A model generated the notes under the pieces. It was given only the letters and a program-made list of their open reading frames with translations. It was not told where the DNA came from and did not search any database. A DNA stretch of 64,000 nucleotides, taken from Exiguobacterium sp. (GTDB lineage: Bacteria; Bacillota; Bacilli; Exiguobacteriales; Exiguobacteriaceae). Numbering within the stretch: position 1 is the first letter of the stretch; every line of letters starts with the position of its first letter. Below, piece by piece: positions 1 to 64,000 of the stretch. A program made the translations under genes and the position numbers. Where the stretch lies: the NCBI RefSeq assembly GCF_020832205.1, contig NZ_JAFIFD010000049.1, positions 1 to 64,000 of the forward strand, in the 5' to 3' direction.

Positions 1-21
1 TTTCAGGGAACAAGCCCTGAA
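1..21. other. hairpin upstream of the first 5S gene
   Basis: A 7-bp inverted repeat (TTCAGGG / CCCTGAA) with a 6-nt loop lies just before the first 5S gene. There is no T-run, so I read it as an rRNA processing stem in the 23S-5S spacer. The 23S gene itself would lie outside the window. Confidence 0.4.
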
Positions 22-25
22 TATG

Positions 26-140
<115 letters not shown>

Positions 141-150
141 CCAACGCAGA

Positions 151-180
151 GACGATCAAGCACATGCTTGGTCGTTTTTC
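151..180 (+). terminator. intrinsic terminator after 5S copy 1
   Basis: The stem ACGATCAAGC / GCTTGGTCGT around a 4-nt loop is followed by TTTTT. Nearly the same terminator follows 5S copy 2. Confidence 0.85.
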
Positions 181-212
181 TTATTTCTTCTGACAAACAT
201 GTGTAAAAAGTC

Positions 213-244
213 TTGCCGTATCACACATAGTATGCTAATATAAT
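213..244 (+). promoter_or_regulatory. possible promoter of 5S copy 2
   Basis: A perfect -10 box TATAAT (239-244) ends 5 nt before the mature start of the second 5S gene. The best -35 candidate is TTGCCG (213-218), with a long 20-nt spacer. Because a terminator follows copy 1, copy 2 needs either read-through or its own promoter. Confidence 0.4.
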
Positions 245-249
245 AATTG

Positions 250-364
<115 letters not shown>

Positions 365-371
365 CAATATG

Positions 372-406
372 AGACGATCAAGCGGATGCTTGGTCGTCTT
401 TTTTGT
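372..406 (+). terminator. intrinsic terminator after 5S copy 2
   Basis: The stem ACGATCAAGC / GCTTGGTCGT is followed by CTTTTTT. It is nearly identical to the terminator at 151-180, which suggests the 5S gene and its terminator were duplicated together. Confidence 0.85.
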
Positions 407-499
407 GGTTTAAAGCGAAACTTTCGCGACGTTGTTTCGTATAGAAGAGGGAAAGATAACAAACGAATCCTTCTCAGAAAGCGAAAGGAGAACGTATAC

Positions 500-1438
500 A
501 TGACCGATTTTCATTCACAACAACTCGACTTACAACAACGGATGGCAGAACGGGACCGACTCGGTCGTAAATTAAAAACTCTCGACACACAAATTGCTGA
601 ACATGAAGCTATACGAAAGCAACTTCTTAATTCGTTTACAAAAGAACAGCGCGATGTCTATGACTTAGATTCATTCTCGCTCGTCAATGCATGGCGTAAG
701 CTAAGGGGAACATTCAACGAACAAAAAACGATTGAATTAGAAGAGGCGGCCCGTGCCGAATTGAAGTTACGAGAACACGAGGCGATGGTGGATGAGTTAG
801 CGCTTGAGCGTCGCGACTTATATGAGACGTTTGAAACCTATAATGGAATTGACGCGGAATGGGAGACGTTCATAAAAGAGAAGGAAACTGATTTGAAGCA
901 AGATGCTACTGTTAGGGAAGAGTTATATCGACTCACGGATCAACAAGTGAAAATGAATGAGGTGCTTGTTGAATATAAGGAAGCCATCGTAGCTGGAAAT
1001 GCAGCACGAGCTGCAATCGCTAAGACGCTCAAACATCTCGACAGTGCGAAAGGGTGGTCGACGTATGACACGTTCTTTGGAGGTGGCTTGATTGCGACAG
1101 TAATGAAACATGACGCGATCGATGCTTCGGAACGGAAGATGCATGACCTTCAAGCTGCGCTTGAGCGCTTCTCACGAGAATTGGCTGATGTGAAAGGAGT
1201 CGTCAGCGGCCTACACATTGAACGCGGTTCGCTCATTCAATTCGCTGACTACTTCCTCGACGATATCTTTTCCGAGTGGACGATGCATGGACGAATCAAT
1301 GATTCACTCGACAAGGTAAAAGGCCTCGATCGTGAAATAACTCACCTCATCGATAAAATGACAAGAGAAGTCGAACGGCTGGAGCGACAACTTGAAGAAA
1401 CCGAAACGAAACGAAAACAGCTCATCCTCACACGATGA
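500..1438 (+). CDS. predicted coiled-coil protein of unknown function (312 aa)
   Basis: The protein is almost entirely charged, heptad-rich helix, with long coiled coils over roughly residues 5-160 and 230-310. A short glycine-containing break (TFFGGG) near residue 195 could be a hinge. There is no signal peptide or membrane segment, so it is probably cytoplasmic. The start is the ATG at 500 because GAAAGGAG lies 8-9 nt upstream; the reading frame stays open further upstream, but only through the 5S terminator. I recognise no family. The stop codon lies inside a hairpin shared with the convergent HIT gene. Confidence 0.75.
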   Translation: MTDFHSQQLDLQQRMAERDRLGRKLKTLDTQIAEHEAIRKQLLNSFTKEQRDVYDLDSFSLVNAWRKLRGTFNEQKTIELEEAARAELKLREHEAMVDELALERRDLYETFETYNGIDAEWETFIKEKETDLKQDATVREELYRLTDQQVKMNEVLVEYKEAIVAGNAARAAIAKTLKHLDSAKGWSTYDTFFGGGLIATVMKHDAIDASERKMHDLQAALERFSRELADVKGVVSGLHIERGSLIQFADYFLDDIFSEWTMHGRINDSLDKVKGLDREITHLIDKMTREVERLERQLEETETKRKQLILTR

Positions 1439-1446
1439 GCTGTTTG
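1414..1446. terminator. terminator hairpin between convergent genes
   Basis: An 11-bp stem (AAACAGCTCATC / GATGAGCTGTTT) contains the stop codon of the upstream plus-strand gene. Read on the minus strand it is followed by TTTTCGTTT, so it works best for the HIT gene. Confidence 0.7.
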
Positions 1447-1447
1447 G

Positions 1448-1825
1448 TCATTCTGGTCGTTTCAACCAATGGCGCAGTCCCTTCCCAGCGTGGGGTCCCG
1501 CCGCATAGCGCGGAATGACGTGAAAATGGGCGTGAGGAACGGTCTGATTCGAGGCTTCGCCGACGTTCCAGCCGAGCGTATAGCCGTCTGGATGATGCGT
1601 TTCATCGAGGAACCGTCTCGCTTCGTGCAACAGGTCATATGTATCGCGCCATTCGTCAGGCGTTAAGTCAAACGTCGTCGCCCGGTGCTCTTTCGGGACG
1701 ATGACACCGGAACCGACAAGCACGTCCTGTTCACGGTCGTGCATCAAGAAGTAGCACGTCTCGTTTTCAGCGACGATGGATTGCGCGTGGTCATCGTGTG
1801 GATGACAGAATGGACAAGTCGACAT
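1448..1825 (-). CDS. HIT-family nucleotide hydrolase (125 aa)
   Basis: The histidine-triad motif HAHFHVIPR near residues 98-106 is the catalytic signature of HIT proteins, which hydrolyse or transfer nucleotides from substrates such as AppppA or AMP-amidates. The N-terminal CPFC resembles the metal-binding cysteines of many bacterial HIT proteins. Length is normal for the family. The start (MSTCPFC) was chosen because AGGAAG lies about 12 nt upstream and because the longer frame adds 52 residues with no homology to the family. It is divergent from the P-loop kinase gene. The physiological substrate cannot be read from sequence. Confidence 0.88.
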   Translation of the reverse strand: MSTCPFCHPHDDHAQSIVAENETCYFLMHDREQDVLVGSGVIVPKEHRATTFDLTPDEWRDTYDLLHEARRFLDETHHPDGYTLGWNVGEASNQTVPHAHFHVIPRYAAGPHAGKGLRHWLKRPE

Positions 1826-1876
1826 CAGATTGCTACACTTCCTTTCTACATATAATTGTATCAAAAGGAGGAGCCT

Positions 1877-2506
1877 ATGAACGAATGGATTGAACAGCTC
1901 GTCTCGAGCGTGCGGCAGAAGGGGAAGTGCATCATTTTGATTACTGGACACGGCGGCGCCGGGAAGACGACGCTCGCGCAAAGGTTGATGGAACGTTTCG
2001 AAGAAGTGAACTACGTGAATACGGATCCCTATATCACCGACTCAACTTTACGGAAAAGCGCGATCCTTGATTATACGGTGGAGGGGGTAGTGCATCGTTA
2101 TAAGATGACGGCCTGCCATCCAGCGGCACATCATTTGCTGTCACTTGAACGTGATGTTCGCATGATTCGTGAGGGTATCGGCTTTTACACGATTGACGTG
2201 CCTTATCTCGAACGAACGTGGATCGACCCCGAGAAACCGGTCACCATCATTGAAGGGATGAGTGTTGCCTTCTTGCAGCCCGATGAACAGGACGTCTCCA
2301 TTTACTTGTACACGGACGGGGATACGGAATTTCGTCGCCGTGCGGTTCGAGACGTCAAGCACCGGGGGGTGGCGCTCGATTACTTGAGAGCGTCCCATGA
2401 AGAGCGCCGGCTTCAATATGAGCAGTTTATGCATCCCCATCGTAAGAAGTTCCAGACGATTGTGAATACAAGTGGAGATGAATGGAAGGATGGTGAGACA
2501 TTGTGA
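1877..2506 (+). CDS. P-loop kinase, uridine-kinase-like (209 aa)
   Basis: A Walker A motif GHGGAGKTT lies at about residues 23-31, followed by a YVNTDPY segment and a hydrophobic strand ending in EGM (near residue 129) that fits the nucleotide-kinase fold. The overall order resembles uridine kinase or phosphoribulokinase-type enzymes, so phosphorylation of a small metabolite is likely, but the substrate is not evident. The start follows AAAGGAGG with 6-7 nt spacing. Its 3' end overlaps the next small membrane gene by 4 nt (GTGA), which suggests translational coupling. Confidence 0.78.
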   Translation: MNEWIEQLVSSVRQKGKCIILITGHGGAGKTTLAQRLMERFEEVNYVNTDPYITDSTLRKSAILDYTVEGVVHRYKMTACHPAAHHLLSLERDVRMIREGIGFYTIDVPYLERTWIDPEKPVTIIEGMSVAFLQPDEQDVSIYLYTDGDTEFRRRAVRDVKHRGVALDYLRASHEERRLQYEQFMHPHRKKFQTIVNTSGDEWKDGETL

Positions 2507-2700
2507 GGAGACCATTAAGATGGGTGACAAGTAGCGTGATTGTGGTCTTTTTATTGTTGGGCACGCAATTATTATTTCCGATTACTTTTCAGGAATTTAT
2601 CGCTATATTCTTTGTATCTGTTGTTTTAGGCACGATCGTCGGTATAATTGCTTCAGTTTTACATCGGTTGATAGTCACTAGAAAAGAGAACGCCAAGTAA
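2503..2700 (+). CDS. small membrane protein (65 aa)
   Basis: Two predicted membrane helices (about residues 8-26 and 33-54) separate a basic N-terminus (MRRPLRW) from a charged tail. The GTG start overlaps the stop of the kinase gene (GTGA), and a purine-rich GGAAGGATGG upstream could serve as ribosome binding site. No family was recognised. The coupled arrangement argues that it is real, but the short length and non-ATG start keep confidence moderate. Confidence 0.55.
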   Translation: MRRPLRWVTSSVIVVFLLLGTQLLFPITFQEFIAIFFVSVVLGTIVGIIASVLHRLIVTRKENAK

Positions 2701-2718
2701 TGTATAAGAGATACGTAG

Positions 2719-2742
2719 AAAAACCGCTCATGAAGAGCGGTG
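2719..2742 (-). terminator. terminator of spo0M
   Basis: On the minus strand the stem ACCGCTC / GAGCGGT is followed by TTTTTC. The TGA stop of spo0M lies within the loop-side arm. Confidence 0.8.
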
Positions 2743-3510
2743 GCTGCGTAACGTCTCTTGGATTCCAAGCCCGAGCCGGTCTTGCTCGTGTTCGAGTTGG
2801 TCCCAGGTGAGCGATCGATGGCGTAACGTGACGTCATTAGCGATAGAATCAAGCGTGCGCTGTTTCTCGATGTTGTCGAGCCAGTAGTAGACATCGACCC
2901 CGTCCTCGTCGATGCGCCAAAACGATTTCACGACTTCGAATTCATCGGCCCAGTCGCCGACAGGTTTGAACCCGTACTTCTCGACGAATGGATAAGGCTG
3001 CTCTTCGCCGAGCGGATCAATGACGTTGCGGACGAACATGAGCTCGAGACCGGCGTGCTCGGTCGCTTCGAGTAGCCGCTTTAGCTCGGGTAGCGGCTCG
3101 ACTTCGACGTTCTCGATCACGTCGAACCAAATCCGCTTGCCGTTCTTGTCCCAAACCGTCGCTTCGACACTGTACGGCGCGCCGGCAGTTGAAGGGGCAT
3201 ACATCGTCAAGTCGAACGTGAACGGGATATGTTCTTCCGCCCCCGGTTCAATAGTAGCCGATAAAGCGATTGGCACTTCTTGAAGATCGGCCTCCCGGTT
3301 GAACTCATTTCCTTCGAGCGTGATGTCTTTAAACGTTGTAAGGAAGTTGAGCGTCAATTCATGCAGCCGAATCACTTTAGAGGTCGGATTCATGACGCGA
3401 AGCGTTCCGTGAACGGTCTGTCTCGGGACGAACGGAACAGTATGGAAATAGACGGAGGCATCTAGCTCAGAAAAGAACCATTTTTTAAACCGGTTTCCCC
3501 ATTTCGACAT
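2728..3510 (-). CDS. spo0M: Spo0M-like sporulation-control/arrestin-fold protein (260 aa)
   Basis: The N-terminus carries the Spo0M pattern: an amphipathic start, then a beta-rich arrestin-like region with VPRQTVHGTLRV near residues 30-41. Length matches B. subtilis Spo0M (about 258 aa). Spo0M influences sporulation and cell division in Bacillus; homologues also occur in non-sporulating relatives, so a role in sporulation is not implied here. The start follows AAAGGAGC. The longer open frame (24 extra codons) has no ribosome binding site. It is monocistronic, with its own terminator. Confidence 0.85.
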   Translation of the reverse strand: MSKWGNRFKKWFFSELDASVYFHTVPFVPRQTVHGTLRVMNPTSKVIRLHELTLNFLTTFKDITLEGNEFNREADLQEVPIALSATIEPGAEEHIPFTFDLTMYAPSTAGAPYSVEATVWDKNGKRIWFDVIENVEVEPLPELKRLLEATEHAGLELMFVRNVIDPLGEEQPYPFVEKYGFKPVGDWADEFEVVKSFWRIDEDGVDVYYWLDNIEKQRTLDSIANDVTLRHRSLTWDQLEHEQDRLGLGIQETLRSHRSS

Positions 3511-3593
3511 GTCGGTCGCGCTCCTTTTCTCTTTTGGATTACACTCCTTTAAGTGTTCCCGAATCCAAATCACAAAAAACATAGAGAAAAAGG

Positions 3594-3622
3594 TTGCATA
3601 TTATAACTACTTCGCTTATTAT
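3594..3622 (+). promoter_or_regulatory. promoter of the initiator tRNA pair
   Basis: TTGCAT (3594-3599), a 17-nt spacer and TATTAT (3617-3622) form a good sigma-A promoter. The predicted transcript start near 3629 is about 20 nt before the first tRNA. Confidence 0.75.
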
Positions 3623-3649
3623 AGAGGATGTCGAAAGAATTCACATTAT

Positions 3650-3726
<77 letters not shown>

Positions 3727-3751
3727 ATTTTTATTTAATTTCATATGTCGT

Positions 3752-3828
<77 letters not shown>

Positions 3829-3845
3829 ATTTTTAAATGAGATAG

Positions 3846-3874
3846 CGAAACGATAACGTTTCGTGTTTTTTTTT
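3846..3874 (+). terminator. terminator of the tRNA pair
   Basis: A 7-bp stem CGAAACG / CGTTTCG with loop ATAA is followed by a tract of nine T. Confidence 0.85.
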
Positions 3875-3933
3875 GCGTAAAATGGAGTGTACAATGAGGA
3901 CGTATCGCGACAACCACTAAAGGAGAAACATTC

Positions 3934-4383
3934 ATGTATACATTGATTACCCATTCTGCGGCCGAGACGCAAGCGGTGGCGGAAAAACTCGCCACACTCG
4001 TCAAAGCCGGGACGGTCATAACATTGAACGGGGACCTCGGCGCCGGCAAGACGACGTTCACGCAAGGGTTCGGCAAAGGACTCGGCGTGAAACGTAACGT
4101 CAATAGCCCGACGTTCACAATCATGAAGCAATACCAAGGGCGTCTGCCGCTCTATCATATGGACGTCTATCGTCTCGAAGACACCGGGGACGACATCGGA
4201 CTCGAGGAATATATCGGCGGAGATGGGGTCGCCATCGTCGAGTGGTCTGATTTGATCGAATCGTCGCTTCCGGTAGAACGTCTCGCCATCACGATCGAGC
4301 GAATCGGGGACGAGGAGCGTCAACTGACGTTCGTCCCAATCGGTGAGACGTATGAGACGCTCGTCAAGGAGGTGCTCGCATGA
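3934..4383 (+). CDS. tsaE: tRNA t6A biosynthesis ATPase TsaE (149 aa)
   Basis: TsaE is the ATPase that works with TsaB and TsaD to transfer threonylcarbamoyl to A37 of ANN-decoding tRNAs. The Walker A motif GDLGAGKTTF is near residues 33-42, and length is typical. The start follows AAAGGAG with 8 nt spacing. It is the first gene of a tsaE-tsaB-rimI-tsaD operon in which each gene overlaps the next by 4-8 nt, the same order as ydiB-ydiC-ydiD-ydiE in B. subtilis. The threonylcarbamoyl-AMP synthase gene (tsaC/sua5) is not in this window. Confidence 0.95.
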   Translation: MYTLITHSAAETQAVAEKLATLVKAGTVITLNGDLGAGKTTFTQGFGKGLGVKRNVNSPTFTIMKQYQGRLPLYHMDVYRLEDTGDDIGLEEYIGGDGVAIVEWSDLIESSLPVERLAITIERIGDEERQLTFVPIGETYETLVKEVLA

Positions 4384-5036
4384 AGCAGTTGATGATCGAT
4401 ACATCGACGACACGTCTGTCTGTCGCTCTCAGCGAGCAAGGGACGATTCAAGCCGAGACGACGGTCATGGTGTCGAAGAACCATGCCGTCACGCTCATGC
4501 CGATGATCGAGCAGCTCATGGCTGCCGTCAAATGGACGCCGACAGAGCTGGAGCGCATCGTCGTGACAACAGGTCCGGGGTCTTACACAGGCATCCGCAT
4601 CGGCGTGACGACGGCGAAGACGCTCGCCTATACGCTTCAAATCCCGCTTATCGGCGTTTCGGCGCTCCGTCTCATGGCGGCAGCCCCGAACACCGAGCTC
4701 CCGGTCGTGTCACTTATCGATGCCCGGCGCGGGAATGCCTATATCGGACATTATCAACAAAACGATCCGCTCACTCCGGACGCCCATGCGTCCGTCGAGG
4801 CGTGGCTTGAGACACATATCAAAGGAGAGTTTGTCGTTGTCGGTGACGTCGAACCGTTCCGAGACGTCTTATCGAACTACTCTTATAAAGAAGCGCCGCC
4901 CGCCCATTGTTATGGCCGCGCGAGCGATCTCGTCGCATTAGGCGAAGAGACGCGTGACGTGCATGCGTTTGAGCCGGAATACCTTCGTCTCGCTGAGGCC
5001 GAGGCGAAGTGGCTCGAGGGACAAAACAATGGCTGA
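4380..5036 (+). CDS. tsaB: tRNA t6A biosynthesis protein TsaB (218 aa)
   Basis: TsaB is the non-catalytic, ASKHA-fold partner that dimerises with TsaD. The N-terminal IDTSTTRLSVAL strand and GPGSYTGIRIGV near residues 66-77 are the family signature. The ATG overlaps the tsaE stop codon (ATGA), so translation is coupled. Length is normal. It lacks the TsaD metal-binding histidines, as expected for the inactive paralogue. Confidence 0.94.
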   Translation: MKQLMIDTSTTRLSVALSEQGTIQAETTVMVSKNHAVTLMPMIEQLMAAVKWTPTELERIVVTTGPGSYTGIRIGVTTAKTLAYTLQIPLIGVSALRLMAAAPNTELPVVSLIDARRGNAYIGHYQQNDPLTPDAHASVEAWLETHIKGEFVVVGDVEPFRDVLSNYSYKEAPPAHCYGRASDLVALGEETRDVHAFEPEYLRLAEAEAKWLEGQNNG

Positions 5037-5490
5037 TATTAAAATCCGGCGCATGAATTGGCTCGACGTCGAGGAAGTGACGAAAGTCGAAGAGGCATCG
5101 TTCGCCATTCCGTGGACGAAAGATGCGTTCATGAACGAGATGCTCCGCAATGAGCAGGCCGTCTATTTCGTCGCTGTCCATGAACGTCGCGTCATCGGCT
5201 TCGTCGGCGTCTGGCAAATCGTTGATGAAGGACACATCACGAACATCGCCGTCTTACCTGAATATCGCGGGCAAGGCATCGGGAATCTGCTGTTGACGCA
5301 ACTCGTTGAATTCGCCCGCTCGAAGTCACTGGCCGCGCTCACGCTCGAAGTGCGCGTCTCGAACATCGGGGCGCAAAAGCTTTACGAGCAGTTCGGATTT
5401 GAGTGTGCTGGGCGACGGAAACGTTACTACCAAGACAATAACGAAGACGCCTTCATCTATTGGGCGAAGTTAGGAAGTGAAACCGAATGA
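5029..5490 (+). CDS. rimI: GNAT N-acetyltransferase RimI, ribosomal protein S18 type (153 aa)
   Basis: The GNAT fold is clear: [12 protein letters not shown] at the N-terminus and an acetyl-CoA-binding loop in [13 protein letters not shown] near residues 80-92. RimI acetylates the N-terminal alanine of ribosomal protein S18 in E. coli. Here it sits between tsaB and tsaD, as in many Bacilli. The ATG at 5029 overlaps the tsaB stop by 8 nt; an open frame extends upstream but lies fully inside tsaB. Confidence 0.9.
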
Positions 5491-6509
5491 ACACATCACT
5501 CATCCTTGCGATTGAGTCGAGTTGTGACGAGACGTCGGGCGCCCTCGTGCAGGACGGCAAGACGCTCTTATCAAACGTCGTCTCGTCGCAGATTGAAAGC
5601 CATAAACGGTTCGGCGGGGTCGTGCCCGAGGTCGCCTCGCGCCACCACGTCGAGCGGATCACATACGTCATCGATGACGCCCTCAGTGAAGCGGGCGTCA
5701 CGATGAAAGACGTCGACGCCGTCGCGGTCACCCAAGGTCCGGGACTCGTCGGTGCGCTACTCGTCGGCATCAGTGCTGCGAAGGCACTCGCCTTCGCTCA
5801 CAGTAAGCCGCTCATCGGCGTCCATCACATCGCGGGTCACATTTACGCGAATGAACTCGTCGAAGAGATGGACTTCCCGCTCGTCTGTCTCGTCGTATCG
5901 GGCGGTCACACCGAACTCGTCTTCATGCCGGAGCACGGCGTGTTCGAAGTCATCGGTGAGACGCGCGACGACGCGGCCGGTGAGGCGTACGACAAAGTCG
6001 CCCGGACGCTCAGCCTTCCTTACCCGGGCGGTCCGGCCATCGACCGGTTAGCAGCTGACGGGGAGGACACGTACAAGTTCCCACGCGTCCGGCTTGAACC
6101 AGGCAGCTTCGATTTCAGTTTCAGCGGCCTCAAGTCGTCGGTCATCAACGCCGTCCATAACGCCGAACAACGGGGCGAGACGGTGATCCCAGAAAACTTG
6201 GCGGCGAGCTTTCAAGCGAGCGTCGTCGAAGTGCTCGTCGAGAAAGCGATTCGTGCTGTGAAAGAGAAAGGGGCGAAGCAATTGCTCGTCGCTGGAGGGG
6301 TTGCGGCGAACCGGGGACTCCGGGCCGCGTTACAAGAAGCGACCGACAAAGAAGGCATCCGCCTCGTCATTCCACCGCTTGACCTTTGCGGCGACAACGC
6401 CGGGATGATCGGTGTGGCGGCGCATCATGCGTATGTGCGCGGAAAGCGCGATACACTAGCGATGAATGCGGTTCCTGGGTTATCCTTAGAAGAGAGCATG
6501 ACAGTCTAG
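5487..6509 (+). CDS. tsaD: tRNA N6-threonylcarbamoyladenosine transferase TsaD (340 aa)
   Basis: TsaD is the catalytic subunit that places the threonylcarbamoyl group on tRNA A37. The N-terminal [10 protein letters not shown], the metal-binding HIAGH near residues 113-117 and the SGGHTELV phosphate loop are all present. Length is typical. It starts with ATGA overlap onto rimI and is the last conserved member of the t6A operon. Confidence 0.96.
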
Positions 6510-6523
6510 GGGGAAATAGAGAT

Positions 6524-7090
6524 ATGACGAAACGCATCATCATTGGAGGACTCGTCGTACTGCTCGTCGTTGCGACGTTTTTGCAAGTACGAGAGATCAT
6601 CCGCGCTTATAATATCGCGTATCAAGAAGAAATCGTACCGGAAGCGACACGTGTACGCTCGCTCACAGGCGCCGAGTCGCTCGAAGGCATCAGCCGGGTC
6701 ACGGGGGAGAACACCCTCGTCGAGGCGCTGTACGGTTATAAGAACATGGATGACCAAGATATCGAGAGCGTCCTCGTCGTCGACCGCAACTTAGGCGTTC
6801 AGCCGAAAGCGAGTGATGCGTACTACGAGATCTTCCCGGGACGCGAGGCGACCGAGGAAGAAGCGGCGAAGTTTGAGACGCTCGTCACCGAGTTCGATGA
6901 ACAGCAACTGTTCGCCCAAGTCATCTCGACACATGAGGCGAAGTATGTGACGAACCGTGAAGAGACGCTGACGTTCTACAAAGTGTTCGTCCGTGATGTC
7001 GATACGAATGAATACGTGTTCTTTATCACGGAAGACGGCACGAAGCTCGACTTCCATACGCGCGGGTTCCAGCCGTTGCGCTATTTCTAA
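6524..7090 (+). CDS. membrane-anchored protein of unknown function (188 aa)
   Basis: One hydrophobic helix at residues 4-22 (IIIGGLVVLLVVATFLQV) anchors a hydrophilic domain of about 165 residues, probably outside the cell. No lipobox is seen. The start is ATG 6524 with GGGGGAAATAGAG upstream; a longer open frame upstream lies inside tsaD. It follows tsaD by 14 nt and probably belongs to the same transcript, ending at a strong terminator. I recognise no family. Confidence 0.7.
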   Translation: MTKRIIIGGLVVLLVVATFLQVREIIRAYNIAYQEEIVPEATRVRSLTGAESLEGISRVTGENTLVEALYGYKNMDDQDIESVLVVDRNLGVQPKASDAYYEIFPGREATEEEAAKFETLVTEFDEQQLFAQVISTHEAKYVTNREETLTFYKVFVRDVDTNEYVFFITEDGTKLDFHTRGFQPLRYF

Positions 7091-7093
7091 CAC

Positions 7094-7132
7094 AAAAAAG
7101 TTCAGCCCCTCGGCTGAACTTTTTTGTGTTTT
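7094..7132. terminator. bidirectional terminator
   Basis: The stem AAGTTCAGCC / GGCTGAACTT has A-tract and T-tract on opposite sides, so it can end both the tsa operon and the convergent flavodoxin gene, whose stop codon (7102-7104) lies in the stem. Confidence 0.9.
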
Positions 7133-7575
7133 TCGAGTCGTTCCATAAATGTGGTTGCGAACGAGACACACGCCTCACGTTTCGCTTCGGTGTTCGGGTC
7201 AAACTCAATCTTCAAAGGGGGAGCGGCAATCATCCCACTCGCAGATTGAAGCGCGTCTTCAATCGTGTCGACGGCAGCACAATATTTCGGGTAATCGGTA
7301 TCACCGGAACCAAACACCGCACAAGGCAGTGCGTCTAAGTCTGCGTCATATAAATCGTCTACAAAACCTTCCGCCTCGTATGGTACATCGCCGTCACCCC
7401 ATGTGTAGGCGCCGAGTAGGACGCCATCGTATTCCAATAGCGAATCGATGGAAAGTGACTCTAAATCGTCCGACATTACTACCGTATATCCTGCCGTGGT
7501 CAATGTATGTTGTAACAAGTGGGCGATGTCTTCTGTGTTACCGGACATGCTCACGTATGCAATCAAAATCGTCAT
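7102..7575 (-). CDS. flavodoxin (157 aa)
   Basis: The N-terminal ILIAYVSMSGNTEDIA is the FMN phosphate-binding loop of flavodoxins, and VLLGAYTWGDGDVP near residues 54-67 contributes the aromatic FMN contacts. Length is typical of a short- to mid-chain flavodoxin, an electron carrier that replaces ferredoxin when iron is scarce. The start is the ATG with GAGGTGA about 6 nt upstream. A strong Fur box (7603-7621) lies between its -35 and the gene, so iron-limited induction is likely. Confidence 0.92.
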   Translation of the reverse strand: MTILIAYVSMSGNTEDIAHLLQHTLTTAGYTVVMSDDLESLSIDSLLEYDGVLLGAYTWGDGDVPYEAEGFVDDLYDADLDALPCAVFGSGDTDYPKYCAAVDTIEDALQSASGMIAAPPLKIEFDPNTEAKREACVSFATTFMERLEKHKKVQPRG

Positions 7576-7602
7576 GAATATCACCTCAAGACCACCTTAA
7601 AT

Positions 7603-7621
7603 GAAAATGATTATCATTGTC
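7603..7621. promoter_or_regulatory. Fur box in the flavodoxin promoter
   Basis: The 19-bp site GAAAATGATTATCATTGTC matches the classical Fur palindrome at 16 of 19 positions. It overlaps a minus-strand TTGACA (7623-7618), so bound Fur would block the -35 to -10 region of the flavodoxin promoter. Confidence 0.85.
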
Positions 7622-7631
7622 AATGGTTGAA

Positions 7632-7670
7632 TAAAAAAACACCACGTCCGATTTCATGAGGACATGGTGT
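7632..7670 (-). terminator. terminator after the minus-strand membrane gene
   Basis: On the minus strand an 11-bp stem with one G-T pair (ACACCATGTCC / GGACGTGGTGT) is followed by seven T. The stop codon of the gene at 7654 lies in the loop. Confidence 0.85.
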
Positions 7671-8079
7671 CTGAAGATTTAGGGCGACGATACGTCTCGC
7701 GATGCCACGTATTGAGGCGGCTCACCGCGAAAACGAGAAAAGCGAGCACCCACATGAACAGCGTCTCTCGATAAAAATGGCCCCACACTGACCCAGGCGC
7801 ATAAAAGCTATGCACCGTGACGTCGACCGGCCAGATGACGAGACGGATGAAGAGCGTGCTCATGAAGAGGCCGCTGAGCAGGCTGATGATGATCCCGCCC
7901 CACGTCTGGACGATGAACCCGATGACGACCGGAAGGAAGTAAAACAAAATCGTCGGGACGACGGTAGACTCTCCGCGGATGAGCTCTGACACGTATTCGG
8001 TCCCGGTCGGCACGATGAAGGCGAGTCCGGTCAAAAACGCGTGAAGCCAGTCGATCCGCAGCGCACGGGAGCGCATCAT
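7654..8079 (-). CDS. integral membrane protein of unknown function (141 aa)
   Basis: Three to four hydrophobic helices are visible (about residues 9-28, 41-60, 62-80 and 103-123) with a basic C-terminus. The first of two adjacent ATG codons overlaps the ABC-F stop (ATGA) and has GGGAGGA about 9 nt upstream; a longer open frame would start inside that ribosome binding site. It is translationally coupled to the ABC-F gene. No family was recognised. Confidence 0.65.
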   Translation of the reverse strand: MMRSRALRIDWLHAFLTGLAFIVPTGTEYVSELIRGESTVVPTILFYFLPVVIGFIVQTWGGIIISLLSGLFMSTLFIRLVIWPVDVTVHSFYAPGSVWGHFYRETLFMWVLAFLVFAVSRLNTWHRETYRRPKSSDTMSS

Positions 8080-9977
8080 GAATGAAGTTCCTCCCATTCC
8101 GCATACAGTGCCGTGATTGATTCTTTTGTCGCATCCGATTCGGTCGACAGTTCTTGCGCCCGCGCGAAATCGTTGAACACGTCCGGCTCACAAAGGAGCT
8201 GCTCGATTTCCTCGAGTCGCATCTCGTGTTGCTCGATGGTGAGCTCGATCTCTTCGATGCGTTGCTTCATCCGACGCTCTTCGCGTTGTTGTTCTTTATC
8301 GGCGCGTTGTTTCTTGACGACGACTTCTTTCGTCTCAACGCGTGCGAGCCGGGCGAGTTCCTCGAGCTCTTCTTTCTTCTCGACATAATACGAGTAGTCG
8401 CCGAGGTACTCGTCGATCCCGTTCGGTGTGATCTCTAACACGCGCGTCGCGAGCCGGTCGATGAAGTACCGGTCGTGCGAGACGAAGAGAATCGTGCCGG
8501 GGTAGTCGAGGAGTGCGTTCTCGAGGATCATCTTCGAGTCGAGGTCCAAGTGGTTCGTCGGCTCATCCAAGATGAGCAAGTTCGGTTGTTCGAGCTTCAG
8601 CTTGGCGAGCGTCAGCCGGGCCCGTTCGCCGCCTGACAGTTCGTGGACACGCTTCATGACGTCGTCGCCGCTAAAGAGGAACTGACCGAGCAGGCTCCGC
8701 ACTTCTTGCTCGCGCATGAGCGGCCAGTCGTTCCAAATCTCGTCGATGACGCGGTTTTTATCCGACAAGTTCTGTTGCTCCTGGTCGTAATAGCCGATTT
8801 CGACGCCGGTGCCGTAACGGATATCCCCGGTGAGCGCCGGTTGTTGCTTCGTCAGTACTTTCAAAAGCGTCGACTTGCCGACCCCGTTCGGACCGACGAG
8901 GGCGACCGATTCGCCGCGTTGCAGTTGGAAACGCAAGTTCTGTGCGATCGGCTCTTCATATCCGATGGCGAGGTCGCTTCCGCTCAACACGTCGTTCCCG
9001 CTCTGGCGCTTGATCGAGAAGGAGAGCACGGCGCTGCGTTCATCGCCGTCAGGCACTTCGAGACGGTCGACTTTCTCAAGACGCTTGCGCACACTTTGGG
9101 CCCGTTTCGTCGTCGTCGCCCGGGCGATGTTCCGTTGGATAAAGTCTTGCATCTTGGCAATCTCTTCTTGTTGCGATTCGAACTGCTTCTTCTCTTGTTC
9201 GTAAAGAGCGGCCTTTTGCTCGAGATACTTCGTATAGTTCCCGACGAAACGGCGGCTTCGATGACGTGACAACTCGTACACGACCGAGACGACCCGGTCG
9301 AGGAAGTAGCGGTCGTGGGAGACGATGAGGACAGCGCCTTTATAACCGCTCAAGTACTTCTCGAGCCAGGCGAGCGTCTCGATGTCCAAATGGTTCGTCG
9401 GCTCGTCCAAGATGAGCAGGTCCGGACTTTGCAGGAGCATTTTCGCCAAGGCGAGACGCGTCCGCTGTCCGCCCGAGAGCGTGTCGATTTGACGTTCGAA
9501 GTCGTCCGGGTAAAACCGCATTCCGTGAAGCACCGAACGGATCGTCGCTTCATATTGATAGCCGCCTCGGTCTTTGAACGTATGCTGCTCTTCGTCATAT
9601 GTCGAAAGCAGACGTTCATAGGCGGCAGGATCGTTCAAGATGCGCTCCGACCCCATGTCTTGCTCCATCTGGCGGAGCGTCTTCTCTTGCTCGATCAAGT
9701 CAGTGAAGACGGTGAGCATCTCATTCCAAATCGTCTCGTTCGATTCTAGCCCTGAGTCTTGGGCGAGGTAACCGATCGTCACGTCTTTTGGTTTCATGAT
9801 GTCGCCAGAGTCGTAGTTGTATTCACCGGCGATGACTTTTAAGAGCGTCGACTTGCCGGCGCCGTTGCGGCCGACGAGAGCGACGCGTTCCCCTTCTTGA
9901 ATCTCGAGTTTGACGTTCTCTAAAATCGGCTCGACGCCGAATGATTTTGATAAGTTATTGACTTGCAATAGGATCAA
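8076..9977 (-). CDS. ABC-F ATPase, YdiF type (633 aa)
   Basis: Two ABC nucleotide-binding domains are fused in one chain without membrane helices. Walker A motifs GRNGAGKST (about residue 37) and GPNGVGKST (about residue 358), two LSGG signatures and two LILDEPTNHLD Walker B motifs are intact. The charged linker and long C-terminal coiled coil (about 540-633) are typical of ABC-F proteins, which act on the ribosome. Synteny with tsaD and rex matches B. subtilis ydiF. The start appears to be TTG at 9977, with AAAGGGG upstream; no in-frame ATG lies nearby. Confidence 0.92.
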   Translation of the reverse strand: MILLQVNNLSKSFGVEPILENVKLEIQEGERVALVGRNGAGKSTLLKVIAGEYNYDSGDIMKPKDVTIGYLAQDSGLESNETIWNEMLTVFTDLIEQEKTLRQMEQDMGSERILNDPAAYERLLSTYDEEQHTFKDRGGYQYEATIRSVLHGMRFYPDDFERQIDTLSGGQRTRLALAKMLLQSPDLLILDEPTNHLDIETLAWLEKYLSGYKGAVLIVSHDRYFLDRVVSVVYELSRHRSRRFVGNYTKYLEQKAALYEQEKKQFESQQEEIAKMQDFIQRNIARATTTKRAQSVRKRLEKVDRLEVPDGDERSAVLSFSIKRQSGNDVLSGSDLAIGYEEPIAQNLRFQLQRGESVALVGPNGVGKSTLLKVLTKQQPALTGDIRYGTGVEIGYYDQEQQNLSDKNRVIDEIWNDWPLMREQEVRSLLGQFLFSGDDVMKRVHELSGGERARLTLAKLKLEQPNLLILDEPTNHLDLDSKMILENALLDYPGTILFVSHDRYFIDRLATRVLEITPNGIDEYLGDYSYYVEKKEELEELARLARVETKEVVVKKQRADKEQQREERRMKQRIEEIELTIEQHEMRLEEIEQLLCEPDVFNDFARAQELSTESDATKESITALYAEWEELHS

Positions 9978-10040
9978 GTGAAAAAACCCCTTTCTCTCTG
10001 TTTAGTATACTTTATTTCTTCCCCTTTTCAGGTATATTCA

Positions 10041-10069
10041 TTGAGTGCTTATGTGAATTCGTTTACAAT
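10041..10069 (+). promoter_or_regulatory. promoter of rex-tatA-tatC
   Basis: TTGAGT (10041-10046), a 17-nt spacer and TACAAT (10064-10069) form a good sigma-A promoter. A Rex-type palindrome fills the spacer. Confidence 0.8.
10051..10068. promoter_or_regulatory. Rex operator in the rex promoter
   Basis: ATGTGAATTCGTTTACAA fits the Rex consensus WTGTGAANNNNTTCACAW with one mismatch (TTTACA for TTCACA). It lies between -35 and -10 of the rex promoter, so redox-dependent self-repression is expected. Confidence 0.7.
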
Positions 10070-10126
10070 CAAGGTGTATGAAATCAGATTCGTTTGAAAC
10101 GCGTCGTAAAAAGGAGGCTCTTTCCG

Positions 10127-10783
10127 TTGAGTCAAAACGAACCAAAGATTCCGCAAGCGACAGCCAAACGGTTGCCACTATACTATCGGTTTATTCAAAG
10201 CCTGCATTCGTCAGGTAAACAACGTGTCTCTTCTGCTGAACTGAGTGAGGCGGTCAAAGTCGATTCGGCGACGATTCGCCGGGACTTCTCGTACTTCGGT
10301 GCGCTCGGTAAAAAGGGATATGGCTATAACGTACAGTATCTGTTAGACTTTTTCCGAAAGACGTTGAACCAAGACGAAATCACGAACGTCGCCTTAGTCG
10401 GTGTCGGTCATCTCGGGACAGCTTTCGTCAACTATAACTTCCTTAAAAACAATAACACACATATCGTCGTCGGGTTTGACGCAGACGAGACAAAAGTCGG
10501 CACGACGATGTCCGGTGTCCCGATTCATCACGTCGATGAGATGGAACAGATCATGAAGCAAAACAAAATCGATGTCGCCATTCTCACGGTCCCGTCCGCC
10601 TATGCGCAGCCGGTCGCTGACGACTTGGTCCGCTTTGGCATCAAAGGGATTTTGAACTTCACGCCGGCGCGTTTGACGGTGCCGGATACGGTGCGTGTCC
10701 ATCATATCGACTTGTCGATCGAACTCCAGTCGCTCATTTACTTTATGCAACATTATCCATCAGCTGAGGGGGTCCATCAATAA
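10127..10783 (+). CDS. rex: redox-sensing transcriptional repressor Rex (218 aa)
   Basis: Rex is a winged-helix repressor with a C-terminal Rossmann domain that senses the NADH/NAD+ ratio. The HTH ([24 protein letters not shown]) and the NAD-binding [13 protein letters not shown] are both present. The TTG start at 10127 is supported by AAGGAGG 9 nt upstream; the longer frame (11 more codons) runs back through that site. The gene is followed with 1-nt overlap by tatA, and its promoter carries a Rex box. Confidence 0.95.
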
Positions 10784-11001
10784 TGGAATTTCTATTATCA
10801 TCACTCGTCGTCGGTATTCCAGGGGGAGCAAGTTTGTTTTTCATCGCGCTCATCGCGCTCATCATCTTCGGACCGAAGAAATTGCCTGAGTTCGGCCGTG
10901 CCGCCGGACAGACGCTCCGCGAGTTCAAAAATGCCACGAACGGCATGATGAAAGAGCATGACGAGAGCGACAAGAAAGATTCTGAGAAGAAAGAGCAGTA
11001 A
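10783..11001 (+). CDS. tatA: Sec-independent translocase component TatA (72 aa)
   Basis: One N-terminal membrane helix (about residues 13-28) is followed by the FGPKKLPE hinge and an amphipathic helix, then a charged tail, which is the classical TatA layout. TatA multimers form the export pore for folded proteins. The ATG overlaps the rex stop by one base (TAATG). It is paired with tatC downstream, a minimal TatAC system as usual in Bacilli. Confidence 0.95.
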
Positions 11002-11003
11002 TC

Positions 11004-11792
11004 ATGACCCATCAAACTGATCAAGAGCGGGCGCTGTCCGACCACTTGACAGAGCTGCGGAGACGACTGATGCTGTCGGCATTTGTCGTCTTTGCCTTCT
11101 TTTTGATGGCTTTGCCGAGTGTCAAATACGTGCTCGCCTACTTGCAGGCGGACCTCGTTGAACGAGGACTTGAGCTGAACGCCTTTGGGGTCGCGGACCC
11201 GCTTATGATTTACTTGAATTTGGCGCTCGTCATCGGTCTCGTCGCGTCCAGTCCGTTTCTACTGTATCAACTGTGGGCGTTTGTCGCACCTGGTCTGCAT
11301 CCGAACGAGCGGAAAGGGACGCTCGCCTATATCCCGATCATCTTCGTGTTGTTCCTCGTCGGGCTCGCGTTCGCCTATTACTGGTTGTTCCCGCTCGTCC
11401 TCGACATCTCGACGAACTTAGGACAAGACCTCGGGCTGACGCAAATCATCGGGGCCTCGAACTACTTCACGTTCTTGTTGCAGCTGACGATCCCGTTCGG
11501 CCTGTTGTTCCAGTTACCGGTCGTGACGATGTTCTTGACGCGCATCGGGGTCGTGACGCCGTACTTCTTATCCTCGATTCGGAAATATGCGTACTTCGCC
11601 TTGTTCGTCGTCGCCGCGTTCATCACACCGCCGGACTTGACGTCGCACCTCATGGTGTCGTTGCCGCTCTTCTTCCTCTATGAGATCAGCTTGTCGATCT
11701 CACGCATCACGTACCGGGGTGTACTCCGCCGGGAGAAAGAAGCGATGGTGAAAGAACAGATGGATTTGATGAAGCAAATGAATGAGAAGTGA
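11004..11792 (+). CDS. tatC: Sec-independent translocase component TatC (262 aa)
   Basis: TatC is the twin-arginine signal receptor. The N-terminal LSDHLTELRRRL motif near residues 10-21 is the family signature, and six membrane helices are predicted. Length is normal. It follows tatA by 2 nt and ends at a strong terminator, completing the rex-tatA-tatC operon. Confidence 0.96.
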   Translation: MTHQTDQERALSDHLTELRRRLMLSAFVVFAFFLMALPSVKYVLAYLQADLVERGLELNAFGVADPLMIYLNLALVIGLVASSPFLLYQLWAFVAPGLHPNERKGTLAYIPIIFVLFLVGLAFAYYWLFPLVLDISTNLGQDLGLTQIIGASNYFTFLLQLTIPFGLLFQLPVVTMFLTRIGVVTPYFLSSIRKYAYFALFVVAAFITPPDLTSHLMVSLPLFFLYEISLSISRITYRGVLRREKEAMVKEQMDLMKQMNEK

Positions 11793-11824
11793 GCATCGCG
11801 TTCTTTTACGCGATGTTTTTTTTG
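11793..11824 (+). terminator. terminator of rex-tatA-tatC
   Basis: The stem CATCGCGT / ACGCGATG is followed by eight T, directly after the tatC stop codon. Confidence 0.9.
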
Positions 11825-11890
11825 AACGAGTAAGTGTGACGACACCGTGGTAAGATAAGGGAACCATCAACAAATCGGGGAGGACAGGTC

Positions 11891-12178
11891 ATGTGGGAAT
11901 ATTACGGGGACGCGCTCATCGCGGTCGGCGTCTTGACGACGGCGTTGCTCGTCTGCGCGCTTCACTTTTTACGTTCGTCACGTAAACGAAGACTGACGCC
12001 CCCGCTTCTGATTGCAGGTGTCGGCTATGCGTTGTTCCTCATCGGTCTCGTCTTCGTCCGAGGCTGGGACGGGCTAGGGTGGAGCTTGGTTGGATTTAGT
12101 CTGTATGCGCTTGGGTTTCTTATCTATATCGCCGTCGCCACGTATCTTTGGTTTCAACAGCGGCGCCTCGAATCGTGA
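11891..12178 (+). CDS. small membrane protein (95 aa)
   Basis: Three hydrophobic helices are predicted (about residues 7-27, 39-57 and 64-86), separated by a basic loop (SSRKRRL). GGGAGGAC lies 6 nt before the ATG, which supports the start. It is monocistronic with its own terminator. Position between tatC and the nox promoter corresponds roughly to small ydi membrane genes in B. subtilis, but I see no convincing family match. Confidence 0.7.
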   Translation: MWEYYGDALIAVGVLTTALLVCALHFLRSSRKRRLTPPLLIAGVGYALFLIGLVFVRGWDGLGWSLVGFSLYALGFLIYIAVATYLWFQQRRLES

Positions 12179-12206
12179 CCATCCTGTCCATAGGGTGGTC
12201 TTTTTT
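12177..12206 (+). terminator. terminator after the 95-aa membrane gene
   Basis: GACCATCC / GGGTGGTC stem with one G-T pair is followed by TTTTTT. The stem begins inside the stop codon. Confidence 0.8.
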
Positions 12207-12264
12207 GTGTCACAATACGTGTTCAAACTTTCGACATAATTACGTGAAAAACTGAGCAAAGGGA

Positions 12265-12294
12265 TTGTCAAATCTTCTTGTGAAATAGTACACT
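12265..12294 (+). promoter_or_regulatory. promoter of the NADH oxidase gene
   Basis: TTGTCA (12265-12270) and TACACT (12289-12294) are 18 nt apart. A TTGTGAA half-site overlaps the -10 region and a full TGTGA-TCACA palindrome lies just downstream. Confidence 0.6.
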
Positions 12295-12309
12295 AAGTTT
12301 AGAAATCGA

Positions 12310-12327
12310 ATGTGATATTTATCACAA
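12310..12327. promoter_or_regulatory. Rex or Fnr operator upstream of nox
   Basis: ATGTGATATTTATCACAA is a perfect TGTGA-N6-TCACA dyad. It fits both the Rex consensus and the Crp/Fnr consensus. Its place just downstream of the predicted transcription start favours repression, hence Rex. Confidence 0.7.
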
Positions 12328-12365
12328 TCATAAACTTGCCAACTACTCAAAGGAGAGACTACCAT

Positions 12366-13712
12366 ATGAAAATCGCAGTCATCGGATGTACACACGCAGG
12401 AACAGCAGCAGTTAAAGGCTTACTCGCCAAGCATGACAATCTCGACATCACTGTCTACGAGCGGAACGACAACGTCAGCTTCCTATCGTGTGGGATCGCC
12501 CTCCACGTCGGCGGCGTCGTCAAACGCGCTGAAGAATTGTTTTACTCGTCACCGACCGAGCTTGAAGAACTCGGTGCGCATATGCGCATGAAGCACGATG
12601 TGTTGAACATCGATACGGAAGCGAAGACGGTCCACGCCAAAAACCTTGAGACAGGCGAAGACGTGTATGACACGTTCGACCGCTTAATCATGACGACAGG
12701 TTCATGGCCGATCGTCCCGACGCTTCCTGGCATCGAGATGACTGGGATTGAGCTCTGTAAAAACTACGCGCACGCCCAGCGCATCATCGAGCGGGCAACG
12801 GATGCGACGAATATCGCCGTCATCGGTGCCGGCTATATCGGCGTCGAACTCGTCGAGGCGTTCGAAGTGTATGGCAAGCACGTCACGTTCATCGACAGTG
12901 CTGACCGCATCTTGAACAAGTACCTCGACAAGTCGTTCACGGATCAACTCGAAGCGGACATGACGTCACGCGGCATCGACCTCGAGCTCGGTCAGACGGT
13001 CGAAGCGTTCCGTGGAATCGACGGCAACGTCACGCACGTCGTGACGGACAAAGGTGAGTTCGAGGCCGACCTCGTCATCTTATGTGTCGGTTTCCGCCCG
13101 AACACAGGGTTACTTGAAGGCCAAGTCGACATGCTCGGCAACGGCGCCATCGTCGTCGACGAATATATGCGAACAAGCAACCCGGACGTCTTCGCAGCAG
13201 GAGACAGCTGTGCCGTCTACTACAACCCGGCGCGCACACACGCCTACATTCCGCTCGCGACGAACGCCGTCCGCATGGGGACGCTCGTCGCTGAGAACCT
13301 CGTCGCGCCGCGTGTCCGCTACCAAGGCACCCAAGGGACGTCAGGCCTTCGCCTCTACGACTGGAACATCGCCTCGTCAGGTCTCACGGAAGAAGCGGCC
13401 GGTCTATTCGGTCTCGACGTCGAGAGCGTCGTGATCGAGGATGCGTACCGTCCGGAGTTCATGCCGACGGCGGAACCGGTCCAGTTCAAACTTGTCTATG
13501 AAGTCGGCACGCATCGCGTCGTCGGGGGACAAGTGCTCTCGAAAGCGGACATGACGCAAGCGGTGAACACACTCTCGCTCGCGATCCAAAACGAGATGAC
13601 GGTCGAAGAGCTCGCCTACGTCGACTTCTTCTTCCAACCGCACTACAATAAGCCATGGCACTTCATCAACAGCGGGGCGCTCGCAGCGATGAAAGACAAA
13701 GTAAATGCTTAA
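12366..13712 (+). CDS. nox: NADH oxidase of the CoA-disulfide reductase/Nox family (448 aa)
   Basis: The flavoprotein has an N-terminal FAD-binding GCTHAG motif, an NAD(P)H-binding IGAGYIGVELVEAF near residues 155-168, and the single redox cysteine Cys42 in FLSCGIAL. This Cys42 arrangement is typical of water-forming NADH oxidases of lactic acid bacteria and of related peroxidases and CoA-disulfide reductases. The C-terminal LFFxPHFNKP-like stretch (DFFFQPHYNKP) also fits Nox. The ATG at 12366 follows AAAGGAG. A Rex-type operator in the leader supports a role in NADH/NAD+ balance. Water-forming versus peroxide-forming activity is not decidable here. Confidence 0.88.
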   Translation: MKIAVIGCTHAGTAAVKGLLAKHDNLDITVYERNDNVSFLSCGIALHVGGVVKRAEELFYSSPTELEELGAHMRMKHDVLNIDTEAKTVHAKNLETGEDVYDTFDRLIMTTGSWPIVPTLPGIEMTGIELCKNYAHAQRIIERATDATNIAVIGAGYIGVELVEAFEVYGKHVTFIDSADRILNKYLDKSFTDQLEADMTSRGIDLELGQTVEAFRGIDGNVTHVVTDKGEFEADLVILCVGFRPNTGLLEGQVDMLGNGAIVVDEYMRTSNPDVFAAGDSCAVYYNPARTHAYIPLATNAVRMGTLVAENLVAPRVRYQGTQGTSGLRLYDWNIASSGLTEEAAGLFGLDVESVVIEDAYRPEFMPTAEPVQFKLVYEVGTHRVVGGQVLSKADMTQAVNTLSLAIQNEMTVEELAYVDFFFQPHYNKPWHFINSGALAAMKDKVNA

Positions 13713-13747
13713 AAAAACTCGGGAGCCGCGGCTTCCGAGTTTTTTTA
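13711..13747 (+). terminator. terminator of nox
   Basis: The stem ACTCGGGAGCC / GGCTTCCGAGT with one mismatch is flanked by A-tract and T-tract and can serve both nox and the convergent pspC-like gene. Confidence 0.88.
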
Positions 13748-13927
13748 TAGATAGCGCGGGGCGTCCTTCATCGAGTTTGCCAAGATGATATAGACGAGGA
13801 CGTTCCCGGGCATGATGAGGAACAGCAGACGGACACCGAGCGAGGACAAGCCGAAGTATTCGGCGATGCCGCCGCAGACACCGGAAAGCGAGCGATCGGT
13901 GACAGATTTACGGAGGGTACGTTGCAT
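13745..13927 (-). CDS. PspC-domain membrane protein (60 aa)
   Basis: The sequence RSLSGVCGGIAEYFGL followed by a single membrane helix with PGNVLVYIILA is the PspC domain, found in envelope-stress proteins. At 60 residues it is essentially one PspC domain. The ATG at 13927 has AGGAG 8 nt upstream; the slightly longer frame lacks one. It is monocistronic and converges with nox. PspC proteins respond to membrane stress in other bacteria; no partner pspA gene is seen in the window. Confidence 0.85.
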   Translation of the reverse strand: MQRTLRKSVTDRSLSGVCGGIAEYFGLSSLGVRLLFLIMPGNVLVYIILANSMKDAPRYL

Positions 13928-14087
13928 AAGCGTGGCTCCTATCTTCATTGTGATATGAAAATTTTACCATATCGAATGGCGGTAAGCTGCATTTATCCTA
14001 TCATCGGACTAGGTTTTTTTTCGCCTGAAGCCGGGGAAGGGTAAGAGAAAGTATGTGTCACCTGGTCCTGTCAAAGGAGGAGCCGAT

Positions 14088-14561
14088 ATGGCGAAGAAGG
14101 AAAAGCAGTCCTACCACATCGTCACGTTCACGTTTCCAGAAGAGTCACTCTCATACCAAGCGTTCAGCAAGTTGAAGAAGTATCACGCCGAAGGGCTAAT
14201 CGGATTCGAACAGCTTGTCGTCATCAAGCGTGAAGACAATGGAGCTTTCTCGTTCGAGGACGCCGTTCAACTGACACCGACGAACAAATCGACGAAAGGT
14301 GCCTTGATCGGGATGGCAGTCGGGATTCTCGGGGGACCGTTCGGGATTTTATTCGGGACGCTCACGGGTGGATTGATTGGCGGGACGAAAGATTTAAAAC
14401 ACGTCCAAAGCATTCAAGAGACGTTCAAGCGTACTGTCGGCAACATTGAGCCCGGACAGACGGGTGTGATGGGTATCGGTGAAGAGTTCGACCATTCGGT
14501 GCTCGACGGACTTGCCGCTGAGCTCGGTGGAACGGTGACACGGACGGACGAAGAACTGTAA
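14088..14561 (+). CDS. DUF1269-type membrane-associated protein (157 aa)
   Basis: An N-terminal alpha/beta region (YHIVTFTFPEESLSYQAF) precedes a glycine-rich hydrophobic hairpin (GALIGMAVGILGGPFGILFG, about residues 80-105) and a soluble C-terminal part. This layout is that of DUF1269 proteins, whose function is unknown. The start follows CAAAGGAGG. The gene for an NADP-dependent oxidoreductase-like protein follows 13 nt later in the same direction. Confidence 0.72.
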   Translation: MAKKEKQSYHIVTFTFPEESLSYQAFSKLKKYHAEGLIGFEQLVVIKREDNGAFSFEDAVQLTPTNKSTKGALIGMAVGILGGPFGILFGTLTGGLIGGTKDLKHVQSIQETFKRTVGNIEPGQTGVMGIGEEFDHSVLDGLAAELGGTVTRTDEEL

Positions 14562-14574
14562 AGGGGAGTTGTGT

Positions 14575-15159
14575 ATGAAAATCGGGATATTAGGGGCAGG
14601 GAAAGTCGGGCGGACGCTCGGCCGCAAGTTCGAAGATGTCGGATATGAAGTGTTATACGGGACACGATCGGAGCGAGAAGGGACGATGCCGCTTCAAGAG
14701 GTAGCCTCGAACGCGCAGATTCTATTGTTGACGACACCGTTTGCGGCCGCGGTCGACTTGGTTCAGTCGCTGCGTGATTTAGACGACAAGATCGTCATCG
14801 ACGTGACGAATCCGATCGCCAAAGAGTTTAACGCGATTGAGCGGCCGGAAGGGAAATCTGGGGCCGAGCACCTGCAAGAGCTCGCCCCACACGTCCGTAT
14901 CGTCAAGGCGTTCAATCAGACCGGGGTCGAAAACTTGGAGAACCCGAACATGTCGATGATGTTCATCGCTGGGGACGAGCAGGAGTCGGTGCGGGCCGTC
15001 CAAGACCTCGCCTCGAAAATCGGCTTTGACGCCCATACGCTCAGACACTTAAAACTGGCGCGTGAGCTCGAGTCACTCGCCTGGTTATGGATTCATTACG
15101 CGACGAAAGAACGGAAGCATCGGAACTTCGCGTTCTACTTGAAAGAGAATAGTTTTTAA
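14575..15159 (+). CDS. NAD(P)-binding oxidoreductase, F420-dependent NADP reductase-like (194 aa)
   Basis: The N-terminal MKIGILGAGKVGRTLGRKF is a GxGxxG Rossmann dinucleotide-binding motif, followed by a basic GTRSER that favours NADP. A later VKAFNQTG segment (about residues 112-119) is typical of the COG2085 family. Such proteins include F420-dependent NADP reductases, but Bacilli lack F420, so the true substrate is unknown. GGGGAG lies upstream of ATG 14575. It forms a two-gene unit with the DUF1269 gene. Confidence 0.78.
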   Translation: MKIGILGAGKVGRTLGRKFEDVGYEVLYGTRSEREGTMPLQEVASNAQILLLTTPFAAAVDLVQSLRDLDDKIVIDVTNPIAKEFNAIERPEGKSGAEHLQELAPHVRIVKAFNQTGVENLENPNMSMMFIAGDEQESVRAVQDLASKIGFDAHTLRHLKLARELESLAWLWIHYATKERKHRNFAFYLKENSF

Positions 15160-15162
15160 CAG

Positions 15163-15195
15163 AAAAGACGGTCACGCGTTGGCGTGGCCGTCTAA
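15163..15195. terminator. terminator between convergent genes
   Basis: The stem GACGGTCACGC / GCGTGGCCGTC is followed on the minus strand by TTTTCTG, so it chiefly serves the TM2 gene. Confidence 0.75.
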
Positions 15196-15198
15196 TGG

Positions 15199-15558
15199 TT
15201 AAAAGGCTGCTTGTTGCTCAGAGCGAGTTTTCAAAGAAGCAATCGTTTCGCTTTCGATCGCCTCGACTTCACGTTGTTGCCAGCCTGGTATGAGGAATGC
15301 GTCGACGAGCGCCCAAATACCTGCGACGAACAACCCGACAAAACCAATCAATACAACTGTCAGGACGATTGAACCAACCGTGAGAGCAAGCATTGCGAGG
15401 GCGCTACCTGTCTTCTGAAAGTAGAAACGGTGGGCGCCGAACGCCCCGAGGAAGAACCAGAGCAAGTAGGCGACGACGAGGTTGCGTTTCCGTTTTTCGA
15501 CCTCGCTGTTGACGAGGAGCATTTCCTCTGTCGTTAAATCGGTACGTGAATAATTCAT
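15199..15558 (-). CDS. TM2-domain membrane protein (119 aa)
   Basis: The TM2 domain is clear: LLWFFLGAFGAHRFYFQKTGSA-type first helix with the GxHRFY motif, then a second helix pair ending in WALVDAFLIPG. A charged N-terminus (LVNSEVEKRKRN) and a soluble tail flank it. TM2 proteins occur widely but their bacterial role is unclear. AAGAAGG lies about 12 nt before the ATG. It is monocistronic. Confidence 0.85.
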   Translation of the reverse strand: MNYSRTDLTTEEMLLVNSEVEKRKRNLVVAYLLWFFLGAFGAHRFYFQKTGSALAMLALTVGSIVLTVVLIGFVGLFVAGIWALVDAFLIPGWQQREVEAIESETIASLKTRSEQQAAF

Positions 15559-15585
15559 GATGGGATGTGCCTTCTTTCTGAGAAT

Positions 15586-15594
15586 TGATATAAT
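15586..15594 (+). promoter_or_regulatory. extended -10 promoter
   Basis: TGATATAAT matches the extended -10 consensus TGNTATAAT perfectly. It lies about 80 nt upstream of the 52-aa membrane gene and points toward it. No good -35 is visible. Confidence 0.6.
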
Positions 15595-15675
15595 GAATGC
15601 AGTCTTTATTGTATAGGGGAAACGGATGAATTCCCATGATTTTCTATTTATTTTTTGGAAGCGAGGAACAACCGA

Positions 15676-15834
15676 ATGGGTTTTGCCATCTTAACGTTTA
15701 TCGTCGCGTTTATTCACGTCATCGCGGGAGCGGTCGTCTTACATAAATACCCGCAGTATAAAACAATCGCCATCAGTGTCATCGTGCTCGGTTTCATGTA
15801 CGGACTGTTGACGGTCGGGTTCATCGTGTTATAG
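15676..15834 (+). CDS. small two-helix membrane protein (52 aa)
   Basis: A short ORF encodes two hydrophobic helices: an N-terminal one starting MGFAILTFIVAFIHVIAG and a second starting ISVIVLGFMYGLLTV, joined by a polar HKYPQYK loop. Support comes from an extended -10 promoter upstream, a GAGGAA ribosome binding site 6-7 nt before ATG, and a strong terminator 16 nt after the stop. It falls between convergent or divergent known genes and uses normal codons. No family was recognised. Confidence 0.65.
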   Translation: MGFAILTFIVAFIHVIAGAVVLHKYPQYKTIAISVIVLGFMYGLLTVGFIVL

Positions 15835-15850
15835 AAGAAGTCAAGGACAT

Positions 15851-15886
15851 GAAGACCGGTGAGGCGAAAGCCTGACCGGTCTTTTC
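15851..15886 (+). terminator. terminator of the 52-aa gene
   Basis: The stem AAGACCGGT-AGGC / GCCT-ACCGGTCTT with loop GAAA is followed by TT-C-T. It is a strong GNRA-looped hairpin. Confidence 0.8.
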
Positions 15887-15977
15887 TGTGTGAGGGACTG
15901 TGGTTTAAGTCATCGGATAACGTGAATAGAACAAAGAATGTTGTTATTGTTTGCATTGGAATGGAAGGAGTCTAATT

Positions 15978-16952
15978 ATGTGTACCGCAATCACGTATGC
16001 GCCGCACGCCCACTATTTCGGCAGAAACCTAGACCTGAATGTGTCTTATAACGAGCAAGTGACGATCACGCCTCGACACTATCCGTTCAACTTTAGACGA
16101 ATGGGTGAGCAGACCGACCATTACGCGATGATCGGGATGGCGACCGTCGTCCAAGATTACCCGCTCTATTACGAAGCGACGAACGAGAAAGGCCTCAGCA
16201 TGGCGGGGCTGAACTTCCCTGGGAATGCCGTATTCCAGCCGGAGGTCGACGGACGAGATAACGTCTCTCCGTTCGAGTTTATTCCGTGGATTCTCGGGCA
16301 GTGCGCGACCGTCGAGGAAGCGAAAGAACGACTTGCGACAATCCATTTGGTCAACTTGAACTTCAGCACCGCGCTCCCGCTTCATCCACTACACTGGATC
16401 GTCGCCGACAAGGACACGTCAATTGTCGTCGAACCGATGGCAGGCGGGCTACGCGTGTACGACAATCCGGTCGGAGTCTTGACGAACAATCCGTCGTTCG
16501 AATATCAGCTGTTCAATCTGAACGATTATCGGCACGTTTCGACGAAACTGCCGGCCAATACGTTCGCACCGACATTGAATCTCGATGCCTATTGTCTTGG
16601 GTTAGGAGGACAGGGCCTGCCGGGTGACTTATCGTCAACATCACGCTTCGTCCGGGCGACGTTCGCCACATTCAACTCGGTCTGTGAACCGACCGAGGCG
16701 TCCGCAGTCGGACAATTTTTCAAACTGTTGGATACGGTGCTCCAAGTGCGGGGATTGAACGAGGCGGGGGATGGGACGTACGAGTACACGATCTATTCCT
16801 CGTGCTGCAACGTCGACGATGGCATCTATTATTACCGGACGTATGACAACAACCAAATCACGGCTGTATCGCTGTTCAATGAACAGTTGGATAGTGAGCG
16901 GTTAATCACGTATCGCCTCCAACATGACCAACAGATCCATTATGAGAATTGA
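15978..16952 (+). CDS. choloylglycine hydrolase / penicillin V acylase family (324 aa)
   Basis: The Ntn-hydrolase start MCTAI gives a cysteine at position 2 that becomes the N-terminal nucleophile once Met is removed. GRNLDL near residues 16-21 and NEKGLSMAGLNF near 74-85 are the family signatures. Members hydrolyse amide bonds in bile salts, penicillin V or acyl-homoserine lactones; the substrate is not predictable here. Length is typical. The start is fixed by the Cys requirement and by GGAAGGAG upstream. Monocistronic with its own terminator. Confidence 0.9.
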   Translation: MCTAITYAPHAHYFGRNLDLNVSYNEQVTITPRHYPFNFRRMGEQTDHYAMIGMATVVQDYPLYYEATNEKGLSMAGLNFPGNAVFQPEVDGRDNVSPFEFIPWILGQCATVEEAKERLATIHLVNLNFSTALPLHPLHWIVADKDTSIVVEPMAGGLRVYDNPVGVLTNNPSFEYQLFNLNDYRHVSTKLPANTFAPTLNLDAYCLGLGGQGLPGDLSSTSRFVRATFATFNSVCEPTEASAVGQFFKLLDTVLQVRGLNEAGDGTYEYTIYSSCCNVDDGIYYYRTYDNNQITAVSLFNEQLDSERLITYRLQHDQQIHYEN

Positions 16953-16989
16953 ACAGAGCCCTCTTCGCGTGAAGAGGGCTCTGTCTTAT
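16953..16989. terminator. bidirectional terminator
   Basis: A 14-bp perfect stem ACAGAGCCCTCTTC / GAAGAGGGCTCTGT with loop GCGT separates the convergent hydrolase and lipoprotein genes. T content after the stem is weak, but the stem is very stable. Confidence 0.7.
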
Positions 16990-17264
16990 AGCGTACCGTT
17001 ATACAGTGGCGGCGCATCGTCCTTGCTGATGACTTTCAAATGACGCTCATCTTTTACGTAGACGCTCTTATAAGCCACACGTCCATTCTCATAGAACAGG
17101 ATAACGCGGCTGCCGTCGTTATCAGTCTCGACTTTCGGTTCGTACTTCGCGACGTCAATCGTCTCCTCGAGCACACCATACTCTTCGTATGTAGCCAACT
17201 CGTCGGCATCCGTACAGGCGACGAGAAAAACGGAAGCGAGGATAGCAAAGATCGCTTTCTTCAT
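16986..17264 (-). CDS. small predicted lipoprotein (92 aa)
   Basis: A short signal peptide MKKAIFAILASVFLVAC ends in the lipobox LVAC, so the mature protein would be lipid-anchored at Cys17. The mature part of about 75 residues is acidic and contains an ILFYENGRVAYKSVYV strand pair. Two ATG codons are adjacent; the second has the better spacing from AGGAG. No family was recognised. It is transcribed alone toward the choloylglycine hydrolase gene. Confidence 0.72.
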   Translation of the reverse strand: MKKAIFAILASVFLVACTDADELATYEEYGVLEETIDVAKYEPKVETDNDGSRVILFYENGRVAYKSVYVKDERHLKVISKDDAPPLYNGTL

Positions 17265-17382
17265 CATATCTCTCCTTTTTGATAGTTCATCTATCAAATA
17301 TACCGTAAGACGATTTCGTTTTCAAAGCGAGTGAAACTTGTCGCAGACTTCTTCGTATAGATGGGGAGAGGAGGTGAATGAT

Positions 17383-17748
17383 ATGAGCGGACGGAAGCTG
17401 GCCATTGGCGTCGGAATTGGCTTGGTGATTGCGGGCACCGTCTTCGGTGTGTCGACGTATCTATTGTTTCTCATCGCGAGCGTGTTGTTTTATCGGCGGC
17501 AACGCCTAAAAGCGGGAGGATATACGACCTCAGTTAAGGAGCGTCTGTTTTGGCGTTCGAGTGAAAAGACGTGGCTCGTCGCCATTCTCATGTTCATTGT
17601 GATGTACTTGATCGGATTTGGTGCGACGCAGGTGACAGTACCGACTCAGCACCTTGCCTTGACCGCTTTGACCTATTTATTTGCGACAAAAGGGCTGTTT
17701 TTGATGAATGAGCTTCATGCGTACAAGCGGGAGGAGAAAGATGAGTAA
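17383..17748 (+). CDS. membrane protein of unknown function (121 aa)
   Basis: Hydrophobic helices at about residues 5-22, 23-39, 62-80 and 84-104 suggest four membrane passes, with a basic loop (YRRQRLKAGGY) after the second. AGGAGGTGA lies 6-7 nt before the ATG. The next gene overlaps its end by 8 nt, so the two are likely made together as a membrane pair. No family was recognised. Confidence 0.68.
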   Translation: MSGRKLAIGVGIGLVIAGTVFGVSTYLLFLIASVLFYRRQRLKAGGYTTSVKERLFWRSSEKTWLVAILMFIVMYLIGFGATQVTVPTQHLALTALTYLFATKGLFLMNELHAYKREEKDE

Positions 17749-18097
17749 GAACTTATTCAAAATATTATTAGTGATGTGGCTGGCGCTGATTGGCCTCGAC
17801 CTTTGGCTCGAAGAATACGCGCTCATCGCCGTCACGGGTCTCGGTATCACGATTTATTCATATTATAGCCAACGATTGAAGCGACTTTCGGATGAGGTCG
17901 AAGCGAGAATCATGAACAAATTAAACAAGAAGACCGTGTCGTTCGTCGTCTTGTCTTTCCTTATCCTCTTAATCGTCGGGTTTTGGTTTAACGTGCATAC
18001 ATTTCCTACTGCCGAGACGGTGTACATCGCGCTCGGTGGCTTGTTCGTGTATCGAGGCTTGACGATTCGTCGTTCTATGGTGACCGAGACGAACTGA
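17741..18097 (+). CDS. membrane protein of unknown function (118 aa)
   Basis: Four hydrophobic segments (about residues 5-21, 26-43, 66-84 and 90-107) flank a central charged stretch (SQRLKRLSDEVEARIMNK). The ATG lies 8 nt inside the preceding gene, with GGGAGGAG upstream, showing coupled translation. The two-plus-two helix layout resembles the family described at 34-41 kb, but the LTFN and IDP motifs of that family are absent. Function is unknown. Confidence 0.66.
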   Translation: MSKNLFKILLVMWLALIGLDLWLEEYALIAVTGLGITIYSYYSQRLKRLSDEVEARIMNKLNKKTVSFVVLSFLILLIVGFWFNVHTFPTAETVYIALGGLFVYRGLTIRRSMVTETN

Positions 18098-18116
18098 TTG
18101 ATTCAATACGACTATG

Positions 18117-18150
18117 AAAAAATCCCAAGCGACGTCGCTTGGGATTTTCT
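18117..18150. terminator. bidirectional terminator
   Basis: AAAATCCCAAGCGA and its complement form a nearly perfect palindrome with A/T tracts on both sides, between convergent genes. Confidence 0.88.
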
Positions 18151-18359
18151 TATGCTGATTTATCGTTGTTTTCTTTTTTCGCTTTTCGGGCGAGCGTCAA
18201 AATTTGATACACCTTGAAGAAGTCATACGCGGCTACGGCGATGATGAAGTACGTCCAGAAGCTGAACCCGTACTCCTGCACCGAGTAGTAGGCGAGGACG
18301 GTGAACAAAATCCCGAAGGATAGGCTGAACATCAGCATGACTTTTAAGTGTCGCGGCAT
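18150..18359 (-). CDS. small membrane protein (69 aa)
   Basis: Two hydrophobic helices (about residues 7-25 and 33-50) and a basic C-terminus (RKAKKENNDK) are seen. The ATG at 18359 has GAGGTGG 6 nt upstream; a GTG three codons earlier is the alternative but overlaps that site. It lies 16 nt downstream of the CAAX protease gene in the same direction and is probably co-transcribed. Function is unknown. Confidence 0.62.
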   Translation of the reverse strand: MPRHLKVMLMFSLSFGILFTVLAYYSVQEYGFSFWTYFIIAVAAYDFFKVYQILTLARKAKKENNDKSA

Positions 18360-18375
18360 ACGTGCCACCTCATTT

Positions 18376-19071
18376 CTACATCAATAATAAAGCGATCATG
18401 ACGAGCGCGTTGTTAAACGCGTGAATCGCGATCGGGACGATCAAGCGACGCGTCTTCGCATAAGCGACCGTGAAGGCAAAGCTCATCGCGATATACACGA
18501 GGAATCGGTTGTCGTCGTGGATGAGCGCGAATAAGACAGAGCTGACCGCGAAGGCGATCCAAAATCCGAACCGGGCGCTCAAGTTACCGAACAAGATATG
18601 GCGGAAGAGAATCTCTTCAATAATCGGTCCGAGCAAAACGACCGATAGCGTCATGACCGGGACGAGTCGAACGATCTCCGCGATGCGTTCTGTGTTCTCG
18701 GAAGAGACCATCTCACCGGAAATCGATGTTTCAATCAAGCTGGCGACGATGACGAGCCCATACTGCATGAGAATCCCGAGCCCGATCCATTTGACCGTAT
18801 CGTTCAAGTTCGACTGGATGCCTTGCTGTTTATACAGCTTCAAGTCCGGCCAGAGCAAGAAGAACGAGATGATGATCGTCAAGCTGAAGCCGATGGCGAA
18901 CCAAAGTCCGGTGAACGTCGTCGTGATCCACTCCGGACGCACTTCACTGATCAGGAGCGGAAAAAATTGAACGAAAGCGTATAAGAGGATCGGGATGATG
19001 TGCCGGATCCGAATGTTAGGCGCCATCGAAAAACGGGTATTTATCGATTGGTTTGAGTTTAGTGTAGCCAA
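18376..19071 (-). CDS. CAAX-family (CPBP) intramembrane metalloprotease, YdiL-like (231 aa)
   Basis: The CPBP signature is intact: EEILFRHILFG (catalytic EExxxR) near residue 151, a histidine in ALIHDD near 186 and HAFNN near 218. Six to eight membrane helices are predicted. In B. subtilis ydiL occupies the same place before groESL. Such proteases act on prenylated or leaderless peptides and bacteriocins, but the substrate here is unknown. The start is most likely TTG at 19071, with AAGGA 9 nt upstream; the first in-frame ATG, 15 codons later, has no ribosome binding site. Confidence 0.85.
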   Translation of the reverse strand: MATLNSNQSINTRFSMAPNIRIRHIIPILLYAFVQFFPLLISEVRPEWITTTFTGLWFAIGFSLTIIISFFLLWPDLKLYKQQGIQSNLNDTVKWIGLGILMQYGLVIVASLIETSISGEMVSSENTERIAEIVRLVPVMTLSVVLLGPIIEEILFRHILFGNLSARFGFWIAFAVSSVLFALIHDDNRFLVYIAMSFAFTVAYAKTRRLIVPIAIHAFNNALVMIALLLM

Positions 19072-19171
19072 TTCAACACGTCCTTAATCACAAGAGTTAA
19101 CGTTCCTTTTGACTATTGTATCAAATAAGGTCTCTTGACCGCGAGTGGAAGCAATTTTCCGATGTTCCCCC

Positions 19172-19200
19172 TTGCATTTTGAGGCATCTCATACTACACT
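19172..19200 (+). promoter_or_regulatory. promoter of groES-groEL
   Basis: TTGCAT (19172-19177), a 17-nt spacer and TACACT (19195-19200) place the start near 19207, at the edge of the CIRCE element. Confidence 0.8.
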
Positions 19201-19208
19201 AATCAGTG

Positions 19209-19235
19209 TTAGCACTCCTTTTTACTGAGTGCTAA
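19209..19235. promoter_or_regulatory. CIRCE element (HrcA operator)
   Basis: TTAGCACTC-N9-GAGTGCTAA is a perfect match to the CIRCE consensus. HrcA bound here represses groES-groEL until heat or folding stress. The hrcA gene is not in the window. Confidence 0.97.
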
Positions 19236-19285
19236 TAACTTACGATTCAACGATACATCATTCATATTCGGAGGAGGTTTTTTCT

Positions 19286-19570
19286 ATGTTAAAACCACTA
19301 GGCGATCGCGTCATCATCGAAGTCGTGGAGAAAGAAGAAAAGACGATCGGAGGCATCGTCCTTCCTGACACGGCGAAAGAAAAGCCACAACAAGGACGTG
19401 TCCTTGCAGTCGGTACTGGGCGTGTGACGGACCAAGGCGAGCGAATCGCGCTTGACGTCAAAGAAAATGATTTGGTCATCTACTCGAAATACGCGGGTAC
19501 CGAAGTGAAACATGATGGCAAAGAATACTTAATCGTTCGCGAGAGCGACATTCTAGCAATCGTAGGCTAA
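19286..19570 (+). CDS. groES: co-chaperonin GroES (94 aa)
   Basis: GroES forms the heptameric lid of the GroEL chamber. The N-terminal [20 protein letters not shown], the mobile-loop region [12 protein letters not shown] and the C-terminal strands are all typical, and length is exact for the family. The ATG follows GAGGAGG. It leads the operon controlled by the CIRCE element. Confidence 0.97.
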
Positions 19571-19606
19571 GCACCATTCTTCAAAAACTTTTCTAGGGGG
19601 AAATGA

Positions 19607-21250
<1,644 letters not shown>

Positions 21251-21275
21251 GTCATACCCTCTAACGAAAACCATT

Positions 21276-21293
21276 CATCAGCGAAAGCTGGTG
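21276..21293 (+). other. GNRA-looped hairpin after groEL
   Basis: CATCAGC-GAAA-GCTGGTG forms a 7-bp stem with one G-T pair and a GAAA tetraloop, 25 nt after the groEL stop and just before the terminator. It has no T-run. It may stabilise the groEL mRNA 3' end, or be a structured RNA element at the edge of the island. Confidence 0.45.
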
Positions 21294-21298
21294 GCAAT

Positions 21299-21346
21299 AA
21301 AAAGGAGTATTCAGAACCATAGCATGGTATTTGAATACTCCTTTTT
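21299..21346. terminator. bidirectional terminator between groEL and the reverse transcriptase gene
   Basis: A 10-bp stem GGAGTATTCA / TGAATACTCC encloses a second small stem ACCAT / ATGGT. Five A precede and five T follow, so it works on both strands and insulates groEL from the minus-strand reverse transcriptase gene. Confidence 0.9.
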
Positions 21347-21373
21347 AGTCATAATATTTTCAAAAGAAAAAGT

Positions 21374-22876
21374 TCATATATTTACAAATGAAACATTTGC
21401 TTGTTTTAATTTTTTCCAATCACCTTTTAGTGATCCAAAAGGTAAAGCTTCGAAAATAAACAACCAATTTTGTTGTAGTTCGTCATCATTTTTTTGTAAA
21501 TCTCTAGCGTGAGCTTTAAAATTCTTAATTTGAGCATTATCTTTTTGTCTTACAGCGTACAAAAAGCTTAACAAAAGCAATATACAGTTATTACTTTCTT
21601 TTGAAACTACATAATCTAAATTCTCTATCATGAAATTATATTTTAAACTGAAATATATCGCATAACAAATTATTTCATGGTTATTTTGTCGGACTCCTTC
21701 TTCGTACAGAAGATTTGTGAAAGGGTAAATATCATTTTGATTTATTCTAAATGGAATAAACAGATGATCCTCGACTAAAGAAATTAAGTAGGGATAAATA
21801 ATGACCAAATGAAAAACACTATTTTTAAGATAATCAACAGCATTCTTAGTCAATGTTTGTTTAGATATAACTTTTATAGCATAGTTTAATATAGAAGCAT
21901 TATATTGATTTTCAGCCATTAAACTTATAGCTAAGTCTAAATATGCTTGTACATCTTTGTAATCCATATAATTTTTATGATTTCTATTTGAATATAAGTT
22001 TAATTTTCTTACCCAATCTTCAGTCGAAGCTATTGGGAGTGGGAGGATTTTAGTTTTTTTATGATTAAGGACTAATTTAAACTTTCTCAATTCAGTTGCT
22101 AAACTAATTAGAAATTTTTGACCTTCTTCATAACTAGAAGTATAGCAAGTATAATCATCAATATTTCTAATGAATTTCCATCCTTGCTGAACTAATGTCT
22201 GGTCAATACACACCAAAACAATTTCTGCTATAAGGTTTGAAGAATGGGGTCCGATTAAAATTCCATGTGTTTCCCCATGAGTTGTGTTTCTCAAATTAAA
22301 GTCAATTTGATCGTACCACGCTGTAGAGTTTGATTTACTTTGTTTAGCTAAATCTTTCCCAACCAAAGCCCAAGGTACAGAATGTGAGTAAATACTTGGA
22401 AAGCATGTTGAGATATCTGCATTAACAACATATTTATTTCCGATAACTAAATAGTCGGTAGGAGTATCATCTGTTTTATAGCTTTTATAGTTCATTTCAA
22501 ATAAAGAATGTGATTTTTTTTTCTTTCTTAAATGTATTCTGCTAGTTTTATGTATTTCGTTTTGAGTTTTTTCTCGGAAATGTAATTGGATTCCTCCCCA
22601 GTTATCAGCAAGCGATTTACAGAGTTTATAGTATGACATAGGAGTAGGTATCCCCATTCCTCGAGGAATATTTATATTACGCATCGCCTCATAATATATG
22701 AATGATTGCTTTGGAGAAGTATTTGAAAAAGTTGGGTTAGTTGATTTGCAGAAGTCTAAAAAGGGAATAGATGTAAACATGGGAGGTAGCTTCTCGTTAA
22801 ACATTCCATATCCAAGTAGTCCATCAAATAGCTCAGTATCGTCAATTTCATCAAAAAAATCTGAGTAACGTTTCAT
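21374..22876 (-). CDS. reverse transcriptase of the Abi/unknown-group (defence-associated) type (500 aa)
   Basis: All core reverse transcriptase motifs are visible. Motif A is NADISTCFPSIY with Asp154, motif B is GILIGPHSSNLIAE (about 205-218), motif C is RNIDDY with Asp240-Asp241, and motif D is LNHKKTKI (about 270-277). Upstream, IPTPMSYYKLCKSLADNW fits the N-terminal region of unknown-group/DRT and Abi-type enzymes. The last 190 residues are predominantly helical with no known catalytic motif. There is no maturase or nuclease domain, and no retron msr/msd or group II intron RNA was seen. The start has AGGAGG upstream. The gene is far more AT-rich than its surroundings, a sign of horizontal transfer. 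A role in phage defence is inferred from the family. Confidence 0.88.
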   Translation of the reverse strand: MKRYSDFFDEIDDTELFDGLLGYGMFNEKLPPMFTSIPFLDFCKSTNPTFSNTSPKQSFIYYEAMRNINIPRGMGIPTPMSYYKLCKSLADNWGGIQLHFREKTQNEIHKTSRIHLRKKKKSHSLFEMNYKSYKTDDTPTDYLVIGNKYVVNADISTCFPSIYSHSVPWALVGKDLAKQSKSNSTAWYDQIDFNLRNTTHGETHGILIGPHSSNLIAEIVLVCIDQTLVQQGWKFIRNIDDYTCYTSSYEEGQKFLISLATELRKFKLVLNHKKTKILPLPIASTEDWVRKLNLYSNRNHKNYMDYKDVQAYLDLAISLMAENQYNASILNYAIKVISKQTLTKNAVDYLKNSVFHLVIIYPYLISLVEDHLFIPFRINQNDIYPFTNLLYEEGVRQNNHEIICYAIYFSLKYNFMIENLDYVVSKESNNCILLLLSFLYAVRQKDNAQIKNFKAHARDLQKNDDELQQNWLFIFEALPFGSLKGDWKKLKQANVSFVNI

Positions 22877-22955
22877 TTAAAAATGCCTCCTGATTTAAAA
22901 ACATGTCTTCCATTTAACGTGGTAATATTATCATAAAAAAGGGAGAGATTAATTT

Positions 22956-23321
22956 ATGGAAGTGCAATTAAGCGAAAAAATATTTATCGTTATTGAAAAG
23001 TTAATAGGTTTATCACATCAAAGGGAAGAAACTTATCAATTAAATAAACATGCTGAGGTTGAAAACTTAAGAGGCCAATTAGAATCTATTCTAAATGATT
23101 TAACTTTAGATGAAATTATGATGATTCAAACTATAATGTATATGGGTCGAGACCAAGATTATGATGATACTAAAAGTAGATTAGAAAATTATGAAATTAA
23201 ACTAAAAGAACTTACTCCGGCGAAAAGAAAAGATATTGAAATCTATCAGATAGTTTCAAAAATGCCATTAGGGGTCTATTTAACAAATGGTATATCGATT
23301 ATCCGTAACGAAAAGTTTTAG
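22956..23321 (+). CDS. small helical protein resembling DUF3775 (121 aa)
   Basis: The protein is mostly alpha-helical and hydrophilic, with no membrane segment. The stretch IQTIMYMGRDQDYDD (about residues 53-67) and the C-terminal SKMPLGVYLTNGI resemble, by eye, the conserved parts of DUF3775 proteins, whose function is unknown. GGGAGAGA lies upstream of the ATG. It shares the low-GC composition of the reverse transcriptase gene and is divergent from it across a 79-nt spacer, so the two probably arrived together. The family call is tentative. Confidence 0.65.
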   Translation: MEVQLSEKIFIVIEKLIGLSHQREETYQLNKHAEVENLRGQLESILNDLTLDEIMMIQTIMYMGRDQDYDDTKSRLENYEIKLKELTPAKRKDIEIYQIVSKMPLGVYLTNGISIIRNEKF

Positions 23322-23346
23322 AAATATCCAATATTCAGACGAATGT

Positions 23347-23384
23347 CGAACCAAATCATAAAAAGTGATTTGGTTCGTTTTTTT
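23347..23384 (+). terminator. terminator of the 121-aa gene
   Basis: A perfect 12-bp stem CGAACCAAATCA / TGATTTGGTTCG with a 7-nt loop is followed by seven T. It marks the downstream edge of the AT-rich island. Confidence 0.92.
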
Positions 23385-24090
23385 AATCCGTCTGTTTCCG
23401 GTTATACATCACAATACTTCCGACGAACACAACGAGCGCCCAGGCTGACAGAATCACAAGCTCCACCCATGTAGAGCCGAGTCCAGCCCCCGCCTCGATT
23501 TGATGCGCGAGGTCAATCAAGACGACGTTCGGCAAGTACTTGAGGAGACCGATGATGGAGAAGCGGTCCTCGTACACCGACAACATCGGTGAGAACGAGA
23601 AGAAGAAAAACGCCGGCATGACAATCAGCGAGGCTTCCATGACCGTCTTCGTCATCAATCCGAGAATCGTCCCAATCCCGATATAAAAGAACGTCGAGAC
23701 GATGAGTGCGAGTGAGATGACGAGCAGGTTCGCAGGTCTGTATCCCATGATGAAGGCGCACGCTGCAATCAAGACGAGTGTCGTTACGAACGTGAGCGCA
23801 CTCTTCCCAAGCAGGATATCGAGCGTGCTGGCCGGCGACAGCATCAACCCTCGGAGTGTATTCCTTTCTTTCTCTTCGGCAATCAACGCGCACTGGACGA
23901 ACGTCGCGACGAGACTGAACGTGATGTTGATGACGAAGTACGTCACGTCGATGCCTCCTCCACCGAGCTGTGAATAGAAGACGGCGAAGAACAGCGGCAT
24001 GATCAATGTCGAGGAGACGAACAAGTTCCGCGACAAGTCTTTATAGTCTTTCTGGAAAATGGCAAGTGCCCGTTTCATTGAAAATGTCAT
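23383..24090 (-). CDS. ABC-2 type transporter permease (235 aa)
   Basis: Six hydrophobic helices are predicted, with a cytoplasmic EEKERNTLRGLMLSPA loop near residues 70-85 that is typical of ABC-2 export permeases. It would pair with the ATPase encoded just upstream, whose stop overlaps its ATG (ATGA), to form an exporter of unknown substrate. GGGGAGGA lies 8 nt before the start. The regulator gene at 25066-26052 is the probable controller. Confidence 0.88.
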   Translation of the reverse strand: MTFSMKRALAIFQKDYKDLSRNLFVSSTLIMPLFFAVFYSQLGGGGIDVTYFVINITFSLVATFVQCALIAEEKERNTLRGLMLSPASTLDILLGKSALTFVTTLVLIAACAFIMGYRPANLLVISLALIVSTFFYIGIGTILGLMTKTVMEASLIVMPAFFFFSFSPMLSVYEDRFSIIGLLKYLPNVVLIDLAHQIEAGAGLGSTWVELVILSAWALVVFVGSIVMYNRKQTD

Positions 24091-24935
24091 GATAATTTCC
24101 TCCCCGTCACTTCGATAAAGATGTCCCCGAGCGTAGGCTCGTTCGAATGGATGGCCGCGATATTTTGGTCGCGCATCTGTGCATGGAGCCAGTCGGCACC
24201 GTCTTTTCCTTGTTTCAAGTCAACCGTTTCCCCGTCATGCAGTTCGACGCGCATCGAGCCGTTCGCATATTTTCGGCGCAATTGTTTTGGGGCGTCGAGC
24301 AATTGAACCTCCCCTTGATGCAAGAACGCGACGCGGTCGCACAGTTCCTCAGCCTCGTTCATATCGTGCGTCGTCAAGAAAATCGTCGTCCCTTTTGCCT
24401 TCAACCGTTCGATGCCTTTATAAATATGACGCGAGTTGACCGGGTCAAGCGCGGAAGTCGGCTCATCTAAAAACAACAGTTCGGGTTCATGCAACAACGC
24501 CCGAGCCAGTGTCACCCGTTGTAGCATCCCGCGTGAGAGCGCCGTGATGCGTTTTTTGCGTTCGCCGGCCAAATTCACCATCTGGAGTACGTCATCGATT
24601 CGTGAACGCGGTTCGTCATACAGGTCACAATAAAGCTGCAGATTCTCTTCAATCGAGAGGCGCGTGTATAGGCCGCTGTTATCGGTCAATACGCCGATCC
24701 GCTTCCGATACTGTTCTTGTTTCAATTCAGAGACCGGGACGCCGAACACGGTGGCGTCACCTGACGTCTGGGCGAGTTGCGACGTCAAGATTTTAATGGT
24801 CGTCGTCTTCCCGGATCCACTCGGTCCGAGAAACCCGAACACCTCTCCTTTTTTAACAGAAAACGTCACGTCTCGTAGCGCCTCTTCATTGCCGAATAGC
24901 TTTTTTAATCCGTTCACTTGAATGATTGAGTCCAT
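24087..24935 (-). CDS. ABC transporter ATP-binding protein, drug/antibiotic export type (282 aa)
   Basis: Walker A GPSGSGKTT near residues 37-45, a variant signature LSRGMLQR near 135-142, and Walker B LLFLDEPTSALD near 153-164 are intact, and the H-loop reads LTTHD. A C-terminal extension of about 60 residues (IHSNEPTLGDIFIEVTG) is typical of exporters of the ABC-2 class. GAGGAGGAA precedes the ATG. It is the first gene of a two-gene exporter operon. Confidence 0.92.
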   Translation of the reverse strand: MDSIIQVNGLKKLFGNEEALRDVTFSVKKGEVFGFLGPSGSGKTTTIKILTSQLAQTSGDATVFGVPVSELKQEQYRKRIGVLTDNSGLYTRLSIEENLQLYCDLYDEPRSRIDDVLQMVNLAGERKKRITALSRGMLQRVTLARALLHEPELLFLDEPTSALDPVNSRHIYKGIERLKAKGTTIFLTTHDMNEAEELCDRVAFLHQGEVQLLDAPKQLRRKYANGSMRVELHDGETVDLKQGKDGADWLHAQMRDQNIAAIHSNEPTLGDIFIEVTGRKLS

Positions 24936-25065
24936 TCTCGTTCCTCCTCGTCGATGTCGTCTTGCTTGCTTACATCTTATCGAGAGGAAGAGTGGGGCGC
25001 ATTAGAATGGCTGTAAAAGGCGCTTTTCGAGGAGCGAGTGGAGCGAATCGGGAGGTGAATGGAGG

Positions 25066-26052
25066 CTATTTCAGACCAATCATCGTCTTCAATTCGGCCA
25101 TTTTCGTCTTCGAGAGCGGAATCGTCGTCTTCGCCGAATCATCGAGCACGAGACTGAAACTGTTCTTCGTGTACGTGATGACTTCTCGCACCCGTTGCAG
25201 GTTGACGATGTACGATCGATGGCAACGGAAGAAACCATATGGAGTCAGACGGGTCTCAAGCTCGTTCATCGTGAAGACGCTCGGGAACTGTTCGGACTGA
25301 CTGTGCAGCACGGATTGTCCGTCTTGGCTTTCGATATAGTCGATTTCCGGTGGATCGAGCAAGACGATCTTCTCGTTCACTTTCGTCGGAATCTTCTCGA
25401 AGCGGACGTGCATGACCTCTGGCGTAACGTCTTCATTTGTATCCGGTTCATCTGGTTCAACGTCGAGTAAGCGCAACTGTCGATGGTCGATGCGATAGAC
25501 GGTCGACGTGACGAACAGGGCGCTCTCCATGTTGCTCGTCAGGAACAGGATGGCTTTTTGTTGTTGCTTTAGTTGCATTAAGACGGTCGAGAACAAGTGC
25601 CGTGTCTCTTGATCGACGTTTTGATCCGGTTCTTCGAGGACGTAGATGTCGCGATTCTGTAGCAGCAGTGCCGCGTATTGAACGCGCCGGACGAGTGACA
25701 GGTTGAGTCGGTTCAAGCGTGTATTCCGATATGGGGTGAGTTGAACGGTTTGAAGGACATCATCCATCGATTCCATCGATTCGTAAAGCGTATGTGTGAA
25801 ACGCAAGTACTCCTCTACCGTCAGCCGGTCATATAACCCATCGCGGATGGAGAAGACTGAGAGCGTACGATTCGCTGTATCGATGGTCCCAGAGTAGTTT
25901 GCGTGCGCGTTCGTCAATAATGCGAACAATATTTCCCGGGAAGTAACGCCGCAATGAATGGCTGCGATTTCACCCGGATTGATGATGAAGGAGATATTTT
26001 CAAGTATGAGCGTGTCTTGTTGGCGAACAGAGACGTTGTCAAAAGTAAGCAC
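25066..26052 (-). CDS. regulator fusing a degenerate ABC ATPase domain to a LytTR DNA-binding domain (328 aa)
   Basis: Residues 1-200 have the ABC ATPase layout, but the Walker A loop reads HCGVTSREI where GxxGxGKS/T is expected. The signature is NLSLVRR and the Walker B is YVLEEPDQNVD. ATP hydrolysis is therefore unlikely. Residues 225-328 form a LytTR domain (IDYIESQDGQS, FFRCHRSYIVNLQRV, IPLSKTKMAELK). Such fusions occur near ABC-2 exporters in Bacilli and probably regulate them. GTG is the start, with GGGAGGG just upstream. It lies 130 nt upstream of the exporter operon on the same strand. Confidence 0.85.
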   Translation of the reverse strand: MLTFDNVSVRQQDTLILENISFIINPGEIAAIHCGVTSREILFALLTNAHANYSGTIDTANRTLSVFSIRDGLYDRLTVEEYLRFTHTLYESMESMDDVLQTVQLTPYRNTRLNRLNLSLVRRVQYAALLLQNRDIYVLEEPDQNVDQETRHLFSTVLMQLKQQQKAILFLTSNMESALFVTSTVYRIDHRQLRLLDVEPDEPDTNEDVTPEVMHVRFEKIPTKVNEKIVLLDPPEIDYIESQDGQSVLHSQSEQFPSVFTMNELETRLTPYGFFRCHRSYIVNLQRVREVITYTKNSFSLVLDDSAKTTIPLSKTKMAELKTMIGLK

Positions 26053-26179
26053 CGAATCCCTCCCTTTTTAGTTGGAGTATACCATTGATGCAGGAAAGAC
26101 TTGAGTAATGAATTGGAATAAGGCTATGCTAAACTGGAGATAATTTGAAATTGAGAAAAACGTATTCAAGGGAGCGAAC

Positions 26180-26494
26180 GTGGAGATGAACGAAGTACAA
26201 CGACTGATGGACAAAGTGATTGAATTCCGAGATGAGCGCGATTGGGCGTTCCATCATAACCCGAAAGACTTGGCGTTATCGTTATCGCTTGAGGCAAGTG
26301 AACTGTTGGAATTGTTCCAATGGGTATCGAGCGAAGAAGCGCTCGAGACGAAACACTTCGAGATGAAAGAAGAACTCGCGGATGTCCTCATCTATGCGCT
26401 GACGTTCGCTCATGCGGCAGGGATCGATGTGTCGCAGGCGATTGAAGAGAAACTCGAGAAGAATGCGGTGAAGTATCCGAGTCCACAATCATGA
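26180..26494 (+). CDS. MazG-like nucleotide pyrophosphohydrolase (104 aa)
   Basis: The motif EASELLELFQW near residues 38-48 and EELADVLIYAL near 65-75 supply the acidic metal ligands of the all-alpha NTP pyrophosphatase fold (MazG / RS21-C6 group). Such enzymes remove non-canonical or excess (d)NTPs. The GTG at 26180 has GGGAG 5 nt upstream; ATG two codons later is the alternative start. Its stop overlaps the next ATG (ATGA), giving a three-gene coupled unit with two genes of unknown function. Confidence 0.87.
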   Translation: MEMNEVQRLMDKVIEFRDERDWAFHHNPKDLALSLSLEASELLELFQWVSSEEALETKHFEMKEELADVLIYALTFAHAAGIDVSQAIEEKLEKNAVKYPSPQS

Positions 26495-26922
26495 GTGAAA
26501 CGCTCGAAAGGTATCCTCCAGATCAATTTATGATTCCTTGCCATATCGTCGGAAAGAATTTCTCACCTCGCGTCGCATCGGAGAAAACAGGCATTCAATT
26601 TTACAAACAAACAGAAGTCGGAGAGATGGAGCGCATAGGAAAACAGATTGCTACGGTCGGTCATGCGTCGTTTGAACCACCACTTGAAGTTCAACAAGTG
26701 GAAAATCCTTATATCGGACTTTTTTGGATGATCGACACTCTTACGAAACATATCGATACCCTTCGTTCTTGTGGAGCCGATGATATCTATATCGATTTAG
26801 GTGTCGTCTATCATGGAGATTTGAAACTAGAGTTCGAATCTGATTTCTTAATGAAACTTGCGAACTTAAAGATTCCATTTTTGATTAGTGGTTATGAAGA
26901 GAAAGGGGAAAACTCACAATGA
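26491..26922 (+). CDS. protein of unknown function (143 aa), coupled to the MazG-like gene
   Basis: A soluble alpha/beta protein without signal peptide or membrane helix. Conserved-looking segments include FMIPCHIVGKNFSPRVAS near residues 13-30 and YIDLGVVYHGDLKLEFESDF near 100-119. I do not recognise the family; the pattern of a short strand-rich start and acidic end is like small immunity-type proteins, but that is only a resemblance. It overlaps both neighbours by 4 nt (ATGA), which strongly indicates one translational unit. Confidence 0.7.
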   Translation: MSETLERYPPDQFMIPCHIVGKNFSPRVASEKTGIQFYKQTEVGEMERIGKQIATVGHASFEPPLEVQQVENPYIGLFWMIDTLTKHIDTLRSCGADDIYIDLGVVYHGDLKLEFESDFLMKLANLKIPFLISGYEEKGENSQ

Positions 26923-27131
26923 GAACGAAGCATCAACGTCTGTTCTTCCTGTATCTCGGTGCAGGTCTATTGAATATCGGTCTTTTGCTTATGATGCTGT
27001 TTTCTCAAATCGAGAGTTCGACATGGATGTTCGTCATGTTTCCGGTATTGACTATCATTTGGTTTGCGAATGCGTTTGTGCAGTGGAAACAAATGAAAAA
27101 AATTGCGGATGAACATAGTAAAGTTGTATGA
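26919..27131 (+). CDS. small membrane protein (70 aa)
   Basis: Two membrane helices (about residues 9-28 and 35-54) are preceded by a basic start (RTKHQR) and followed by a charged tail (WKQMKKIADEHSK). The ATG overlaps the stop of the 143-aa gene (ATGA) and has AAAGGGGAAA upstream. It is the last member of the MazG-like gene unit. Function is unknown. Confidence 0.65.
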   Translation: MRTKHQRLFFLYLGAGLLNIGLLLMMLFSQIESSTWMFVMFPVLTIIWFANAFVQWKQMKKIADEHSKVV

Positions 27132-27289
27132 GACAAATCAAAAGGAGACCAATTGAACGAATGCAGAAGCCAAAATGTGTGACGGGCCCGCTATTCTTCA
27201 CGGAACGATGGGCTTGTTCGTTCCTCTAATCGGACTCCTTTTGTCACGTATGATTGTACCGTTACTGCTGTGCTGTTTTCAGATGAAGT

Positions 27290-27718
27290 CTAACAATCCT
27301 CATCCTGATACGGGTTCGCATACAAATCGATGTCAAACTCGGCTCTGATCCGATGGGCGAATTGAATCGTCTCCAAATCAAAGACGAGCGACGGTGTTTG
27401 GCCATTTTCTATCACGATCACGATGATGAACCGTGCCTGCATGTCGTCATACGTGTCATAGATGGCATCTAAAATCGTTTCTTTTCCACGAAGTTGCGTC
27501 ATGATGTGTTGTAGTTGATCGTTCACATCAAACGAAGGCTGATAGCCTGTACCAAGTGACCAAGAAGTATATTCGCGAGGACGAGAAGAATTGCCTTTCT
27601 CCTCTCGTTTGTAGGTTTCGGTAGGGGTTAGTCCGAGCCGATGCGTCACGTCTTCGATTGAGAAATCGTCAGCGAGCAGTCGGAAGTAGACCAAGACTTC
27701 AGTTTGTGCAGGAGTCAT
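27290..27718 (-). CDS. DUF4279-type protein (142 aa)
   Basis: The pattern of an N-terminal strand (VLVYFRLLADDFSIEDV), a YTSWSLGTGYQPS stretch near residues 61-73, and a C-terminal AEFDIDLYANP fits DUF4279, a family often found as immunity-like or orphan proteins in Bacilli. The start is the second of two close ATG codons, with AGAGGA upstream; the longer frame is unlikely. No toxin gene adjoins it. Confidence 0.68.
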   Translation of the reverse strand: MTPAQTEVLVYFRLLADDFSIEDVTHRLGLTPTETYKREEKGNSSRPREYTSWSLGTGYQPSFDVNDQLQHIMTQLRGKETILDAIYDTYDDMQARFIIVIVIENGQTPSLVFDLETIQFAHRIRAEFDIDLYANPYQDEDC

Positions 27719-27790
27719 GCGCATCCTCTTTTCTTTGTATGAGAGTCTATTTGAATATAACCGAAGCGATTTATAGAAAGGAATACTGAT

Positions 27791-28255
27791 ATGACCCAAC
27801 GCGTACGATTTGATCACTTATACGAGGCGGGGAAACGTTCTACCCGCCAAGCGATTCTTCTTGGATTGTTCATCGTCTTACTCGGCCTCATCTTTTGGTT
27901 CACGGGCGAGCGTCGACTCGCCGAACTAGTATGGTTCGTCTTCTTTGTTCCGGCTATCGGGTTCGTCAAAATATGGACACGAACGAAGACGTTGCTCACG
28001 TTCAATGACGTACCTGACTATCGGCGGCTCGTCTGGTATGAATATTGTAGCGGGATGGCGGTCATCGTAATTTTTTGTATGTTGATTGTATCGTTGCTAC
28101 TCCGTCCGGAACAAGCGAATGTTTTGATTCTCGTGGTCGCGCTCAATCTGTTTGCATGGATATCCTCTTCAAAATTGGATCAAAAGCTCGCGAACGTCGA
28201 TCCGGAACATGTCACACATCAAGTCTATGAACGCGGGAAAGTCGGTTTCTTTTAG
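27791..28255 (+). CDS. paralogous four-helix membrane family, subtype A (154 aa)
   Basis: Two helix pairs (about residues 20-55 and 80-122) flank a cytoplasmic loop with KTLLTFNDVPDYRRLVWYE. The C-terminus carries LANVDPEHVTHQVYERGK. These two motifs recur in five further subtype A proteins at 34.9-40.8 kb. The N-terminal KEQR-like helix is weak here (TQRVRFDHLYEAG). GAAAGGAA precedes the ATG. It is a lone copy, divergent from the DUF4279 gene. Function is unknown. Confidence 0.72.
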   Translation: MTQRVRFDHLYEAGKRSTRQAILLGLFIVLLGLIFWFTGERRLAELVWFVFFVPAIGFVKIWTRTKTLLTFNDVPDYRRLVWYEYCSGMAVIVIFCMLIVSLLLRPEQANVLILVVALNLFAWISSSKLDQKLANVDPEHVTHQVYERGKVGFF

Positions 28256-28269
28256 AATTAAAGGGCATA

Positions 28270-28301
28270 AAAAAGGAGTAGCCCGCGCTACTCCTCTTTT
28301 A
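28270..28301. terminator. bidirectional terminator
   Basis: A 9-bp stem AGGAGTAGC / GCTACTCCT with loop CCGC lies between the convergent genes and has A-tract on one side and T-tract on the other. Confidence 0.85.
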
Positions 28302-28577
28302 TGAAAGGGATCGACCCGTAATACGGTCAACAAGTCGTTTTGCTTCAAGTAAAGACATGTCATGAGTCTCCCGTAAAAATTTGATAGCCGTTATGACTCC
28401 ATCCGTATCTATTTTTTCTTTTATGGACGCGGTTAAAGTATCGTCCGGAACGATTGGTTCGGTACGGATTAGCTTTCGGCGAAGTGTACTTATACCCTTT
28501 GCTTGTTCGATGACAATATTAAGTAAAAAGCCATTCAAAAGCAGAGAGCCAATTAAGAGAATGACGCTCCAATCCAT
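28299..28577 (-). CDS. membrane-anchored protein with a ribosomal L7/L12 C-terminal-like domain (92 aa)
   Basis: One N-terminal membrane helix (about residues 4-22) is followed by a linker and then DGVITAIKFLRETHDMSLLEAKRLVD (split here as residues 58-83). That stretch follows the pattern of the bL12 C-terminal domain, where a helix with KAxKxLRExTGLxLKEAKxLVD binds translation factors. It is not bL12 itself because the N-terminal dimerisation domain is replaced by a membrane anchor. It is the last gene of a three-gene minus-strand cluster. Function is unknown. Confidence 0.68.
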   Translation of the reverse strand: MDWSVILLIGSLLLNGFLLNIVIEQAKGISTLRRKLIRTEPIVPDDTLTASIKEKIDTDGVITAIKFLRETHDMSLLEAKRLVDRITGRSLS

Positions 28578-28595
28578 ATAAACCCTCCTTTTACT

Positions 28596-28811
28596 CTAGT
28601 TTCGAACAATGGTAAAGCTATATGCGTTCGTAAGAGGGTTATGGATGATTAACTCATAGCTGAGTTGTTGTTCATCGGCCTTATCGACCAATAGATTGAT
28701 CTCTGACATATTGAAGGCGCGTTGACTGGCGACTGTCGTGACGAACAACACACCGCCAAGGATAGTTGTGAGTATGAGACGTTTCGTCCAAACCGTAAAG
28801 GATGATGACAT
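28596..28811 (-). CDS. small membrane-anchored protein (71 aa)
   Basis: One hydrophobic helix (about residues 11-30) is followed by a short outer domain ending in LIIHNPLTNAYSFTIVRN. The ATG overlaps the stop of the preceding gene by one base, and GAGGTACG lies upstream, so the two are translated together. No family was recognised. Confidence 0.58.
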   Translation of the reverse strand: MSSSFTVWTKRLILTTILGGVLFVTTVASQRAFNMSEINLLVDKADEQQLSYELIIHNPLTNAYSFTIVRN

Positions 28812-29038
28812 TAAGGACGTACCTCTATCTTTTCCTCGATTCGTTCGAGGCGTTCCACTAGGACGTCGAACTGTTGTTGTTGATGAGCCGTGGTTTGGCG
28901 CTCCAGCTCGAGTCGTGCGTCCGCTCGCTTCTCATAACGACCGATAAATCGAACGATCAATACGATGATCGTGATGATTAACGTGAGTGGGACAATCATT
29001 ACGAATAAGCTAAATAGAAACATGAGTAAAACTTCCAT
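28811..29038 (-). CDS. small membrane protein with coiled-coil tail (75 aa)
   Basis: An extended hydrophobic helix (about residues 3-33) is followed by a charged, heptad-like tail (RYEKRADARLELERQ, VERLERIEEKIEV). The ATG at 29038 has AAGGAGGAA upstream. It is the first gene of a minus-strand trio whose other members are the 71-aa and L7/L12-like proteins. The layout resembles small phage- or plasmid-type membrane coiled-coil proteins, but no family is certain. Confidence 0.62.
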   Translation of the reverse strand: MEVLLMFLFSLFVMIVPLTLIITIIVLIVRFIGRYEKRADARLELERQTTAHQQQQFDVLVERLERIEEKIEVRP

Positions 29039-29171
29039 TCTAATTCCTCCTTGCACCTGTAATCCTAAACTAGTATACTTCCAAATTCATACAAAAAGAA
29101 AGGAGGAATATTTATCTATCGTTAATCATTTCATTATGTACGCTATATTTATAAGGAAAAGGAGCTGACTT

Positions 29172-29705
29172 ATGGCAATCTACTATACATACCAACACGC
29201 AGGCGCTTGGAAAGCAGCAAACGAGAGAGGGTATTTATTCGGCGATCCGAACTTTGGTATCTTTCAAGACGAGGACTACACATACCATCGACCTGCCTAT
29301 GACTGGCTCGCGGGGCAGTATGAACAGCGAACCGGCATCTCCCTTCATGGAAATTATCCCGTCTGGCTGAGCGAAACCCGTCCTGACATCGCACGAGGCG
29401 GTTACTTAGAGCCTGGAGAGCCGGGTGTAGTGCTAACGGTTGAGTTACTGGACTCACACGTACTCGAACTCGAGGCTGGCTATTGGATGTTCGCGTTGAA
29501 TCGATGGTTCCTCTCATTTGAAGACCGAGAAGCGAAAGACGAGAAAGAGTTGAAGGAATCTTGGGAGAAGATGTTCGATCGCGACTGGTGCGAGTCGATC
29601 GTCGAGGCGTATCCGGGGACGAACACGAAGTATCACTATCTCGTCGACCGGATTGATGTCGGGCAAGTGCTCGACGTGGTGACGTTTACTGAGGTAGGTG
29701 TGTGA
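29172..29705 (+). CDS. DUF3841-like protein (177 aa)
   Basis: The protein begins IYYTYQHAGAWKAANERGYLFG and contains YDWLAGQYEQRTG near residues 43-55 and YPVWLS near 61-66, a layout that resembles DUF3841. The central LEAGYWMFALNRWFLSF (about 99-115) also fits. It is soluble and lacks known catalytic motifs. AAAGGAG precedes the ATG. It is coupled by a 1-nt overlap to a nucleotidyltransferase gene, so the two may act together. The family call is by eye. Confidence 0.62.
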   Translation: MAIYYTYQHAGAWKAANERGYLFGDPNFGIFQDEDYTYHRPAYDWLAGQYEQRTGISLHGNYPVWLSETRPDIARGGYLEPGEPGVVLTVELLDSHVLELEAGYWMFALNRWFLSFEDREAKDEKELKESWEKMFDRDWCESIVEAYPGTNTKYHYLVDRIDVGQVLDVVTFTEVGV

Positions 29706-30457
29706 TGGAGCTACCGACACGACTTGGGACAAACGAGGCGGGTTACATCATCAATCAAACAGACGTGACACAGATTCAACCGATGTTTCGACCACTGCTT
29801 GATAAAGTGATTCAGCTGCTGCGAGAAGAGCTTGCAGAAGCGCTACATAGCGTATATGTATACGGTAGCATCGGGCGCGGGACGGCTATAGCCGAACAGT
29901 CGGATTTAGACGTGACAGTCATCCTTAGCCGGGAGGTGGACATTGATGGATTGAAGTCACGGACCATGCTACTGTTACAGGAACATCCAGAAGTGATTAA
30001 AATCGATTACGATATCGGACTATTGCATACGGCGCTCGACCCTACCAATCATTTTGAATGGGGGTTTTGGTTACGTCATATGTGCGCATGCGTTCATGGG
30101 ACGGACTTGTCTCACCGCTTTCCACATATGAAACCGGATGAGCGAATTAGTCGAGCGTTAAATCGAGATTTGTTCAATCAGTTGCGAGACGCACAAGAAA
30201 AATTGAAAGCAAGACGTATGACAGAAAAGGAAAAGAAGTCACTGATTAAACGGATGATTCGGGGCGCGTATTTGACAATCAACGTCGAAGATCAGAGTTT
30301 TGTATCGACGATTGCAGATAGTCTGTTTGTGTTGCGCCTCTACTTTCCGAGCAGCGAAATCATAGATGACTTAGAGCGAGGCATGGAGTCAGAAGTAGTT
30401 CAGGATGACTGGTTGGGTAAGTTGATTGCACAGTATGAATCGTTGTTCCTTCCATGA
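29705..30457 (+). CDS. nucleotidyltransferase-fold protein (250 aa)
   Basis: The motif VYVYGSIGRGTAIAEQSDLDVTVI near residues 48-71 contains the GS-x-GRG and DxD signature of the polymerase-beta-like nucleotidyltransferases, which include aminoglycoside adenylyltransferases. The partner acidic residue could be in KIDYDIGLL near 100-108. The C-terminal half is helical. Substrate is unknown: it may act on a small molecule, tRNA or protein. The ATG overlaps the DUF3841-like stop by one base. Confidence 0.78.
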   Translation: MELPTRLGTNEAGYIINQTDVTQIQPMFRPLLDKVIQLLREELAEALHSVYVYGSIGRGTAIAEQSDLDVTVILSREVDIDGLKSRTMLLLQEHPEVIKIDYDIGLLHTALDPTNHFEWGFWLRHMCACVHGTDLSHRFPHMKPDERISRALNRDLFNQLRDAQEKLKARRMTEKEKKSLIKRMIRGAYLTINVEDQSFVSTIADSLFVLRLYFPSSEIIDDLERGMESEVVQDDWLGKLIAQYESLFLP

Positions 30458-30470
30458 TAATAGCCGTCTA

Positions 30471-30722
30471 TCAAAGCGACTCCTTTCGTTCTAAATTATC
30501 AAAGTGATTATCGACATAAAGCATTCCTACCAAAACGTAGAATTGAATCAATGACTTGAGCAAAACGGGAATGTAGATGATTTCAAAAAACAATAAGCCC
30601 TCGAATACGAACATACATAGCAAGGTAAGAAAATACATGAACGTTTTACCTCTTTTGAATCGAGAAAATAGGCGAATGCCTACGAGAAATGGATAAAGTA
30701 GCGTCTTGACTCTATTGGACAT
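30471..30722 (-). CDS. small membrane protein, tandem paralogue 2 (83 aa)
   Basis: Two or three hydrophobic segments are seen. The start KTLLYPFLVGIRLFSRFKRG matches the start YYLLFPYILFMRGLSRFIKT of the next gene, and both have a later VLVGMLYV or YLLAGLFA helix. The pair therefore arose by tandem duplication. Ribosome binding site AAAGGATT lies upstream. Function is unknown. Confidence 0.62.
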   Translation of the reverse strand: MSNRVKTLLYPFLVGIRLFSRFKRGKTFMYFLTLLCMFVFEGLLFFEIIYIPVLLKSLIQFYVLVGMLYVDNHFDNLERKESL

Positions 30723-30746
30723 GTTGGTAAATCCTTTCTAAACACG

Positions 30747-31028
30747 TTATCGTGCCTTGCGTGGGATATCGTCTGGTTTTGCGTGCCCTCGCCGGACATC
30801 CGATTCAAAATAAAACATCGGGGCAAACAGTCCTGCCAATAGGTAAAGTACACTGACAATTTCTAGGAAGAGCGATTCTGAAATACCATATCCAATGATG
30901 AGGATATGGACAGGGACAAAGCACAGTAAAAAGATATTGGACATGACAGCTTCCGTTTTAATAAACCGAGATAACCCTCGCATGAACAAGATGTATGGGA
31001 ACAAAAGATAATAAAAAAATCGTTTCAT
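30747..31028 (-). CDS. small membrane protein, tandem paralogue 1 (93 aa)
   Basis: The protein starts with a short basic N-terminus and a hydrophobic LLFPYILFMRGLSRF segment, then two further helices (about residues 31-50 and 55-74) and a charged tail. It is a paralogue of the next gene downstream, 24 nt away on the same strand. Its AAAGGCGTT upstream is a weak ribosome binding site. Function is unknown. Confidence 0.62.
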   Translation of the reverse strand: MKRFFYYLLFPYILFMRGLSRFIKTEAVMSNIFLLCFVPVHILIIGYGISESLFLEIVSVLYLLAGLFAPMFYFESDVRRGHAKPDDIPRKAR

Positions 31029-31121
31029 ATCTAACGCCTTTCCCGAGCGATTCGCTCAAATCATGTATATACATCTTTTTCAGTATAATGGGAGCACCAC
31101 GTATATAAAAGGAGTATTTAC

Positions 31122-32162
31122 ATGACGCAATCCATCGCCATCATCGGAGCGGGTGTGAGCGGACTATATGCCGCGGCCCTCCTCATCGAAAAAGGATATG
31201 ACGTCACTGTTTTCGAGGCGCGCGACCGCATCGGGGGACGGGTGTTAAGCCATGACGGGTTCGATCTCGGCCCGACCTGGTATTGGCCAGAGACGGAGAC
31301 GACGATCACGCAACTCATCGAACGACTCGGTCTCCCGACGTTTTCACAATATGCGGCCGGTGACTTGATGCTCGAGCGTCAATTTGGAGTCATCGAGCGT
31401 CATACGCTTCCACCAGGCCGTGTGGTCCCATCGATGAGACTCGGCGGCGGCATGGCTAGCTTGACGACCGCGCTCGCAGCAACCTTACCACCCAATACGA
31501 TTCAACTTCAGTCGACGGTCATCTCGATTAAACAGGTCGAGCGTGGAGTGGCCATCGGACTCGAAACAGGTGAGACCCAAACGTTCACTCACATCATCCT
31601 GGCCATCCCACCCCGGCTCGTCTCAGGCATCGTGTTTCAACCGGAACTGTCTGAAACGACGAAGGCGAAGCTAGCGTCTACCCCGACTTGGATGGCCGGT
31701 CAGGCGAAAGTGCTCGCCGTCTATGACCGGCCGTTCTGGCAAGACAAGGGCCTATCCGGACAAGGGATGAGCTGGGCCGGAGTGCTACAGGAGATCCATG
31801 ATGCCTCGCAACCGGATGGACTTGCGGCGCTATTCGGCTTCTTCCGATTGTCCGCTGCCGAACGCGCGGTGCTCGACCGGGACGAGCTGAACCGGCGCGT
31901 CATCAATCAACTCGTCCGCCTGTTCGGGGAAGAGGCGCGTCATCCGTGTGACGTCTTATACGTCGATTGGTCGAGTGACCGGCATACGGCTGCGGTCGAA
32001 GATACAGCACCGCTGACGGAGTTTCCTGTGTATAGCCCAATCCCGATTGACGCCGGTTGGGAAAAGCAGCTCTCTTTCGCCGGGACAGAGACCGACGCCC
32101 TGTTCGGCGGTCATATCGAAGGGGCACTTCGGTCAGCCATCCGTGTCGTCGACCCACTCTGA
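31122..32162 (+). CDS. FAD-dependent amine oxidase family protein (346 aa)
   Basis: The N-terminal AIIGAGVSGLYAAALL and FEARDRIGGRV form the FAD-binding fold of the flavin amine oxidase family (monoamine oxidase, phytoene-desaturase-like). The C-terminal SFAGTETD near residues 321-328 is the second FAD contact. It is shorter than eukaryotic monoamine oxidases. Substrate is unknown. AAAGGAG precedes the ATG, and a strong terminator follows. It is monocistronic. Confidence 0.88.
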   Translation: MTQSIAIIGAGVSGLYAAALLIEKGYDVTVFEARDRIGGRVLSHDGFDLGPTWYWPETETTITQLIERLGLPTFSQYAAGDLMLERQFGVIERHTLPPGRVVPSMRLGGGMASLTTALAATLPPNTIQLQSTVISIKQVERGVAIGLETGETQTFTHIILAIPPRLVSGIVFQPELSETTKAKLASTPTWMAGQAKVLAVYDRPFWQDKGLSGQGMSWAGVLQEIHDASQPDGLAALFGFFRLSAAERAVLDRDELNRRVINQLVRLFGEEARHPCDVLYVDWSSDRHTAAVEDTAPLTEFPVYSPIPIDAGWEKQLSFAGTETDALFGGHIEGALRSAIRVVDPL

Positions 32163-32164
32163 CC

Positions 32165-32208
32165 AAAAATGCGTATCATCCCGGCTCAGGGACGATACGC
32201 ATTTTTCA
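32165..32208. terminator. bidirectional terminator
   Basis: AAAAATGCGTATC and GATACGCATTTTT form a long stem with an inner TCCC/GGGA, between the convergent oxidase and MarR genes. Confidence 0.92.
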
Positions 32209-32637
32209 TTTGAACTTTTGAATCATCAACGCGAGCGAGCGGTTGATCATCGTCATTTCCTCGTCCTCGAGGACGGAGAACATCTCTTCGGCGAGCCGTT
32301 CCTCGATGGCATCGATTTGCTTCGAGTATTCGTGGCCGACCGGACCGAGCCGGATAAAGCTTTCACGCAAGTTGTCCGGGTTCTTCTCTTTCTGAACGAA
32401 CTCACGCTGTTCGAGCACCTTCAGTACTTGGCTGACGGCGCTTTTCGAGATATTCATCTTCGTCGCGATCTCCGTCGTCGTCCACGTCTCTTGTCGTTTA
32501 AAGAGGAGTAGCATCTGTTCTTGCTGATAGCTAAGTTGGAACTCGTTCAAGTCGGTGAAGTATTTAGTGAACAATAAGTCGAGCTCGTCGATTTGACGAT
32601 ACATCTCGATGACTTGTTGTTTGCGTGTCTCGTTCAA
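32206..32637 (-). CDS. MarR-family transcriptional regulator (143 aa)
   Basis: A winged HTH is clear: TTTEIATKMNISKSAVSQVLKVLEQREFVQKEKNP with the typical wing after it. MarR proteins repress transport or resistance genes and release DNA on ligand binding. Two starts are possible: ATG at 32655 overlapping the MFS stop (ATGA), or TTG at 32637. I prefer TTG because AAAGGAG lies 8 nt before it, while the ATG has no site. It follows the MFS gene and probably represses it through the dyad at 33885-33897. Confidence 0.86.
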   Translation of the reverse strand: MNETRKQQVIEMYRQIDELDLLFTKYFTDLNEFQLSYQQEQMLLLFKRQETWTTTEIATKMNISKSAVSQVLKVLEQREFVQKEKNPDNLRESFIRLGPVGHEYSKQIDAIEERLAEEMFSVLEDEEMTMINRSLALMIQKFK

Positions 32638-32651
32638 AGGTCGTTCTCCTT

Positions 32652-33857
32652 TCATCGTGTGTGACGGAACGTCTGGCTCCGTACGAATAAGAGGGCACTA
32701 AGCGCCAATCCGATTATACCAAACGTGATGAGTAACGTTTGGATCGGTACGGCGAGCGCGACGAGCACAGACAAGACGGCGAAGGCTACCGGCTCAAGGC
32801 CGGACGCGGCGAGCGCCATGATGCTCATGACACGACCGATCTTGTCTTGGTCGCTATGCTCCTGCATGAGTGTGACCGCCGGCAAGTAGACGAGCATCAA
32901 CATGAAGCCGCTCAGTGCCGCCGTCAACGCGAGCATTGGAATCGATTGGGCTTGCGTATACAAGAGGAACGCGGCAATCGTCAGCAACAAGGCACGGAAG
33001 ACAAACCGACCGCGATGGACCGAACGCATCAGCAAGACGAGGAAACTCGCGACGAACGTCCCGACGGCGAGACCGCCTTCGATGACGCTCAAGTCAAACG
33101 CCGTACCGCCACGCTCGCCGACGAGAATCGGGATACTCATGATGAGCGGTCCCATGACGAACAAGTTGACGATGGCGATGGAGAGCGTTCCGCTCCGTAA
33201 AATCGGGGTATGCGAAACGTAACGAATCCCTTCTTTTAAGTCGACGATGACGTGAGCCAAGGACATGACGTGTGCCGCCGGGATTCGGTCTTGAATCAGG
33301 CGGGGCATGATCAGCAGGGCGGCGAGGAAGATGAGTCCTGCCGCCGTCCCGAAACTGAGTCCGAATCCGCCCCATGTCAACAGGAGTCCCGCTAAAAAAG
33401 GACCGATGACAAACATGAGCTCGAGCGAGCCTTGGAACAACGAGTTGGCTCGTTGCAACTCATGCTGTTTGACGAGGGACGGGATGAGGGACGAGAGTGC
33501 GGGATACGACATGCCGTCCAAAATCCCGAAGATGACGGAAATGCCGATGAGTGCCGCGACCGAGTATAAGTCGAGCAGGTGGAGGCTCAAGACAGCCAAC
33601 ATGAGTGCGGCCTGACCGAGGTTCGTCAAAAATAAGAGCCTACTCTTTTGGAAGCGGTCGGCGAAGACGCCGCCGAACACCATCATCACGACACGCGGAA
33701 GCGAGACGGCGGTCAAAATGATTCCGAGTAATGCCGGTTGTCCTAACACATCGATTGTGAGCCACGACACGCTCAAGAAGAAGATGGAGAAGCCGAGTGT
33801 CAACGTCATCCCGGACAGCCAAGTGAAGACGAATCGTGGATTGTGGAGCAAGTTCAT
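32652..33857 (-). CDS. major facilitator superfamily transporter (401 aa)
   Basis: Twelve membrane helices are predicted, with the MFS loop motif VFADRFQKSRLL near residues 58-69. Length and the internal repeat fit a small-molecule exporter of the 12-helix class. GAGG lies upstream of the ATG. It heads an operon with a MarR regulator, the usual arrangement for a drug or metabolite exporter under ligand-responsive control. Substrate is unknown. Confidence 0.88.
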   Translation of the reverse strand: MNLLHNPRFVFTWLSGMTLTLGFSIFFLSVSWLTIDVLGQPALLGIILTAVSLPRVVMMVFGGVFADRFQKSRLLFLTNLGQAALMLAVLSLHLLDLYSVAALIGISVIFGILDGMSYPALSSLIPSLVKQHELQRANSLFQGSLELMFVIGPFLAGLLLTWGGFGLSFGTAAGLIFLAALLIMPRLIQDRIPAAHVMSLAHVIVDLKEGIRYVSHTPILRSGTLSIAIVNLFVMGPLIMSIPILVGERGGTAFDLSVIEGGLAVGTFVASFLVLLMRSVHRGRFVFRALLLTIAAFLLYTQAQSIPMLALTAALSGFMLMLVYLPAVTLMQEHSDQDKIGRVMSIMALAASGLEPVAFAVLSVLVALAVPIQTLLITFGIIGLALSALLFVRSQTFRHTR

Positions 33858-33884
33858 GATTAAACCTCATGCTTTCTTTATTAA

Positions 33885-33897
33885 AGTTAAGTTAACT
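33885..33897. promoter_or_regulatory. probable MarR operator
   Basis: AGTTAA-G-TTAACT is a perfect 6-bp inverted repeat placed immediately downstream of the -10 box of the MFS-marR promoter. Confidence 0.55.
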
Positions 33898-33899
33898 AA

Positions 33900-33928
33900 A
33901 CTATATAATCATATTGATCATTTGGCAA
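33900..33928 (-). promoter_or_regulatory. promoter of the MFS-marR operon
   Basis: On the minus strand TTGCCA (33928-33923), a 17-nt spacer and TATAGT (33905-33900) form a good sigma-A promoter. Confidence 0.7.
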
Positions 33929-34039
33929 GTTTGAAGACTTCTAATAAAAAATTGTAAAATAACGGAACTTTAATAGTGGGTTTCACGTATAGTTTTATAA
34001 AGAGGAAAACAGACATCTACATGAATCGAGGAATGATAT

Positions 34040-34489
34040 ATGGATAAACAACAGCGTTTGAGACAAATGAAGCAAGAAAACCGAAAGTGGTTCTTTCTCC
34101 GTGTATCCTTTGCGATTCCCGTCGGTATATTGGTCTTTTTACTGTTACAGACAAATACGCAGGAATTCCTATACGGCGGCCTGCTCGTCTTAACGACATT
34201 CCTGTATGGCTATGCCCTTCGACGTGAATATCGATTCATGAGCAGTTTCACAGAACGCACTCGTGCGAAGCGTTTCATCTCACTTCAATATACGTTTGAT
34301 TATGTGTTGATTCTCTTTGTCGGGCTCGTGTTTCCGTGGCTCATGAAATCAGAGACAGCCACGTGGTTGCCATTCATCGGCTTCACGATCGGTATTTTCA
34401 TTCTTTCGGTTTCAGAACGAATGATAGATGAGAAAGTGAAACAAAGCGATTCGGAGCAACCGACACGTCGTGAAGTGAGAGGTTGGTGA
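34040..34489 (+). CDS. paralogous four-helix membrane family, subtype B (149 aa)
   Basis: The N-terminal basic helix DKQQRLRQMKQENRKW precedes two helix pairs (about residues 19-55 and 82-122). The inner loop has TERTRAKRFISLQY and the C-terminus ends DSEQPTRREVRGW. The same three elements recur in subtype B copies at 34499, 35471 and 53139. It is the first of five consecutive family members with spacings from +10 nt to -26 nt, presumably one operon. AGGAATGAT lies upstream. Function is unknown. Confidence 0.72.
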   Translation: MDKQQRLRQMKQENRKWFFLRVSFAIPVGILVFLLLQTNTQEFLYGGLLVLTTFLYGYALRREYRFMSSFTERTRAKRFISLQYTFDYVLILFVGLVFPWLMKSETATWLPFIGFTIGIFILSVSERMIDEKVKQSDSEQPTRREVRGW

Positions 34490-34498
34490 GCTAAGTAG

Positions 34499-34960
34499 AT
34501 GACAAAGCAAGAACGCATCAATGCCATCTATAGATCGAATATGAAGCTGGCAGTCCCACAAGGGCTCATCACGTTTCCAATGACGTTTTTTACGGTCGGA
34601 TTGATTCGCTCAGATTCATGGAACGGATGGTACGTGTTCGGTGTCGCTGTTTGCTTGTTGTTGCTTGGTGGTTCCTTTTTTAAAGCGAATCAAATCGAGA
34701 CGAATATGACTGAACGCGAAGGGGCCAAGCAAATCATCACACGGCGGAACGGATTCCTATTCGGGGTATTCGTCATGTCTATTCTATCGGTTGCACTGAC
34801 GCTCAAACTCGGCTGGACATACGCGTGGATTTTGATTGTGACCGGTGGGATTCTCTACGGCGGATACCGCTTGATTCGAAAACAAGACGAGCGATTGTCT
34901 GCGATCGATCCGGAGCATCCGTTGTTTCGTGAGATGCGACTCGATCACGTGAGAGATTAG
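34499..34960 (+). CDS. paralogous four-helix membrane family, subtype B (153 aa)
   Basis: The N-terminus TKQERINAIYRSNMK, the loop MTEREGAKQIITRRNGF near residues 65-81 and the C-terminal SAIDPEHPLFREMRL link it to the other members. It is intermediate between the subtypes because its C-terminal motif (IDPEHP) combines the IDPEH of subtype A with the later arginine of subtype B. Two helix pairs are predicted. Second gene of the five-gene cluster. Confidence 0.72.
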   Translation: MTKQERINAIYRSNMKLAVPQGLITFPMTFFTVGLIRSDSWNGWYVFGVAVCLLLLGGSFFKANQIETNMTEREGAKQIITRRNGFLFGVFVMSILSVALTLKLGWTYAWILIVTGGILYGGYRLIRKQDERLSAIDPEHPLFREMRLDHVRD

Positions 34961-34970
34961 GAGGGATATG

Positions 34971-35468
34971 ATGGAACGGGAAGCCAGGCTATCTAAACTA
35001 GTGACCATCAAGAAACGATACCATCGCTTCATTATCGCGAGCACACTCTTTATTTTGGGGGCATCCTTATACTTCATGATGGATTTGAAGTATTCCGGTG
35101 CGCTCGCTGTCATCAGTCTCGTCCCGATGATGTGGGTCGAGTGGAGACAGACACGCGCCTATCTCACGTTGAATGATGATCGTTTGTACCGGCGTCTCAT
35201 CCGGCTGAATTTTGCGATTCTCTGTTTCACGTTCGTCTTGCTGTTTAGCCTGGTCGCTTTGCTTTTGACCGGAAACATTCACCGAGACGGTCTTATGTGG
35301 GCGATGATCATCGGGGGTCCACCATCAGTCTTATGGCCGTTCTGGCTGGACCGAAAGTTGCTTCAAATCGATCCAGAGCACGTGACATCGGGTATGGTGA
35401 CGAAAGCAAACCGTGCGAAGTCGAAGCATCAACTTGATGAGGGAAACGAATTAAAAAGGACAAGATAA
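34971..35468 (+). CDS. paralogous four-helix membrane family, subtype A (165 aa)
   Basis: The N-terminus EREARLSKLVTIKKRYHR, the loop RQTRAYLTLNDDRLYRRLIR near residues 56-75 and the C-terminal LLQIDPEHVTSGMVTKANRAK carry the family motifs. Helix pairs lie at about residues 20-55 and 78-120. Two ATG codons are adjacent; the second has better spacing from AGGAGGG. Third gene of the five-gene cluster. Confidence 0.73.
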   Translation: MEREARLSKLVTIKKRYHRFIIASTLFILGASLYFMMDLKYSGALAVISLVPMMWVEWRQTRAYLTLNDDRLYRRLIRLNFAILCFTFVLLFSLVALLLTGNIHRDGLMWAMIIGGPPSVLWPFWLDRKLLQIDPEHVTSGMVTKANRAKSKHQLDEGNELKRTR

Positions 35469-35470
35469 AT

Positions 35471-35959
35471 ATGAAGAAACAAGAACGGATTCAAGCGTTA
35501 GGCAAGTATCGAGAACAAGATCAACGCAGTAGCCTTTGGCTGATAATAGCGCTCATCTTCTTCAATTCCTTCATGTTAGGGTTTGAGGACTTCTGGTGGG
35601 TATGGGGGATTGGATCCCTACTCGTATCAATCGGTCTGGTGCGCATCATGCTCCGTGAGGGGAAGAACGCGATGACGCTTACGACCGGACGAGGCGTGTT
35701 GCTCACAAAACGGTTGTTTCAGATGTATCCTCTTTGGATTGTGTGGATCACAGCGGCGATTTTTCTCAGTCGTCTGGGCGTCCCGGTCATCGGATGGATT
35801 CTCTATAGTGTTTGTTCGGCGATGTTAGGGTGGCATCATTACACGACACGTCAACAGCTCAAGCAAGTTGACCCGAATCAACCGACCCGAAACGATATCT
35901 CGCGGTTATACCGCTCGTACGAGAGGAGTACATATGGTAGCAAAAGAAATGCGGGTTAA
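35471..35959 (+). CDS. paralogous four-helix membrane family, subtype B (162 aa)
   Basis: KKQERIQALGKYREQDQR starts the protein; the loop TTGRGVLLTKRLFQMYP replaces the usual TEREGAKR stretch, and the C-terminus has KQVDPNQPTRNDISRLYR. Two helix pairs are predicted. It follows the previous gene by 2 nt, with AAAAGGAC upstream, and its 3' end overlaps the next copy by 26 nt. Confidence 0.72.
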   Translation: MKKQERIQALGKYREQDQRSSLWLIIALIFFNSFMLGFEDFWWVWGIGSLLVSIGLVRIMLREGKNAMTLTTGRGVLLTKRLFQMYPLWIVWITAAIFLSRLGVPVIGWILYSVCSAMLGWHHYTTRQQLKQVDPNQPTRNDISRLYRSYERSTYGSKRNAG

Positions 35960-36416
35960 ACAGTTGTTGGAACAAGATGACGTCCATTGGCGCTGGCGTT
36001 GGGGCGTTTGGTTTGTCGGGCTCGTCGTGACGATCTTTGTCAGCGGAGCCTCGCCGCGATGGGTGCCGTTCAGTACGCTCGTCCTCTTTTTCCCATACCT
36101 CTGCTTGGAGTGGCGGAAGACGAAACTGTTACTGACGTTCAATGAGGATGAACGATACAGCCGGCTCGTCTACTTCGAGTTTGCATCCCTCTGGCTCCAA
36201 TTCATCATCTACCTCGGTCTCGTGATCGGATATATTACGGAAACTCTGTCGCTGCCATGGCTGCTTGGCATCATCGGTGGCGTCTCGACGTTGACGTTCG
36301 GGATCTCGCGTTTTATGCAACGGCGCCTCCGTCTGATTGATCCGGCACATGTCACGAACAAACAGCTATCGGTCGCGAAAGAAGAGCGATTGGAAGCATA
36401 TCGAGCAGGCCTATGA
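35934..36416 (+). CDS. paralogous four-helix membrane family, subtype A (160 aa)
   Basis: The N-terminal AKEMRVKQLLEQDDVHWRW, the loop RKTKLLLTFNEDERYSRLVY near residues 59-78 and the C-terminal LRLIDPAHVTNKQLSVAKEE place it in subtype A. GAGAGGAG lies 6-7 nt before ATG 35934; the start sits 26 nt inside the previous gene, so the pair is coupled. Last gene of the five-gene cluster. Confidence 0.74.
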   Translation: MVAKEMRVKQLLEQDDVHWRWRWGVWFVGLVVTIFVSGASPRWVPFSTLVLFFPYLCLEWRKTKLLLTFNEDERYSRLVYFEFASLWLQFIIYLGLVIGYITETLSLPWLLGIIGGVSTLTFGISRFMQRRLRLIDPAHVTNKQLSVAKEERLEAYRAGL

Positions 36417-36436
36417 TTCGTCAGGGCCTTTTTTTA
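36407..36436 (+). terminator. probable terminator of the five-gene cluster
   Basis: A short stem AGGCC / GGCCT with a 13-nt loop is followed by seven T. It starts before the stop codon of the last gene. The stem is weak. Confidence 0.5.
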
Positions 36437-36508
36437 TTGGTTCAGGACATCTGTCCTTTATCGAGGATGTCCGTTATTGTTAACTAAAGAATAAAGGAGG
36501 AGATGGAG

Positions 36509-36934
36509 ATGCGCGGTGTATTGTTCGCCATTAGCGGCGGATTCTTTTTGACCTTACAAAGTGTGGCCAATGCCAATATCAGTTCTGCAATCGGCACGTG
36601 GCAGGCGGCGACGCTCACCCAGTTGACCGGTTTTGTCGTGGCGCTTCTCATCATGCTTCTCGTCCGCGACCGGACGTACCGTGAGATGCGACACGTGAAG
36701 CCACTCTATCTGTCAGGCGGAGCCTTCGCGGCGCTCATCTTGTTCAGCAACATGACGGCCGTGCATACGCTCGGCGTCACGCTCACGATTTCATTATTTT
36801 TAATCGCCCAGCTCGCGCTCGCCCTCGTCATTGACGGACGTGGCTGGTTCGGGATGGTGCGGCGTCGCTTGAACGTCACGCAACTTCTCGGCGTGGCGAT
36901 GATGGTTGCTGGGGTGGTGTTGTTGAAATGGTAG
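36509..36934 (+). CDS. YdcZ/DUF606-type DMT-superfamily membrane protein, copy 1 (141 aa)
   Basis: Five hydrophobic helices and the pattern ISGGFFLTLQSVANANIS near the start and GVAMMVAGVVLLKW at the end match DUF606 (YdcZ), a half-size relative of EamA transporters. The second ATG is preferred, 8 nt after AAAGGAGG. A Crp/Fnr regulator gene overlaps its end by 7 nt, and a second DUF606 gene follows. Half-size members often act in pairs, so the two may form a heterodimeric transporter. Confidence 0.82.
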   Translation: MRGVLFAISGGFFLTLQSVANANISSAIGTWQAATLTQLTGFVVALLIMLLVRDRTYREMRHVKPLYLSGGAFAALILFSNMTAVHTLGVTLTISLFLIAQLALALVIDGRGWFGMVRRRLNVTQLLGVAMMVAGVVLLKW

Positions 36935-37605
36935 GAAAAGATCGATTGGAGCAATTCATGAGACAAGTCGGGCTTTATGAGGTGTTGCCTCGCGCGGCGT
37001 GGTCGGACTTGACGCTCGTCCGTTACGAGCCCGGTGCGACAATTTGTACGCAAGGTGATCCGGCACGGGTGCTTCGTTTCCTCGTCAACGGCAAGATTCG
37101 CGTCTCCCACACGTCAGCAGCCGGGAAGCGGCTCGTCTTGTCGTTTAAGCAACCGCTCGACTTGATTGGGGACATCGAATATGTGCAACGGACGCCGTAT
37201 TTGAACACGGTCGAGGCGGTGACGACCGTCGAGATGCTCGTCATTCGGTTCGATGATTTGGCCCGACACGCAGCGGACGATGTGGCGTGGCTCCATTATC
37301 TGTTAGAAGAAATCACAAGAAAGTTCGAGAGAAAGTCGCAATCGATGAGCTTCAACTTGTTTTACCCAGTCGATGTTCGGCTCGCAAGTTACTTGTTGTC
37401 GATGACGCCGGAGATGAAAACGCTCGGCTCGACGGTCGATGAGTTGACCGACATCGCCGATTTGATCGGGACGAGCTATCGCCACGTCAACCGAACGCTC
37501 AAACGATTCGTCGAGGACGGGTTGATTGAGCGGGACAGACGGTCGATCACGGTCGTCGACCGGGAGCGCTTGATCGATGTGGCAGGAGAGAGCATTTATG
37601 AGTGA
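36928..37605 (+). CDS. Crp/Fnr-family transcriptional regulator (225 aa)
   Basis: An N-terminal cyclic-nucleotide-binding-like beta barrel (YEPGATICTQGDPARVLRFLVNGKIRV) is joined by the long dimer helix to a C-terminal HTH (IADLIGTSYRHVNRTLKRFVEDGLI). There is no N-terminal cysteine cluster, so it does not look like an iron-sulfur Fnr; YeiL-type regulators are closest in context. It lies between two DUF606 transporter genes, overlapping the first by 7 nt, and probably controls them. Effector unknown. Confidence 0.86.
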   Translation: MVGKDRLEQFMRQVGLYEVLPRAAWSDLTLVRYEPGATICTQGDPARVLRFLVNGKIRVSHTSAAGKRLVLSFKQPLDLIGDIEYVQRTPYLNTVEAVTTVEMLVIRFDDLARHAADDVAWLHYLLEEITRKFERKSQSMSFNLFYPVDVRLASYLLSMTPEMKTLGSTVDELTDIADLIGTSYRHVNRTLKRFVEDGLIERDRRSITVVDRERLIDVAGESIYE

Positions 37606-37617
37606 GGAGGGAGACGT

Positions 37618-38091
37618 ATGGCCATTGGAATGATGCTTGCCGTGTTCGGCGGGATGCTCGTCTGCATTCAAAACACGTTCAATGCAAACGTGAAGCGACG
37701 TGTCGGCGCGTGGGCGACGACGACGCTCGTCCTCGGGCTCGGTTTTCTCGCTTCGCTCGTCGCTGGCTTGATTCGTGACGGGACCGCCTTGTTTGCGGTC
37801 GCGGGAATGGAGACGTGGTATTGGTTCAGTGGCATCATCGGGGTCGGGGTCGTCATGAGCGTGACGCAAAGCGTCGAGCGGCTCGGACCGAGTTACGCCA
37901 TCTCGATCGTCATGGTGTCGCAAATCCTGTTCGCGCTCCTATGGGACACGCTCGGTTGGTTTGGGCTCGAGGCGATCCCGTTCACGTGGAAGACAGTCGT
38001 CGGCATCGTCTTGATTGTCGGCGGGGTACTCCTGTTTCAGTTGAGCGGGAAAGAAAAAGTAGTGAACGAGCGTGTCCGACGCGTCGGATGA
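37618..38091 (+). CDS. YdcZ/DUF606-type DMT-superfamily membrane protein, copy 2 (157 aa)
   Basis: The protein has GGMLVCIQNTFNANVKRRVG near residues 11-30 and a final helix GIVLIVGGVLLFQL, both typical of DUF606. Five helices are predicted. GGAGGGAGACGT precedes the ATG. It is the third gene of the DUF606-Crp/Fnr-DUF606 operon, 12 nt after the regulator. Confidence 0.82.
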   Translation: MAIGMMLAVFGGMLVCIQNTFNANVKRRVGAWATTTLVLGLGFLASLVAGLIRDGTALFAVAGMETWYWFSGIIGVGVVMSVTQSVERLGPSYAISIVMVSQILFALLWDTLGWFGLEAIPFTWKTVVGIVLIVGGVLLFQLSGKEKVVNERVRRVG

Positions 38092-38093
38092 CA

Positions 38094-38297
38094 TTAAAAT
38101 GATTTACCGCAACTATGACAAGTCTGCCCGTGTTCCTGCCTTCTGACAGAGGTTTGGCAATGCGGGCATGTTGTCGTTTGGGACTCTCTCGGATAGAACG
38201 TGGAACGTTGCTCGAAAGGAGAGCGGTGATGGGGTTTCCAGCTGAAGAGGATGAACACGACGGCAACGAGTAAAGCGATTAGAATGAGGATATCCAT
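38094..38297 (-). CDS. small membrane-anchored zinc-ribbon protein (67 aa)
   Basis: One N-terminal membrane helix (about residues 2-20) is followed by a basic linker and a C-terminal zinc ribbon formed by CPHC (about 44-47) and CHSC (about 60-63). TAGGAGG lies upstream of the ATG. Function is unknown, though such ribbon-anchor proteins are common in Bacilli. It converges on the DUF606 operon with only a 2-nt gap. Confidence 0.72.
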   Translation of the reverse strand: MDILILIALLVAVVFILFSWKPHHRSPFEQRSTFYPRESQTTTCPHCQTSVRRQEHGQTCHSCGKSF

Positions 38298-38377
38298 ATG
38301 AAAGCCTCCTAATTATTGGTATGCTATTCTTATGTACGCAATTCGCAAGCATTTGGTTTCAGGGGGGAATGAAATAA

Positions 38378-38866
38378 ATGACACGTGAAGAACGAATCGA
38401 ACAGTTATACATACGAAACCGAACGGGAATCGTGATGTTAATCGGCACATTCTTAATCGGGCTCGCTGGCGGGCTATGGCTTTTTACGGGAGGCGCATAT
38501 GAACAGATCGCCGCATTCGTTTTCTTTTTCGTCGTCGCGTTGCCGCTCGGTTTCGTGGCTTGGCGGAAGACACGGACGCTATTGACGTTCAATGAGGATC
38601 AACGCTATCGGCGCTGGATTCGCTTCAAAGGGCTTTTGAATATAATCTTATTGTTTGGCATGATGGGGATGATGTCGCTCTTTGCATCAGGGTTCGTCCC
38701 GTTATCGTTGTTCACAGGGACTATAGTGAGCTTGGCGATCGGCTATTTGTTTATCGAGATGGTGGTGGACCGACGCTTGCTTCAAATCGATGACGAGCAT
38801 GTCGTCGACAGTCTGCTCGGATTGACGAAACGGGAGCGGATGAAACGGCATTGGGAGGAAGAGTGA
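38378..38866 (+). CDS. paralogous four-helix membrane family, subtype A (162 aa)
   Basis: TREERIEQLYIRNRTG at the start, RKTRTLLTFNEDQRYRRWIR near residues 65-84, and LLQIDDEHVVDSLLGLTKRE at the end carry all three family motifs. Two helix pairs lie between them. GGGGGAATG lies upstream. The stop is 55 nt from an SMI1-type gene. Function is unknown. Confidence 0.74.
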   Translation: MTREERIEQLYIRNRTGIVMLIGTFLIGLAGGLWLFTGGAYEQIAAFVFFFVVALPLGFVAWRKTRTLLTFNEDQRYRRWIRFKGLLNIILLFGMMGMMSLFASGFVPLSLFTGTIVSLAIGYLFIEMVVDRRLLQIDDEHVVDSLLGLTKRERMKRHWEEE

Positions 38867-38921
38867 GAGTCTCACATCAAGAACTACGGAAGCAGAGAAG
38901 ACTAATGAAAGTAGGGAAACG

Positions 38922-39716
38922 ATGAATATATGGAGACAAGACCCGGACGACCCGAATCGGTTGCCCGAATTGACAGACGATGTATTGGCAGAAGTCGAGG
39001 GACGCCTTGGTGTGAAGCTCCCGGACGACTACCTTGAAGCGATTCGCATCCAAAACGGTGGTGGTGTCGAACCGCGGGACTTGCCGATTGTGTGGAACGG
39101 ACAAGACGACATCGCACTCGTCGACTCGATTGCCGGCGTCGGTCTATCGGACGGCTTGATTCAATCGAAGGCGCTATTGGCCGAGTGGGGCGTCGAGGAT
39201 GACCGATTGATTGCCTTCGCGGGCGATGGACACTTCTTCCTCGCGTTCGACTATCGCGAGAGCGCGACGCCAAAGATTGCGTATATCGACACGGACAGCG
39301 AACAGATTGATGTCCTGTTCGACTCATTCAGAGCATTCACCGAAGCGCTCACGACGGTCGAGTTCGAGCCGTTCACGGGACTCGCCGAGGGAGAGGCGTT
39401 TATCGATTATGCGCGACGCCAACTGTACAGCACCGATAAGAGTGAGAAGGCTAAGGGGGCAAATACGTGGTCGAACGGGGTCGACATGCTTGGTGCAGAC
39501 GAGCTCATCACGGAATTGCTGACGTGGATGAAAGATGAGACGCTCCGGGTCACGGCAATCTGTACGATGCAACATTTGATTCTCATGCGGAAGATTGAAG
39601 ATGACGCATCGATCAAGGCCTTCTTGGAGGCACTTCGACAGAACGACGACTCGTTCAGTAAACAAAGTTATGAGGAGACGAAGTACATCGTCGAGAATGA
39701 CATTCCGTTTGAGTGA
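38922..39716 (+). CDS. SMI1/KNR4-family (immunity-like) protein (264 aa)
   Basis: An SMI1/KNR4 domain spans about residues 12-150, with LGVKLPDDYLEAIRIQNGGG near residues 29-48 and IAFAGDGHFFLAFDYR near 96-111. The remainder is helical and may be a separate domain. In bacteria this family often neutralises polymorphic toxins, but no toxin gene is adjacent, so an orphan immunity or housekeeping role is equally possible. It lies between members of the four-helix family. Confidence 0.82.
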   Translation: MNIWRQDPDDPNRLPELTDDVLAEVEGRLGVKLPDDYLEAIRIQNGGGVEPRDLPIVWNGQDDIALVDSIAGVGLSDGLIQSKALLAEWGVEDDRLIAFAGDGHFFLAFDYRESATPKIAYIDTDSEQIDVLFDSFRAFTEALTTVEFEPFTGLAEGEAFIDYARRQLYSTDKSEKAKGANTWSNGVDMLGADELITELLTWMKDETLRVTAICTMQHLILMRKIEDDASIKAFLEALRQNDDSFSKQSYEETKYIVENDIPFE

Positions 39717-39774
39717 AACCTTTTGCACGATTAATTCGTAAAAGAAGGAAATGAGATTTAGCTAGGAGGATTGG

Positions 39775-40254
39775 ATGATTGACCATACAGTAAGGCTAGA
39801 ACGCATGATTGAGAACGACCGCAAACGACAAAAGCAGACGCTCTATCCGACATTCGGGTTCATCGCGCTGTTCATCATCTATTTTATGACGACGGACGTC
39901 CTGCTCCTGTTGCCCATTATCTTGGTCGGACAGTTCCCGATGCTCTATAAAAGTTGGCATCGGATGAAGTTGTTGCTTACGTTCAATGATGATGCCCGCT
40001 ACCAAGAAAAAGTACGGTCTGAGTTTGGCTTGGCTGTCGGGAACCTTGTCTTCCTCTTGTTGTTGATCACGAGCTCAATCCTCGGGTGGATCACGTTACT
40101 CACGTTCATCATCGTCGTACTCGTTGGCTTGATCACGTTCATCGTGCTCGGCTATCGCATCGACCGCGAGTTGAAAACGATTGACCCGCAGCACGTGACC
40201 GGGACAGAGCTCAGCAAGGCGCAACTCGAGCGTCAAAAACGAAAGACATCATGA
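39775..40254 (+). CDS. paralogous four-helix membrane family, subtype A (159 aa)
   Basis: The N-terminus TVRLERMIENDRKRQKQ, the loop HRMKLLLTFNDDARYQEKVR near residues 62-81 and the C-terminal LKTIDPQHVTGTELSKAQLE give a full set of motifs. It is closest to the next gene, which shares the MIENDR/MVENDR start and the SWHRMK/AWHRMK loop, so they are recent tandem duplicates. GCTAGGAGG lies upstream of the ATG. Confidence 0.76.
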   Translation: MIDHTVRLERMIENDRKRQKQTLYPTFGFIALFIIYFMTTDVLLLLPIILVGQFPMLYKSWHRMKLLLTFNDDARYQEKVRSEFGLAVGNLVFLLLLITSSILGWITLLTFIIVVLVGLITFIVLGYRIDRELKTIDPQHVTGTELSKAQLERQKRKTS

Positions 40255-40269
40255 TGGGGGAAATTCAAT

Positions 40270-40755
40270 ATGGTTGAAAAAGAACAACGCGTCAAACAAA
40301 TGGTCGAGAACGACCGCAACGTGAACAAGACGGCGCTCTTGCTCACGTTCATGATTTTAGGGATCGCCTTTTTCTTTATCTTTACGCAAGAAATCTCGCT
40401 CGCGACGTTCGCCGTCATCATTATGGCGACGCAGTTGCCGAGCCTATACCGGGCGTGGCACCGGATGAAACTGCTCAAGACGTTCAATGACGAGGCGCGC
40501 TATCAAAAATACGTCCGTCTCGAATTTGGGATCGTGCTCGCGAACGTCATCCTGCTCGGTCTGTTTATCGCCATCGCCTGGTCGATCGAAGGATCGCTCG
40601 TCGTGTTTGCGGTCATGTTGCTCGCGCTGTTCATCCCGTTCATTGTTTTGTCGGTGTGGGTGAACCGGAAGCTCGAGCTGATCGATCCGAACCATGTGAA
40701 CAATCACGAGCTTCGGATGGCACATCGGGAAGCAGCGAAAAATCGACTCAGCTGA
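40270..40755 (+). CDS. paralogous four-helix membrane family, subtype A (161 aa)
   Basis: EKEQRVKQMVENDRN at the start, HRMKLLKTFNDEARYQKYVR in the central loop and LELIDPNHVNNHELRMAHRE at the C-terminus are the family motifs. It is a tandem duplicate of the preceding gene, 15 nt away. A short lipoprotein gene follows 15 nt later, so these three genes probably share a transcript. Confidence 0.76.
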   Translation: MVEKEQRVKQMVENDRNVNKTALLLTFMILGIAFFFIFTQEISLATFAVIIMATQLPSLYRAWHRMKLLKTFNDEARYQKYVRLEFGIVLANVILLGLFIAIAWSIEGSLVVFAVMLLALFIPFIVLSVWVNRKLELIDPNHVNNHELRMAHREAAKNRLS

Positions 40756-40770
40756 CAAGGAGGAAGATGG

Positions 40771-41160
40771 ATGAAACGGAAACTGCTCGCCTGTTTATTC
40801 GCTCCGCTCCTACTGCTCGCCGCATGCGGCGAACAAGGGCGAGAGCTCGTCGTCGGCACGTACAAAAATGAAGAGACGGTCGTCTTCTCGGAGACGTCGG
40901 TTCAAGATGAAGCCGACATCAACCGCTTCATCGAGATTGTGGAGGCGAGTGCTCCGATTGAAACTCAGATGGAAGGTCTTCCCGACTATGTCGTGACGAT
41001 CAACAACCCGGCGGAGTCGACGATGGAGTTGATGGTGAACATTTGGATCGATGAAGAAGGGGACATGCAGTTCACGAGAGGGCTCGCTGGAGAAGACGCG
41101 TTTGAGATGAGTCCTGCCGATGCCGAAGAAGTCCGTGACCTCCTTCAGATAGAAGAATAA
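40771..41160 (+). CDS. predicted lipoprotein (129 aa)
   Basis: The signal peptide MKRKLLACLFAPLLLLAAC ends in lipobox LAAC, so the mature protein is anchored at Cys19. The mature domain of about 110 residues is acidic and contains VTINNPAESTMELMVNIWID near residues 70-89. No family was recognised. ACAAGGAGG lies upstream of the ATG. It closes the cluster of four-helix genes and ends at a strong terminator. Confidence 0.78.
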   Translation: MKRKLLACLFAPLLLLAACGEQGRELVVGTYKNEETVVFSETSVQDEADINRFIEIVEASAPIETQMEGLPDYVVTINNPAESTMELMVNIWIDEEGDMQFTRGLAGEDAFEMSPADAEEVRDLLQIEE

Positions 41161-41173
41161 GCAAATGAAATTT

Positions 41174-41212
41174 AAAACCCCAGCCTCTGGTTCGTCAGAA
41201 GCTGGGGTTTCT
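41174..41212 (+). terminator. terminator of the lipoprotein gene
   Basis: AAACCCCAGC-TCTG / CAGA-GCTGGGGTTT with one internal mismatch forms a long stem followed by TTTC-TT. It can also serve the convergent small ORF at 41212. Confidence 0.85.
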
Positions 41213-41301
41213 TATGAAAACATTCCAATCAAACAGCCACAGATGACCATGCCGGCTGTATAGAACTTGAAGCGATGCCGTTCCCAAAACGAGTCGTTCA
41301 T
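41212..41301 (-). CDS. 29-residue membrane peptide coupled to an ABC transporter
   Basis: A very short ORF encodes MNDSFWERHRFKFY, then a hydrophobic stretch TAGMVICGCLIGMFS. Its ATG overlaps the ABC ATPase stop codon (ATGA), and GGTGGTGA lies 3-4 nt upstream. A terminator hairpin begins exactly at its stop. The coupling and the positive-then-hydrophobic pattern suggest a real membrane micropeptide, possibly a transporter subunit or regulator. It could also be a chance ORF. Confidence 0.55.
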   Translation of the reverse strand: MNDSFWERHRFKFYTAGMVICGCLIGMFS

Positions 41302-42026
41302 GTTGTCACCACCGTTTCAACCCGACCGCCCTCGACCATCTGGACGAACGCCTCGTCCGGGTCAGTCGTCCCAGACGTCTTGAGCCAGTCCTGGAAGTCG
41401 CCTTCATATAAAATCCGCCCTGCATGCAAGAAGATGACGTGGGCATCGAGCTGAGCAAGGTCGTGTAACTGATGGGTCGAGATGAGACACGTCCGGCCGT
41501 CTTGGACGAGTCGCTGGATTCGGCGCATGATATGGATGCGTGACGCCGGATCGACCCCGCTCGTCGGTTCGTCGAACAAGTAAAGCGCACGCTTCACCGA
41601 CGACAAGAGCGTGACGAATAGCCATTTGCGTTCACCGACCGACATCTTGCCGAGCTTCATCTTCCACAAATGTTCGAACAGTTCTTGTTCTAGAGCGCTC
41701 GAAAGCCCATTCATGTACGTCTCGAGACGTTTAAAGTCCGGACGCTTCGTGAGGCGACCGATGAAATACGTCAAATCTTTTCCAGTCAACTCATTATGAT
41801 ACATCATGTGTTGGGTCAAATAGAGCATGTCCGTCGATGGGACGAGCTGAAGCGTGTCCGCTTCGACTGGGAGCGTCCCGGTCATGCAGTCGAATAGTGT
41901 CGTTTTCCCGGCTCCGTTCAGCCCAATCAAGACGTTCAGTTTATGCGAATGAAGTGTGAACGAGACGCCATCGAGCACGGGACGTGTCGCTTTTGGATAC
42001 GTATAGCGTAACTGTTGAATGTACAT
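41298..42026 (-). CDS. ABC transporter ATP-binding protein (242 aa)
   Basis: Walker A GLNGAGKTT near residues 35-43 and Walker B ALYLFDEPTSGVD near 145-157 are intact; the signature is atypical (KMSVGERKWL). The H-loop reads ISTHQ. It would energise the permease encoded just upstream. GGAGGAAA precedes the ATG. Substrate is unknown; the layout is that of a small ABC-2 exporter. Its stop overlaps the start of a 29-residue membrane peptide gene. Confidence 0.88.
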   Translation of the reverse strand: MYIQQLRYTYPKATRPVLDGVSFTLHSHKLNVLIGLNGAGKTTLFDCMTGTLPVEADTLQLVPSTDMLYLTQHMMYHNELTGKDLTYFIGRLTKRPDFKRLETYMNGLSSALEQELFEHLWKMKLGKMSVGERKWLFVTLLSSVKRALYLFDEPTSGVDPASRIHIMRRIQRLVQDGRTCLISTHQLHDLAQLDAHVIFLHAGRILYEGDFQDWLKTSGTTDPDEAFVQMVEGGRVETVVTT

Positions 42027-42035
42027 GATTTCCTC

Positions 42036-42761
42036 CTAGCGTGTGACCGATGAGACGAGATTGAAGCGCCTGATGGCGAATAGCCCGACAGATACGTAAC
42101 CAACGAGGGCGAGTAGAGTCATCATAAGATTGAACGACACATCGACTCGGGCGACGGTATGGACGATGGCAAGCGATAGTTGGAGTAATGCGTAAAACGG
42201 GTTCGCATAACCGAACCAGACGTCGGGTTGTTTGATTGCCAAATAGAACAACGGATAGGCGAGCAGGTTCGCGAATCGCATCAAGCTTGATACTTTGACT
42301 GGGAGAAGCGTGAACGCGACGCTACCGAGCGCGAACGGGATACTCCCGAGTAAGAGCATAAGCGGGGCGACGAGATAGCTAAACGCGAACTGGCCGTGGA
42401 CGAGCGTGACGACAATCGTGAAGAGCGACAAACTCACGGAGACGAATACGAGTTGGGTCAACAAGATGGCCAGTATGTATGTATACTTGTTGCCTGAAAT
42501 CATGACGTACGTCTTCATGAGGCCATACTCCCGCATCCGGGCGAGCTCGAGGGCGATTCCGTTCAAGTATGTCGCGAGGATGATGTATGCCCAAAAGTAA
42601 GACAAGTACGTGGCGTAATCCGACGCGGCCATCGTTCGAACGTCCGGCGGGCTATACAAGAGGGCGATGCCAAGCGGGATGCCCATCGTCAACACGAACG
42701 GGACTTTATCCGTTAGGACGATTTTGATGTACATAAAGAAATAACTTGAAATCTGATGCAT
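42036..42761 (-). CDS. ABC-2-like permease (241 aa)
   Basis: Six hydrophobic helices (about residues 20-38, 52-72, 95-125, 130-150, 158-178 and 208-230) and the absence of soluble domains fit an export permease partner for the adjacent ATPase. The start follows GAGGTG with about 5 nt spacing; a slightly longer frame would start inside that site. It is the first gene of a three-gene unit with the ATPase and a 29-residue peptide. Confidence 0.8.
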   Translation of the reverse strand: MHQISSYFFMYIKIVLTDKVPFVLTMGIPLGIALLYSPPDVRTMAASDYATYLSYFWAYIILATYLNGIALELARMREYGLMKTYVMISGNKYTYILAILLTQLVFVSVSLSLFTIVVTLVHGQFAFSYLVAPLMLLLGSIPFALGSVAFTLLPVKVSSLMRFANLLAYPLFYLAIKQPDVWFGYANPFYALLQLSLAIVHTVARVDVSFNLMMTLLALVGYVSVGLFAIRRFNLVSSVTR

Positions 42762-42828
42762 AAGACACCTCATTGTCATTACAAGATTTTAACAAGTTAT
42801 ACGTTTGTTAAATGTAAAAAGTTTCAAA

Positions 42829-42870
42829 AAACCCCCTTTGGAACAGCACAATCTGTTCCAAAGGGGGTTT
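42829..42870. terminator. terminator of the carotenoid desaturase gene
   Basis: A 17-bp perfect stem AAACCCCCTTTGGAACA / TGTTCCAAAGGGGGTTT is followed on the minus strand by TTTTTTG. It lies upstream of the ABC permease start. Confidence 0.92.
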
Positions 42871-42877
42871 GGCTTGA

Positions 42878-44380
42878 TTAACGTGTCATCACACCATCAC
42901 GCTTCGCGATTTTGTCGCTCACTTGCTGGCCGCTGAGCGTGACCATCGGCATCCCGCTGCCCGGGTTGACCGTACCGCCGACGAAGTAGAGGTTCTCATA
43001 CAGCTCACTTTGCTTTTTATGTTTGAACCCGCCGTTCTGGTTCTTGTCCGACACGGTGCCATAAATCGCACCGCGGTCCGATCCGTACATCCGCTCGATG
43101 TCGTGCGGGGTCCAGACGTTCCGGGTGACGATATTGTCTCGCAGGCCATCCATACCCATCCGTTCGAGCTTATCGAGCACCCGTTCTTCAAACGCCGCGT
43201 AGTCGGCTTCGGTGAACGGGTTTTCTTGAATGTACGGGATGTGCGGCAAGATTTTGATGTTCTCATGTCCCGCCGGTGCTTGGGTCGGATCGGTCTTGTT
43301 GACGTTCACCAAATAGATGGTCGGGTCATCTGGCAACTCGTGTCTGTCAAAAATCTTCTCCATCTGTTCCTGCAAGTTTTCTGAGAAGAAGAAGTTGTGA
43401 TGTGCGAGTGCCGGGTATTCTTTTTTGACGCCGAGATGGAGCACGAAGCCGGAGCTGGCCGGTTCGTATTTATCGACGAGCTTGTCGACGAACGCCTTTT
43501 CGACATCGACCATCTTTTGATAGAACGGGATGACTTCCATGTTCGAGACGTAGTAATCGGCGGAACGGAGCCGTCCGTCCTCGAGTTCGATGGCCGAGAT
43601 TTTCCCGTTGAGCGTATGGGCCCGGACGACGCCTTGCCCGGTGTTTAGCTTCACGCCGATCTCTTCGGCGAGTGTCGTCAAGCCTTCGGCGAGTTTATGC
43701 GTCCCGCCTTCGACGTACCAGCACCCTTGCGCGTGTTGCATGTAAATCATCATGTTGAGGACGGCAGGGGCGCTATAGGGCGACGACCCGACATATTTGA
43801 CGTAATACGACAGCATCGTCCGCAGGTGCGGGTTGCTGATTCGTTTCGAGATGGCGCTGTACATCGTCGACGCCAAATCGAAGCCCATGAGCGTCGCGAG
43901 CGGACCGATTTGTGTGACCGCCTCGAGCGGCGACTCGAATCCTTCTTTTAAGTAACTGCGCTCCGTCGTGTTATAAATGCGCTTAGCGTAGTTTAACAGC
44001 TTGCGATACTCGTTGATATCTTTCTTCGAGAGCGACGGGTTCGCGCTCGCCATCACATCGAGGTCGTGATACAGATCGAGTACCGTGCCGTCCGGGAAGA
44101 ACGAACGCCATTCGAGGTCTAACCGCTTGATCGGCACGTAGTCTTCCATCCGTTTGCCGCTCCCGGTGAACAACTTCTCGAAAATTTGCGGCATCGTCAA
44201 AATCGACGGACCGAGGTCGAATCCGAACCCGTCTTGCTCGAGCCGGTTCACTTTCCCTCCGATATGGTCGTTCTTTTCATATAAAGCCACGTCATAGCCT
44301 TTTTGTTTGAGCGAGATGGCTGCCGAAATCCCACCTAGCCCGCCACCGATGACAATCACTGACTTGTTCACGTTTTGCAT
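42878..44380 (-). CDS. phytoene/diapophytoene desaturase-family protein (CrtN/CrtI type, 500 aa)
   Basis: The N-terminal IVIGGGLGGISAAISL and YEKNDHIGGKV bind FAD, and YFVGGTVNPGSGMPMVTLSG near the C-terminus is the carotenoid desaturase/oxidase signature. Length is typical. Such enzymes dehydrogenate diapophytoene or oxidise diaponeurosporene in pigmented Bacilli. The GAGGCGG before ATG 44380 fixes the start. No crtM or crtP neighbours are present, so the exact step is uncertain. It stands alone with its own terminator. Confidence 0.88.
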   Translation of the reverse strand: MQNVNKSVIVIGGGLGGISAAISLKQKGYDVALYEKNDHIGGKVNRLEQDGFGFDLGPSILTMPQIFEKLFTGSGKRMEDYVPIKRLDLEWRSFFPDGTVLDLYHDLDVMASANPSLSKKDINEYRKLLNYAKRIYNTTERSYLKEGFESPLEAVTQIGPLATLMGFDLASTMYSAISKRISNPHLRTMLSYYVKYVGSSPYSAPAVLNMMIYMQHAQGCWYVEGGTHKLAEGLTTLAEEIGVKLNTGQGVVRAHTLNGKISAIELEDGRLRSADYYVSNMEVIPFYQKMVDVEKAFVDKLVDKYEPASSGFVLHLGVKKEYPALAHHNFFFSENLQEQMEKIFDRHELPDDPTIYLVNVNKTDPTQAPAGHENIKILPHIPYIQENPFTEADYAAFEERVLDKLERMGMDGLRDNIVTRNVWTPHDIERMYGSDRGAIYGTVSDKNQNGGFKHKKQSELYENLYFVGGTVNPGSGMPMVTLSGQQVSDKIAKRDGVMTR

Positions 44381-44589
44381 ACACGTACCGCCTCTTTCCG
44401 ACATGATTTATGAAACGCTTGCTGAAGTTTTTATTCCTATTTGATTCATTTGCCACTATTGCCTTTATTCCCTGCACGCACACTTCTGAACATTCGTTTT
44501 CAGCACATTGGCAGAACAATTATGCCGTTTAAACTTTGTTTACATCTTCTGTTTATCCTAAGGCTATCATCAAAAGGAGGAACAACAGA

Positions 44590-45228
44590 ATGAAGAAAAC
44601 ATGGAAATGGGTACTCGGTGCGGTCGTTCTCGTCATCACACTCGGAGCAGGTGTCGCGTTCATGCCGCAAGCAACAAACTATAAAACAGAAAACGTGTCG
44701 GTCGAGACGATCGAGAATCAATATTCGTTCACCGGACAAGTCATCGATGCGGAAGCGGCTACGGGCCGACTCTTCGTCGATGAGCGAGATCTTGGAAAAG
44801 TCGAGGAAGGCGGTACGCTCACCGTCTATGTGAGTGCGCTTGACCTTGAACTCGAGGGGACGATTGATACGATTGCCGATGAAGCGGAAGCGATGACGAT
44901 GCCAGGTGCATCCGCGCGTTATGCGATGAACGTCGACTTGAATGAGACAGACGGTTTGCGCAACGGGATGACGCTTGAAGGGATCATCGTCGCGGAACGA
45001 GTCGAAAACACGAAGACGTTATCGCTCGACAGCATTACGTTCGAGAACGAAGACGCCTACGTCTATATCGAAGGCGAGGATGGTCCAGTAAAGCAACAAG
45101 TCGAGCTCGGGATCACTGATGGAAGCCGTGTCGAAGTGAAGGATGGATTGGAGGCGGATCGTGTGTTGTTACTCGATGAAGCGACAGGCGGCGGAATCAT
45201 GCCTCCACGAATCGGAGGTGGCCAATGA
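44590..45228 (+). CDS. periplasmic-adaptor-like protein of a MacAB-type exporter (212 aa)
   Basis: A single N-terminal membrane helix (about residues 6-25) is followed by a beta-rich region with the FTGQVIDAEAATGRLFVDERD and VSALDLELEGTIDTIADEA stretches of HlyD/MacA-like adaptors. It is shorter than full MacA and has little coiled coil, like the truncated adaptors of Gram-positive MacB systems. AAAGGAGG lies upstream. Its stop overlaps the ATPase start (ATGA). Confidence 0.78.
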   Translation: MKKTWKWVLGAVVLVITLGAGVAFMPQATNYKTENVSVETIENQYSFTGQVIDAEAATGRLFVDERDLGKVEEGGTLTVYVSALDLELEGTIDTIADEAEAMTMPGASARYAMNVDLNETDGLRNGMTLEGIIVAERVENTKTLSLDSITFENEDAYVYIEGEDGPVKQQVELGITDGSRVEVKDGLEADRVLLLDEATGGGIMPPRIGGGQ

Positions 45229-45911
45229 GTACGCTTATCGACGTGCAGTCGCTCACGAAAACGTACGGCTCGGGCGACAACGTGCAGACCGTCTTAAACG
45301 AAATCGACCTTGAAGTGAAGGAAGGTGAATTCGTCGCCATCCTCGGGCCATCCGGTTCAGGCAAGTCGACGCTCATGAACATACTCGGCTGTTTGGATGG
45401 CTATACGAGCGGGCGCTATCGATTCGGACAAAAAGATGTGACCGGTCTATCGGAAGCAGAGCTGTCGCTGTTTCGAAACAAACAAATCGGGTTCATCTTT
45501 CAACAGTTCAACTTGTTGCCGCGCTTATCCGCTCGCGCGAATGTCGAACTCCCGTTGATCTATCAGCGTCTCTCAAAAACGGATCGACTTAAGCGAACGA
45601 GCGAGATGCTGGCGCGTGTCGGTCTCGAAGACAAGCTGGACCATTTTCCGAACCAGCTGTCGGGTGGGCAGCAACAACGCGTCGCCATCGCCCGAGCGCT
45701 CGTGACGAACCCGTCCTTGCTGCTCGCCGACGAACCGACCGGCGCGCTCGACCAAGCGAACGGTCGTCAAATTATTGAACTGTTTCACGAGTTACATGCA
45801 GAAGGAAAAACCATCATTATGATCACACACGACATCGACATCGCAAAAGAAGCGACGCGCATCGTCCATGTGCGCGATGGCCGCATTGAAAAGGAGGAAC
45901 GGGTGCGATGA
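45225..45911 (+). CDS. ABC transporter ATP-binding protein, MacB/LolD type (228 aa)
   Basis: Walker [10 protein letters not shown] near residues 41-49, signature [15 protein letters not shown] near 144-158 and Walker [12 protein letters not shown] are intact, the classical MacB/LolD-class ATPase. It couples to the permease gene that follows with ATGA overlap, and it forms an export system for antimicrobial peptides or lipids in relatives. The two-component genes downstream probably sense the same stress. Confidence 0.93.
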
Positions 45912-47059
45912 TTCGAGAAAATATACGCATGGCCTGGTTAACGGTCATCAGCCATAAGATGCGATCGTTTTTGACGATTCTCGGGATTGTTATCGGGACG
46001 GCGTCCATCATTACGTTGATGACGGTCATCACCGGGGTCACCGACTCCATCAATGAAGAAGTCGCGACGTTCGGGGCAGACCGGATGACCGTTCAAATCG
46101 AAGATGGGATGAAGAATGGTGTCAGTAGCGCGGAGCTTGAACGGCTCGAAGCGATTGAGGGAGTCGAGTCCATCTCGCCGACAACGACCCAATCCGTCGA
46201 CGTCTCGTTCTCTAACCAGACCGCGATGAAAACGGTGCTCGGAAAGAGCGACGCTTATTTTACCGACTCTACGGTCGCGGATGGGCGGAGTATCACTCCA
46301 CTCGACGTCACGAGTCGGACGCAGGTCGCTTTGATTGGGGATACGCTTGCGAAAAATGCGTTCCCGACAACTTCACCGCTCGGGGAGACGATGACGATCG
46401 GTGGCGCCCGATACACGATTATCGGCACGCTCGCTCCGTCGTCTGAGTTTTCGATGTCGACGGATGACGCGGTCGTCATTCCTGTCACGACGGCTCTCCA
46501 TCAATTTCACCAAAACACCATCGCTTCGTTTGACTTATACACGGAAGCAGGTCAATCGGAATCCGTGAACGAAGAAGTGACACGGCAATTGACGACGGCG
46601 TTCAACGGACGTGACGCGTTTACCGTGACGAGTTTCGAAGACGCGCTCGCCTCAATCGACCAAATCAATGCGCTACTCAGCATGCTATTGATTGGAATTG
46701 CCTCGATTTCGTTATTCGTCGGAGGCATCGGGATCATGAACATGATGCTCGTCTCCGTGACGGAACGAACGAGTGAGATCGGGTTACGGAAAGCGCTCGG
46801 CGCGACGCCAGGCAAGATTCGTCAACAGTTCTTATTCGAGTCGGTCTTGCTTTCTGTCTTAGGTGGCGTCGTCGGTGTCCTATTCGGAGCAATTCTCGCG
46901 CTCGGTTTGACGATGGTGATGGGTGTCCCGTTCACCCTTGCTGCTACAACAGTCGGGCTTGCCCTGGGCCTCTCGGTCGTCATCGGCGTCATCTTTGGCT
47001 ATATTCCAGCCCGGAAAGCCTCGAACTTACAACCAATTGAAGCGTTGCGAAACGCATGA
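45908..47059 (+). CDS. MacB-family ABC permease (383 aa)
   Basis: The MacB layout is clear: an N-terminal helix (LTILGIVIGTASIITLM), an extracellular domain of about 200 residues, and three C-terminal helices with GIGIMNMMLVSVTERTSEIG and RKALGATPGKIRQQ near 282-315. AAGGAGGAA precedes the ATG, which overlaps the ATPase stop. Together with the ATPase and adaptor it forms an exporter whose substrate is unknown. Confidence 0.92.
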   Translation: MIRENIRMAWLTVISHKMRSFLTILGIVIGTASIITLMTVITGVTDSINEEVATFGADRMTVQIEDGMKNGVSSAELERLEAIEGVESISPTTTQSVDVSFSNQTAMKTVLGKSDAYFTDSTVADGRSITPLDVTSRTQVALIGDTLAKNAFPTTSPLGETMTIGGARYTIIGTLAPSSEFSMSTDDAVVIPVTTALHQFHQNTIASFDLYTEAGQSESVNEEVTRQLTTAFNGRDAFTVTSFEDALASIDQINALLSMLLIGIASISLFVGGIGIMNMMLVSVTERTSEIGLRKALGATPGKIRQQFLFESVLLSVLGGVVGVLFGAILALGLTMVMGVPFTLAATTVGLALGLSVVIGVIFGYIPARKASNLQPIEALRNA

Positions 47060-47075
47060 AGAAAGAAGGATGATC

Positions 47076-47750
47076 ATGGTCACGTTACTGCTCGTAGAAG
47101 ACGACCCGACGCTCGGGGGGCTGTTAGCCGAATATTTGACGACGGCGGGCTATCACGTCCTTCACGCAAAGGATGGGGAGGAGGCACTTGATTACCTCGA
47201 CAACGAACCAATCGACGTCATCGTCACGGACATCATGATGCCACGTCTTGACGGGCGTGAGTTGACCGAGCAGCTGCGCGGCGCCGGCTACTCGATGCCG
47301 ATTCTTATGTTGACGGCACTTGAGATGATTTCGGATAAAAAGAAGGGGTTTCGAGCGGGAGCGGACGATTATCTCGTTAAACCGGTTGACCTCGAAGAAC
47401 TAGAACTCCGGCTTGAAGCCCTCCTTCGTCGGGCGAACATCCATCGTAACCATCAGATTCAGCTGAAGGACTGTTTGCTCGACGAGACGGCGCTCACGTT
47501 GAAGACGCCGGAGGAGACGATTGAGTTGCCGCGTAAAGAGTTTGAGCTACTCTACTACATGGCGACTCATTTGAATCAAGTGTTCACCCGTCAGCAATTG
47601 CTCGATCGGATTTGGGGCTACGACACGGAAAGCGATACGCGGACGATTGACGTGCATGTGAATCGGCTCCGCAGCCGCTTGAAGCATGTGACGGCGTTCC
47701 AAATCAATACGATATGGGGACTTGGCTACCGGTTGGAGTTGAGCGAATGA
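47076..47750 (+). CDS. OmpR-family response regulator (224 aa)
   Basis: The receiver domain has the acidic VEDD at the start, the phosphoacceptor Asp in VIVTDIMMPRLDG near residue 51, Thr in LTA and Lys in VKPV. The C-terminal winged HTH (RTIDVHVNRLRSRLK) is of the OmpR/PhoB class. AAGAAGGA lies 7 nt before ATG. It follows the MacB permease by 16 nt and is coupled by ATGA to the sensor kinase, so it probably regulates the export operon. Confidence 0.93.
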   Translation: MVTLLLVEDDPTLGGLLAEYLTTAGYHVLHAKDGEEALDYLDNEPIDVIVTDIMMPRLDGRELTEQLRGAGYSMPILMLTALEMISDKKKGFRAGADDYLVKPVDLEELELRLEALLRRANIHRNHQIQLKDCLLDETALTLKTPEETIELPRKEFELLYYMATHLNQVFTRQQLLDRIWGYDTESDTRTIDVHVNRLRSRLKHVTAFQINTIWGLGYRLELSE

Positions 47751-49051
47751 AGCGATTCTTTAGCTCGATTTACGGTCGTTTTATCGTCATTTTCTTCGGA
47801 TTGTTACTCATTCCGGTCCTCTTGACGCTGACGTTGTTTTTAACCTTCCAATTCAACACGCTCACGACACAAGTCGAAGCGATGCTCGTTGAACGTGCGG
47901 ACAGCATGGTCCGGGCGTCTGAACAATATGGGCTCAGCGCCGAAGAGGCAGTCGATTTGTTTTCCGATGCGACACTCGTGACACGGACGGAACGGTACGA
48001 ACGCTCTAGTTGGACAGTGGCGGAACGTACCCGTCTTGAACGGGGAGAATCGATCGCGCGCACCGAGCGTTTGCCGGAAGTCGCGTTTTTACTCGACGAT
48101 ACAATCGTGACGCTCGCGCCGAATGCAGACGAGAACCCGATCTCGATCTTCCGTGACGTATCACTCCAGACGCTCTTGCTGACGGCACTCGTCTCGAGCC
48201 TATTGATCTTATTCGCTGTCCGGCTCATGACGCGGCGCATCGATCGCGTGACGGAAGCAGTCAATCACGTCGCGACGGGCGACTTGACCGTCCGGGTGAA
48301 CGACTCGAGCGATGACGAAATCGGCAAGCTCGCCCAACAGTTCAATCAAATGGCAGAGGCGCTCGAGACGAATGAAGCGAAAAACGAAGAGCTCACGTCT
48401 GTCATGGCCCACGAGTTCAAAACACCGGTCGCTTCAATTTTAGGGTATGCGACGATGTTGAAGAAAGACGTGGCGTCAGAAAAGCGAATCCATTATGCGT
48501 TAATGATTGAGCGTGAAGGGAAGCGGCTGTCGCGATTATCACGAGATTTATTGCGATTGTCCAAGCTCGACCATACCGTCGTCGGATTAGATGTCACCTC
48601 GTTCTCTCTCACGGAACAGCTCCGGGAGAGCATGCTCTCGTTCGAGCGGGAATCGAACCAAAAACGATTGAAATGGGCTGTGGAATTAAACGAAGTGGAT
48701 ATGCTTGGAGATGCAGGTCTACTACAACAAGTGTGGATGAACTTGCTTCAAAACGCGATCACCCATAGCCATGAGGAAGGAAGATTGCGCGTCCATTTGA
48801 GCCAGACGGCCGATGCAATCGTATGTGAGATTCAAGACGAAGGGGAAGGCATGACGCCGGACCAAGTGAGCCGGATTTACGAACGGTTCTACCAAGCAGA
48901 TCCTTCGAGACATCAAGGCGGATCGGGGCTCGGTATGGCCATTGTTCAGAAAATCGTTGCCTTGCATCAAGGACAAATTCAGGTGGCGAGTGAAGTACAC
49001 GTTGGAACGACCGTGACCGTCACGCTGCCACTTCGAAAAGACAGGGTCTGA
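47747..49051 (+). CDS. sensor histidine kinase (434 aa)
   Basis: Two membrane helices (about residues 7-30 and 140-158) enclose an extracellular sensor region of about 105 residues. A HAMP linker (RRIDRVTEAVNHVATGDLTV), the phosphoacceptor H box MAHEFKTPVAS and the ATPase N (LLQNAITHS), G1 (DEGEGM) and G2 (GGSGLGMAI) boxes follow. It pairs with the OmpR-type regulator upstream. The signal is probably an envelope-active compound exported by the MacAB-like system. A terminator overlaps its stop. Confidence 0.93.
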   Translation: MKRFFSSIYGRFIVIFFGLLLIPVLLTLTLFLTFQFNTLTTQVEAMLVERADSMVRASEQYGLSAEEAVDLFSDATLVTRTERYERSSWTVAERTRLERGESIARTERLPEVAFLLDDTIVTLAPNADENPISIFRDVSLQTLLLTALVSSLLILFAVRLMTRRIDRVTEAVNHVATGDLTVRVNDSSDDEIGKLAQQFNQMAEALETNEAKNEELTSVMAHEFKTPVASILGYATMLKKDVASEKRIHYALMIEREGKRLSRLSRDLLRLSKLDHTVVGLDVTSFSLTEQLRESMLSFERESNQKRLKWAVELNEVDMLGDAGLLQQVWMNLLQNAITHSHEEGRLRVHLSQTADAIVCEIQDEGEGMTPDQVSRIYERFYQADPSRHQGGSGLGMAIVQKIVALHQGQIQVASEVHVGTTVTVTLPLRKDRV

Positions 49052-49066
49052 GCCTGTCTTTTTTTA
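49039..49066. terminator. terminator of the two-component operon
   Basis: AGACAGG / CCTGTCT with a short loop that contains the stop codon is followed by seven T. It ends the 44590-49051 operon. Confidence 0.85.
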
Positions 49067-49663
49067 TGGTTTCAGACCGCCTGCCGTCAACGGTCCTTTG
49101 AAAGTAATCGTATAGATGATGCGGGCGATGTCATCGGCGGTTTCCGGACGGTCGTTATACAACCATTCATAAATGACCCCCATATGAGCTGATGAGATAT
49201 ACGAAACGAGATAATCGGCTGGCACGAGCGACTTCGTCTCGTCGAAAAAGACTGTTGGCGACCGTTGAAACAACGCTGCGTGCATATACGACCGGAGTCT
49301 TGCCTGGAACTGCGGGTCCCCGTTTGGTCCGAGGAGGGGTTTCATCAAGATTTTGTTTTCTTCGATAAATTGAATGAACGGGACGAGCAGTTCATGAGCG
49401 GCTGGTCCACGCTCGTCACCGAAGACGCGTGGAATCTGTTTGATCAGTTTCTGCTCGGCCTCGTGAAAAATGACTTCAATCAACTTCTCCATCAAATCAA
49501 ATTTATCCACATAATGGCTGTAGAACGTGCCACGGTTAATGCCAGCCCGTTCGGTGAGGGCTTTCACCGTGACCGCCTCGAATCCGTGCTCGTCAATCAA
49601 GTCCAAAAAGGCCGTCTTGATTAATTGTTTCGTTCGCTTGATACGTAAATCTTCATGTCCCAT
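49064..49663 (-). CDS. TetR-family regulator of the divergent ABC exporter (199 aa)
   Basis: The N-terminal HTH has TVKALTERAGINRGTFYSHYVDKFDL near residues 31-56, the TetR signature, and the rest is a helical ligand domain. The ATG at 49663 follows GGAG by 9 nt; the longer frame lies upstream of that site. It is divergent from an ABC-2 exporter operon across about 170 nt and probably represses it. Confidence 0.88.
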   Translation of the reverse strand: MGHEDLRIKRTKQLIKTAFLDLIDEHGFEAVTVKALTERAGINRGTFYSHYVDKFDLMEKLIEVIFHEAEQKLIKQIPRVFGDERGPAAHELLVPFIQFIEENKILMKPLLGPNGDPQFQARLRSYMHAALFQRSPTVFFDETKSLVPADYLVSYISSAHMGVIYEWLYNDRPETADDIARIIYTITFKGPLTAGGLKP

Positions 49664-49735
49664 CTGTTTTTTCTCCTTTATCCAACACATGCGTGCGAAC
49701 TGTCTGATAACCGACACGATGACCGATATTGCCGA

Positions 49736-49764
49736 TTGTTGGGTAGTCAGGCGAGGTCTATACT
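49736..49764 (+). promoter_or_regulatory. promoter of the ABC exporter operon
   Basis: TTGTTG (49736-49741), a 17-nt spacer and TATACT (49759-49764) form a good promoter. Related TGTCTGATAACCGAC and TGTCTGTTAGTC elements flank it and are candidate regulator sites. Confidence 0.65.
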
Positions 49765-49834
49765 GAACCTATAAACCAACACGGTGTCTGTTAGTCAAGT
49801 GTACATGAACAAGGCATCGAAAAGGAGAATCGTT

Positions 49835-50563
49835 ATGGACATTCAACTGAACGGCGTCAGCAAATCGTTCGGTGACCAATTGGCCATCGACCACGTCGGC
49901 TTCACCATCAATTCAGGCGACATCTGTTGCCTGCTCGGGCCATCGGGGTCCGGGAAGACGACGCTCATCCGGCTCATGATTGGTGCATTGAAAGCAGATC
50001 ACGGAACGATCCAGCTCGGGGAGACGGCCATGCCGAGCATGGAGATGCTTCATACAATCGGCTTCATGCCGCAAAACGACGGGCTGTACGATGACTTGTC
50101 GGCCGAGGCGAACCTTGAGTTCTTCGGTGCGATCTACAAGCTCGGCAAGACGAAGCTCCAAGCGCGCATCACGGAAGTGCTCAAGCTCGTCGATTTGACG
50201 GCCGACCGGAAGAAACTTGTCCGCAACTTCTCGGGCGGGATGAAAAAACGTCTCTCGCTCGCAATCGCCATCCTGCATCAGCCGGACGTCTTGTTTTTAG
50301 ACGAGCCGACTGTCGGCATCGACCCGATTTTGCGCCGGCAGATTTGGGATCAGTTTCAGACGATCCGAGCGAGCGGGACGACGCTCATCGTCTCGACGCA
50401 CGTCATGGACGAGGTGCTCGAGTGTGACCGGGCCGCGCTCATCTATAACGGGCGCTTGATCGCCTACGACACCGTCCCGCACTTATTAGACGAGACGGAG
50501 AACGGGCGGGTCGAAGAGCTGTTCCTCATCGCCGGACGAGAAGGCGGTGTGGGTCATGCGTAA
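49835..50563 (+). CDS. ABC transporter ATP-binding protein, drug export type (242 aa)
   Basis: Walker A GPSGSGKTT near residues 34-42, signature NFSGGMKKRLSLAIAIL near 130-146 and Walker B LFLDEPTVGIDPI near 152-164 are intact. This is the DRR-like class that powers ABC-2 exporters. AAAAGGAGA precedes the ATG. It is coupled by an 8-nt overlap to its permease and is divergent from a TetR regulator. Confidence 0.92.
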   Translation: MDIQLNGVSKSFGDQLAIDHVGFTINSGDICCLLGPSGSGKTTLIRLMIGALKADHGTIQLGETAMPSMEMLHTIGFMPQNDGLYDDLSAEANLEFFGAIYKLGKTKLQARITEVLKLVDLTADRKKLVRNFSGGMKKRLSLAIAILHQPDVLFLDEPTVGIDPILRRQIWDQFQTIRASGTTLIVSTHVMDEVLECDRAALIYNGRLIAYDTVPHLLDETENGRVEELFLIAGREGGVGHA

Positions 50564-51569
50564 CTTGGCGAAACGAGTCATCTTCCAGACGCTGAACGAC
50601 AAGCGGAGCGTCGCCTTGATCTTGATTGCACCGCTCCTAATCTTGACGCTCGTCTACTTTCTGCTCGGGGACTCGGATTACGTGCCGGTCGTCGTACTCG
50701 ATGAATCTGCCCAAACGCAACTCGTCGAGGCGTTCGAGGCCGAGGCGCTCGACGTCCGTTTGGATACGGTCGACGATCCGTTCGGATATTTAGAGGACAA
50801 TCAAGACGTCGATGCGGTGTTCGAAGCGACGCAGGCTGGGACGACGATCACGCTCCGTGAACCGTCGACGAAATCCTCGAAGGCGGTACGGGAGATTCAA
50901 GCGACGCTGTCGGCGTTGAATCCGGAGGCCGATATCGAGATGAATTATGTATACGGGGAAGAAGGACAGTCGACGTTCGACTCGTTCGGTTACGTGTTCT
51001 TATCCCTGTTCTCGTTCTTCTTCGTCTTTATCTTGTCGGCGATGGCGCTCGTGAAGGAACGGAGCGGAGGGACGCTCGAGCGTCTCCTCATGACGCCAAT
51101 CAAGCGGGGACAAGTCATCCTAGGCTACACGCTCGGCTACGGTGTTTTCGCCGTCATACAGTCGGTGATTATCGTGCTCTATACGATTTACGTGCTCGGG
51201 TTGAGCTCCATCGGTAATATGGCGTGGGTCATGTTGGCGATGCTGCTCATGGCGGGAACGGCTGTCTTGTTCGGGGCGACGATTTCCGTGTTCGCCCGCT
51301 CCGAACTTCAAGTCGTCCAGATGATCCCGTTCACGATTATCCCGCAAGTGTTCTTCTCCGGACTCATCCCGCTCGATCTTATCCCGTACGGACTCGGTAA
51401 CTTGAGTTACGTCATGCCGATCTTTTATGGGGCGACCGCCATCAAAGAGGTGATGGTGTACGGGAGCGGCTTTTCAGGGATTTGGCCGCATTTACTCGGA
51501 CTCGTCATCTATGCGGGCGTGCTCTACTTATTGAACATGCGCGCGCTCGGGAAGTACCGAGGGCATTGA
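50556..51569 (+). CDS. ABC-2 family permease (337 aa)
   Basis: One N-terminal helix, an extracellular domain of about 120 residues (about 40-150) and five C-terminal helices are seen, the layout of the ABC-2 membrane-3 type. LVKERSGGTLERLLMTPIKR near residues 168-187 is the typical coupling loop. GGTGTGGG precedes the ATG weakly. It works with the preceding ATPase. Substrate is unknown; TetR control suggests a toxic compound. Confidence 0.9.
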   Translation: MRNLAKRVIFQTLNDKRSVALILIAPLLILTLVYFLLGDSDYVPVVVLDESAQTQLVEAFEAEALDVRLDTVDDPFGYLEDNQDVDAVFEATQAGTTITLREPSTKSSKAVREIQATLSALNPEADIEMNYVYGEEGQSTFDSFGYVFLSLFSFFFVFILSAMALVKERSGGTLERLLMTPIKRGQVILGYTLGYGVFAVIQSVIIVLYTIYVLGLSSIGNMAWVMLAMLLMAGTAVLFGATISVFARSELQVVQMIPFTIIPQVFFSGLIPLDLIPYGLGNLSYVMPIFYGATAIKEVMVYGSGFSGIWPHLLGLVIYAGVLYLLNMRALGKYRGH

Positions 51570-51576
51570 TAAAAAT

Positions 51577-51614
51577 AAGCCGAATCACATGTCGCGTGAT
51601 TCGGCTCGTTTTTG
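51577..51614. terminator. bidirectional terminator
   Basis: AGCCGAATCAC / GTGATTCGGCT with flanking A- and T-tracts serves both the ABC operon and the convergent methyltransferase gene, whose stop codon is in the stem. Confidence 0.9.
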
Positions 51615-52196
51615 CCCAATATATTGAATGACAGCGGACGGTCCTTGATGGAGCCGTCCTTCCTGTCGTTCCACGACCTCATCGAAAAAGTGAAGAGTTT
51701 CGAGTGAGTCGGCAAGGAGTTCGAAGTCGTCTGGCGTGTAGAGGAGTGCCTGATTTTTCGGTCCGCCGGTCCCAAGTTCGAGTTGCGCCTCGCTATACAC
51801 CTCGGTCATGAAAATTCCTCTTGGTTTCAACGCACGCGTCACCCCTTTCAACACGGCGGTTTGCACGTCTTTCGGGAAGTGCCCGAAAATACAGACGATG
51901 ACGTCATACGATTGAGCCGGCCAGTCCGCTACCGCCAAATCGACAAGGTGTGTCGTGAGCGTGATCCCGCGCCGCGCCGCTAAACGTTCGGCTTTCTCGA
52001 GACCGACACGTGAATAGTCCCACATGTCGACATGGAGCCCTTGTTCAGCGAGCCAGACGGCGTTTCGGCCTTCCCCTTCGGCAATGGCGAGCACTTTCAT
52101 TCCGTCGTTTAAAAGATGACCTTGATGTCGTAAAAACTCGTTCGGCTGTTCCCCGTATACGTATTCTTCTGTATCGAACCGTTGATCCCATGACAT
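51585..52196 (-). CDS. class I SAM-dependent methyltransferase, TehB-like (203 aa)
   Basis: The SAM-binding motif KVLAIAEGEGRNAVWLAEQG near residues 34-53 and the later DYSRVGLEKAERLA fit the TehB/tellurite-resistance-like group. Residues 95-115 (IVCIFGHFPKDV) form motif II. Length is typical. AAGGAGGAC precedes the ATG. Substrate is not evident. It shares a terminator with the convergent ABC operon. Confidence 0.87.
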   Translation of the reverse strand: MSWDQRFDTEEYVYGEQPNEFLRHQGHLLNDGMKVLAIAEGEGRNAVWLAEQGLHVDMWDYSRVGLEKAERLAARRGITLTTHLVDLAVADWPAQSYDVIVCIFGHFPKDVQTAVLKGVTRALKPRGIFMTEVYSEAQLELGTGGPKNQALLYTPDDFELLADSLETLHFFDEVVERQEGRLHQGPSAVIQYIGQKRAESRDM

Positions 52197-52256
52197 GGTG
52201 ATGTCCTCCTTAGGCAGCGTCTTTCTTTCATCATATCTGATGTAGGGAGTCGGAAC

Positions 52257-52279
52257 AAAAAAAGCATCTGAGCAGATGC
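52257..52279 (-). terminator. terminator of the 25-aa ORF
   Basis: On the minus strand GCATCT-GCTC-AGATGC is followed by seven T. Confidence 0.85.
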
Positions 52280-52287
52280 CCGGATGC

Positions 52288-52365
52288 TTAACGTTTGAGA
52301 AGTAAAGCGACGCCCGCTACGAGAAGCGCGAGTCCGCTGAACAATCGTACTTGATTGCAAGTCAC
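52288..52365 (-). CDS. 25-residue membrane micropeptide
   Basis: A GTG-started ORF encodes MTCNQVRLFSGLALLVAGVA followed by LLLKR, one short membrane helix with a basic end. AGGGGTG lies 7 nt before the GTG, and a strong terminator begins 8 nt after its TAA. Without this gene the 193-nt gap between the glucosaminidase and methyltransferase would have an unexplained terminator. Short membrane peptides of this form occur in many Bacilli; no name can be given. Confidence 0.6.
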   Translation of the reverse strand: MTCNQVRLFSGLALLVAGVALLLKR

Positions 52366-52389
52366 TATCTTTCACCCCTATATGTCATG

Positions 52390-53007
52390 TCATTTTTTGG
52401 CGACACGAAGCTGTGTCCGTTCCATCTCCCGATAGATGGATAAGATTTCGGTGCCGTAGTTGCCTTTTGGCTGCATCGCCCATTTACGATGGAGCGCCGG
52501 CCACGTCGTCGCCGATCCTCGTTTCACGTAATGGAAGCGCGGGTCGACGCGTGTCATGTTCAAGTCGTCTTTTGAGGCGTACGCCTTCAGATGTTGAATC
52601 TGTGCCGTCACCCCTTGGTGCGGAGAACGGAAGAAATGGCCTTTCGCTCCTTTACCGACCGTGCCGATGCCTGAGTAATTATGTTGTCTCGGCAGTACGT
52701 CGCCTTTGTAGCTGAAATATCCGGTCTCTTTCAATGCTTGTGCGAACGCGACATCACCGCGGACACCTTCTTTCGCGCCGATGATGACGAACAGTTTCGC
52801 CAGCTCCTCAACCGTCACGCCTTGAAGCCGGACGTTATTCGGATTTTTCCGTTTCACGAAGTCGGCCATCTGTTGCGGCGTCACAGAGGAAGAACCCATG
52901 ATTGCACGGTTCTCTTTATTTGACGAAGCTTCTGCTGATGACATCGATGTGAAAGACGAGAGTATAAGTAACGCGACGGTCAAACAAGTGACGAGCCAGT
53001 TTTTCAT
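52390..53007 (-). CDS. secreted N-acetylglucosaminidase domain protein (205 aa)
   Basis: A signal peptide (KNWLVTCLTVALLILSSFTS, cleavage after AEA near residue 27) precedes a glucosaminidase domain of the LytG/FlgJ class. The AFAQALKETGYFSYKGDVLP stretch near residues 90-109 carries the catalytic Glu in KETGYF, and NYSGIGTVG is typical. It should cleave peptidoglycan at N-acetylglucosamine. The second ATG has better spacing from AGGAGG. It is monocistronic. Confidence 0.88.
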   Translation of the reverse strand: MKNWLVTCLTVALLILSSFTSMSSAEASSNKENRAIMGSSSVTPQQMADFVKRKNPNNVRLQGVTVEELAKLFVIIGAKEGVRGDVAFAQALKETGYFSYKGDVLPRQHNYSGIGTVGKGAKGHFFRSPHQGVTAQIQHLKAYASKDDLNMTRVDPRFHYVKRGSATTWPALHRKWAMQPKGNYGTEILSIYREMERTQLRVAKK

Positions 53008-53138
53008 CATCCATTCCTCCTAAACGATTAAACAAACTATGAAAATAATACCATATAATTTGTAGTCAGAATATTAAATTTAAAGAAAAAGGGAACTAAA
53101 TCCAATCAACCGTCGTACAAAGTAGCGAGGTGATGGGA

Positions 53139-53585
53139 ATGGAAAAACAGCAACGAATGAGGCGAATTGTAGCCTATCAAAAGAAATGGATGCCATTGCA
53201 CGTCACGACCGTCATCGCGGTCGGGATGTCGTTCGCCCTGTTTTTGATGAACGGGTCCGTTGGGTACTTGATCGGTTTTTTCGTGGCGCTCGCGGCGTTG
53301 ACGTATATGGACTGGAAAGAGAGTCGATTTTTGCAACAGCTGACAAAAGAAGAAGGTGTGAAACGTCTGATTCCTCGGCAGTATGTCTTGCGAGGCATTC
53401 AAGCGATGTTCGGCGCGCTCGCCATCTATGGTTTGTTTCAACAGGAACGGCAACTGTACATCCTTGTCGTACTTGGGGTCGTCGTCGGATTACAATCGTG
53501 GACGGCCCGCTATTACGAGCAAAAAATCCAAGAGATTGATGCCGAACAACCGAGCCGTGACGATATGCGGTTTTTGAATCCATGA
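53139..53585 (+). CDS. paralogous four-helix membrane family, subtype B, isolated copy (148 aa)
   Basis: EKQQRMRRIVAYQKKW at the start, LTKEEGVKRLIPRQYVL near residues 68-84 and QEIDAEQPSRDDMRFLNP at the end match the subtype B proteins at 34040-35471. It is about 12 kb away from the main cluster, so the family has dispersed. GAGGTG lies 6 nt before the preferred ATG. It converges on the drug exporter gene. Confidence 0.75.
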   Translation: MEKQQRMRRIVAYQKKWMPLHVTTVIAVGMSFALFLMNGSVGYLIGFFVALAALTYMDWKESRFLQQLTKEEGVKRLIPRQYVLRGIQAMFGALAIYGLFQQERQLYILVVLGVVVGLQSWTARYYEQKIQEIDAEQPSRDDMRFLNP

Positions 53586-53612
53586 GAAAAGCCGTCCTAC
53601 CGGGCGGCTTTT
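53586..53612. terminator. bidirectional terminator
   Basis: AAAAGCCGTCC / GGGCGGCTTTT with loop TACC and one G-T pair separates the convergent genes. Confidence 0.85.
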
Positions 53613-53620
53613 CGACTGCA

Positions 53621-55114
53621 TTAATTTGCTTTTTTAAGTTCTTGATCTTCTTCCTTGAAGTCGAGTTTTTTCACATCGACCCGCTTCACGAAGAACGCCA
53701 AGATGAGCGCTAAAATGTTCATCCCGAGTGCCACATAGAACGAAACTTGAATTCCTGACAGCAGCGCTTGCTGTGTCAACGCACCCATCGCACTCTCTGT
53801 GAGTGTCGCTGGGTCGACGCCGGTCATGAGTGATTCGGCCTCCGTGCGTGTCACCGAGTTCATAATGGTGACGAGGACGGCTGTCCCAATCGCGCCGGAC
53901 ACTTGTTGGGCCGTGTTGTTGATGGCCGTGCCGTGCGGGTTGAGATGCGTTGGCAGCTGGTTGAGACCGTTAGTCATGATGGGCATCATGACCATCGACA
54001 TCCCGAACATGCGTAACGTGTAAGTCGTAACGATATATGTGTACGTCGAATCGAGCTGGACGTTCGCGAGCATGTACGTCGAGATTGCTGTGATTGTGAG
54101 ACCTATAAGCGATAGTAATTTTGGTCCGAACTTGTCGAACAGTTTCCCGGTGATTGGCGACATGACTCCCATGATGATGGCACCTGGGAGAAGCATGAGT
54201 CCCGAGTCGAGCGGCGAGATGCCACGGACGCTTTGGACGTACGCCGGTGTCAAAATCATACCGGAGAACATGGCGACGGCGTTGACGATGGCGATAATCG
54301 ATGCGAGCGCGAACATCGGGTATTTATATGCTCGTAGGTCGAGGAGCGGTTTCTCCATATTGAGCTGACGGATGACGAACGCGATCAGCGCGACGAACCC
54401 GACAACGATGGTCGTCAAGACAATCGGATTGCTCCAGCCGTCCGAGCTAGCCGAACTGACCCCATACAAGACGCCGCCAAACCCGAGCGTCGATAAGACG
54501 AGCGACAAGTAGTCGAGCGATTGTTCTTTGTTTTGCACCATGACGTTTTCTGCTTTCCAAATCGCGAGGCCGAGACCGATAATGGCGAGTGGGAGAATCA
54601 TCTCGAACAAGACGCGCCAGTCATAATACTCGACGATGTAACCCGACAATGTCGGTCCGATTGCCGGCGCCGAAATCATGACGAGACCGAAAATTCCCAT
54701 CGCTGTCCCGCGCTTCTCACGGGGGAAACTGACGAGCATGACGTTCATCAAGAGCGGTCCCATCGTCGAGGCACCGACCGCTTGAATCATCCGCCCTGAG
54801 AGCAACCAGCCGAATGTTGGAGAGAAGGCGGCAATCGCCGTCCCGAGGGCGAAAATTGCCATCGAGGTGATGAAGAGCGCTCGGTTCGAGAAGCGCGTGA
54901 TTAAGTAGGCCGATGCCGGAACGAGAACGCCCGTCACGAGCATAAAGCCGGTCGCGAGCCACTGAACGGTCGAGTAGTCGGCAATCTCCAAGTCGACCAT
55001 GATCGAGGGCAGCGCGACGTTCAATAACGAGTTGTTCAAGAAGGCGATGAACGCTCCGACGAACAGGACCGCAAGCATGAGATACGGCGGTTTTTTTTGA
55101 AATTCTGGTTTCAT
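53621..55114 (-). CDS. DHA2 (EmrB/QacA) family drug exporter (497 aa)
   Basis: Fourteen membrane helices, the N-terminal NNSLLNVALPSIMVDL motif near residues 26-41 and LVTGVLVPASAYLITRF are the DHA2 14-helix exporter signature. Length is typical. AAAGGAGC precedes the ATG. Its promoter contains a TetR-type palindrome and the divergent gene encodes a TetR regulator, the standard pair for a proton-driven multidrug exporter. Confidence 0.92.
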   Translation of the reverse strand: MKPEFQKKPPYLMLAVLFVGAFIAFLNNSLLNVALPSIMVDLEIADYSTVQWLATGFMLVTGVLVPASAYLITRFSNRALFITSMAIFALGTAIAAFSPTFGWLLSGRMIQAVGASTMGPLLMNVMLVSFPREKRGTAMGIFGLVMISAPAIGPTLSGYIVEYYDWRVLFEMILPLAIIGLGLAIWKAENVMVQNKEQSLDYLSLVLSTLGFGGVLYGVSSASSDGWSNPIVLTTIVVGFVALIAFVIRQLNMEKPLLDLRAYKYPMFALASIIAIVNAVAMFSGMILTPAYVQSVRGISPLDSGLMLLPGAIIMGVMSPITGKLFDKFGPKLLSLIGLTITAISTYMLANVQLDSTYTYIVTTYTLRMFGMSMVMMPIMTNGLNQLPTHLNPHGTAINNTAQQVSGAIGTAVLVTIMNSVTRTEAESLMTGVDPATLTESAMGALTQQALLSGIQVSFYVALGMNILALILAFFVKRVDVKKLDFKEEDQELKKAN

Positions 55115-55170
55115 AAGACTTGCTCCTTTATGTTCTGAATAGTTATATACTAGTAAGTGTCGATGTGATG

Positions 55171-55199
55171 ATTTTATACCCAGCGTATAAATAAATCAA
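55171..55199 (-). promoter_or_regulatory. promoter of the DHA2 exporter gene
   Basis: On the minus strand TTGATT (55199-55194), a 17-nt spacer and TAAAAT (55176-55171) form a good sigma-A promoter. Confidence 0.7.
55173..55191. promoter_or_regulatory. probable TetR operator
   Basis: TTTATAC-CCAGC-GTATAAA is a perfect 7-bp inverted repeat spanning the spacer of the exporter promoter, the usual place for a TetR repressor. Confidence 0.68.
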
Positions 55200-55204
55200 C
55201 CATT

Positions 55205-55232
55205 TTGTACTATGAGTTCAAAATGATATACT
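55205..55232 (+). promoter_or_regulatory. promoter of the tetR gene
   Basis: TTGTAC (55205-55210), a 16-nt spacer and TATACT (55227-55232). A second dyad, ATTTTG-N11-CAAAAT (55202-55224), covers it and could be an autoregulatory site. Confidence 0.5.
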
Positions 55233-55267
55233 TATCCTATTAAACAAGCAGAACGGAGCATTCGCAT

Positions 55268-56140
55268 ATGAAAGACAAGAAACGAAAAGTTGCCGATGTC
55301 GCCATGACCTTGTTCATCGAGAACGGGGTGCAGCAGACGTCGGTCCAAGAAATCATTGAACGGGCCCACATCTCGAAAGGGACGTTTTATAATTATTTCG
55401 CCTCGAAAACGGACTGTGTCGCCAACATTCTCGAAAATTTACGGTATGACGCCGGACAGCGGCGGATCGAGATGCAGATGGGACGGGACAAACGAGACAA
55501 AGACGTCTTCATCGAGCAGATTTCGATTCTCATTCAATTGAACGAGGAGCGGAATTTGTATGCGTTGTTCGAGTCGATCATGTCGGCGAACGAGCCCGAA
55601 TTGAAGAAGCTCGTCTTGCAGCACCGCGTCTATGAGATCGAGTGGCTCGCCATGCGCTTGACTGAAATCATCGGGGAAGAGATTCGCCCTTATTCGATTG
55701 AATTGACGATTCTATTTAATGGAATGTTGCAACATACCTTGTTCACGTTGCGCATCACGAACACCGCCTATTCGATTCAAAAACTGATCCGTAACTTGTA
55801 CGGGCACCTCGAGTTGATGGCGGCTCGGATGGTCGAGACGGGAGACCATATTTTGAACCCGGTCACCGTCGATCAAATGCGGGGGACGACCGATAAAAAC
55901 CTTGTGACGATCGAGGAGTTGATCGAGATGGCCGAGCGGATTCGCGAACATTTGAAGATGACCGAGGAGCAAGCCGATCTGTTCGAGGCGATCACATACG
56001 AGCTTCAGCAACCACGATTGCGAAAAATCGTGTTAGAGCAATTATTGAAGCCGTTCCAACGGCTGTTTAAAGGGGTGGCCGGCGAGACCGAAGTCCAAAA
56101 ATTCACGAATCTCGTCTGGTTGTATACACGGACACACTAA
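55268..56140 (+). CDS. TetR-family regulator of the drug exporter (290 aa)
   Basis: The HTH is clear in TSVQEIIERAHISKGTFYNYFASKTD near residues 24-49. The protein is long for TetR (usually about 190-220 aa); the extra C-terminal part (about 210-290) is charged helix and might be a further ligand or dimer region. It is divergent from the DHA2 exporter gene with a shared 150-nt regulatory space. CGGAG lies upstream of the ATG. Confidence 0.87.
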   Translation: MKDKKRKVADVAMTLFIENGVQQTSVQEIIERAHISKGTFYNYFASKTDCVANILENLRYDAGQRRIEMQMGRDKRDKDVFIEQISILIQLNEERNLYALFESIMSANEPELKKLVLQHRVYEIEWLAMRLTEIIGEEIRPYSIELTILFNGMLQHTLFTLRITNTAYSIQKLIRNLYGHLELMAARMVETGDHILNPVTVDQMRGTTDKNLVTIEELIEMAERIREHLKMTEEQADLFEAITYELQQPRLRKIVLEQLLKPFQRLFKGVAGETEVQKFTNLVWLYTRTH

Positions 56141-56219
56141 AGACAAAAAGTTTCCAGATGCAGTAATATAGAAGAAAGACGTCATTAAAATTTATCGCAA
56201 AATATTCCACGAAAAAGAA

Positions 56220-56248
56220 TTGATTCCTACAAATTCATGCGCTACAAT
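56220..56248 (+). promoter_or_regulatory. promoter of the lacI-type regulator
   Basis: TTGATT (56220-56225), a 17-nt spacer and TACAAT (56243-56248) place the start near 56255, directly in front of the palindromic operator. Confidence 0.78.
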
Positions 56249-56255
56249 CAAAGTA

Positions 56256-56271
56256 CCGAAAGCGCTTTCGG
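56256..56271. promoter_or_regulatory. LacI-family operator, site 1 (autoregulatory)
   Basis: CCGAAAGCGCTTTCGG is a perfect 16-bp palindrome with a central CG, the form bound by LacI-family repressors. It lies at the transcription start of the regulator gene. Confidence 0.8.
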
Positions 56272-56286
56272 GAAGAGGAGACTAAC

Positions 56287-57300
56287 ATGGGTACGATCTA
56301 TGATTTAGCAAAGAAAACCGGCTTCTCCATCACGACCGTCTCTAAAGCGTTGAACAACTACAAGGACGTGAGCGAGAAGACGAGAGCCAAGATTTTGAAA
56401 GCCGCGGCCGAGATGGACTATCTGCCGAACGCACACGCGCAGTCGTTATCGACGAAAAAATCGTGGGCGATCGGGGTCATGTTTTCGGAAGCGAACGAAG
56501 TCGGAATGAAACATCCGTTCTTCAACGGCATCATTGAAAGTTTCCGTCACGCTACGGAGGAGCAAGGCTACGATTTGATCTTCGCCTCGCGTAACCTTCG
56601 CAACCGTGACATGAGTTATCTCGAGCACTTCAAACACCGGGCCGTCGACGGCATTGTCGTCATTTGTTCGGACCGGATGGATGAGCAAGTTCAAGAGCTC
56701 ATGCAAAGTGACATCCCAATCGTCGTCGTCGACATGGACAGCGCTAACTGCAGCGTCGTCTATTCCGACAACACCGAAGGGGCCCGCCTTGCCGTGAACT
56801 ACTTGCACGACCTCGGACACCGCCACATCGCCCATATCGCTGGTGATCAGACGATTGATGCGGGTGCGGCACGCGTTAAAGGATACGAGCTTGCCATGGG
56901 TGCGCTCGGCCTTCCGATCGAGCCAGGTTACTTGGTCAACGCCGGCTTCTTCTCTGTCGAAGAAGGGAAGCAAGCGATGGAAAAACTGCTCGACCTCGAG
57001 TCACGTCCGACCGCGGTATTCGTCGCGGGCGACCAAATGGCAATCGGCGCCATCGAAGCGATCCATGAACGAGGACTTCGCGTGCCAGAAGACATTTCGG
57101 TCATCGGTTACGACGACATCGAGATGATCAAGTACATCACGCCAAAGTTGACGACGATCCGCCAAGATACGGATGAGATCGGCGAAGCAGCGGCAGAGTT
57201 GTTGATTGAGCAAATGACCGCCAAGGAGCGACGGACAGAACGTCGCGTCATTCCGGTCAAACTGATTGAACGGGCGTCATGCGCGCCGGTGAACAACTAA
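56287..57300 (+). CDS. LacI-family transcriptional repressor of the beta-glucoside locus (337 aa)
   Basis: The N-terminal HTH reads TIYDLAKKTGFSITTVSKAL, with the hinge helix YLPNAHAQSLST near residues 46-57 that fits LacI-family minor-groove binding. A periplasmic-binding-protein-like domain follows. Length is typical. It lies upstream of a sugar ABC operon and a beta-glucosidase gene, so its inducer is probably a beta-glucoside or a breakdown product. GAAGAGGAG precedes the ATG. Confidence 0.9.
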   Translation: MGTIYDLAKKTGFSITTVSKALNNYKDVSEKTRAKILKAAAEMDYLPNAHAQSLSTKKSWAIGVMFSEANEVGMKHPFFNGIIESFRHATEEQGYDLIFASRNLRNRDMSYLEHFKHRAVDGIVVICSDRMDEQVQELMQSDIPIVVVDMDSANCSVVYSDNTEGARLAVNYLHDLGHRHIAHIAGDQTIDAGAARVKGYELAMGALGLPIEPGYLVNAGFFSVEEGKQAMEKLLDLESRPTAVFVAGDQMAIGAIEAIHERGLRVPEDISVIGYDDIEMIKYITPKLTTIRQDTDEIGEAAAELLIEQMTAKERRTERRVIPVKLIERASCAPVNN

Positions 57301-57387
57301 AGTAGTTCCGATTGATCTTTCGAAGTCGCTCTGTTCCCTTCAACGGAATGGAGAGAAGAGAGCGATTTCGAAACATCATTCCGCCAA

Positions 57388-57407
57388 AATCGAAACCGCT
57401 TTCGATT
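57388..57407. promoter_or_regulatory. LacI-family operator, site 2
   Basis: AATCGAAACCGCTTTCGATT is a near-perfect palindrome with one central mismatch (AAACCGCTTT). It lies upstream of the sugar-binding protein gene. Confidence 0.72.
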
Positions 57408-57423
57408 ATTTATTTCGACAAAA

Positions 57424-57439
57424 CCGAAAGCGCTTTCGA
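57424..57439. promoter_or_regulatory. LacI-family operator, site 3
   Basis: CCGAAAGCGCTTTCGA has the same core as site 1. It lies between a weak -35 (TCGACA, 57415-57420) and -10 (GACAAT, 57438-57443) of the sugar-transport operon. Confidence 0.78.
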
Positions 57440-57456
57440 CAATTATTTACCTCTTC

Positions 57457-57471
57457 TTGCAAACGCTTTCT
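57457..57471. promoter_or_regulatory. CcpA catabolite-response element (cre)
   Basis: TTGCAAACGCTTTCT matches WTGNAANCGNWNNCW at every fixed position. It lies just downstream of the predicted start, so glucose repression by CcpA is likely. Confidence 0.75.
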
Positions 57472-57500
57472 AAAAAACTTTAAAAGGATGGGACTCACAC

Positions 57501-58814
57501 ATGCGTAAATTAGTCAGCTTACTTTCAATCGGTGCACTATCAGTCGGCGTCTTGAGCGGTTGCTCAGACAGCGAAGGCGGCACATCAGGATCGAACTCAG
57601 GTTCAAAAGACGATGTCCTTAAAGTTTGGTCATTCACAGATGAATTGAAAGAGCCAATCAAAACATACGAAGAGCGCAACGGCGTGAAAGTCGAGTTGAC
57701 GATCGTTCCAATCGCTGACTACCCGACAAAACTTAAGCCGGCACTCGAGAGCGGCGTCGGAGCACCTGACGTGTTCACAGGTGAAATCGCCTTCCTCAAA
57801 CAATGGGTGGACGCAGGCTATTGGGAAAACCTCTCGGAAGACCCATACAACGTCAACGAAATCGCAGACGACTACATCCCATACGTATTCGATCTCGGGA
57901 AAGACTCAGACGGCAATGTGCGCGCCCTTTCATGGCAAACGACACCAGGTGGCGTCTACTACAAACGTAGCTTAGCAAAAGAAGTACTCGGCACGGATGA
58001 CCCAGCTGAAATCGGCGATATGATGAGCTCGATGGAAGGTGTCTTCGAAGTAGCTGAGAAGATGAAAGAAAAAGGCTACAAAATGTTCCCAGACGAAGGC
58101 GCGATCCGTTGGTTCTCACAAGGCGCGAACCCAGAAGCATGGGTAAACGAAAACAACGAACTCGTGTTGACAGAAGACAAGATCAACTACATGGACTACG
58201 CGAAAGAGCTTCGTGACAAGCAGTACACGGCACTTGCTCCTGAATGGTCACCATCTTGGTTCGAAGGTATGTCGAAACCAATCAAAGTTAAAGAAGGCGG
58301 CACAGAGACAGAAACACAAGTCTTCTCATACGTCCTCCCAACTTGGGGCCTTCACAGCGTCTTGAAAGACAGCGCGAAAGACACAGCCGGCGACTGGGCA
58401 GTCACGAACGGTCCAAGCCCGTACTTCTGGGGCGGCACATGGCTCGGCGTGTACGAAGGATCGAAAAACAAAGAAGCCGCTTACGACTTCGTCAAACTCA
58501 TGACACAAGACGAAGAGTTCTTGACGGACTGGGCTGAAGAGACAGGCGACGTTCTTGCCTTCAAACCAGTAACAGACAAAATCAAAGACGACTTCAGCGA
58601 CGAGTTCCTCGGCGGACAGAACAACTACGAGTTCTTCCTCGGACAAGCGGATGAAATCACACCAGGAATCGTCACGAAATACGACCAACAGCTCGACACG
58701 CTTTACGGTGCGTCAGTCCTCCAATACGTGGAAGGCAAGAAGACGAAAGACGAAGCGATTGCAGAATTTAAAAAACAAGCGAAAAACGCTTACCCAGACA
58801 TCCAAGTTGACTGA
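57501..58814 (+). CDS. sugar ABC transporter solute-binding lipoprotein (437 aa)
   Basis: The signal peptide MRKLVSLLSIGALSVGVLSGC ends in lipobox LSGC, so Cys21 is lipidated. The mature protein has the family-1 extracellular binding fold with VWSFTDELKEPIKTYEERN near the start. It delivers a sugar, probably a beta-glucoside oligosaccharide, to the two permeases encoded downstream. AAAAGGATGGG lies upstream. A strong hairpin follows the stop codon. No ATPase is encoded here; a shared MsmK-type ATPase elsewhere would be needed. Confidence 0.92.
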   Translation: MRKLVSLLSIGALSVGVLSGCSDSEGGTSGSNSGSKDDVLKVWSFTDELKEPIKTYEERNGVKVELTIVPIADYPTKLKPALESGVGAPDVFTGEIAFLKQWVDAGYWENLSEDPYNVNEIADDYIPYVFDLGKDSDGNVRALSWQTTPGGVYYKRSLAKEVLGTDDPAEIGDMMSSMEGVFEVAEKMKEKGYKMFPDEGAIRWFSQGANPEAWVNENNELVLTEDKINYMDYAKELRDKQYTALAPEWSPSWFEGMSKPIKVKEGGTETETQVFSYVLPTWGLHSVLKDSAKDTAGDWAVTNGPSPYFWGGTWLGVYEGSKNKEAAYDFVKLMTQDEEFLTDWAEETGDVLAFKPVTDKIKDDFSDEFLGGQNNYEFFLGQADEITPGIVTKYDQQLDTLYGASVLQYVEGKKTKDEAIAEFKKQAKNAYPDIQVD

Positions 58815-58829
58815 GGCCAGCTAATCCTT

Positions 58830-58849
58830 GGGGGGAAGACCCTCCCCCC
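58830..58849 (+). other. GC-rich stem-loop in the sugar operon
   Basis: GGGGGG-AAGACCCT-CCCCCC forms a 6-bp G-C stem between the binding-protein and permease genes. There is no T-run. It probably stabilises the upstream mRNA or partly terminates transcription so that the binding protein is made in excess. Confidence 0.6.
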
Positions 58850-58879
58850 TGAGGGTTGCTATGGAAGGAGTAACACGAC

Positions 58880-59779
58880 GTGAAAAAACTAGACCGCTAT
58901 GGCTATGCCTTTATTGCCCCGTTTTGGGTCGTCTTTTTGACATTCAGTATTTATCCGGTCTTCTTGACCCTGTATTACAGCTTTACGAACTATACCGGCA
59001 GCCCAGGAGAAGAAATCGTCGGCTTCGCGAACTATGCGCGACTGTTGACGGATACGTTCTTCATCGAGGCGTTCGTCAATACGATCAAGATTTGGGGAGT
59101 AAACTTCGCCTTACAGATTGGTCTTGCTTTGCTTCTTGCACTCTTGTTCTCCGATCTTCGGTTGAAATTGAAGGGCCTCGCGTTCTTCCGTTCATTCTTC
59201 TACCTGCCAAACTTGATCACGATCAGTTCGGTCGCGCTCTTGTTCGGAATTTTGCTTGACTGGCAGCACGGTTCACTCAACATGATGCTCTTGAAACTCG
59301 GGATCATCTCAGACCCAATCAACTGGCTATCGCAACCGGTGACGGCACAACTGTCCGTCTCACTCATTTTGACATGGATGTGGTTCGGTCACTCGTTCAT
59401 CATCGTCATGGCCGGCGTATCGGGTATCTCAAAAGACTTCTTCGAAGCCGCCCATATCGATGGCGCGAACCGTTGGCAAATGTTTACGTATGTCACGTTG
59501 CCATTACTCAAACCGATTCTCTTGTACATCATGATCACGTCGCTCATCGGCGGACTTCAATTGTTCGACCTTCCGCTTCTCTTGACGGACGGGATCGGTG
59601 CACCAGACGGATCGCTTAACACGATGGTACTTTACCTGTACAACCAGGCGTTCAAGTATAACAACTACGGCTATGCGGCAGCGGTCGCTTACGGCTTGTT
59701 CTTGATCACGCTCGTCTTCTCGGCGGTCGTCTTCAAAGGCATGTTCCGTAAAGAACGCGCTGCGCAGAAGGGAGCATAA
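58880..59779 (+). CDS. sugar ABC transporter permease 1, MalF-like (299 aa)
   Basis: Six membrane helices and the EAA loop (FFEAAHIDGANRWQMFTYVTLP) near residues 190-211 are typical of the MalF/UgpA class. The GTG start follows GGAAGGAG with about 9 nt spacing. It pairs with the next gene, 3 nt away, to form the channel. Length is normal. Confidence 0.92.
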   Translation: MKKLDRYGYAFIAPFWVVFLTFSIYPVFLTLYYSFTNYTGSPGEEIVGFANYARLLTDTFFIEAFVNTIKIWGVNFALQIGLALLLALLFSDLRLKLKGLAFFRSFFYLPNLITISSVALLFGILLDWQHGSLNMMLLKLGIISDPINWLSQPVTAQLSVSLILTWMWFGHSFIIVMAGVSGISKDFFEAAHIDGANRWQMFTYVTLPLLKPILLYIMITSLIGGLQLFDLPLLLTDGIGAPDGSLNTMVLYLYNQAFKYNNYGYAAAVAYGLFLITLVFSAVVFKGMFRKERAAQKGA

Positions 59780-59782
59780 GCA

Positions 59783-60709
59783 ATGGAACAGAATGCAGAA
59801 TCACGGCGTATGCTCGCCGACAGCGAAGTGCAGCCACCGCGTGAGGAAAAACCGCTCAGAGTGGAACCACCGAAACAAAAGCAGAAGAAAAAATTCTTTA
59901 GCCGTGGAGTCATCTACACGGGCTTGATCATCCTGACAATCATCTGTTTCATCCCGTTTCTCATGATGCTCGTCAACGCGACACGGACGAACGGGGAGAT
60001 CATGTCAGGCTTCTCGCTCCTCCCGGGTACGGCGCTCATCGATAACTACGCGATTTTGAGCGACTACATCAACATCTGGACAGGCTTCAAAAACAGTTTG
60101 ATCATCGCCGTGCTCGTCACGTTGCTCTCTGGTTACTTCTCGGCGATGACAGCGTTCGGTTTCGCCTTCTATGACTTCAAAGGCAAAAACATTTTGTTCA
60201 TCTTCATGCTCGTCATGATGATGGTACCGGGACAACTCGGACTCATCGGTTTCTACGAGATCTCTAAGACGCTCGGGATTCTCGACTCGTTCATCCCGCT
60301 CATCATCCCGTCGATTGCAAGCCCGTTCGTCGTCTTCTTCATCCGGCAGTATACCCAGGCGACGCTTCACATCAGTATGATCGAAGCGGCTCGGATTGAT
60401 GGAGCGAGCGAATTGCGCATCTTCCACACAATCGCACTCCCGATGATGATGCCGGCTGTCGCGACGATGTCGATCTTCACGTTCATCGGCTCATGGAACA
60501 ACTACTTGATGCCGCTCGTGCTCTTGTTCTCACCGGAGAAGTACACGCTTCCGGTTCTCATGGGCTTCTTGAAAGGGTCGCAAGTCGCCGAAAACCTCGG
60601 TGCTTTGTATCTCGGTATCGCCATCTCAGTCGTGCCGATCATGATCGCCTTCTTGTTCATGTCGAAGTATATCGTCAGCAGTATCTCGGCTGGCGCGGTC
60701 AAAGAATAA
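59783..60709 (+). CDS. sugar ABC transporter permease 2, MalG-like (308 aa)
   Basis: A charged N-terminal extension of about 40 residues precedes six membrane helices. The EAA loop reads MIEAARIDGASELRIFHTIA near residues 199-218, as in the MalG/UgpE class. AAGGGAGC precedes the ATG. It is coupled to permease 1 and followed 21 nt later by the beta-glucosidase gene, so uptake and hydrolysis are in one operon. Confidence 0.92.
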   Translation: MEQNAESRRMLADSEVQPPREEKPLRVEPPKQKQKKKFFSRGVIYTGLIILTIICFIPFLMMLVNATRTNGEIMSGFSLLPGTALIDNYAILSDYINIWTGFKNSLIIAVLVTLLSGYFSAMTAFGFAFYDFKGKNILFIFMLVMMMVPGQLGLIGFYEISKTLGILDSFIPLIIPSIASPFVVFFIRQYTQATLHISMIEAARIDGASELRIFHTIALPMMMPAVATMSIFTFIGSWNNYLMPLVLLFSPEKYTLPVLMGFLKGSQVAENLGALYLGIAISVVPIMIAFLFMSKYIVSSISAGAVKE

Positions 60710-60730
60710 TAGAGAAAAGAGGAAAACACT

Positions 60731-62083
60731 ATGCAATTTAATAAAGACTTCGTCTTCGGAACTGCCACGTCTTCGTATCAAATCGAAGGCGCGCACAACG
60801 AAGACGGTCGGACGCCGTCGATTTGGGACATGTTCTGTGACATCGACGGACGTGTCTTCGAGAAGCACAACGGTGACGTCGCTTGCGATCACTACCATCG
60901 TTTCGAAGAAGACATTCAACACATCAAAAAGCTCGGTGTCGACACATATCGTTTCTCGATCGCTTGGCCGCGCATCTTCCCGGCAAAGGGTGAGTTCAAC
61001 CCGGCTGGGATGGCGTTCTACAAGACGCTCGCAACGCGTCTCCGTGAAGAAGGCATCAAACCGGCTGTCACGCTCTATCATTGGGACCTCCCGATGTGGG
61101 CACACGAAGAAGGCGGCTGGGTGAACCGTGACTCGGTTGATTGGTTCCTCGACTACGCGAAAGTGTGTTTCGATGAGCTCGACGGCATCGTCGACTCATG
61201 GATCACACACAACGAGCCATGGTGCGCCGGATTCCTCGGCTACCATGTCGGCGTTCACGCCCCGGGACACCGGGACATGAACGAGGCGGTCCGCGCCGTG
61301 CACCATATGCTTCTGTCGCACGGGAAAGCGGTCGAACTGTTGAAACAAGAGTTGAAGTCGACGACGCCAATCGGCATCACGCTCAACTTGTCGCCAGTTT
61401 ACGCGAAGACGGACTCGGCTAACGATCGTCTCGCGCAAAACAACTCGGACGGCTATTCGAATCGTTGGTTCCTCGATCCAGTGTTCAAAGGCCAGTATCC
61501 GGTCGACATGATGAACTTGTTCTCGAAATACGTGCACTCGTATGATTTCATCAAACCGGGTGACATGGAGACGATCTCGACAGAGTGTGACTTCTTCGGC
61601 ATCAACTTCTACAGCCGCGGACTCGTCGAGTTCAGCGCGGCAAACGACTTCATGACAGTGGCGGCGTACTCCGATTACGACAAGACGGGCATGGGCTGGG
61701 ATATCGCCCCGAACGAATTCAAAGACCTGATCCGTCGCTTACGTAACGAGTATACCGACCTTCCAATCATCATCACAGAAAACGGCGCAGCGTATGACGA
61801 CGTGCTCGAGAACGGCGAAGTCCATGACGATAAACGCATCGACTACGTCAAAAAGCACCTCACAGCCGTATCTGACTTGAACGACGAAGGCATGAACATC
61901 GCCGGATACTATCTCTGGTCGCTCATGGACAACTTCGAATGGAGCTTCGGTTACGAGAAGCGCTTCGGCATTCTCTACATCGACTTCGAGACGCAAGAGC
62001 GTGTCTGGAAAGACAGCGCGAAATGGTACGCAGGCGTCATCGCCGACCATAAAGCCAAACACGCAGACAGCGTCGAAGCATAA
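60731..62083 (+). CDS. family 1 glycoside hydrolase, beta-glucosidase (450 aa)
   Basis: The N-terminal FGTATSSYQIEGA, the acid/base THNEPW (Glu162) and the nucleophile ITENG (Glu350) are the GH1 signatures, at the typical length for cytoplasmic beta-glucosidases (BglA type). It lacks a signal peptide, so it acts on sugars already imported. Being the last gene of the ABC operon, it fits hydrolysis of an unphosphorylated beta-glucoside; a 6-phospho-beta-glucosidase role is less likely. AGAGGAAA precedes the ATG. Confidence 0.93.
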   Translation: MQFNKDFVFGTATSSYQIEGAHNEDGRTPSIWDMFCDIDGRVFEKHNGDVACDHYHRFEEDIQHIKKLGVDTYRFSIAWPRIFPAKGEFNPAGMAFYKTLATRLREEGIKPAVTLYHWDLPMWAHEEGGWVNRDSVDWFLDYAKVCFDELDGIVDSWITHNEPWCAGFLGYHVGVHAPGHRDMNEAVRAVHHMLLSHGKAVELLKQELKSTTPIGITLNLSPVYAKTDSANDRLAQNNSDGYSNRWFLDPVFKGQYPVDMMNLFSKYVHSYDFIKPGDMETISTECDFFGINFYSRGLVEFSAANDFMTVAAYSDYDKTGMGWDIAPNEFKDLIRRLRNEYTDLPIIITENGAAYDDVLENGEVHDDKRIDYVKKHLTAVSDLNDEGMNIAGYYLWSLMDNFEWSFGYEKRFGILYIDFETQERVWKDSAKWYAGVIADHKAKHADSVEA

Positions 62084-62088
62084 GAATC

Positions 62089-62123
62089 GCCCATCCCTGC
62101 CGCTACGGGGATGGGCTTTTTTG
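62089..62123 (+). terminator. terminator of the beta-glucoside operon
   Basis: A 9-bp stem GCCCATCCC / GGGATGGGC is followed by six T. Confidence 0.9.
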
Positions 62124-62174
62124 TGTGGAACTTATTCAAGGGGGGAACGTATGAAGTAAAGAGGAGAGGAGGCG

Positions 62175-62675
62175 ATGGCGTTGGACTACAGGACGGACGA
62201 GGAGCGCAACGAAGACCGTTGGACGACAGCACTTCTCATGTGGACGCTCAACGGGTTCATCTTTGGGATGGTGTACGGTATGTTGTACCGAGAATTCGCT
62301 GTCGTCTTCTTCTCCTGTTTCGTGCTCGTCTTCGGTTTAAAAGGCGTGTTCGAACGTGATGAGCGTATTAAACGCGAGCGGGCGATTCGTGAACTTGGAA
62401 TCGAGATGGATTCGAAAGAAGGAGAGATGTTGATGAAACGCGAGTATGCGACGTACGAAGTGACAGGCTATGACGATAAAGGAAAAATCAAATTCGTTCA
62501 TTTGAAAGAAGGCGAGTTCGTTTTGCCGGTCGAAATCAAAGGGGACGACTTGACGAAAATCAAGAAGATGATGGAACTCAACCCGGGGGTGACGGTCATC
62601 GTCCACGCAGCCGTCGATCAGAAACGGATGCGTCTCTTGGAGATCGATGGCTATTCGCTCAGGAAGGACGGTTGA
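62175..62675 (+). CDS. membrane protein of unknown function (166 aa)
   Basis: Two membrane helices (about residues 16-33 and 37-54) are followed by a charged coiled segment and a C-terminal soluble domain of about 85 residues (YEVTGYDDKGKIKFVHLKEG). AGGAGAGGAGG precedes the ATG. A three-codon leader ORF (ATG AAG TAA) with its own GGGGGGAA ribosome binding site lies 24 nt upstream. It overlaps or abuts the next gene, so the two are coupled. No family was recognised. Confidence 0.65.
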   Translation: MALDYRTDEERNEDRWTTALLMWTLNGFIFGMVYGMLYREFAVVFFSCFVLVFGLKGVFERDERIKRERAIRELGIEMDSKEGEMLMKREYATYEVTGYDDKGKIKFVHLKEGEFVLPVEIKGDDLTKIKKMMELNPGVTVIVHAAVDQKRMRLLEIDGYSLRKDG

Positions 62676-62677
62676 CG

Positions 62678-63130
62678 ATGGCGCTCACAAAGCTAGAGTC
62701 GCGTGACGGAACGACCGACATCTCGATCGAGAGCTATGCCTATGCGTACCAAGACGCCGACAACGTCCATGATGCGGCGTGGCATCGTAACTGGGTCGGA
62801 TTCCACGCCCCGGAGCATCGCATCACGTTCGATGACATCATGCTCGACAGTCTGCTCGTCGCGCACTACATACCGGTGTTCGAATCGTTCGTGGCCGGCG
62901 GTGTGCAAGAAGTCGCGTTCGAACCGACGGAACCGTTCGTCAGCTTGACGTTGACGCGACGAGACGGGGGCGGGGATGAAGTGAACGTGCGAGGTCATCT
63001 CGAACACCCGCTCGGGGACGAGACAGAAGAGCTCGATTTTGAATTCGAGACGTCGGTCTTGAAAGTGGAGCAGTTCTTGCAGGGGTTACGGGAGATTGCG
63101 AATGAGTTTCCCGTTCGAGAGATTGAATAG
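62678..63130 (+). CDS. immunity-like protein resembling the WapI group (150 aa)
   Basis: The pattern LESRDGTTDISIESYAYAY near the start, then HRNWVGFHAPEHRI and a long strand-rich middle with a C-terminal FETSVLKVEQFLQGLREI, resembles WapI-type immunity proteins, which block a secreted tRNase toxin in Bacillus. The match is by eye and tentative. AGGAAGGACGG lies upstream; ATG 62678 follows the previous stop by 2 nt. No toxin gene is seen nearby. Confidence 0.55.
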   Translation: MALTKLESRDGTTDISIESYAYAYQDADNVHDAAWHRNWVGFHAPEHRITFDDIMLDSLLVAHYIPVFESFVAGGVQEVAFEPTEPFVSLTLTRRDGGGDEVNVRGHLEHPLGDETEELDFEFETSVLKVEQFLQGLREIANEFPVREIE

Positions 63131-63132
63131 AC

Positions 63133-63162
63133 AAACGCCATGACGAATGCCGTCATGGCGTT
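63133..63162. terminator. bidirectional terminator
   Basis: AACGCCATGACG / CGTCATGGCGTT forms a 12-bp stem between convergent genes, with the stop codon of the minus-strand gene at its edge. Confidence 0.85.
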
Positions 63163-63343
63163 ATGCGTTTATCTTGGAGAGATGCGCCCGATACTTGCCC
63201 AACGAGTAGGCGGCACACAGTAGGAGAATCATATGTAACCCGATACCGATTAGCATGGCGTAAGGCACGATTGCTTTAAAGCCGAGGCCGAAGGCGAGGG
63301 CTGCACTCGATAAAATCAAAAAGCTCGGTGTATAGTTTTTCAT
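63161..63343 (-). CDS. small membrane protein (60 aa)
   Basis: Two hydrophobic helices (about residues 8-26 and 28-47) and a basic tail (GKYRAHLSK) make up almost the whole protein. GAGAGTTGGG lies before the ATG as a weak ribosome binding site. No family was recognised. Confidence 0.58.
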   Translation of the reverse strand: MKNYTPSFLILSSAALAFGLGFKAIVPYAMLIGIGLHMILLLCAAYSLGKYRAHLSKINA

Positions 63344-63378
63344 ATTGTCCCAACTCTCTTACTCATTTTCCTAAATAT

Positions 63379-63412
63379 AACAGCCCTTCTCATCGTTGAG
63401 AAGGGCTGTCGT
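63379..63412 (-). terminator. terminator of the PTS IIC gene
   Basis: ACAGCCCTTCTC / GAGAAGGGCTGT around a 6-nt loop is a 12-bp perfect stem, 14 nt downstream of the IIC stop codon. T content after the stem is modest (TTATATTT). Confidence 0.75.
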
Positions 63413-63425
63413 TATTTGCTTAGGC

Positions 63426-64000
63426 TTATGCTGACGCTTTATCTGCGTCTTCTTGTGCTTTTACTTCTTCACCGTACGACACGCGGTCTTGCATGCGGAC
63501 GAATGGGAGGTAGACAGCGACGGCCATAGCGATCGTTGCGATTTGCAAGAGCGCTGCACGCCATCCGCCGATCAAGAAGCCAGAGATGATCGGTGGTGTC
63601 GTCCACGGCACTTGAAGTGCGTTGAACGGTTCGACCCAGCCCCAAAGGATTGAGAAGTACACCATGAACGATGCGATTGCTGGTACGATCACGAACGGGA
63701 TGAACATGATCGGGTTGAATACGATCGGCATACCGAAGATGACCGGTTCGTTAATGTTGAAAATACTTGGTGCGAGCGAGAGTTTACCGAGCTGCTTCAA
63801 GTGAGCTGAACGGGCAACCATGAGCGTCGCGATGATGAAGCCGATTGTGATTCCTGATCCGCCGAGCTTCGTGAAGACATCGAGGAACTGGATTGTAACG
63901 ATTTTTGCGTTCTCACCGACGACGAGTGCTTCACCCGAGTCGATAATTGCTTGGTTTTGAAGCGCGTTCGCTGTAAGGAGTGGACCCATGATACCCATGA
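63426..64000 (-). CDS. PTS IIC component, cellobiose/lactose class, C-terminal part (at least 190 aa)
   Basis: The visible part contains LGGSGITIGFIIATLMVARS and SIFNINEPVIFGMPIVFNP, the conserved substrate-binding region of the cellobiose-type (CelB) IIC permease. The gene continues beyond the window on its 5' side, so only the C-terminal half is seen. It would import and phosphorylate a beta-glucoside or chitobiose. Together with the ABC locus it suggests the organism uses two routes for beta-linked sugars. Confidence 0.9.
   Translation of the reverse strand, partial: MGIMGPLLTANALQNQAIIDSGEALVVGENAKIVTIQFLDVFTKLGGSGITIGFIIATLMVARSAHLKQLGKLSLAPSIFNINEPVIFGMPIVFNPIMFIPFVIVPAIASFMVYFSILWGWVEPFNALQVPWTTPPIISGFLIGGWRAALLQIATIAMAVAVYLPFVRMQDRVSYGEEVKAQEDADKASA

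Follow-up and report, generated by a model that had tools for sequence, protein, structure and literature searches.

DRT4, the closest described system to the reverse transcriptase studied here, is described in reviews as a single-gene system that synthesizes random single-stranded DNA in a template-independent manner and whose toxicity is triggered when a phage DNA-binding protein shields the 3′ end of the DNA product (PMC13213688, PMC13314766). In the window, i.e., the entire 64,000-nt stretch of Exiguobacterium DNA analyzed here, a Drt4-like reverse transcriptase gene is divergently oriented to a small gene for a DUF3775-like protein, and these two AT-rich genes lie between hairpins (Table 1). 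A sequence-only reading had singled out positions 22877–23321, which comprise the 79-nt gap and the small gene, and had proposed the latter as a partner of the reverse transcriptase. Our analysis does not support a fixed pairing and points to two genes that are probably no more than neighbors in one cargo cassette at a defense hotspot.

Table 1. Features of the locus between groEL and the ABC transporter permease gene in the window.
Feature	Coordinates	Strand	Properties
groEL	19610..21250	+	Left flank of the variable site
Cargo interval	21295..23380	.	Between the alignable groEL tail (to 21294) and the permease end (from 23381)
Left terminator-like hairpin, bidirectional	21298..21347	.	Long inverted repeat, -26 kcal/mol, flanked on each side by A and T runs
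Drt4-like reverse transcriptase gene	21374..22876	-	500 aa, full length; candidate catalytic D154, D240/D241
Gap between the divergent genes	22877..22955	.	79 nt, GC 26.6%
DUF3775-like gene	22956..23321	+	121 codons, 121 aa; acidic (pI 5.1), all-helical
Right terminator hairpin	23347..23377	+	13-bp stem, then T run
ABC transporter permease gene	23383..24090	-	Right flank of the variable site

The layout given by the sequence-only reading was borne out at each point. The gap between the divergent genes measures exactly 79 nt, both genes share an unusual AT content (27.9% GC for the small gene and 29.8% for the reverse transcriptase gene, compared to 50.8% for the window), and both are located between two terminators, the left one of which was not listed by a short-loop terminator scan. 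The cargo interval holds exactly these two genes. Within the gap, the reverse transcriptase gene is preceded by an AGGAGG-type ribosome-binding site and the small gene by an AGGGAG site, while a scan of the gap revealed no consensus sigma-70 promoter and no Rfam RNA families were found near the locus.

The reverse transcriptase matches the PADLOC Drt4 model PDLC02178 with an E-value of 7.8e-207 and 686 bits (residues 1–499 on profile positions 2–501 of 506); the next-best PADLOC group is Drt6 (4.1e-86), and UG30 and AbiK are also far behind. Because the protein misses the NCBIfam Drt4 equivalog cut-off (384.6 bits compared to 450 bits), we refer to it as Drt4-like. Candidate catalytic aspartates are present in the motifs NADIS (D154) and NIDDY (D240, D241), and they are also found in the nearest relative detected, a protein with 50% identity over 495 residues that matches the same PADLOC model. 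A single-protein scan of genome contigs with the reverse transcriptase and a search of viral contigs with a two-sequence reverse transcriptase profile yielded no match.

Homologs of the small protein with 26–34% identity share the conserved motifs QTxMYxGRDxDYD and KxPLxxYLxxGL, indicating that the small gene is truly coding. When compared to Pfam DUF3775 (PF12616), the protein covers most of the profile (positions 3–68 of 73) at an E-value of 0.042 and 14.2 bits, below the gathering score of 27 bits. All nine aligned members of the small family match the DUF3775 model weakly (best E-value 0.0025), and two plasmid homologs and one phage homolog are named DUF3775 proteins in public records. The data thus support the protein as a distant relative of DUF3775: the profile search suggested along with the original family assignment found the match along the domain, and the kinship stands through the weak matches of all nine aligned relatives, but membership at the Pfam cut-off does not. 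The helical nature of the protein, likewise predicted before, is reflected in a confident AlphaFold2 model with six helices (mean pLDDT 90), which had no Foldseek match in PDB or BFVD at an E-value of 0.001 or better. FliS-type flagellar chaperones, the best VIA-align matches (Z 6.0), were rejected as evidence, since any helical bundle scores in this way, and matches to Pfam Phage_min_cap2 and a PHROG tail fiber were rejected as weak and absent from relatives where tested. No DNA-binding fold was recognized in the profile, Foldseek, and VIA-align comparisons.

Comparison of the window (21251–23382) with loci L054–L070 showed that the groEL–permease gap is a variable defense site across Exiguobacterium species; no description of this site was found in an Exiguobacterium genomics paper (PMC13233415). 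Conservation of the groEL tail in other Exiguobacterium genomes extends to the equivalent of position 21294, and that of the permease end starts at position 23381 in those genomes in which the gap could be traced. In the window, the conserved groEL hairpin present in several relatives is interrupted after the left arm, and a separate hairpin is supplied by the cargo. The gap spans 632 nt in one relative and 825 nt in another, with a maximum of about 12 kb among the others. Relatives differ in what the gap carries, and most of it is defense-related: L064 has SIR2 and HerA, L063 and L068 a type I methyltransferase gene, L070 HamA and HamB (Hachiman), and L061 the Wadjet genes JetA and JetC, copies of which with 81–96% identity occur in L062 and L068. 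A methyltransferase is found in L066, an LmuB-like ATPase in L054, and a kinase in both L056 and L059. Where measured, the cassettes at this site in other Exiguobacterium have a GC content of 30–36%.

Next to the cargo, L056 (3490–3753), L064 (3952–4662), and L070 (5230–5901; all coordinates oriented with groEL first) each have a further copy of the ABC permease gene, either partial or full, and these duplicated permease ends suggest that exchange took place through recombination in the flanking sequences. The extra copy in L064 shows 89% identity to the permease gene of the window, compared to 79% for the copy at the usual place, which suggests transfer between species. By eye, we also noticed an ATP-grasp-like peptide-maturation gene pair without a PADLOC match at the groEL site of another species (L055, 838–2813) and, in the window (25066–26052), an ABC-type ATPase that seems to be fused to a LytTR-like DNA-binding domain and adjoins ABC transporter genes.

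Searches recovered homologs of the small gene from a Sporosarcina plasmid, Bacillus phages and plasmids, and four IMG/VR contigs, as well as from the genomes of Cytobacillus, Planococcus, and Sedimentibacter; a single-protein scan of viral contigs gave no match. Searches of other genomes in its genus, its order, and its sampled class did not detect the gene. None of the seven other lineages, which comprise phages, prophages, phage-plasmids, and mobile regions, has a reverse transcriptase nearby. On the Sporosarcina plasmid, the DUF3775-like gene adjoins DNA polymerase III genes, and in Bacillus phages and plasmids its neighbors are NAD-salvage genes; repressor-like genes, tyrosine recombinases, and a plasmid region are found next to other homologs. 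In two different prophages (L020, 5878–6294; L025, 5851–6249) the gene lies between regulator-like and HNH/terminase genes, and this repeated position might hint at a phage role of the small gene. In a Bacillus amyloliquefaciens plasmid (L022, 2642–3032), it is present in three frame-shifted pieces.

We searched all retrieved loci with profiles built from nine small proteins and 11 reverse transcriptases, and only the window's own locus carries both genes. Among 10 other genomes with related reverse transcriptases of the Drt4, Drt6, UG30, and AbiK groups, a DUF3775-like gene was found in none (0/10 anywhere at an E-value of 0.001), and the genome of the 50%-identical enzyme lacks one within 5 kb as well as elsewhere. 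No Drt4 match at 1e-10 is present in the whole genomes or records from which eight small-gene loci derive, and neither gene occurs in the 18 other Exiguobacterium genomes searched. The neighborhood survey that had been suggested for the proposed partnership therefore detected the pair in the window only, without recurrence in independent genomes, although it took in one close relative of the reverse transcriptase and a pairing within a narrow clade is beyond its reach. Homologs of the reverse transcriptase occur without the small gene and the small gene occurs with unrelated neighbors. Both outcomes had been named in the sequence-only reading as refuting the partnership, which was not upheld; that the two families are distributed separately speaks against a fixed pairing.

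Shared AT content and tight spacing do not indicate a partnership at the groEL–permease site, because any cargo there shows both; unrelated cargo at the site in other Exiguobacterium is equally AT-rich. We consider it likely that the two genes were brought together as neighbors in one cassette, with the small gene as independent cargo. The reverse transcriptase would work by itself, as published for DRT4, and the DUF3775-like gene, which has relatives in Bacillus-group phages, prophages, and plasmids, would be independently mobile. It probably serves phage–host or phage–phage conflict, i.e., superinfection immunity or host take-over, and probably arrived at the groEL–permease site as phage- or plasmid-derived cargo rather than as a dedicated Drt4 subunit. 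That the small gene is instead an unexpressed remnant of an earlier insertion appears quite unlikely: recombination debris such as the duplicated permease ends is common at this busy site and a broken relative exists on the B. amyloliquefaciens plasmid, but the reading frame in the window is intact, the gene is equipped with a good ribosome-binding site and a terminator of its own, and the conserved residues of the family are retained. The groEL–permease gap of Exiguobacterium is in any case a place worth searching for defense genes.

Against the explanation as neighbors only, it can be held that the reverse transcriptase has a single close relative in the comparison (n = 1), that the other cassettes at the site seem to be one complete system each (SIR2–HerA, HamA–HamB, Wadjet), and that the 79-nt divergent layout would suit co-regulation. 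Because the cassette consists of only two genes and other cassettes tend toward complete systems, a local functional link between the small gene and the reverse transcriptase is possible. The small protein could be a lineage-specific accessory of the Drt4-like enzyme, i.e., a regulator, brake, or sensor transcribed from a shared promoter region in the gap. Such a role would fit the divergent genes in a cassette without other genes, their two-hairpin frame, and the multi-gene defense systems at the same site in other species; we nevertheless regard it as unlikely, given that DRT4 is described as single-gene, that the small gene is missing from the nearest relative and from nine further genomes carrying related reverse transcriptases, that the small family otherwise occurs without a reverse transcriptase, and that the protein has no recognized DNA-binding fold. 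Relatives of the small gene occur in phages, and the trigger of DRT4 is a protein encoded by phages, which would be consistent with a captured phage gene acting on this trigger, e.g., as a decoy or antagonist of the DNA-stabilizing phage protein, but the small protein has no Foldseek match at the above threshold and we consider this very unlikely. If the two genes were a true pair, a single-gene antiphage enzyme would be seen acquiring a control protein from phages. A phage-derived DUF3775-like protein that tunes the toxicity or phage trigger of a Drt4-like enzyme would represent the first two-gene DRT4-type system, an outcome that we deem improbable.

Like the SIR2–HerA, HamAB, Wadjet, and type I restriction-modification cassettes, the window cassette occupies the groEL–permease insertion site and is similarly AT-rich, and among the cassettes inspected, it and others at this site have their own terminators at the right end. 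Whereas those cassettes carry well-known systems, the one in the window combines a Drt4-like enzyme with a DUF3775-like gene. The small protein resembles Pfam DUF3775 in matching most of the profile and in having relatives that bear this name in public records, but it scores below the threshold and is part of a divergent phage/plasmid branch from Bacillota that has an additional helical portion at the N-terminus. With DRT4 (UG15), the reverse transcriptase shares a full-length match to the PADLOC Drt4 model, the candidate catalytic aspartates, and a seat in a variable defense site; in contrast to DRT4, it has a sub-threshold NCBIfam score and is accompanied by a divergent small gene, where DRT4 is described as a single gene.
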